This document shows, one piece after another, positions 1-23,467 of a DNA stretch of 23,467 nt. Below the pieces are notes generated by a model that saw only the letters and a list, made by a program, of their open reading frames with translations, had not been told where the DNA came from and searched no databases. Origin of the DNA: a virus. The DNA lies in IMG/VR virus record IMGVR_UViG_3300042923_001280, positions 1 to 23,467 of that record; one strand, written 5' to 3'. A program made the translations under genes and the position numbers. The first letter of the stretch is position 1, and each line of letters opens with the position of its first letter.

Positions 1-2
1 AT

Positions 3-197
3 ATTTTATTTGAAGTAGAATTAAAGGAAAGTAAGCTGAAAAATTTTTTTGGTCAAACTCTCGAAAAGAGAACAACAAGAGCTTTTAAAGAAGTTGTTGA
101 TAGTTTAAACAAATATGCTAATAAACATGCTGGATTATATAAAGCGTATAACGAAACGAAACAAATTTTTACACTTGATGAACATATGAGCCTTTAG
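3..197 (+). CDS. C-terminal part of an unknown protein (5' end outside window)
   Basis: An open frame enters from the left edge and ends at TAG 195-197, encoding 64 residues (ILFEVELKESKL... to ...LDEHMSL). The other two forward frames hit stops within the first 20 bases, which supports this one. The peptide is lysine-rich and probably helical, and I recognise no family. The following gene begins within about 25 bases, so the two are probably co-transcribed. Confidence 0.6.
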   Translation: MLFEVELKESKLKNFFGQTLEKRTTRAFKEVVDSLNKYANKHAGLYKAYNETKQIFTLDEHMSL

Positions 198-220
198 AAG
201 ATGTGGGAGAGTGGTTGATA

Positions 221-991
221 GTGGATAATTATTTAGATAACATAAAGGAAGGTCAACCGCTTGATTCAATTCAAGATGTTTATCAAACACATACTACTAT
301 CATGAAAGATCTTATTGATAGCGATACTTATGATAAAATGATGGTCAGAGTTTGCAAAGACATCATGGAAAATGAAGAAATTCTTGAAAAAATCAAGGGT
401 CTTAAACAAAAACAAAGAATGTTTATTGGCGACATTATATTTATGTGGGCAAGACGAGAATGGGGCAATCATTTTAACAATTCAACATCTCGTTGGTATA
501 GAGCTTGGCCTTCTGGTAGAAATCGTGGGTATGCAAATCGTTCTAACGGTCAAAGTCCTTGGGGCACTTTCTATGACAATTTTGAAAAATCTTTTTCAAA
601 AAGTGTTCTTTGGGAATGCGAATACAAGGTGAAATCCAACTCATATGAGATTAGAGTTAAACAACCTGAAGATAATGAATACAACGTATTAATGAATGAA
701 AACGCTCATTGGAGTAGAAGAGATGTTGAAGCACGTATGATTGTTAAATATGATGAACAAAGTCATATTCTTAAGATTTGTTATATAGAGTATACTGGCG
801 GCAATTGGAAAACGACTTTTAAACCAAAAGTAATGAGGGCGGAACTTTTTAAAGGCGTTAAAAAAATTATGAAGCAAATTGCTGAAGATAAGAATAGTGA
901 ACCTAAAATTGAATGTTCTAAGAGATGTATTAAGGTTTACGAAGAAGCTAAAAGAAGAAAGTATTTAGAAGACCCTAAGCAAGAAGAATGA
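221..991 (+). CDS. Hypothetical phage protein, about 257 aa
   Basis: Soluble protein with no signal peptide or membrane segment. The N-terminal ~80 residues look helical; a Trp/Arg/Asn/Ser-rich stretch follows (RREWGNHF, RWYRAWPSGRNRGY), then a beta-rich half. I do not recognise the family. The start is uncertain. The frame is open from GTG 203, but the only Shine-Dalgarno-like run (GGGAG, 205-209) better fits TTG 215 or GTG 221; GTG 221 gives MDNYLDNIKEG and is used here. It follows the truncated first gene closely and precedes two more unknown genes and mutM on the same strand with no terminator between them, which suggests one operon. Confidence 0.7.
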   Translation: MDNYLDNIKEGQPLDSIQDVYQTHTTIMKDLIDSDTYDKMMVRVCKDIMENEEILEKIKGLKQKQRMFIGDIIFMWARREWGNHFNNSTSRWYRAWPSGRNRGYANRSNGQSPWGTFYDNFEKSFSKSVLWECEYKVKSNSYEIRVKQPEDNEYNVLMNENAHWSRRDVEARMIVKYDEQSHILKICYIEYTGGNWKTTFKPKVMRAELFKGVKKIMKQIAEDKNSEPKIECSKRCIKVYEEAKRRKYLEDPKQEE

Positions 992-1016
992 TTTGCGAGA
1001 TAATAAATTTTAGAGG

Positions 1017-1496
1017 GTGAATGACATAATTTTACCGTATATTGTTTATGATAGTAGATACTATACAAGTTCAACTCCGCATCATTATGGTATTAATAAT
1101 GCGAGTATCCTTGTAGATAAGGACTTGGATAAATACATTAAAGATACTACGATTACTGAAGACAGCGATATAATTGTTAAAAACATCAAAGACTGGATGA
1201 TTCGTTTTGATATAGATTCAATAGGTTTTGATAATTTTTTAGCATTGACTGAATTGATAGAAGAAGATAAGTGGAAGAAAAAATTATATCAAGTTTCAAC
1301 TTTAAATAATAGAAATTGCGTGATATGTTTTGGACAGAGTGGCGATGTTATACTTTGTAGAGTTAATAGTAACGATTATAGACAAACCAATTATCTTTCG
1401 TTATTTGAATTTATGAATAGATTAGAACAAGAAGGTAGTATGAGAATATTTATTGAAATTGAAAAACAAATGCCTACTTTAACGTGGAGGAGTTAA
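1017..1496 (+). CDS. Hypothetical phage protein, up to 159 aa
   Basis: No family recognised; no membrane segment. The frame is open from GTG 1017, but that codon lies inside the only ribosome binding site (AGAGGGTGA, 1012-1020). No ATG, GTG or TTG occurs in frame at a usable distance. The codons at normal spacing are ATA 1026 and ATT 1029, so a non-canonical start is possible (see findings). The ATG at 1021 is out of frame. The stop overlaps the ribosome binding site of the next gene (GGAGGAG, from 1486), so the two are probably translationally coupled. Confidence 0.65.
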   Translation: MNDIILPYIVYDSRYYTSSTPHHYGINNASILVDKDLDKYIKDTTITEDSDIIVKNIKDWMIRFDIDSIGFDNFLALTELIEEDKWKKKLYQVSTLNNRNCVICFGQSGDVILCRVNSNDYRQTNYLSLFEFMNRLEQEGSMRIFIEIEKQMPTLTWRS

Positions 1497-1501
1497 TAAA
1501 C

Positions 1502-1813
1502 ATGAGCAAATATGAACTTGTTAAAAAACCAATTTCCAATAGAAATCAATTTAAGGTAACTATTGTAGCAGATTCAAATGATGCTGATTACATTACAGAA
1601 ATTAACACGTACTCAAAAGATTCATTTGAAAGATATGTGTTGGATGGACTTATTGATTTGAAAAATAATTTTAGTGACGACAATCAATTAGAAAAGTATA
1701 GAGGTAGCGCAGAAGTTCCGTATAGCGAACATGGTCGTTGCCACTCATTAGAATCTATTAGTATTGAGTATACTGATGAAGATGGAACAGTATGGGACGT
1801 TAATTTAAAATAG
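1502..1813 (+). CDS. Hypothetical phage protein, 103 aa
   Basis: Starts at ATG 1502, nine bases after GGAGGAG; an in-frame GTG at 1484 lies upstream of that site and is rejected. The product is small, acidic and soluble, beginning MSKYELVKKPIS, with alternating beta-like (FKVTIVADS, SISIEYTDEDG) and helical parts. No known family recognised. The stop TAG (1811-1813) runs directly into the ribosome binding site of mutM, so the two genes are tightly coupled. Confidence 0.75.
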   Translation: MSKYELVKKPISNRNQFKVTIVADSNDADYITEINTYSKDSFERYVLDGLIDLKNNFSDDNQLEKYRGSAEVPYSEHGRCHSLESISIEYTDEDGTVWDVNLK

Positions 1814-1829
1814 AAAGGTGTTGTTTAAA

Positions 1830-2717
1830 CTGCCCGAATTACCAGAAGCCGAAAATGTTCGAATGTCTTTAGAAAAGAAGATTATTGGAAAAACAATTGT
1901 TAATGCTCAAGTTTTTGCAGAAAAAATTTCAGACAAAGCATTGAAAAAAATGCTAAGAAGACAAGATATGAACCAATTCATTAATAACGTAGTTGGTTGC
2001 AAGTTCTTAACTGCAGAACGTAGAGCAAAGTTTCTCATGACAAAAGTTGAGAAAAATGATCAGCGTTTTTACATTGTGGTGCATTTAGCAATGGCTGGTA
2101 AATGGTTAGCTGCAAATAAACTTGAAGACTTATCTGAGCAAAATCAAAAACACAACATAGTTCAGTTCACTTTAGATGATGGTTCCTATTTGGTTTACAG
2201 TGACCATCGAAGATTTGGAGCTATTAGTATTCATACAGAGGCAGAATATCTTCAAATGGACTCTATCCACGGTCTTGGCCCAGAACCTTTTTGGGATAAG
2301 GCTGATGAAACTTTCTTGGAGAATATTCGCAAAAAGAAGTTTGAAGGTAAAGCAGTAAAGGGCGAAATAATGAACCAAGGAGTTGTGGCAGGTATTGGCA
2401 ATATTTATGCTTGCGAAGCCATCCACGTTCTTGGTATCCACCCAGAAGAAAAAGTTAAAGATTTAACTGATAACGAGCTAAAAGACATTTTTCATGTAGC
2501 AAAAGAAACAATGGCCTTTAGTATTACGGTTGGTGGCTCTTCTGTCAATGACTATGTTAACGGTGATGGTATGACGGGAAGCTTCCAAAATTACTTAAAA
2601 GTGTATGATCAAAAAACATGCGAATGCGGAGAAGAGATACAACGGATAGATGTTGCAGGCCGAACAACTCATTTTTGTCCAAGTTGTCAGAAGTTAAAAA
2701 AAGACAAACCATTCTAA
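1830..2717 (+). CDS. mutM: Formamidopyrimidine-DNA glycosylase (Fpg/MutM), apparent CTG start
   Basis: Base-excision repair enzyme that removes oxidised purines (8-oxoguanine, FaPy) and nicks at the abasic site. The start is placed at CTG 1830, giving MPELPEAENVR: the family uses Pro2 as Schiff-base nucleophile with Glu3, and AAAGGTG (1814-1820) lies nine bases upstream. In-frame GTG 1818 or TTG 1821 would bury that proline at residue 6 or 5. Other family marks are Lys67 (RRAKFL), AMAGKW, DHRRFGAI, GIGNIYACEAIHVLGIHP, NGDGMTGSFQ, and a C-terminal zinc finger with Cys264, 266, 283 and 286 plus GRTTHFCPSCQ. One oddity is that the first cysteine pair is CxC rather than the usual CxxC. Length (295 aa) is slightly above typical. 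A terminator follows. It probably repairs phage DNA during infection. Confidence 0.93.
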   Translation: MPELPEAENVRMSLEKKIIGKTIVNAQVFAEKISDKALKKMLRRQDMNQFINNVVGCKFLTAERRAKFLMTKVEKNDQRFYIVVHLAMAGKWLAANKLEDLSEQNQKHNIVQFTLDDGSYLVYSDHRRFGAISIHTEAEYLQMDSIHGLGPEPFWDKADETFLENIRKKKFEGKAVKGEIMNQGVVAGIGNIYACEAIHVLGIHPEEKVKDLTDNELKDIFHVAKETMAFSITVGGSSVNDYVNGDGMTGSFQNYLKVYDQKTCECGEEIQRIDVAGRTTHFCPSCQKLKKDKPF

Positions 2718-2747
2718 AATGATCTTTAAAGTAACATAGTTATACTC

Positions 2748-2779
2748 AAAAACCAGAGATATTTTTCTCTGGTTTTTTT
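2748..2779 (+). terminator. Rho-independent terminator after mutM
   Basis: Inverted repeat AAACCAGAGA / TCTCTGGTTT with a short T-rich loop and a run of seven T. It ends the transcription unit of mutM and the small genes before it. Confidence 0.9.
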
Positions 2780-2806
2780 ATTTTTAAAAAGAGACGATAA
2801 TTTACT

Positions 2807-2812
2807 TATAAT
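2807..2812 (+). promoter_or_regulatory. Probable -10 box for the kinase-methyltransferase unit
   Basis: TATAAT just after the mutM terminator and 33 bases before the next start codon. No good -35 hexamer is visible 16-18 bases upstream, so this is tentative and rests mainly on context. Confidence 0.45.
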
Positions 2813-2845
2813 AAACTTTATCACTAATTAAGGGGATTGAAATAG

Positions 2846-3406
2846 ATGAGTAAAGCTATAACCATCTCGATCGTTGGCGCTCCACATTCAGGTAAGTCGA
2901 CTCTAGCGTCACAAATAAATAGTATTCTTAAGACAAGAGATTTGAATTCAATTTATGTTGGAGAATATGTTGAAGAGTATGTTGCTAAATATGGAGTTCC
3001 TACAAGTATGGAACAACAACAAATTATTTACAGAGAGCAATTTGAAAAGGAAAGAATGTTTTCTGAAATAAAAGATTTTGTAATTTGTGATACTGCGAGT
3101 TGGCTATCTTATATTTATAGTAGACAATATTTTACAAGTCCGCTAGATAAACAGCAAATAAAAGCATTGAACGCTTTACAATATGATGTTTTGAGTAATA
3201 TTGACTATTGGACTCACACTATTTATGTGCCAATTTTAGATGGCTACAAGGATGATGGTATTCGTCATAATAGTGAAACTGATGCTAGAGTACTTGACAA
3301 GATGATTAAGGGCTTTTTGGATTTAGAAAGAGTTCCTTATGTTGATTTGTCTGATGTTAGCTTGGACAGCCGTATTGAAAAAGTAATTGAAACTATTCTA
3401 AAATGA
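2846..3406 (+). CDS. P-loop ATPase/kinase, NadR-like AAA_28 type
   Basis: Walker A GAPHSGKS at residues 11-18 directly follows the first beta strand, as in small-molecule kinases. The following EYVEEYV resembles the EYAREY element of NadR ribosylnicotinamide kinase-like proteins, and DTASWLSYIY is a plausible Walker B region. At 186 residues it is a single-domain kinase without the nucleotidyltransferase half of full-length NadR. Substrate cannot be read from sequence. Nucleotide or NAD salvage is the default guess; a kinase acting on a modified base in DNA is a speculative alternative given the neighbouring methyltransferase. Ribosome binding site AAGGGGA. It forms a two-gene unit with the next gene, 16 bases on. 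Confidence 0.8.
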   Translation: MSKAITISIVGAPHSGKSTLASQINSILKTRDLNSIYVGEYVEEYVAKYGVPTSMEQQQIIYREQFEKERMFSEIKDFVICDTASWLSYIYSRQYFTSPLDKQQIKALNALQYDVLSNIDYWTHTIYVPILDGYKDDGIRHNSETDARVLDKMIKGFLDLERVPYVDLSDVSLDSRIEKVIETILK

Positions 3407-3422
3407 GATTGGAGAAATTTAA

Positions 3423-4499
3423 ATGCAATATGATAAAAAAGGTAAGAAAGCAACGACAGCAAAACTACTTGATAAGGTGAACTATTCAGTAAAGGAAAAA
3501 TATGGCTTTAATCCGACTTCAGTAATTCAGCCAGTCATCTCTGATGAGTTGAAAAACTACGTTAAAGATTTAGCTGGTGAAGAAGTTGCAATTGATGAAA
3601 TTGAAGAAGTAATGGCAGATTTAATTCAAGAGACAGTACAACGAATTGATGATAAAGTTGGTCGTATTCCTAAGTCTGTTGAAAATTTTTCTATTGGTAG
3701 TGAATACCGCAATTATATCGATGATGATTCTATTGCAAAGAGAGTAGTACCAAATGATGGTATCGCTAAAGCTAGAGGCGGCGGATTTGCTGCAAAATAC
3801 AATTATAGCACATTTAATCCAGCATTAGCTGATTTCTTGTTGATGCAATATTTCACTCCAGATAGTACGATTTTTGATCCATTTTCTGGTAGAGCTACTC
3901 GTGGATTGTTAGCAAATAAGAACAAAATTAATTATCATGGTTGGGATGTAAGTTCTCTTACGTTGAAAATCAATGAAAATAAAATTGAAGAATTAAACGA
4001 AGAATTACACCCGTTGTTTCAACCAGATTACGAAGTTAAATATACGCTTGGTGATGGTACTAAATTGGATGGCGTATTACCAGAAACCTATGATGGTTGC
4101 TTAACTTGTCCTCCATATTTCAATATTGAGAAGTATGAAAGTAACGATGGTCAATTAAGTGATTATAAGAAGTATTCAGAGTTCTTGAGTCATTATCGTC
4201 TTGGATTTAAGAGGTATGCTGAAGTTATTAAACCAACAACTAGTATTGACGATTTTCATCCCTTGGTGATTGTAACTGGCAACTTTCGTATCAATAATCA
4301 ATTGATTGACTTCACTGGAGACACTCGTCAAGCAGCTAAAGAAGCTGGCTTTGAACTTTATGATGAAATTCAACATCAAAACAATTCACCATTTGCTTAT
4401 TTGCGTTCTCGTCAAAATGAAGCAAGAAAAATGGTTTGTAAGACTCATGAAACTGTGAGTGTGTTTATCAAGAAGGGCGAAGGAATCAAAAAGATTTAA
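3423..4499 (+). CDS. Amino-type (N6-adenine or N4-cytosine) DNA methyltransferase
   Basis: SAM-dependent methyltransferase of 358 aa. Motif I is FDPFSGRATRG at residues 151-161 and the catalytic motif IV is CPPY at 229-232 (TCPPYFNIEKY). Motif I precedes motif IV. The family form is (D/N/S)PP(Y/F/W); Cys in the first position is unusual but is, to my knowledge, seen in phage modification enzymes of this type. The ~120 N-terminal residues are extra, partly helical and acidic, and may recognise DNA. There is no restriction-enzyme neighbour, so it is an orphan, likely protecting phage DNA. Whether N6-A or N4-C is made cannot be told. A terminator follows at once. Confidence 0.82.
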   Translation: MQYDKKGKKATTAKLLDKVNYSVKEKYGFNPTSVIQPVISDELKNYVKDLAGEEVAIDEIEEVMADLIQETVQRIDDKVGRIPKSVENFSIGSEYRNYIDDDSIAKRVVPNDGIAKARGGGFAAKYNYSTFNPALADFLLMQYFTPDSTIFDPFSGRATRGLLANKNKINYHGWDVSSLTLKINENKIEELNEELHPLFQPDYEVKYTLGDGTKLDGVLPETYDGCLTCPPYFNIEKYESNDGQLSDYKKYSEFLSHYRLGFKRYAEVIKPTTSIDDFHPLVIVTGNFRINNQLIDFTGDTRQAAKEAGFELYDEIQHQNNSPFAYLRSRQNEARKMVCKTHETVSVFIKKGEGIKKI

Positions 4500-4506
4500 T
4501 GATAAG

Positions 4507-4531
4507 ACGCCTCAGAGATGAGGCGTTTTTT
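4507..4531 (+). terminator. Rho-independent terminator after the methyltransferase
   Basis: Perfect 8-bp stem ACGCCTCA / TGAGGCGT with a GAGA loop, then six T. Confidence 0.93.
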
Positions 4532-4668
4532 AATAAATTAAAATCGTTGATTAAATGGATTGAAAAATTGGAGGATTCCTATAATAAAGAATAATCATTT
4601 AGGATTCCAGGGTGACCCAGAATGAATTTCAAGATAATAATAATATATATTATAAGGTGGAAAAAAGG

Positions 4669-4875
4669 ATGAACAGAAAGGATTTTTTAACTTTAATAGC
4701 ATTGATAGATTCATTGAATAAACTTGGTTGTGACTTTAAAGACATCATGACAAAAGAACAAGCTGATAAGTTTTTAAAAATTCATGAAACTAAATTTATC
4801 GAACTAAAAGATAAGGAAAAATTAATTGAAGAGTTGAAAAAGACATTGCAACATAGATTGAAAAATCTTAAATAA
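4669..4875 (+). CDS. Small hypothetical helical protein, 68 aa
   Basis: Start chosen at ATG 4669 because AAGGTGG (4655-4661) sits just upstream. The frame extends back to GTG 4612, but that would add an Asn-rich leader over an AT-rich, promoter-like stretch. The product is lysine-rich and predicted helical (FLTLIALIDSL..., EKLIEELKKTLQHRLKNLK), possibly coiled-coil at the C-terminus. No family recognised. The region between the preceding terminator and this gene (4532-4668) has no other gene; it has a -10-like TATAAT (4581-4586) and two copies of GGATTCC but no convincing complete promoter. Confidence 0.6.
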   Translation: MNRKDFLTLIALIDSLNKLGCDFKDIMTKEQADKFLKIHETKFIELKDKEKLIEELKKTLQHRLKNLK

Positions 4876-4879
4876 GAAA

Positions 4880-4962
4880 TGTTCCCTTCTTTCCTGAGTA
4901 ATAAAACACTCTTACCGATATATATAGTAAATAACTGAGAACACTTAAGAAGGAGGGGAACA
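4880..4962 (+). promoter_or_regulatory. Predicted RBS-sequestering hairpin ahead of the WYL gene
   Basis: Bases 4880-4893 (TGTTCCCTTCTTTC) can pair without a gap with 4949-4962 (GAAGGAGGGGAACA): 14 bp with two G-U wobbles around a 55-nt loop. The 3' arm is the whole Shine-Dalgarno sequence of the gene starting at TTG 4965. Pairing would block initiation, so this is a candidate translational switch. The loop is AT-rich with GATATATATAG, which could also hold a promoter that yields mRNA lacking the 5' arm. Confidence 0.6.
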
Positions 4963-4964
4963 GA

Positions 4965-5630
4965 TTGAAACGTCTACGTAAGAAGCTAGCAACATTAGTT
5001 CAAAGAGATTTTAGAAAGAGAAGAACTAATAGACGTTTGCTATTTGCTGAGTGGGTTCCCGCCGATATAAATGATCCTAATATTATTCAATATGTAACTG
5101 ACGTAATGTCTTCTGGTGGTAATGTTCAAATTGAGTACAATGGTGAATGGAAGACAATTGCTCCTTATGGATGGAATTCATCAAAGGAAGGTAATGTATT
5201 GCTAATGTGTTATAAGGATACGGGTGAAGTGCGAAGTTATCGTTTAGATAGAATCACAAATGTACAATTTGATTCTGACACAATGGATACTTCAATGTTT
5301 GCACCTGGAGGGGAAGAGGATGGCAGTGCTGATAGTGAAGAAATAATGGTTGATGGGTTGGAAGTTCCAACATTGCCAGAAGAACAACAATTTGGCGAAG
5401 ATCAAGGACCTAAAGCTCCCGAATCTCCATTTGAAACCGCTATTGAAACGTTAGAAGACGCATCTGATGAACCACAAACAATGGAACCAGAACCGCAGCA
5501 AGATTTAAATCAAGATATTAATGAGATTAAAGATCAAAATGAAATTGAAGATCAAAATGAAGTTGGGGATGCAAATGTGTTTGTCCCAGAAGAAATAGAA
5601 GAAGAAAATAAACAACCAGTTTCTGTCTAA
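4965..5630 (+). CDS. WYL-domain-like protein with basic N-terminus and acidic tail
   Basis: Starts at TTG 4965, eight bases after AAGGAGG. Residues 1-29 are strongly basic (KRLRKK, RDFRKRRTNRR). Residues about 50-102 resemble a WYL domain: NVQIEYNGEWKTIAPYGW, then VLLMCYKDTGEVRSYRLDRI, which matches the family ending R-x-[FY]-R-L-D-R-I. From about residue 108 to 221 the protein is Glu/Asp/Gln/Pro-rich and probably disordered, with short repeats (INEIKDQNEIEDQNEVGD). WYL domains bind nucleic-acid or nucleotide ligands in transcription regulators and defence proteins, but no helix-turn-helix is visible here. It could be a small nucleic-acid-binding regulator; the acidic tail may balance the basic head or mimic DNA. 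Function is inferred only. Confidence 0.7.
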   Translation: MKRLRKKLATLVQRDFRKRRTNRRLLFAEWVPADINDPNIIQYVTDVMSSGGNVQIEYNGEWKTIAPYGWNSSKEGNVLLMCYKDTGEVRSYRLDRITNVQFDSDTMDTSMFAPGGEEDGSADSEEIMVDGLEVPTLPEEQQFGEDQGPKAPESPFETAIETLEDASDEPQTMEPEPQQDLNQDINEIKDQNEIEDQNEVGDANVFVPEEIEEENKQPVSV

Positions 5631-5692
5631 TAATTTAAAACCATTTGTGGAAGGGATGAGATAAAAATAAGAACAACGTGAGGTATTTGGTT

Positions 5693-6097
5693 ATGAAGAT
5701 ATTAGCTCTTGATCCTGGCACAAAAAAGATAGGCTATATCGTGATGGATGGTAGTGAAGTAATTGCTAAGGGTATAATCTTATACAAGGATTTCAAATAC
5801 GAGCTTAACACTATTTTAATGTTTTTTACTATAGATTTATGCATAATAGAAAAAGGTGGAGTACCACAGGTTGAGAGTAAAATTAAAAGAATGTTAAGCT
5901 CAAAAAGTGTTAAATATATTGAATATGAAAGTGCTAAAATTAGAGAAGACTTGGGACTTTTCGAAATTGGTATTGACAATCAAAATAAAAGAAGCATTAT
6001 TAAGAAGAGCTTAGGTTTTAAAGAATACAATAGAGATGTTATGGATGCCGCTCTATTGATTGTTTATTATTATGAGCAACAAAAGAAGGGTGAATAA
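5693..6097 (+). CDS. RuvC-like Holliday junction resolvase
   Basis: RNase H-fold endonuclease of 134 aa. Acidic metal-binding residues are Asp7 (ILALDPGTKKIGY), Glu53 (LCIIEKGG), Asp115 and Asp118 (RDVMDAALL), in the order and spacing of RuvC and the related phage resolvases. Such enzymes cut four-way junctions in recombining or concatemeric phage DNA before packaging. The start is ATG 5693, nine bases after GAGG; an in-frame GTG at 5678 is upstream of that site. Its stop lies one base before the next ATG, so the two are co-translated. It lies downstream of the WYL gene with no terminator between. Confidence 0.88.
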   Translation: MKILALDPGTKKIGYIVMDGSEVIAKGIILYKDFKYELNTILMFFTIDLCIIEKGGVPQVESKIKRMLSSKSVKYIEYESAKIREDLGLFEIGIDNQNKRSIIKKSLGFKEYNRDVMDAALLIVYYYEQQKKGE

Positions 6098-6098
6098 T

Positions 6099-6305
6099 AT
6101 GAGTGAAAAAAAAGGTTATGGCAGAGGTTACAATTTAAACAGTGCACCAAATGAGGGTGTTAAGGATAATGCTCCAGATTGGATGGATGATTTATTCACT
6201 AAACTTTCTAATCCACGAACTCAAAAGAAAAAAGAACACCCATTTGCTGGTATTGACGATCCTATCTTAAATCCTCAGAGAATAGGTTTAGAAGATAAAA
6301 AATAA
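6099..6305 (+). CDS. Small hypothetical protein, 68 aa
   Basis: Starts at ATG 6099 with AGAAGGGTGA inside the end of the resolvase gene. The product (MSEKKGYGRGYNLNSAPN...) is polar and probably mostly disordered, with a short amphipathic segment DWMDDLFTKLS and the sequence HPFAGIDDPILNP near the end. It may be an accessory or adaptor to the resolvase. No family recognised. Confidence 0.7.
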   Translation: MSEKKGYGRGYNLNSAPNEGVKDNAPDWMDDLFTKLSNPRTQKKKEHPFAGIDDPILNPQRIGLEDKK

Positions 6306-6330
6306 TAAATTAAAAAAAATGAGGAATATG

Positions 6331-6358
6331 TTTAACAGTTGGATAATATGTTTATAAT
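6331..6358 (+). promoter_or_regulatory. Candidate promoter just ahead of a terminator
   Basis: TTTAAC (6331-6336), 16-bp spacer, TATAAT (6353-6358). Initiation about 7 bases downstream would run straight into the hairpin at 6377-6405, giving an RNA of only about 40 nt. It may be fortuitous in AT-rich DNA. Confidence 0.4.
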
Positions 6359-6376
6359 ATAATAACAAGATAAATT

Positions 6377-6405
6377 ATGGAGAACTTAATATGCTCTCCA
6401 TTTTT
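6377..6405 (+). terminator. Terminator closing the resolvase operon
   Basis: Stem ATGGAGA / TCTCCAT, 11-nt loop, then five T. Confidence 0.75.
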
Positions 6406-6417
6406 ATTTAAAATTAG

Positions 6418-6446
6418 TTTACATAAATTTAAATATGTGTTATAAT
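6418..6446 (+). promoter_or_regulatory. Sigma-A type promoter
   Basis: TTTACA (6418-6423), exactly 17 bp, TATAAT (6441-6446), with TGT before the -10 as in extended -10 promoters. It drives the 94-aa gene at 6512. Confidence 0.8.
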
Positions 6447-6511
6447 ATAACTATAAATTAGAAAATTATAGTGGTGGAGCATACAAAAAAACTTAGGGGG
6501 TGGGAAGAAGT

Positions 6512-6796
6512 ATGGAAAAAACAATACAAGAACAAATGGCGGAGGAATTAGTAGAAAAAGCACATAATCTTCCAGAACAACTAAAAAAAGCTTTAACAAA
6601 ACGTTCAATTCAGGATGCTAAAAATTTACTCTTATCTGACGAAGAATTTACACTAGAAAAACTGGCTTTTACAATATACAGGGCTTACGTATTGGGTGCA
6701 GCATTATATGCCGGTGATAAACAAATTGATAATAATCATGATAATGATGATAATGATGATAATGATGATTTTGAAAAAAAAGTGATAAGTGTATAA
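6512..6796 (+). CDS. Small acidic protein with Asp/Asn repeat tail, 94 aa
   Basis: ATG 6512 lies at good distance after AGGGGGTGGGAAGAA; an ATG-less extension back to GTG 6500 overlaps that site. The first ~65 residues are helical (MEKTIQEQMAEELVEKAHNL..., AKNLLLSDEEFTLEKLAFTIYRAYVLGAALYAG). Residues about 72-90 are almost only Asp and Asn, encoded by tandem GATAATGAT units. It has its own strong promoter and terminator and so forms a one-gene unit. Function unknown; the charged tail suggests a DNA-mimic or an inhibitor of host protein, which is inference. Confidence 0.75.
   Translation: MEKTIQEQMAEELVEKAHNLPEQLKKALTKRSIQDAKNLLLSDEEFTLEKLAFTIYRAYVLGAALYAGDKQIDNNHDNDDNDDNDDFEKKVISV
6730..6769 (+). 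repeat. Tandem 9-bp repeat (GATAATGAT-type) within the coding region
   Basis: About four imperfect copies of a 9-bp unit made of GAT and AAT codons encode the Asp/Asn tail of the 94-aa protein. Copy number could vary by slippage without breaking the frame. Confidence 0.75.
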
Positions 6797-6802
6797 TAAA
6801 AT

Positions 6803-6835
6803 AAAAAAAGGTCCTTAAAAAAGGACCTTTTTTAT
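6803..6835 (+). terminator. Rho-independent terminator
   Basis: Stem AAGGTCCTT / AAGGACCTT flanked by A and T runs, loop AAAA; effective in both directions. Confidence 0.93.
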
Positions 6836-6841
6836 TTGTTA

Positions 6842-6870
6842 TTTACAAAATTCATTATATTTGATATAAT
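6842..6870 (+). promoter_or_regulatory. Sigma-A type extended -10 promoter
   Basis: TTTACA (6842-6847), 17 bp ending TTTGA, TATAAT (6865-6870), then an alternating TA tract and AAAAGGAGG. It belongs to the promoter set described in findings. Confidence 0.85.
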
Positions 6871-6897
6871 AAATATATATATAAAAGGAGGAAAATG

Positions 6898-7479
6898 ATG
6901 AAAATATACCAAACGTACGAAAGAAAAACAAATGGACTTACCAATATTGAATTAAGAGAAGCTATGCAATTATATACTGACAAAATAAAATCAGAAATAC
7001 TTTGTAATTTGGAAAACGAATATGATATTAGATTAGCATTTGCAGAAGAGCTTATTCCTTACTTTAATTTTGTTATTGACCAAGCCATGACAAAAGGTAT
7101 GGAACTAGTTGCAGAGCCCGATCTTTTAACGGATTTTTATGGTGAACATAGAGGTCAAGAAGTTGATAAAATTACTAAATACGATTTCAAATTGACAAAT
7201 GGTGTTAGCGGAGTGCTTTTACCAAATGGTGATTTCGTTAGGTGTGGAAATGCTGAACATCATCTTGTTACAGATAAGATAGCTAAAGGTCAAGAGTTTG
7301 GCTGCATTTATTTTTCTAGTAGATTATGTGGTCAAAACGACGGAGTTATAAGTTATTCACCAATTGGTTTTTTGGGAGTAACACAAGAGCAAAAAGATTG
7401 GATGAAATTTAATAAGCAATTTTTTGATTTCGGTCAAATAAAAATGTATGAAAGTAAAATTAAAGATAACATTTTTTAA
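6898..7479 (+). CDS. Hypothetical protein, 193 aa
   Basis: ATGATG follows AGGAGG; the second ATG (6898) is six bases from GGAGG and is preferred over the first (6895). Soluble; the first ~100 residues are helical and the rest mixed, with LLPNGDFVRCGNAEHHLV and a late YSPIGFLGVTQEQKDWMKFN. The pattern N-G-D-F-x-R-C-G-x-x-E-H-H appears twice in weak form in some uncharacterised phage proteins, but I cannot assign a family. It is the first gene after its promoter, with the frameshifted Nudix gene 29 bases downstream in the same transcript. Confidence 0.75.
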   Translation: MKIYQTYERKTNGLTNIELREAMQLYTDKIKSEILCNLENEYDIRLAFAEELIPYFNFVIDQAMTKGMELVAEPDLLTDFYGEHRGQEVDKITKYDFKLTNGVSGVLLPNGDFVRCGNAEHHLVTDKIAKGQEFGCIYFSSRLCGQNDGVISYSPIGFLGVTQEQKDWMKFNKQFFDFGQIKMYESKIKDNIF

Positions 7480-7508
7480 ACTACAAAACACAAGGGGAGA
7501 AATTCATT

Positions 7509-7936
7509 ATGAACATTTTATTGAGCCAATTAGCAAATCCAAAGGGTGTAGGTATCATTGTTTTACAAAATGGCAAGGTACTTTTAGGTAAACGCAAAGA
7601 TAGCGGAGAATGGGGATTAGCTGGCGGAGGTATCGATCCAGGCGAAGAACCACTAGAAGCTGCTATCAGAGAGTTGAGAGAAGAATTTGGTATTGTAATA
7701 ATAACCTAAAGTATTTTGGAGTAGCTCCTTCACTTATCAATCCATTTAAAGGTACTGATTCTAAAGAAGGTTGTTCGATTGATTACTATGTTGAATATGA
7801 ATCGGACCAACACATTGAAATTAATCTACAACCAGAAGAAATGCTTGAATTTAAATGGGTTGATTTAGATAAAGCTTTAGATGAAAACCTTTATTCATCG
7901 TCGAGAGCTTCGTTAGAATTGTTCTTAAGAGTATAA
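7509..7936 (+). pseudogene. Nudix hydrolase gene with an internal frameshift
   Basis: The first frame (7509-7709) encodes a complete Nudix box: Gly40, Glu46, then REL-REE-FG at 54-61, in KRKDSGEWGLAGGGIDPGEE..., typical of MutT/ADP-ribose pyrophosphatase enzymes that hydrolyse X-linked nucleoside diphosphates. It stops after GIVIIT at TAA 7707. The rest of the fold (NNLKYFGVAPSLINPF..., EMLEFKWVDLDKALDE) is in the -1 frame, open to TAA 7934-7936. Restoring one A near 7695-7700 would read GIVINNLKYFGVA. This is consistent with a one-base deletion or a sequencing error. No canonical X-XXY-YYZ slippery site is present in the overlap, which argues against programmed frameshifting. A terminator follows. 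Confidence 0.8.
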
Positions 7937-7970
7937 GGACGATGAACATGGAGTTGTACTAATTCAATTT

Positions 7971-7997
7971 TAAGCCTACCTTGCGGTAGGTTTTTTT
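7971..7997 (+). terminator. Rho-independent terminator after the Nudix gene
   Basis: CCTACC / GGTAGG with a TTGC loop and seven T. Confidence 0.88.
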
Positions 7998-8063
7998 GTG
8001 TTTAAATCCTAGAACCAATTACATAAAATATATCTCTCGGAATGTTTAAAAAGAGGTGTATTT

Positions 8064-8948
8064 ATGTTTAAGAGAGATTGTCCAAATTGTCAAAAAGAAA
8101 TACTTTATAAAATTGAAAAAAACTTTACTAGAGCTATTACAAACAATACTTTTTGTGTAAAGTGTTCAAAAAGCAAGCAAATTAACACAATGAAAACAAG
8201 AAAAGTAGAAACTCATTTTATTAGAAATTGTCCAAAGTGCAGCATTGAGATTAGACATACGAGTAAAAGAAGCTTTGAAGGTGCTAAGTATTACGAAAAG
8301 TTTTGCAAAAAATGCGCTGTTCAGTTTAAAGCTATGTCAAAGCTAATAGAGAAATCAAGCGGTAAAAATAACTCAATGTTTGGTAAATCTTTTTATGATA
8401 TTTGGGTTGAGAAATTTGGAGAAGATGAAGCAAGGCAGAAAGAATCTAATCGCAGAAGAAAAATAAGCAATGCTACTTCCGGAGAAAATAATCCAATGTA
8501 TGGGAGACCATCACCAGTTGGTTCTGGAAATGGTTGGAGTGGATACTATAAAGGTGTTTATTTTAGAAGTATAATTGAACTTTCTTTCTTAAAATATTTA
8601 ATAGATAGTAACGTTAGATATGAAAATGGAGAAAAGAAAAAGCATAAAATAGAATACAATTTAAACGGAAAAATCCTTAATTATTTTCCAGACTATTACT
8701 TGTTGGATTCCAATGAATATGTAGAAATCAAACCAAAAAAGCTTTTATCAACAAAAAAAAATGCAGCTAAGTTTGATTCAGCAATTAAAAAATTTGGAGA
8801 CAAATTTAAAGTTTTAACAGAAGAAGATGTATCATTATTACAAATAGAAGAAATGTATGAACTTTATATGAAAAAAGAAGTTGTTTTCATTGAGAGATAC
8901 AATGAAAAAATCAAAAAATTATTCAAAGAAAATAATTTATTTGTTTAA
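8064..8948 (+). CDS. Free-standing homing endonuclease, zinc ribbons + NUMOD3 + PD-(D/E)xK-like domain
   Basis: 294 aa. Two N-terminal zinc ribbons: Cys6/Cys9 with CVKC, and NCPKC with FCKKC. These are followed by two NUMOD3-type DNA-binding repeats (SGKNNSMFGKS near 99-109; SGENNPMYGRPS near 139-150). The C-terminal domain starts GYYKGVYFRSIIELSFLKYL and carries the acidic/lysine signature FPDYYLLDSNEYVEIKPK, i.e. PD...ExK, with an upstream Glu in the SxxEL helix as in VSR/PD-(D/E)xK nucleases. It is a mobile gene that cuts an intron- or endonuclease-lacking allele. It sits in its own interval after a terminator, with ribosome binding site AAGAGGTG. The group I intron at 16525-16800 has no ORF, so action in trans on that site is a testable idea only. 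Confidence 0.82.
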   Translation: MFKRDCPNCQKEILYKIEKNFTRAITNNTFCVKCSKSKQINTMKTRKVETHFIRNCPKCSIEIRHTSKRSFEGAKYYEKFCKKCAVQFKAMSKLIEKSSGKNNSMFGKSFYDIWVEKFGEDEARQKESNRRRKISNATSGENNPMYGRPSPVGSGNGWSGYYKGVYFRSIIELSFLKYLIDSNVRYENGEKKKHKIEYNLNGKILNYFPDYYLLDSNEYVEIKPKKLLSTKKNAAKFDSAIKKFGDKFKVLTEEDVSLLQIEEMYELYMKKEVVFIERYNEKIKKLFKENNLFV

Positions 8949-8962
8949 TTTTTAAAAAAATG

Positions 8963-8991
8963 TTTACAAGAACCAACTTCTTTGATATAAT
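8963..8991 (+). promoter_or_regulatory. Sigma-A type extended -10 promoter of the helicase gene
   Basis: TTTACA (8963-8968), 17-bp spacer, TATAAT (8986-8991), then TATATATATAAGG. A 20-base stretch from TGA through TATAAT and the TA tract to AAG is identical to that at the divergent promoter near 16979. Confidence 0.88.
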
Positions 8992-9034
8992 ATATATATA
9001 AGGTAATACGGAGTAACACGGAGGAGGAAAAGAT

Positions 9035-10957
9035 GTGAAAATCGATTTAAGTAAATTAAATGATGCTCAGCGCGAAGCAGTTATGGCGGGAGATGGAGTT
9101 TACCAAATTAATGCAGTGGCTGGTTCAGGTAAAACAACAGTTCTTACTAACAGAGTTCAATATCTTATCAGTTATCATGGAGTTGAACCGGCAAGTATTC
9201 TACTAACAACTTTTTCTAAAAAAGCGGCAGATGAAATTAAAGAACGTATGACAAAACTTATTAACAAGAGAATTTTGGACGAAATTGTTATTAGCACTTT
9301 TCATTCTATTGGGCATCGTATTCTCAAGTTTGAATACAAAAAAGCAAACAATCCAATGTATCAAGCTTTTGAAAAGGATGCAATTGGTGGCAAACCTCAA
9401 AAGTGGATGATTGAAGCTATCATGAAGGACCTTAACATTGCAACCGACGATAAGGACGCTCTTACAGCAGCTGAAGCGTTGAGAGTTATTTCGCTAGCTA
9501 AAAATGAACTCTTAGATGTTGCTAGATTTTCCGTTGAATGTGTTGAAGAAAAGGACTTCCAAATAGCTGAAATTTATCGTTTGTACGAGGAGAAAAAGAA
9601 GGAAGAACAATTAATTGATTTTGATGATATGCTTCTTTTACTTTACAAATTGTTCAAAGAAAATCCATTAATCCTTGCTAAGTACCAGAATAAATTCAAA
9701 TACATTATGGTTGATGAGGCGCAAGATAATAACTATGCTCAATATCAGCTAATTAGAATGCTTGGTGAAAAACATGGAAATATTTTCCTTGTTGGTGATG
9801 ATGACCAAAGCATGTATGGTTTCCGTGGAGCAAGACCTGAAGAGTTTGTTAACTTCAAAAATACTTATAAAAATGTTACAATTATTAGCCTTGAACAAAA
9901 TTATCGTTCACTGCCTGGTATCTTGGATATAGCAAATAAACTTATTGAAAAAAATACCATGCGTTTAGTTAAAAAATTGATTGGTTTCTTTAAATCAACA
10001 ACAACTCCAACGAATGAAGTTAAATATTACGAAGCTACAGATGAGGACAACGAAGCTGAACAAGTTGCAAACAGAGTTATGGAAATTGTTGCAACTGGTA
10101 AGTCCTACAAAGATTGTTCAGTAATCTTCCGTACATCTGCTCAAACAAGAGCTTTAGAAGATCATTTCATTAGAAATTCAATTCCATACGTAATCATTGG
10201 CGGAATGAGCTTTTATGAAAGAAATGAAGTAAAAGACATGATTGCTTACATGAATTTAGCAGTCAACCCTCATGACAACGAATCCTTTAAAAAGGTAGTA
10301 AATACTCCATCTCGCTATCTTGGTAAGGCTTTTATTGCTACTCTAGAAACCGAAGCTAGAAAGAGAAAATGTTCACTATTTGACGCACTAAAAACAGTCA
10401 AACTTACACCATATCAACACCGCAATGTAATGAGCTACTATGATGTTATTGCAAATTTAAATGTAACTGTAACAAAAGGCACTACAGCTAATAATCTTAT
10501 CAAAGAAATTCGTAACCTTACCAATTATGACGAATATCTCAAAAAGGAAGGTAAGGAAGAAGATAACGATGTATTAGAAAACCTTAATGCTTTAGAAGTA
10601 GCATCTGCAAAACACTCCTCACCAAAAGAGTTTTTGAACTTTATCAAAATACTAACTGCAACAAAGTTAGAAAAAGCAGATGCAGTTAAGTTGATGACGA
10701 TTCACAAAGCTAAAGGTTTAGAGTTTGTTCATACTTTAATTGTAGGATTCTGCAACGGTCTTTTACCACACAGATTTGCATTAGAAAGTCAAGATCCAAT
10801 GGCTATTGAGGAAGAAAGACGGTTAGCATATGTAGCAATAACAAGAGCACGGGAAAGTGTGGATTTATTTGCACCTTCAAACTACAATGGAAAACCAACT
10901 GGAGAGTCAATATTCACTGTAGATTGTGAACTCAAAACTTATCTAGTATCAGCATAA
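9035..10957 (+). CDS. UvrD/Rep/PcrA-type superfamily 1A DNA helicase
   Basis: 640 aa, 3'-5' ATP-driven DNA helicase with all SF1A motifs in order: Q motif LNDAQREAV (8-16), Walker A AVAGSGKTT (27-35), Ia LLTTFSKKAADEI, II/Walker B MVDEAQD (about 224-230), III LVGDDDQSMYGFRGA, IV LEQNYRS, V VKLMTIHKAKGLEF, VI EERRLAYVAITRAR. It is shorter than PcrA (~720 aa) and lacks a long C-terminal extension. The start is GTG 9035, seven bases after GGAGGAGG; the overlapping ATG at 9033 is out of frame. It is a single-gene unit with its own strong promoter and terminator, and likely works in phage replication, repair or recombination. Confidence 0.95.
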   Translation: MKIDLSKLNDAQREAVMAGDGVYQINAVAGSGKTTVLTNRVQYLISYHGVEPASILLTTFSKKAADEIKERMTKLINKRILDEIVISTFHSIGHRILKFEYKKANNPMYQAFEKDAIGGKPQKWMIEAIMKDLNIATDDKDALTAAEALRVISLAKNELLDVARFSVECVEEKDFQIAEIYRLYEEKKKEEQLIDFDDMLLLLYKLFKENPLILAKYQNKFKYIMVDEAQDNNYAQYQLIRMLGEKHGNIFLVGDDDQSMYGFRGARPEEFVNFKNTYKNVTIISLEQNYRSLPGILDIANKLIEKNTMRLVKKLIGFFKSTTTPTNEVKYYEATDEDNEAEQVANRVMEIVATGKSYKDCSVIFRTSAQTRALEDHFIRNSIPYVIIGGMSFYERNEVKDMIAYMNLAVNPHDNESFKKVVNTPSRYLGKAFIATLETEARKRKCSLFDALKTVKLTPYQHRNVMSYYDVIANLNVTVTKGTTANNLIKEIRNLTNYDEYLKKEGKEEDNDVLENLNALEVASAKHSSPKEFLNFIKILTATKLEKADAVKLMTIHKAKGLEFVHTLIVGFCNGLLPHRFALESQDPMAIEEERRLAYVAITRARESVDLFAPSNYNGKPTGESIFTVDCELKTYLVSA

Positions 10958-10984
10958 AAAAAGAGCCAAAAGGCTCTTTTTTTA
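10957..10984 (+). terminator. Rho-independent terminator after the helicase
   Basis: AAAAAGAGCC / GGCTCTTTTT with loop AAAA, and a seven-T tail. Confidence 0.93.
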
Positions 10985-11060
10985 TGTAAAAATCAATATT
11001 TTTTTTAAAAAAAAGGTATAATTGTCATTTTTTTGAATAAAATATATTTTCATTTACCTA

Positions 11061-11088
11061 TTTACAAAATCCAAAATGATGATATAAT
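11061..11088 (+). promoter_or_regulatory. Sigma-A type extended -10 promoter of the sigma factor gene
   Basis: TTTACA (11061-11066), 16 bp ending ATGA, TATAAT (11083-11088), then ATAATATAAGG. It sits 265 bases upstream of the sigma start codon, so the mRNA has a long leader. Confidence 0.8.
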
Positions 11089-11094
11089 AATAAT

Positions 11095-11353
11095 ATAAGG
11101 AATGAAAGAAAAGAACGGAATTATAAAAAATTGGCTGGAACGGCATACATAACCTTAACATCTTTAAAATTTTTTAAAACCTTAAAAAAGTTTTTTAAAA
11201 CCTTAAAGACTTGTTAAAAAAACACTCCCAATTAATTATAATAATTCAATCACATTTCCTTATTTTTATCTTTTAAACGTAATATACAGATTACAACACC
11301 AGCCAATTTTAAACAAACAAACAAATTCGAACGGACAAAAGGGAGAGGTTTTA
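11095..11353 (+). promoter_or_regulatory. Long structured 5' leader or origin-like region before the sigma gene
   Basis: About 260 bases without a gene. AAAATTGGCTGG (11127-11138) and CCAGCCAATTTT (11299-11310) are a perfect 12-bp inverted repeat enclosing the leader. Inside are two direct repeats of TTTTTTAAAACCTTAAA with a 21-bp period (ACCTTAA at 11179 and 11200, with a third ACCTTAA at 11152). GAACGG occurs at 11114, 11137 and 11330. Transcribed, the long stem would close a ~184-nt RNA domain; as DNA, the AT-rich iterated core could be a protein-binding or unwinding region. No known riboswitch class recognised. Confidence 0.5.
11127..11310. repeat. 12-bp inverted repeat spanning the sigma leader
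   Basis: The arms 11127-11138 and 11299-11310 are perfectly complementary, including a GC-rich core (TTGGCTGG) that stands out in AT-rich surroundings. Confidence 0.85.
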
Positions 11354-12163
11354 ATGACTAACAAACCAAATGAAGCGGTACTTGACAACATCGATGTGGA
11401 CAAGCTTAACACACTTGATGCAGTAATTTTCGAGGATTTTAAAAATAACCTTGAAAGTGGAGACCTTGATTTAAAAGAAGTTAAAGCCGAAACAAGCAAG
11501 GCATATCTTGAGCAAGCAGTATATGATTATTTGAACGGAGAAGATACTGCTTTTGATTATATCTACGACCACTACCGCCCAGTTCTTGAACGTTTGGCTT
11601 ATCGCAAAAATGATGAAGACCTGGCGCAAGAATTAAGCATTGTACTCTACCACGCTGTTCAAAAATTCGATATCTTGGCTGGAGTTAAGTTTAACACTTT
11701 CTTCTGGACTTGCGCGCAAAATCACATCGGAACTCAAAACATTCGTAAGAATGCACAAAAGAGAAGTGGCGCTCAAAAGGTTGAAAAGACTGTGATTAAT
11801 GAGGAGACTGGCGAAGAAGAAGTAATCATGGAGGTCATCAAGACTAAAGTTATTTCTTTGCAAACTACACTCAAAAACAAAGAATCCGAAACTGAAATTG
11901 GAAACTTTGTGGAAAGTGATTATGCAAAAGCAGACTACAAGAAGGCTAATCTTAAGGTTGCACTAGAACAGTTGTTAGAACTTAAATTGATTTCAGAAGA
12001 TGAGAAGTTAGCAATCGAATTGATTGGTGATGGTGATACTCTCGCTGAAATTGGTGCAAAACTTGGTGGAATTACTGCGCCTGCTGTTCACGTTAAACTT
12101 CGTCGTTTAGGTAAGAGAAAACAAGTTGCTCCAATCCTTAAGGAAATTCTTATTGGTCTTTAG
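11354..12163 (+). CDS. Phage sigma-70-family RNA polymerase sigma factor
   Basis: 269 aa. Region 2 spans about 65-130: YIYDHYRPVLERLAY, DLAQELSIVLYHAVQKFD, then VKFNTFFWTCAQNHI, matching the core-binding and -10 recognition helices of phage and ECF-like sigma factors. A ~60-residue acidic linker follows. Region 4 is near 213-256 with a helix-turn-helix (EDEKLAIELIGDGDTLAEIGAKLGGITAPAVHVKLRRLGKR). It probably redirects host RNA polymerase to phage middle or late promoters. The start ATG 11354 follows GGGAGAGG. The gene has its own promoter, a long leader and a terminator, so its timing is likely controlled separately. Confidence 0.9.
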   Translation: MTNKPNEAVLDNIDVDKLNTLDAVIFEDFKNNLESGDLDLKEVKAETSKAYLEQAVYDYLNGEDTAFDYIYDHYRPVLERLAYRKNDEDLAQELSIVLYHAVQKFDILAGVKFNTFFWTCAQNHIGTQNIRKNAQKRSGAQKVEKTVINEETGEEEVIMEVIKTKVISLQTTLKNKESETEIGNFVESDYAKADYKKANLKVALEQLLELKLISEDEKLAIELIGDGDTLAEIGAKLGGITAPAVHVKLRRLGKRKQVAPILKEILIGL

Positions 12164-12218
12164 TATTCATTATTTCCATCTTTATATATTCTATTCACCA
12201 ATAATGTAAAATATACTG

Positions 12219-12249
12219 AATACCCGGAATTTATTTTCTGGGTATTTTT
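12219..12249 (+). terminator. Rho-independent terminator after the sigma gene
   Basis: AATACCCGG / CTGGGTATT around an AT-rich loop, followed by five T. Confidence 0.85.
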
Positions 12250-12294
12250 CAATCTCTGACATTGATTTATAAGGTAATATATTATTATATCCTT

Positions 12295-12417
12295 TTATTT
12301 AGGATGATTCTCTGTGTCACTGAATCACCTTAAATTCATCTCAATATCCAAACATCGTTTATATCTTATTAAATAATACATAAATATTAAAAAATGGACC
12401 CTAAAGGTCCATTTTTT
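12295..12417 (+). ncRNA. Candidate small RNA between the sigma and C5-methyltransferase genes
   Basis: The ~250 bases between the two genes hold no ORF. A possible promoter (TTGATT about 12263, 17 bp, TTATAT) precedes a hairpin at about 12300-12332 (GGATGATTC / GAATCACC, one bulged A). About 55 unstructured bases and the strong hairpin plus T run at 12393-12417 follow. Promoter, hairpin and terminator in order suggest a ~120-nt RNA, but there is no family match. Confidence 0.35.
12389..12417. terminator. Bidirectional terminator
   Basis: AAAAAATGGACC / GGTCCATTTTTT with a five-base loop. It ends the - strand methyltransferase gene, whose stop codon lies at its edge, and would also stop + strand transcription. 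Confidence 0.9.
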
Positions 12418-13633
12418 ATTGCTCTAATTTGTTAAATGTCTTTTTGTCTGAATCCAGTTCGGTCATTTCATACATTTCAGCAAGAGTAAATGTCTTGTAT
12501 AAACCATGTGTGTGATGTTGAAAATTAACAACACCCTCTGGGATATTAATTAGTGTTCTGTTTCCACTCAAAGCCTCTTTTATTTCATTTGTGGCATATT
12601 GTACAAAAGGTGCTGGAACTCCTTGCGCAATTGTCTGAATGATATCTACGTTTGTTTCTTCTGGATAGAAAACAAAATCATCAGGGTAACCCATTAAACG
12701 AGCATATTCTCTAATAGTCCAAGGACGATTATTGGTAGGATGAATAAGTTCAGTAACACTAGTAATGGATGGAGCTGGATTGTTTTCAGAATTCTTCCAT
12801 GGAGACTTATCCCAGATATTCTTACCTTCAGCTTTTTTAGCTAATGCTGCTTCAACTTGATTTGCTAAAGAAGCATCTTCAATTACATCTTTCAGGTCAG
12901 CCCACTTATCCATAACTGAAAGCATAATGGATGATTGAGGTTTTACTTCATGGAACATGTATTCAAACTCTTGCCAGCTTCTATCATGATGCAATACATG
13001 ATTTGGAACACTACCAAGCGGCACATTATATAAATCTCCAATAGCATCCTTTACTGTAGCTTGTGTTTGCTTTGCCATATGAATCAACGGAATTTGATTG
13101 TTGAATACATCCTTACGCCAACCAACAATCATAGATCTCATTCGCTTCATTGGAACACCATGTGAACCAGCATAATCACGAAGGATAGTAAAATTGTAGT
13201 CTCCATGTAACTCTTTAAGTAGATCTAAAATAATTGGGTATCCCATCTTAATTAACGTCGGAGCATTTTCAATTAAGAATGCTTTTGGCTTTACCTGTTT
13301 AAACATATCAAACAAACGATAAAAATGAACATTATGCTTACCATTTACAGAAGCATTCCGATTAATCTGCGATAACGACGAACAAGGACAATTAGCATAA
13401 ACTATATCATAGTCTTTTGCGTTTAAACCTGCAAGATATGGGCTATTTTCCCACGTACTTGGCAGGATGATTGGCACGTCTGGTCTATTCTTTGCGAAAT
13501 GATAAGCACTTTCTAAATGCATAGTGTCTGTTAATTCTAAAATACCATCTATCTGATAACCTGCACTTTCAGCTCCAAAAGTAGCAGAGCCGCCAAAGAT
13601 GAACGCTCCCAACGCACGGAAATTATTACTCAC
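12416..13633 (-). CDS. C5-cytosine DNA methyltransferase (Dcm-like)
   Basis: 405 aa. Motif I is ALGAFIFGGSATFGAES (9-23). Catalytic motif IV is NCPCSS with Cys84 after Pro83 (family PPCQ). Motif VI is ENAP (122-125, family ENV), motif VIII GVPMKRMRSMIVG (family GVPQxRxRxxxVG), then a ~100-residue target-recognition region. Motif IX-like RPWTIREYARLMGYPDDF and motif X IAQGVPAPFV close the fold. It methylates cytosine at C5; the specificity is unreadable. Variants at IV and VI mark a divergent phage branch. There is no restriction partner. In some phages such enzymes supply 5mC for TET oxidation and glycosylation, which fits the glycosyltransferases nearby. Start GTG 13633 after AAAGGGAG. Confidence 0.88.
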   Translation of the reverse strand: MSNNFRALGAFIFGGSATFGAESAGYQIDGILELTDTMHLESAYHFAKNRPDVPIILPSTWENSPYLAGLNAKDYDIVYANCPCSSLSQINRNASVNGKHNVHFYRLFDMFKQVKPKAFLIENAPTLIKMGYPIILDLLKELHGDYNFTILRDYAGSHGVPMKRMRSMIVGWRKDVFNNQIPLIHMAKQTQATVKDAIGDLYNVPLGSVPNHVLHHDRSWQEFEYMFHEVKPQSSIMLSVMDKWADLKDVIEDASLANQVEAALAKKAEGKNIWDKSPWKNSENNPAPSITSVTELIHPTNNRPWTIREYARLMGYPDDFVFYPEETNVDIIQTIAQGVPAPFVQYATNEIKEALSGNRTLINIPEGVVNFQHHTHGLYKTFTLAEMYEMTELDSDKKTFNKLEQ

Positions 13634-13689
13634 TTATTACACTCCCTTTATTTTAACCTCTATGTAACATACGAATATTAGTGTAATTT

Positions 13690-13718
13690 ATTATATGTTA
13701 AGTATTAACTCATGTTAA
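13690..13718 (-). promoter_or_regulatory. Sigma-A type promoter of the C5-methyltransferase gene
   Basis: On the - strand: TTAACA (13718-13713), 17 bp, TATAAT (13695-13690). It lies about 57 bases ahead of the start codon, downstream of the preceding terminator. Confidence 0.8.
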
Positions 13719-13734
13719 ATGTAAAAATAAAAAA

Positions 13735-13752
13735 GAGTAGATTTCTCTACTC
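13735..13752 (-). terminator. Terminator overlapping the end of the FmdB-like gene
   Basis: GAGTAGA / TCTACTC with GAAA loop on the - strand, followed by TTTTTTATTTT. The stop codon TAG of the gene is inside the 5' arm. Confidence 0.88.
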
Positions 13753-13944
13753 CTTATTACCTTTATTTGCTCTTACAGCATTATGACCATTTGGAAGTCC
13801 ATGAGCTGCAAAGTGAGAAGAAGCAGCAAAATCCTTTTTCATCTCACTCTTACATTCCTCACATGGAATAGAAGATGTACCTATTTTTACGAGCTCTTCT
13901 TTAGTAAGTTCACACGCTGTACATTTAAAAACGTAAAAAGGCAT
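13747..13944 (-). CDS. FmdB-like zinc ribbon protein, 65 aa
   Basis: MPFYVFKC opens like the FmdB/CxxC_CxxC_SSSS family (MPTYDYRC). Zinc ligands are Cys8, Cys11, Cys28 and Cys31, followed by KDFAASSHFAAHGLPNG, matching the family's tail with an F and GL. Such small single-ribbon proteins are common in phages; they may bind nucleic acid or host transcription proteins, but the role is unproved. Ribosome binding site AAGGTGA seven bases before ATG. It follows the 253-aa gene by 11 bases, so the two form an operon ending in the terminator at 13735. Confidence 0.82.
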   Translation of the reverse strand: MPFYVFKCTACELTKEELVKIGTSSIPCEECKSEMKKDFAASSHFAAHGLPNGHNAVRANKGNKE

Positions 13945-13955
13945 TGTTCTTCACC

Positions 13956-14717
13956 TTACTTTCTTAAAAGCAATTCTGCAATTTTTTTCAATTTTGAAGC
14001 CTGTGCAGCCATAAGATATTTTTTCTTTAAAGGCTGAATCTTATCATTAGTAAAGCCGGAAACTGAATTAGGATCTGCCTTATAGTTTTTGAAATCATCG
14101 TTAGAAAATCCAATAGCATCTTTAGACACTTGAACTAGTTCTCTAGGGATAGACTTTTTACCTTCTGCATTAGTTTCAGCTCTATTAGGATCAACTTGAA
14201 GAAAATCCTTAAGTTGAGCTACATTTAATCCTGTAATTGCTACTAAGAACTTACAGAACTGAGTTTCAGGCTGAGTACCATCATTCTTCAAATCCATTAA
14301 TCTCTTATTTGTTTCTTCTCTTGTTTTTCTTTCAACTTCTTGACCAAGTTGATCGTCAGAGAAATTACCTTCACCATTAATTTGCTCCATGAAACCCTGA
14401 AGGTCTTGATAAATGTTAGGATAAAAATCCTGCACTGCTGCTAAAAAGTCAGCAGTAACGCCTTTTTTACCATCTCTAATAGACTTAATGAAACCGCCAT
14501 TAAATGGCTTACCATTTGGTCTTTTAAAGATACCACCTAAATCTTTCTTTTTAAACTCTTGCTCTAAGAATTTAACTAAGTAGTAACCGTCAACATCATG
14601 AACAATAACGTCAGGTTCACGTTTGAAAGGTTTTTTATCTTCTTCATCTTGTAAATCATTTGGATCAATATCATTTTCAGCCGCGTATAATCTAAGTAAA
14701 CGATTAATGGTGCTCAA
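13956..14717 (-). CDS. Hypothetical phage protein, up to 253 aa
   Basis: Helical, charged, soluble. Segments include YYLVKFLEQEFKKKDLGGIFKR, then KSIRDGKKGVTADFLAAVQDFYP, and a lysine-rich C-terminus (AAQASKLKKIAELLLRK). Its composition is like phage structural or virion-assembly proteins, but I recognise no family. The start is doubtful. TTG 14717 abuts the ribosome binding site GAGGAG with no spacer, whereas ATT 14708 (INRLLRLY...) is nine bases away, so translation may begin there at a rare codon. It heads the operon with the FmdB-like gene, behind the promoter at 14757. Confidence 0.72.
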   Translation of the reverse strand: MSTINRLLRLYAAENDIDPNDLQDEEDKKPFKREPDVIVHDVDGYYLVKFLEQEFKKKDLGGIFKRPNGKPFNGGFIKSIRDGKKGVTADFLAAVQDFYPNIYQDLQGFMEQINGEGNFSDDQLGQEVERKTREETNKRLMDLKNDGTQPETQFCKFLVAITGLNVAQLKDFLQVDPNRAETNAEGKKSIPRELVQVSKDAIGFSNDDFKNYKADPNSVSGFTNDKIQPLKKKYLMAAQASKLKKIAELLLRK

Positions 14718-14756
14718 CTCCTCTTTTATGTTTTTAAGTGCCTAATTTTAAATAGA

Positions 14757-14786
14757 AGTATATAGATATTTTATTTTATTTTTCAA
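14757..14786 (-). promoter_or_regulatory. Sigma-A type promoter for the 253-aa gene
   Basis: On the - strand: TTGAAA (14786-14781), 18 bp, TATACT (14762-14757), about 40 bases ahead of the start codon. Confidence 0.65.
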
Positions 14787-14813
14787 ACAAGAATGTCTTA
14801 TTTTTTATATGAT

Positions 14814-14839
14814 AAAAAAAAGACCTCTTTCGAGGTCTT
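14814..14839 (-). terminator. Rho-independent terminator after the 109-aa gene
   Basis: On the - strand AAGACCTC / GAGGTCTT with GAAA tetraloop and eight T. The stop codon of the gene is in the 5' arm. Confidence 0.92.
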
Positions 14840-15167
14840 AAGAAACACAAAGGAAATAAATTAAAAATCCAAAATTCATTTCATGATGCTTATGAGCTGG
14901 CATTACGTAAAGCTTGGATATTTCTTTAACTTTGTTTTCTTCAATTTGCTTTATAAGAGAATCTTTCATATTTTGAACTACCTCATTGATAACTGTCTTA
15001 TTATTCATATTTCTTATAGAAATTTGAGGATATCCGGCAATTGTAAATTCAGATTTAAATTCAGGATTAACTTTGAGTTCAGTTTTTGCAAGAATTTCTC
15101 GCTCAATGTTTTTAAACTTTGCATTCATGTAAAATTCAAAATCATCAATACTATTAAAGTGTACCAA
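14838..15167 (-). CDS. Hypothetical protein, 109 aa
   Basis: Starts at TTG 15167, nine bases after GGGAG. Residues 1-30 are helical (DDFEFYMNAKFKNIEREIL), then a short beta-like stretch and a helix (VVQNMKDSLIKQIEENKVKEI). It ends HKHHEMNFGFLIYFLCVS, a hydrophobic C-terminus that could be a membrane or packing segment. No family recognised. It lies 26 bases after the glucosyltransferase stop with no terminator between, so the two are probably co-transcribed. Confidence 0.68.
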   Translation of the reverse strand: MVHFNSIDDFEFYMNAKFKNIEREILAKTELKVNPEFKSEFTIAGYPQISIRNMNNKTVINEVVQNMKDSLIKQIEENKVKEISKLYVMPAHKHHEMNFGFLIYFLCVS

Positions 15168-15193
15168 CTTTATTATCTCCCTTGGAGAGAAGC

Positions 15194-16864
15194 CTACTTT
15201 TTAGGCTTCCATTTTTTGATTTCTTTTTCCTTTTTACCATCAATAATGCAAAGAATATTGTTAGTTAACTCACGAATACCGAGAACTACAATTTCTCCGG
15301 CAGCTGTTTGTACTCTAGCCTCATCAACATATTCTTGATTATTTGTAAGAGCTAAAATCATGTCATCATCAGTAGCAAATTTATCTTTATCTACTCCAAC
15401 ACTTAAGAAATGACTGAACATTTCAGGAAGAACAATTTCAGCACTAAATTCTTGTTTAGCTACTTGGAAGGAAGTTTCATGATATTTCTCTTGAAGCGCT
15501 GGGCTATTTGCGATTTCGATAAGTTGGTCAACTGTATCTTGCAAATCTTCCTTGTCAGAATAAACCGCAGAGTAAGGAATATCAATATAACGACGTCCAT
15601 CACGAGTACGATTGTTTTCACCCCAATGTTTATCAAATACTGGGATTGTACCTACAGCAATTGTTTCAATTTGAGTATACTCCATACGATCACCATAATC
15701 ATTTGGAGCTTTAGGCATGCGATAGAAGGAAGCACCAAACAATGTTTTTGCAAGTTCAGTCATACCTTCATTACGAACGTAAGGTCCATAGACTGGAACG
15801 AAACCAGTTGGTTGCTCTGGAGCTTTTTTACCAGTCAAATCCAAAGTATTTGGGTGGTCAAAGATATCGCATTTAGCGCCAATTGAGCGTTCAATACCAA
15901 GAAGAGAGTATTGGAATTCTGGGTCAACTGTCTTTAACAATGGAGCCAAGTCAAGTACTCGGCGTGGATCTTTCATTGTAGTCCAACGACCAATATACAT
16001 GAGCTTTTTTGTTTTGTCAGCCAAATCATATTTGTTACGATAGTTTTCCTCTAATTCATCAAAATTGAACCACATTGCAAATTTCTTAACTCTCTCGCCA
16101 AGAGTTTTAGAAGGGAGCAATTTGGAAATTGTTTTAGAGAACCAAGTTTCTTCACCAAAGTTCATGATAACATCCATTTGATTCATCATGCCAACGACAA
16201 AAGGAATTTTGTCAATATTAGTTTTATTCAACTCATGCATGAAACCTACTTTTGTTGTAGTTACTTTCTTTACTAAATCGTTGTAGAAAGCTAAAATGGT
16301 ATCGTTTTCAAACTTAGAAGACGGATACGAATTGAACATCACTACATCGAATTGATTTAGTTGTTCAACGATTGCTGGAATATCGTCTTTCATAAAAGAT
16401 ACAAAATTAAGTTCATGCGCATCCCGACGATTATACATACGCTCGTCATATGAATATAACGTGAAATCAACATTGTTTTTATTAGCCCAAAGTTGCATTT
16501 CTACTCCCGTGCGTGTGACTCCACCAGTCAGTTATGTTAGAGTTTTTTATCTCTAACTCTCCTCATTTCTAAGGAGTGTCGGGCTATATCATTACCCTCG
16601 ACTTTACGTTAGGGTACCCTGCACTCTTGGACCTTTACTGCCCGTTCAGGGCTCCATGGTCTAGTCTCTGAACCTTACTATCATTCCTGACAGTCTTGGC
16701 TGCTGATTAGCATATACGTGTTTCACAACAGATAATTAGCTTCCCAGCAATTCACAGGGTTTGCGCTATAAAGTTTCCCTTATAGGGGGCATGGTTGTCT
16801 ACCCTTCGATGGATTGTCCGAATACCATTGCAAACTTTTTACCTTTAAGATTTTCTAATGACAT
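15194..16864 (-). CDS. T4 alpha-glucosyltransferase-like DNA glycosyltransferase, split by a group I intron
   Basis: Coding parts are complement 16801-16864 (21 codons plus one base) and 15194-16524; joined they give 464 aa. Splicing creates FGQSIEGCGVTRTGVEMQLW, which aligns with the loop EGCGVTKFSLEQ of T4 AGT as I recall that sequence. Further matches to T4 AGT are YIGRWTTMK (Arg201, Lys206; T4 IGRTTTWK), LLGIERS (T4 MEGLERS) and MEYTQIETIAVGTIPVF (about 302-318; T4 LEYTHLELGACGTIPVF), the donor-binding part of the GT-B fold. T4 AGT moves glucose from UDP-glucose to 5-hydroxymethylcytosine in DNA; base and sugar here are inferred. Ribosome binding site GGAGG before ATG 16864. Without splicing, translation stops after residue 21. 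ATG 16498, with GGGAG five bases before it, could start a 434-aa product from unspliced RNA. Confidence 0.88.
16525..16800 (-). ncRNA. Group I self-splicing intron, 276 nt, no ORF
   Basis: Read on the - strand. The 5' exon ends GGGU (U at 16801) and the intron ends CUG (G at 16525). IGS CCAUGCCC (16794-16787) pairs GCCC with exon GGGU (P1, with the usual U-G at the splice site) and CCAU with GUGG of the 3' exon (P10). P3 is ACCCUGUG (16760-16753) with UGCAGGGU (16623-16616). P4 is UUGCUG (16750-16745) with CAGCAG (16705-16700), with A-rich joiners. P6a is ACUGUC / GAUAGU. The P7 strands are AGAGACUA (16669-16662) and UAGCCC (16586-16581), with P8 ACCCU / AGGGU. P7.1 (GACC/GGUC) and P7.2 (GCCC/GGGC) before the 3' strand of P3 indicate subgroup IA. 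P9 CUCCU/AGGAG and P9.1 GUUAGAG/CUCUAAC follow. Confidence 0.92.
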
Positions 16865-16930
16865 GTGTTGTTTTGCCTCCTAATTTGTAATCCTTTGAGA
16901 TGATATATTATTTGTAAAAGAGTCAAAAAT

Positions 16931-16984
16931 CTTTACATGATTTTTCGAAAAATAATGTACGAGAATGTAAAGATGTGATATAAT
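16931..16984 (+). promoter_or_regulatory. Divergent control region: palindromes plus extended -10 promoter of the gene array
   Basis: -10 TATAAT at 16979-16984 preceded by TG one base upstream (extended -10) and followed by TATATATATAAG; the -35 is weak (TGTACG, 16956-16961). Immediately upstream are a perfect 14-bp palindrome ATTTTTCGAAAAAT (16940-16953) and an 8-bp inverted repeat CTTTACAT (16931-16938) / ATGTAAAG (16965-16972). The weak -35 inside palindromes suggests a regulated promoter, possibly shared with the divergent glucosyltransferase gene. Confidence 0.6.
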
Positions 16985-17033
16985 ATATATATAAGAAGGA
17001 ACACAGTTAAATATGACACAGGGGGTTAGAAAA

Positions 17034-17333
17034 ATGTTAATTAATTTGAAAAAATCAGTAAATGAAGCAAAAAGAAAACTCATGTTAGAAAATCAGTATG
17101 AGTTAGCCAATTCTATTACATATATGTTCAATATGATTGTAAGACATAACAATAGAGACACAAAGCTTGATTTTGAATTTTTCAAAAGAAAGCTTGAAAT
17201 AGCTATAAACGTACTCGAACAAAAGAAATTGGCAATAAATGAAAGTACATTTATTGATACATCTGCAGTGTTAGATACTTATGATGCTTATGTAGTAATG
17301 ATAACTATTACGAATGAAAGCAGAGCAATATGA
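17034..17333 (+). CDS. Motif-sharing array protein A1, 99 aa
   Basis: First of ten short tandem genes. Start placed at ATG 17034 (MLINLKKSVNEAKRKL), nine bases after AGGGGG; ATG 17013 in the same frame has only a weak site. All-helical, basic and soluble; the middle has YMFNMIVRHNN, resembling LVFAMIVRNEK in A3. It ends AVLDTYDAYVVMITITNES, the array's shared motif (hydrophobic-x-[DE]-A-Y-V-V). No known family. It is probably one of a set of paralogues made early in infection from the strong upstream promoter. Confidence 0.72.
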   Translation: MLINLKKSVNEAKRKLMLENQYELANSITYMFNMIVRHNNRDTKLDFEFFKRKLEIAINVLEQKKLAINESTFIDTSAVLDTYDAYVVMITITNESRAI

Positions 17334-17357
17334 AACAAAAAGTAAAGGAGGACTAAA

Positions 17358-17663
17358 ATGACCGAACAATTAATAAAATCTATTAATGTTGCTATAGATT
17401 GTGCTGCATCAATTTATCAAGTTGGATTGTGCTATGAGTTTACAAGATTTAGAAATTCATTGAATATCTATAATAATAGATACTATTTAGATTATCGTAT
17501 TGTTCCAACGTTAGATGACTTTAATCTTGATATTTTAAGATTCAATCTTAGACTAGCAGATAAAGCTTTTCCAGAATATGAACATGAGTTAAAAACTATT
17601 AAGGATACGATAGAACAAATTGAAGCCTACATAACAATGATCGCACTAACAGAGGAGAATTGA
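17358..17663 (+). CDS. Motif-sharing array protein A2, 101 aa
   Basis: ATG 17358 follows AAAGGAGG. Helical product with a Tyr/Asn-rich middle (LNIYNNRYYLDYR) and C-terminus DTIEQIEAYITMIALTEEN, the shared motif. It is about the same length as A1 and A3-A5, has low overall identity and the same layout, and is taken as a diverged paralogue. The stop lies one base before the next gene's ATG region, so translation is coupled. Confidence 0.74.
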   Translation: MTEQLIKSINVAIDCAASIYQVGLCYEFTRFRNSLNIYNNRYYLDYRIVPTLDDFNLDILRFNLRLADKAFPEYEHELKTIKDTIEQIEAYITMIALTEEN

Positions 17664-17664
17664 T

Positions 17665-17955
17665 ATGATCTGGCAGTTACAAGAACTAATAGAAAAAATT
17701 GACATAAAGCTCCTTTACATCAATGAAACTATACTTAATGAGCATATTAAACTTGTCTTTGCTATGATAGTAAGAAACGAAAAAGGAGGAAAAGTTATAC
17801 ATCAATCTCTTGTAATTTGTACTCAATTGGCAAGAGATATTTTTAATGAAACAAAATGCATGTTAGATAGCAATACAATTATTGATATTGAACAAGTACT
17901 TGATATGTTTGATGCATATGTGACTATAAATGAACTTACTGGAGAGATGATATAG
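17665..17955 (+). CDS. Motif-sharing array protein A3, 96 aa
   Basis: ATG 17665 with GAGGAG inside the end of A2. Helical; LVFAMIVRNEKGGK in the middle matches A1. The C-terminus IIDIEQVLDMFDAYVTINELTGE is the clearest C-terminal form of the shared motif and reads on to NELTG, close to the NELADG that follows the motif at the N-terminus of B2. No known family. Confidence 0.76.
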   Translation: MIWQLQELIEKIDIKLLYINETILNEHIKLVFAMIVRNEKGGKVIHQSLVICTQLARDIFNETKCMLDSNTIIDIEQVLDMFDAYVTINELTGEMI

Positions 17956-17957
17956 TA

Positions 17958-18233
17958 ATGAACGATGATCTTAATGTTGCAATTAATTCCCTTCGAAAAA
18001 AGTTTCAAAAAGGGACTCACAATAAACACACAATTGATAGAATTCTATTTATTGCTAACCAGGCGGTAAAAATTAAAACTTCAGTGAAAGATTGCAATTG
18101 GTATGTTGAAATTGTTAAACATGACCTTGAAATGAAGAGAAATGAATTTGACAAGGAGACTATAATACATATTGAACAAATAATAGATGCGCTTGAAGCT
18201 TATGCTATAATTCTGGAATTAGTAGGGGGTTAA
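17958..18233 (+). CDS. Motif-sharing array protein A4, 91 aa
   Basis: ATG 17958, two bases after the A3 stop, ribosome binding site GGAGAG. Basic helical protein ending TIIHIEQIIDALEAYAIILELVGG; TII-IEQ-hhD is shared with A3 over about 25 residues, which supports paralogy. It is the shortest of the set. No known family. Confidence 0.76.
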   Translation: MNDDLNVAINSLRKKFQKGTHNKHTIDRILFIANQAVKIKTSVKDCNWYVEIVKHDLEMKRNEFDKETIIHIEQIIDALEAYAIILELVGG

Positions 18234-18234
18234 G

Positions 18235-18537
18235 ATGATAATTCTAATTTCAAAATTAAAGTCTCAGAGAGACAATATTGTTAAACAATTAAATAAATCA
18301 AAAAAAGCAAAATTTGTTTTTATCATTAACAATTTCTTTGAGTTTAGTGAAAGATGGGAATGGTTTGAACACGTTCGTAAAACTGAAAACAAGTGGTTGT
18401 TTCAAAAATATCTAAGTGATATTAAGAATGAATTTTATTTTAATAGAAGTTGTCTAAATAAATCTACCATAAAAATGGGAGAAAATTTCATTGAGGAACT
18501 TGAAAATTATGTCATACTAATGGAGTTGTCTAATTAA
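18235..18537 (+). CDS. Motif-sharing array protein A5, 100 aa
   Basis: ATG 18235, one base after the A4 stop, with AGGGGG. Lysine- and Phe/Trp-rich (FVFIINNFFEFSERWEWFEH). The C-terminus is FIEELENYVILMELSN, the most diverged C-terminal copy of the motif (Asn for Ala). The stop TAA overlaps the next ATG by one base (TAATG). Confidence 0.75.
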   Translation: MIILISKLKSQRDNIVKQLNKSKKAKFVFIINNFFEFSERWEWFEHVRKTENKWLFQKYLSDIKNEFYFNRSCLNKSTIKMGENFIEELENYVILMELSN

Positions 18538-19064
18538 TGCAGACTATAAATCTAAAGAGCCCAGCAATTATTTTCTATAACGAAATTAAACAACTTGATT
18601 TTGAAAATGGGTGTTGGCAATTATATGTAGATGTTAAATGTGAACATTGTGGCCGTATACAATCATATGTTACTCATGGTAATAAATGTGTTGTTTGTTT
18701 AGAAACTTCTGATTTTGGAATATTAAAGCTTGGAAAAACTCCAATATCTTTTATCGGTAAAGAAAATGCTCAAAAATTTCAAGATGAGTTTGATTCAGTC
18801 TTGGTAGCTGCAGCTTTTGCTGGTTACAATAATGCGCATTATAGGTTTCATACTTATGGAAATAAACCATATCTTCATATTCAATTTAAAAAAGGTTTGA
18901 AATTAATTATATTGTTTTTGTTTGTTGAACGTCAAGATAATATGTTTGGCGGAGTTATTAGATATGGTTGTAATGTCACTGATATAAACGGAACTCTTGA
19001 TGACAGTTATCTTGAAATAGAAGATTTTTCACCAGTACTTGAACGCGCGAGGAGGAATATGTAA
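18537..19064 (+). CDS. Array protein B1, zinc-ribbon protein without the shared motif, 175 aa
   Basis: The longest gene of the array and the only one without the [DE]-A-Y motif at either end. It has a CxxC...CxxC zinc ribbon (Cys35, 38, 51, 54) and then a mixed alpha/beta part (ISFIGKENAQKFQDEFDSVLVAAAFAGYNN, YLHIQFKKGLKLIILFLFV). The hydrophobic strand pattern may relate to the bodies of B3 and B4. It ends ...ERARRNM with stop TAA overlapping the next start (TAATG), and sits exactly where the motif switches from C- to N-terminal. No known family. Confidence 0.74.
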   Translation: MQTINLKSPAIIFYNEIKQLDFENGCWQLYVDVKCEHCGRIQSYVTHGNKCVVCLETSDFGILKLGKTPISFIGKENAQKFQDEFDSVLVAAAFAGYNNAHYRFHTYGNKPYLHIQFKKGLKLIILFLFVERQDNMFGGVIRYGCNVTDINGTLDDSYLEIEDFSPVLERARRNM

Positions 19065-19444
19065 TGCATGAAGCTCTTGAAGCTTATTATGTTACAAATG
19101 AATTGGCTGATGGTATTTGTAAGGCAAAACCTAGTTGGGACTTTGGAGTACTTTTATACTCTTATATGCTTTATTATCAATCAATAGAGATTTCTGAAAA
19201 GAGAAAATCTTTAAGAGTTGTTGTTAAAAAAAGATATTTGCATGATGCAAATAAAATTTTCAAAATTTCAAACAATACAACATGCTTTGATTTCAATACG
19301 GATGTTGCGATATTTGAAATGTTTTATGATTCAATTGAAGACATGATAGAACACTTGCTTTTAATTCCGTCAGAACTTGAAAAGTGGAATAAAGCAAATA
19401 GAACAATGATATATAAGGAGCTTGGATTGGAGGATGATAAATAG
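19064..19444 (+). CDS. Motif-sharing array protein B2, 126 aa
   Basis: ATG 19064 eight bases after GAGGAGG. The shared motif is at the N-terminus: MHEALEAYYVTNELADG. The body (DFGVLLYSYMLYYQSIEISEKRKS...) is mostly helical and ends acidic. Compared with A4 (IIDALEAYAIILELVGG) the motif is nearly the same but at the opposite end of the protein. No known family. Confidence 0.75.
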   Translation: MHEALEAYYVTNELADGICKAKPSWDFGVLLYSYMLYYQSIEISEKRKSLRVVVKKRYLHDANKIFKISNNTTCFDFNTDVAIFEMFYDSIEDMIEHLLLIPSELEKWNKANRTMIYKELGLEDDK

Positions 19445-19803
19445 TGGAAGTACATCCATTAATTGATGCATATGTAGTAATGCGTAACTTGTATGGTGAC
19501 AATTTTATATTTTTAGACAGTTGTGAATTTGGTAACCGTTGGGACATGCGTAGTCCATATAAGGGAAATCTGTATATCAATTTCATTGCTCTCTATAAGG
19601 ATAAGGTGGTATTTCTTATAGGAGACCAAACTAAAAAGTATCTTTCGGAGCTGTTTAACTCCCAGGGAATAGAGTATGAAATTATTGACTACGATACAAC
19701 TGTTCAATTTAGAGTTAAAATGACGCCTGAACAAATCATTGAATTTCACAGTAACTTTAATAATACGCTTAGGAGAATAGAGGATGATTTAAGTGGAAGT
19801 TAG
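19444..19803 (+). CDS. Motif-sharing array protein B3, 119 aa
   Basis: GTG 19444, ten bases after GGAGG and overlapping the B2 stop. N-terminal motif MEVHPLIDAYVVMRNLYGD. The body INFIALYKDKVVFLIGDQTKKYLSELFNSQGIEYE is clearly paralogous to B4 (IDYIALYTDKVVFFIEEYLSYYAKEFFDRMGYKYE). It looks like a small alpha/beta fold. It overlaps B4 by 11 bases. Confidence 0.78.
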   Translation: MEVHPLIDAYVVMRNLYGDNFIFLDSCEFGNRWDMRSPYKGNLYINFIALYKDKVVFLIGDQTKKYLSELFNSQGIEYEIIDYDTTVQFRVKMTPEQIIEFHSNFNNTLRRIEDDLSGS

Positions 19804-20203
19804 TGAACTTATAGATGCATACGTTGTGACTGAACAACTGTCTGGAAGAGATGTAAAATATATTGATAATGAACTTGGAAAAAGATATGTCTTTATGCGT
19901 CCGTATATTAGCAATGCAGCAAAAATTGATTACATTGCTCTCTATACAGATAAAGTAGTATTTTTTATAGAAGAATATCTATCTTACTATGCTAAAGAAT
20001 TTTTTGATAGAATGGGATATAAGTATGAAACTTGGAAAAAAGAATCTATGACCAAAAGAGGGACTCATATTTCAAGCGTAAGGTTTACAATTAAATTTGA
20101 GGAATCTGAAAAAATTGTTGAATTTGATAAAAATCTCAGAGATACAATTATAGAAATTGAGAACATGTACAAACAGTGTTTCAATTACCTTAAGAATCAA
20201 TGA
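19793..20203 (+). CDS. Motif-sharing array protein B4, 136 aa
   Basis: GTG 19793, nine bases after GAGG. N-terminal motif MEVSELIDAYVVTEQLSGRD; the body is paralogous to B3 over most of its length, including at DNA level (ATTGCTCTCTATA shared), so the pair arose by recent tandem duplication. Basic and soluble; ends in a helix (NLRDTIIEIENMYKQCF). No known family. Confidence 0.78.
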   Translation: MEVSELIDAYVVTEQLSGRDVKYIDNELGKRYVFMRPYISNAAKIDYIALYTDKVVFFIEEYLSYYAKEFFDRMGYKYETWKKESMTKRGTHISSVRFTIKFEESEKIVEFDKNLRDTIIEIENMYKQCFNYLKNQ

Positions 20204-20243
20204 TGTTCTGCATATAATTATCTAAAAGCAAAGAGGTAATTGT

Positions 20244-20594
20244 ATGCACGATACCATAGAATCATACTGCGTAACACAAGCTATCTTTGGACGGGATGCT
20301 TCCTTTTTTAAAAAAGGTGGAAAAGATTACGCAGCTTTTAAGTTGGATTCAATTATGTTTACTAAGCAAGCAGTAATTCTCAGTAATGAGTGGTTTTTAC
20401 TTCACGTACAAGATAGATTTGTTAGAAAAATTACTTCGCAGCTTATAAAAGCTGGTGTACCCAAAGAAGACATTTCGACTCAAGAAGAATCTTACGGCAC
20501 AAAAATTTATGTAATTCAACATCCAGATAAGCTTATTCCATACTTAATGAAGTTTGAAGAACAACTCAATAAACAAAAAAAACCACCCAATTAA
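20244..20594 (+). CDS. Motif-sharing array protein B5, 116 aa
   Basis: Last gene of the array; ATG 20244 after AAGAGGT, and 40 bases from B4. N-terminal motif MHDTIESYCVTQAIFGRDASFF, with GRD as in B4. The body (KLDSIMFTKQAVILSNEWFLLHVQDRFVRKITSQLIKAGV, then YGTKIYVIQHPDKLIPYLMKFEEQL) has the same strand-helix order as B3 and B4. The stop codon sits in the loop of the bidirectional terminator. Confidence 0.77.
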   Translation: MHDTIESYCVTQAIFGRDASFFKKGGKDYAAFKLDSIMFTKQAVILSNEWFLLHVQDRFVRKITSQLIKAGVPKEDISTQEESYGTKIYVIQHPDKLIPYLMKFEEQLNKQKKPPN

Positions 20595-20608
20595 GGGTGG
20601 TTTTTTAT
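20579..20608. terminator. Bidirectional terminator between convergent genes
   Basis: AAAACCACCC / GGGTGGTTTT with loop AATTAA, T runs on both sides. It ends the + strand array and the - strand glycosyltransferase gene. Confidence 0.92.
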
Positions 20609-22035
20609 TAGTAGATTTCCTTAAAGAAATTGTTCTTGAAAACATCGTTGTAATAAGATTTCTCAAAGAACTCATCCTTTATATAATAATCATACATAGC
20701 AAAGAATAACTCTCTGTATTCTTCCGGATGTTCTTTAAAGTATTTTATTTTATCTTCAATTTCCTTGTTATCTTTCACAATTAACTTATCTCTAAATTCT
20801 TTAGGAATTTGCAAATTATGAACGTCATAATCGGCATCGATAAGTGGAATTGTTCCATTATACAAGCTATTGTGAATTCTGAAAGTAAGATTATTATACT
20901 TACCGTAATAACAACGAATGATTAATGTGAACATATAGTCCTGCAATTGATCATTATATTGTTCATACGGAAGAGTGTCAGCAATTAATGGGTGCTCGAG
21001 GATGTCAGTTAAGAACTTGTTTACCTCTGGTCTATTTTGATACTTTTTAGGAAGTTTCAATTGATCGATTTGAAGTAAGGAGTCTTTTGAATCAATTGCT
21101 GGCTTCAATGTAGTTTGGGTTCTAATGATACCATCAACATTGAGATTTTGGAAGAAATTATACCAAGCATTTACTCTGTGATCAACTTCGTACAAGAAAA
21201 TTCCACCAAAGATAAATTCTCTGCTCTTGTTTTTAAGAACATTTTCATACCATTCTTTATCTCGTTTTTGTTTGCCGTAAAGTTCTTGTAACTCACACAT
21301 AACATAACCAACCATTTCACGAATACTCATGTTATCTTCCGTGTACCAAAAGAGCTTTACATTGTTGGTTAATGGATTGTATTCAGGGATGAAGTGTAAC
21401 CAGGCGCTACTTGATTCATGCGAAAATCCATAATGCCAAGAATCTTTGTATTTACCCATCAAATAGAATGAAAATTCAAGTGGGAAACCCAATGGTTTAT
21501 GAATAAATGCACAGTGAGAAATTAAAGCGTTAGTTGAAATACCTTTTTGATATTTCTCAATTGATTTTTGTTGTTTTGCAAGCAATTTAGGATCATCGGA
21601 AACAATTTCATAATTGTTATCAAGAGAAGGAATAATACAATGAGTTGTGATTGTACCAGCTAAGTTTTCGAATAATTCAGGGTGGTCTAATTCAATTTCC
21701 TCAAAAGTTTCCTTCATGTATTCAAGACGTTGACTATGGTTAAATGCTTTAGCATCTAATCCACCATATTTCTTTTCTTTATCAAAACAAAGATATGCGT
21801 ACTTACCAAATTCTTCATGTTCTATATAATTTTGAGTCCATTTGGTACCACCATTACGTGCAATAATAACGATGTTGAAATCTTCATGAAGAATCTTTAA
21901 AGTATTAAACAAATATTGGAATGTAACTGAATAAAAATCTTTACTCAATACTCTATCCACAATACATATAAAGATTGTTTTCTTTCCTGGAACTAAAGCC
22001 TCTTTGTTAAAGAGATCATACATTTTACCCGGCAT
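20608..22035 (-). CDS. Putative glycosyltransferase, GT-B-like, 475 aa
   Basis: Large soluble protein. The N-terminal half begins with a strand-rich Rossmann-like part (KKTIFICIVDRVL..., NIVIIARNGG). The C-terminal part FTLIIRCYYGKYNNLTFRIHNSLYNGTIPLIDADYDV, then KEFRDKLIVKDNKEIEDKIKYFKEHPEEY, follows the layout of the donor-binding end of GT-B enzymes: x-[RE]-hh...G-[TC]-[IV]-P-[LV]-h-D, as in GTIPVF of the alpha-glucosyltransferase homologue in this window. It is directly downstream (19 bases) of the sugar nucleotidyltransferase gene, so they form one operon. A likely role is adding a sugar to phage DNA or to the first sugar; a role in glycan or virion decoration cannot be excluded. Start ATG 22035, ten bases after AAAGGGTG. 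Confidence 0.68.
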   Translation of the reverse strand: MPGKMYDLFNKEALVPGKKTIFICIVDRVLSKDFYSVTFQYLFNTLKILHEDFNIVIIARNGGTKWTQNYIEHEEFGKYAYLCFDKEKKYGGLDAKAFNHSQRLEYMKETFEEIELDHPELFENLAGTITTHCIIPSLDNNYEIVSDDPKLLAKQQKSIEKYQKGISTNALISHCAFIHKPLGFPLEFSFYLMGKYKDSWHYGFSHESSSAWLHFIPEYNPLTNNVKLFWYTEDNMSIREMVGYVMCELQELYGKQKRDKEWYENVLKNKSREFIFGGIFLYEVDHRVNAWYNFFQNLNVDGIIRTQTTLKPAIDSKDSLLQIDQLKLPKKYQNRPEVNKFLTDILEHPLIADTLPYEQYNDQLQDYMFTLIIRCYYGKYNNLTFRIHNSLYNGTIPLIDADYDVHNLQIPKEFRDKLIVKDNKEIEDKIKYFKEHPEEYRELFFAMYDYYIKDEFFEKSYYNDVFKNNFFKEIY

Positions 22036-22054
22036 TCTTTCTTAACACCCTTTC

Positions 22055-22783
22055 TTAGTGTTTATTTTGAGCCCTGTTATACATTAATTGTCCTGCTTGG
22101 AATAACGAGTTTGGATTACCTGCATCTATCCATTCATCTTCAAGCGTATCATAATAGAATTGATTACGCTTAATATACTCATTAATAATATGAGTAACTT
22201 CATATTCTCCTCTATCTGAAATCTCTAACTCCTTAATAAAGTCATAGATTTTGTTGTCATAAATTTGTATTCCAGCTAAAGCTAAGTTTGATTTTGGTTT
22301 TTTAGGCTTTTCTTCAAGATGAGTAACCTTGCCATTTTTATCTGTACAAACAACACCAAATTTTTTGATTTCATCTGCATCATTTACAACCTTACAAGAT
22401 ACCAAACATCCTGCTTGAAATTGATTTGTAAATTTACTAACTTCATCAAGAATGATATTGTCAGCAAACATCACTACGATATTTTCACCATTAGCAAATT
22501 TTTCAGTATAACTTATAGCATGCGGAATACCAAGTGGTTCATCTTGAAAGAAGTATGTGAAGTTAACTCCAAATTTTTTACCAGATTGTAAATATTCCAT
22601 TGCAAGTCCTGCTGATTTTTTCCCAAGCACAATAGCAATATCGTCAATTCCCGCTCTTTTTAAGTTTTCAATTGAATACTCAATAAGTGGTTTATCATAT
22701 ACTGGCAATAAGAATTTATTTACAATATCTGTGAGTGGTTTTAGTCTAGATCCCATCCCACCTGCGAGGATTATTGCTTTCAT
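22055..22783 (-). CDS. RmlA-like sugar-1-phosphate nucleotidyltransferase
   Basis: 242 aa, close to the length of single-domain NDP-sugar pyrophosphorylases. The nucleotide-binding loop is LAGGMGSRLKPLT (7-18) with Lys23 and LLPVYDKPLI, as in RmlA. Then come QDEPLGIPHAI (80-90), Asp108 in FADN (RmlA LGDN) for metal, EEKP near 157, and DEWIDAGNPNSL near the end (RmlA WLDTGT). It joins a sugar-1-phosphate to NTP, giving NDP-sugar plus pyrophosphate; dTTP/glucose is the closest family guess, but UTP is possible. It heads the operon with the glycosyltransferase and probably supplies its donor. Start ATG 22783, nine bases after AAAGGG. Confidence 0.9.
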   Translation of the reverse strand: MKAIILAGGMGSRLKPLTDIVNKFLLPVYDKPLIEYSIENLKRAGIDDIAIVLGKKSAGLAMEYLQSGKKFGVNFTYFFQDEPLGIPHAISYTEKFANGENIVVMFADNIILDEVSKFTNQFQAGCLVSCKVVNDADEIKKFGVVCTDKNGKVTHLEEKPKKPKSNLALAGIQIYDNKIYDFIKELEISDRGEYEVTHIINEYIKRNQFYYDTLEDEWIDAGNPNSLFQAGQLMYNRAQNKH

Positions 22784-22840
22784 TTGTAAACGCCCTTTCG
22801 TTTTGTCTTTATGTAAATTTAATAGTGCGGTCTATTAAAT

Positions 22841-22846
22841 ATTATA
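22841..22846 (-). promoter_or_regulatory. Extended -10 promoter of the nucleotidyltransferase operon
   Basis: On the - strand TGTTATAAT (TG, one base, TATAAT at 22846-22841); no clear -35. About 57 bases ahead of the start codon. The rest of the 22784-22950 gap shows no gene. Confidence 0.6.
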
Positions 22847-22950
22847 ACAATTTTTAAAAATATTTTTATCTAGAGTTTAATGCGCTGTAATCTTAGGGTG
22901 ACTATGATTTATTAGTTTATGTATGAAAATACTGTAAAGAAGGTGGTATT

Positions 22951-23298
22951 ATGTCAGGAATAGCAAGACAAGGAGATGCTATAACGGGTACAACTAACGG
23001 TGAACATGCTGGACACTATGATGAATGGGGAAGTCCTATTCATGGATCATCTACAATAAGTGGAACTATCACATCTGGTTCTCCAAATGTATTTATCAAT
23101 GGTAAAGCGGTTGCTAGAGCTGGGGACTCTACGATTGAAAGTGATGCCTGCGATTCTGGGCAATCTGGTTCTCTAAGAAGTATTAATCGTGGAGTTTTTG
23201 TAAATGGTTTACCAGTAGCTTTAAACGGAGATGCAATCAATCCTCACAATGGAACAGCGCATATAGTTGCTGGCAGTGGTAACGTTTCAGTAAATTGA
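22951..23298 (+). CDS. PAAR-domain tail spike tip protein
   Basis: 115 aa, a one-domain PAAR protein: MSGIARQGDAITGTTNGEHAGH opens the family's first repeat; SPNVFINGKAVARAGDS and NRGVFVNGLPVALNGDAINPH are the two VFVNGxxVAxxGD repeats, ending HIVAGSGNVSVN. His and Cys residues (HAGHYDEW, DAC, NPHNGTAH) could bind the tip metal. PAAR proteins cap the spike of contractile tails and sharpen it for membrane piercing; there is no toxin extension. It is alone on + between two - strand units, with ribosome binding site AAGAAGGTGG and its own terminator. No sigma-A promoter is clear upstream, so a late promoter read by the phage sigma factor is possible. Confidence 0.92.
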   Translation: MSGIARQGDAITGTTNGEHAGHYDEWGSPIHGSSTISGTITSGSPNVFINGKAVARAGDSTIESDACDSGQSGSLRSINRGVFVNGLPVALNGDAINPHNGTAHIVAGSGNVSVN

Positions 23299-23305
23299 CA
23301 AAATT

Positions 23306-23335
23306 AAAGCCACCTATTTTTTAGGTGGCTTTTTT
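23306..23335. terminator. Bidirectional terminator after the PAAR gene
   Basis: AAAGCCACCTA / TAGGTGGCTTT with a five-T loop and a T run. It also serves the - strand gene ending at 23337. Confidence 0.93.
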
Positions 23336-23336
23336 A

Positions 23337-23465
23337 TTACAAAACTTTGTTTAGAAGTTCAATTGCTTTAAAGTAAAACATCTTCTGATTTGCAAAGTTT
23401 TCTTTGTGTAATGGAATCATAGAGAGAAACAATAACCCTGTAATAACAGTTATGGTTTCGTAATC
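23337..23465 (-). CDS. C-terminal part of an unknown - strand gene
   Basis: Open - strand frame from the right edge to TAA at 23339-23337, 42 residues: DYETITVITGLLFLSMIPLH, then KENFANQKMFYFKAIELLNKVL. The other two - strand frames contain early stops, and the adjoining bidirectional terminator fits a gene ending here. One hydrophobic stretch is followed by a basic helix. Too short to assign. Confidence 0.6.
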   Translation of the reverse strand, partial: DYETITVITGLLFLSMIPLHKENFANQKMFYFKAIELLNKVL

Positions 23466-23467
23466 AA

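Follow-up and report, generated by a model that had tools for sequence, protein, structure and literature searches.

Why should one short helix close the C-terminus of one set of small phage proteins and open the N-terminus of the set encoded directly downstream? The question is posed by an array of ten genes in a viral DNA stretch of 23 467 bases, referred to here in its entirety as the window. A helix common to otherwise unrelated small-protein families would offer a way to group them and would point to defined residues for mutation. The closest relative of the window, Bacillus phage G, has a genome among the largest known for phages, and we know of no explanation for the majority of its small genes.

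The gene array and its counterpart in phage G

Genes of the window are co-ordered with those at ~210–229 kb of phage G, with protein identity mostly of 53–73% (e.g. 60% for a helicase, 65% for an alpha-glucosyltransferase and 63% for a thymidylyltransferase-like gene); judged by gene order and identity, the window comes from a giant phage akin to phage G, of which it is a fragment. The array, reported in a preliminary description as one of ten genes, indeed consists of ten plus-strand open reading frames (ORFs) at 17013–20594, spaced by −11 to +40 nt and flanked by the glucosyltransferase gene and a convergent gene of 475 residues. These ORFs are real and tightly packed in one apparent operon. 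After the last gene, between the convergent genes, lies a terminator-like hairpin of 12 bp bordered by runs of A and of T (20577–20606). By eye, purine-rich ribosome-binding sequences precede most array ORFs, and a TATAAT, not flagged by the promoter scan, stands upstream at 16979–16984.

The first five products form one family by blastp, in which A2 is linked weakly: A1 (106 aa, 17013–17333, alternative start 17034; A1–A3 E = 1e-9), A2 (101 aa, 17358–17663), the most divergent member, with a weak sequence match, A3 (96 aa, 17665–17955), A4 (91 aa, 17958–18233; A3–A4 E = 9e-6) and A5 (100 aa, 18235–18537; A4–A5 E = 5e-5). AlphaFold predicts A3 to be an up-down four-helix bundle (pLDDT 90.7, pTM 0.81) with helices at residues 2–18, 22–39, 46–66 and 69–91. 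The best match to A3 among viral models, and hence the nearest A-type structural match, is phage G gp327 (TM 0.69/0.76, probability 0.99, but E = 0.25), whose C-terminal end is also motif-like. Assignment of A3 as a BAG domain or a designed bundle was rejected, the PDB matches not being significant. No full-length A relative was found in phage G with the A-family HMM, whose top match there (E = 0.04) covered nothing but the motif, N-terminal in gp485.

At the downstream end of the array, B2 (126 aa, 19064–19444) has only the motif in common with the other array proteins, while B3 (119 aa, 19444–19803) and B4 (136 aa, 19793–20203), both with GTG starts and overlapping by 11 nt, are paralogs (37.6% identity, E = 2e-20), and B5 (116 aa, 20244–20594) is the ortholog of phage G gp312 (41.5% identity, E = 3e-25). 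B3, B4 and B5 constitute one family that includes gp312 (B4–B5 E = 6e-4). The AlphaFold model of B4 (pLDDT 65) has the order alpha-beta4-alpha-beta2 followed by one or more C-terminal helices and places the motif in helix 1; its top PDB matches belong to the YbjN family (best 5fr7, probability 0.99, E = 6.6e-3, TM 0.40, for a model of pLDDT 65). The YbjN fold is common to type III secretion chaperones (PMC5398634), and this fold has been named TY-chaperones in virus–host conflict systems (PMC9503650). B4 is alike in its helix-strands-helix-strands-helix order, but the TM score is ~0.4, the model is of low confidence and a sequence match is lacking: the YbjN profile (PF10722) matched none of the B proteins, the tested phage G relatives or the phage G genome. 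Membership of the YbjN family thus finds no support in sequence profiles, and we describe B4 as having a YbjN-like but unproven topology.

Between the two groups stands B1 (175 aa, 18537–19064), with an N-terminal CxxC...CxxC zinc-ribbon-like element (C35, C38, C51 and C54; 18639–18698) ahead of a second domain. It is the ortholog of phage G gp307 by blastp (E = 1e-12) and by syntenic position, and all four cysteines are kept in gp307. A zinc-ribbon family of phage G shows an unprecedented expansion to ~35 copies (Iyer et al. 2021, PMC7824862), likewise made of lineage-specific small paralogs and sharing a zinc ribbon with B1; however, that family (e.g. gp32) has another, CPIC-type ribbon pattern and a C-terminal YWKENDRYL, both absent from B1 and gp307, which were therefore rejected as members of the expansion.

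The matching interval of phage G, with colinear flanks, retains gp307 and gp312, orthologs of B1 and B5 by homology and shared position, separated in this case by gp308–gp311; A1–A5 and B2–B4 have no counterpart at the same site. Identity of the two retained genes to their phage G orthologs (28% for B1, 42% for B5) is far below that of the flanks. Phage G was the sole source of homologs in blastn with the locus, tblastn of B4, B5 and A3 in phages, and scans of viral and genome contigs, and Pfam and PHROGs gave nothing convincing for any of the ten array proteins. No paper found in our literature search, limited to open-licence PMC papers, described the A family, the B family or the helix that they share. 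We rate the array as a lineage-specific small-protein expansion in giant phages, a kind of expansion that is already known.

A short motif common to A and B proteins

The motif is a 16-residue amphipathic helix with consensus h-x-[DE]-x-h-[DE]-[AS]-Y-x-[VIT]-x-x-x-L-x-[GDN]. In agreement with the preliminary description, it is C-terminal in A1 (VLDTYDAYVVMITITN, 17268–17315), A2 (TIEQIEAYITMIALTE, 17607–17654), A3 (VLDMFDAYVTINELTG, 17896–17943), A4 (IIDALEAYAIILELVG, 18180–18227) and A5 (FIEELENYVILMELSN, 18487–18534), and N-terminal in B2 (MHEALEAYYVTNELAD, 19064–19111), B3 (VHPLIDAYVVMRNLYG, 19450–19497), B4 (VSELIDAYVVTEQLSG, 19799–19846) and B5 (MHDTIESYCVTQAIFG, 20244–20291), all on the plus strand. 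B2–B5 cannot be extended upstream with ATG, GTG or TTG starts, so the N-terminal placement is no start-site artefact.

The preliminary description held that B1 lacks the motif, that the switch from one end to the other occurs across it, and that the motif always sits at a gene edge. A switch across a motif-free B1 is wrong, since B1 has a weak internal copy, FQDEFDSVLVAAAFAG (residues 81–96; 18777–18824, plus strand). Taken alone this copy is not significant (p = 0.057 with the A model, 0.038 with the B model); it is supported by the alignment with gp307, which carries INDKLESFIVTAQMMG at the homologous place. With internal copies in both proteins, the motif can also lie away from the gene edges. 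A gp307/B1 profile aligned with the tandem gp489–gp495 array of phage G over the motif and ~70 further columns (P = 0.0014), and the B4-family profile gave no whole-domain alignment with the gp489–495 profile. The motif is thus the first helix of a domain that another element can precede.

Conservation across the A alignment is highest in the C-terminal block, which can therefore be delimited independently of B. The two sets were scored with models of each other against 209 control phage proteins, drawn from parts of only two phages, 200 kb of AR9 and 50 kb of SPO1. The A-only model gave 14.5, 14.3 and 16.8 for B2, B3 and B4, values reached by none of the 209 controls, with its best position at residue 1–3, and 9.4 for B5 (4 of 209 as high). 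Conversely, the B-only model gave 14.4, 18.0 and 14.9 for A1, A3 and A4 (0/209), and was weaker on A2 (10.6) and A5 (9.9), each equalled by two controls. Profile comparison with hhalign placed the same 18 columns together (A3 78–95 to B4 3–20; P = 0.007, hhalign probability 5.6%). On these comparisons the A–B resemblance is real but short.

The main rival to any shared function is structural convergence, in which both the closing helix of a four-helix bundle and the opening helix of an alpha/beta domain would be well served by an amphipathic helix of acidic-Ala-Tyr type capped by Gly or Asn, and neither a common partner nor common ancestry is needed. The motif lies in the second half of helix 4 of the predicted A3 bundle, and being part of that bundle its conservation could be purely structural; the small profile–profile probability and the background matches in unrelated phages also speak for convergence. 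Against this, a 16-column model slid over the whole A alignment matched the B N-termini, in one register, at the motif block alone (columns 98–99, and 96–97 partly), whereas equally conserved and informative blocks just upstream in the same A helix did not. The [DE]-[AS]-Y core moreover occurs in both builds in that one register. The N- and C-terminal motifs thus align better than chance helices both in the cross-model scores and in the sliding-block comparison, the very point on which the preliminary description had hung its refutation. We regard convergence as possible, though on the doubtful side; were it the whole explanation, the array would still provide a new protein-family pair, whose locus has its ortholog in a phage that has been isolated.

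Recurrence of the motif in phage G

Occurrences in phage G were counted with un-iterated models built from the window only. At a score of at least 10, the A model matched 26 of 677 phage G proteins, compared with 4 of 302 controls (Fisher p = 0.02) and 5 of the 677 phage G proteins when reversed. The combined model at a score of at least 11 matched 17 of 677, compared with none of the 302 controls (p = 0.002) and 2 of the 677 reversed sequences (p = 0.0003). This enrichment over both controls and reversed sequence again argues against convergence. Of the 26 A-model matches, 21 lie near a protein end, where 12.2 are expected (p = 0.0004). The motif is N-terminal in gp485 and gp494, for example, and the small proteins gp485–gp497 form a tandem array in which it lies close to the N-terminus; it is C-terminal in gp168 and gp515, whose scores were reached by no control. 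In gp327 and gp169 the motif alone falls short of significance. An iterated search extended the set to 62 proteins, with 12 matches in reversed sequence, but as such a search fits itself the list serves as leads only, and the un-iterated counts are the ones used here. Many of the weak phage G matches are noise, the motif being short.

The phage G proteins also bear on common ancestry, in which A and B would descend from one ancestor with a helical part ahead of the motif helix and an alpha/beta body behind it; A would have lost the body, and B the part ahead of the motif. Several phage G proteins have 15–25 residues ahead of the motif and a beta-rich body behind it, and in gp307/B1 and gp441 the motif stands between two parts, as this scheme would have it. 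However, an A-like four-helix part is not linked to a B body in any protein of phage G or the window. The fused A-motif-B homologues that the preliminary description proposed to look for were likewise found in neither, and its suggestion that such genes had undergone fission fits poorly with the complete motif kept on each side, as fission would divide it. We consider descent by fission or truncation decidedly unlikely.

Possible roles of the shared helix

We tentatively favour a reading of the array as a fast-turnover accessory operon of phage-G-lineage families that share one helix, predicted to be an interaction helix. Fast-evolving small proteins of at least two builds would be combined in the array, A proteins as four-helix bundles and B proteins as alpha/beta domains opening with a helix, with B1 as a B-type domain that has a zinc ribbon put ahead of it. 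One type of amphipathic helix is the last helix in A and the first in B, and would be kept in both builds by pairing with itself or with one common partner. A and B products may thus bind one another or act on one target, probably a complex of the host or the phage that is handled in the course of infection. Such genes would be gained, lost and duplicated among conserved DNA-modification genes, as expected of host-interaction accessories.

A common docking helix, already suggested in the preliminary description, is a possible mechanism and the one that we prefer, although in the A3 model the helix is built into the bundle and is no free tag. The reading of the array as a whole draws on the cross-model tests in both directions, the sliding-block control, the hhalign result, the enrichment in phage G, the structural match of A3 to gp327 and the turnover at the site. 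Docking, if true, would show a giant phage assembling many small proteins onto one target. Extended to the lineage, giant phages related to phage G would have one short interaction helix built into an end of dozens of proteins with several unrelated folds, which would form an interchangeable binding network; the array in the window would represent it in compact form, with two builds. This wider scheme seems unlikely.

Rather than docking, the helix could act as a targeting tag that sends proteins into the virion or another compartment. T4 capsid-targeting sequences and microcompartment encapsulation peptides are short helices that serve as tags joined to cargo, the T4 tags being N-terminal only. 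The array resembles these systems in having a similar short helix at either edge of otherwise unrelated small proteins, within one phage lineage. Unlike such tags, the array helix belongs to the predicted fold, being integral to the A3 bundle with no linker, and in A1–A5 it is C-terminal, not N-terminal as in T4. In addition, D is as frequent as E in the motif, so that a site for a Glu-specific prohead protease is not apparent. These features make a targeting role very unlikely.

The proposal of a recombination joint, with motif DNA as a site for swapping cassettes between genes, could draw on the edge position and on a single 18-nt stretch that nearly matches between A4 and B2 (89%), yet is scarcely credible as a recent event, since codons for residues identical between A and B motifs agree in 43 of 91 cases, where codon usage predicts 43.6, and nucleotide identity between the motifs is no higher than synonymous recoding gives (mean, P = 0.67; maximum, P = 0.81). 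The sharing of the helix between A and B proteins is at the protein level.

Small proteins in phage G that resemble those of the array

Two small phage G proteins, gp302 and gp303, carry a stretch at the N-terminus resembling the array motif (a 16-residue helix with a [DE]-[AS]-Y core), and are encoded between the methyltransferase and gp304 (NC_023719.1 220725-221564). As both are present in phage G but neither has a counterpart in the window, the interval suggests a further site of gain or loss. An RNA ligase gene is adjoined by gp168 and gp169 (NC_023719.1 101506-102213), apparently a tandem pair of helical proteins similar to the A type of the array; the motif score of gp169 fell short of significance.

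A presumed zinc-ribbon tandem run

Phage G gp447-gp474, about 28 tandem genes of ~180-225 codons each (NC_023719.1 353893-371001), presumably correspond to the published ~35-copy zinc-ribbon expansion (PMC7824862). In those members that were read, the zinc ribbons are of the CPIC type and the end of the protein resembles YWKENDRYL.

Other features of the window

The alpha-glucosyltransferase gene is split close to its 5' end by a Group I intron (window 16559-16810, - strand; Rfam RF00028, 87.5 bits), upstream of which a short exon, starting MSLENLKGKKFAMVFGQS, is discernible. The 115-residue product of window 22951-23298 (+ strand) is a relative of phage G gp118 (E 4e-6), annotated as a PAAR-motif protein, whose gene lies elsewhere in the phage G genome, in a position unlike that of its window relative.
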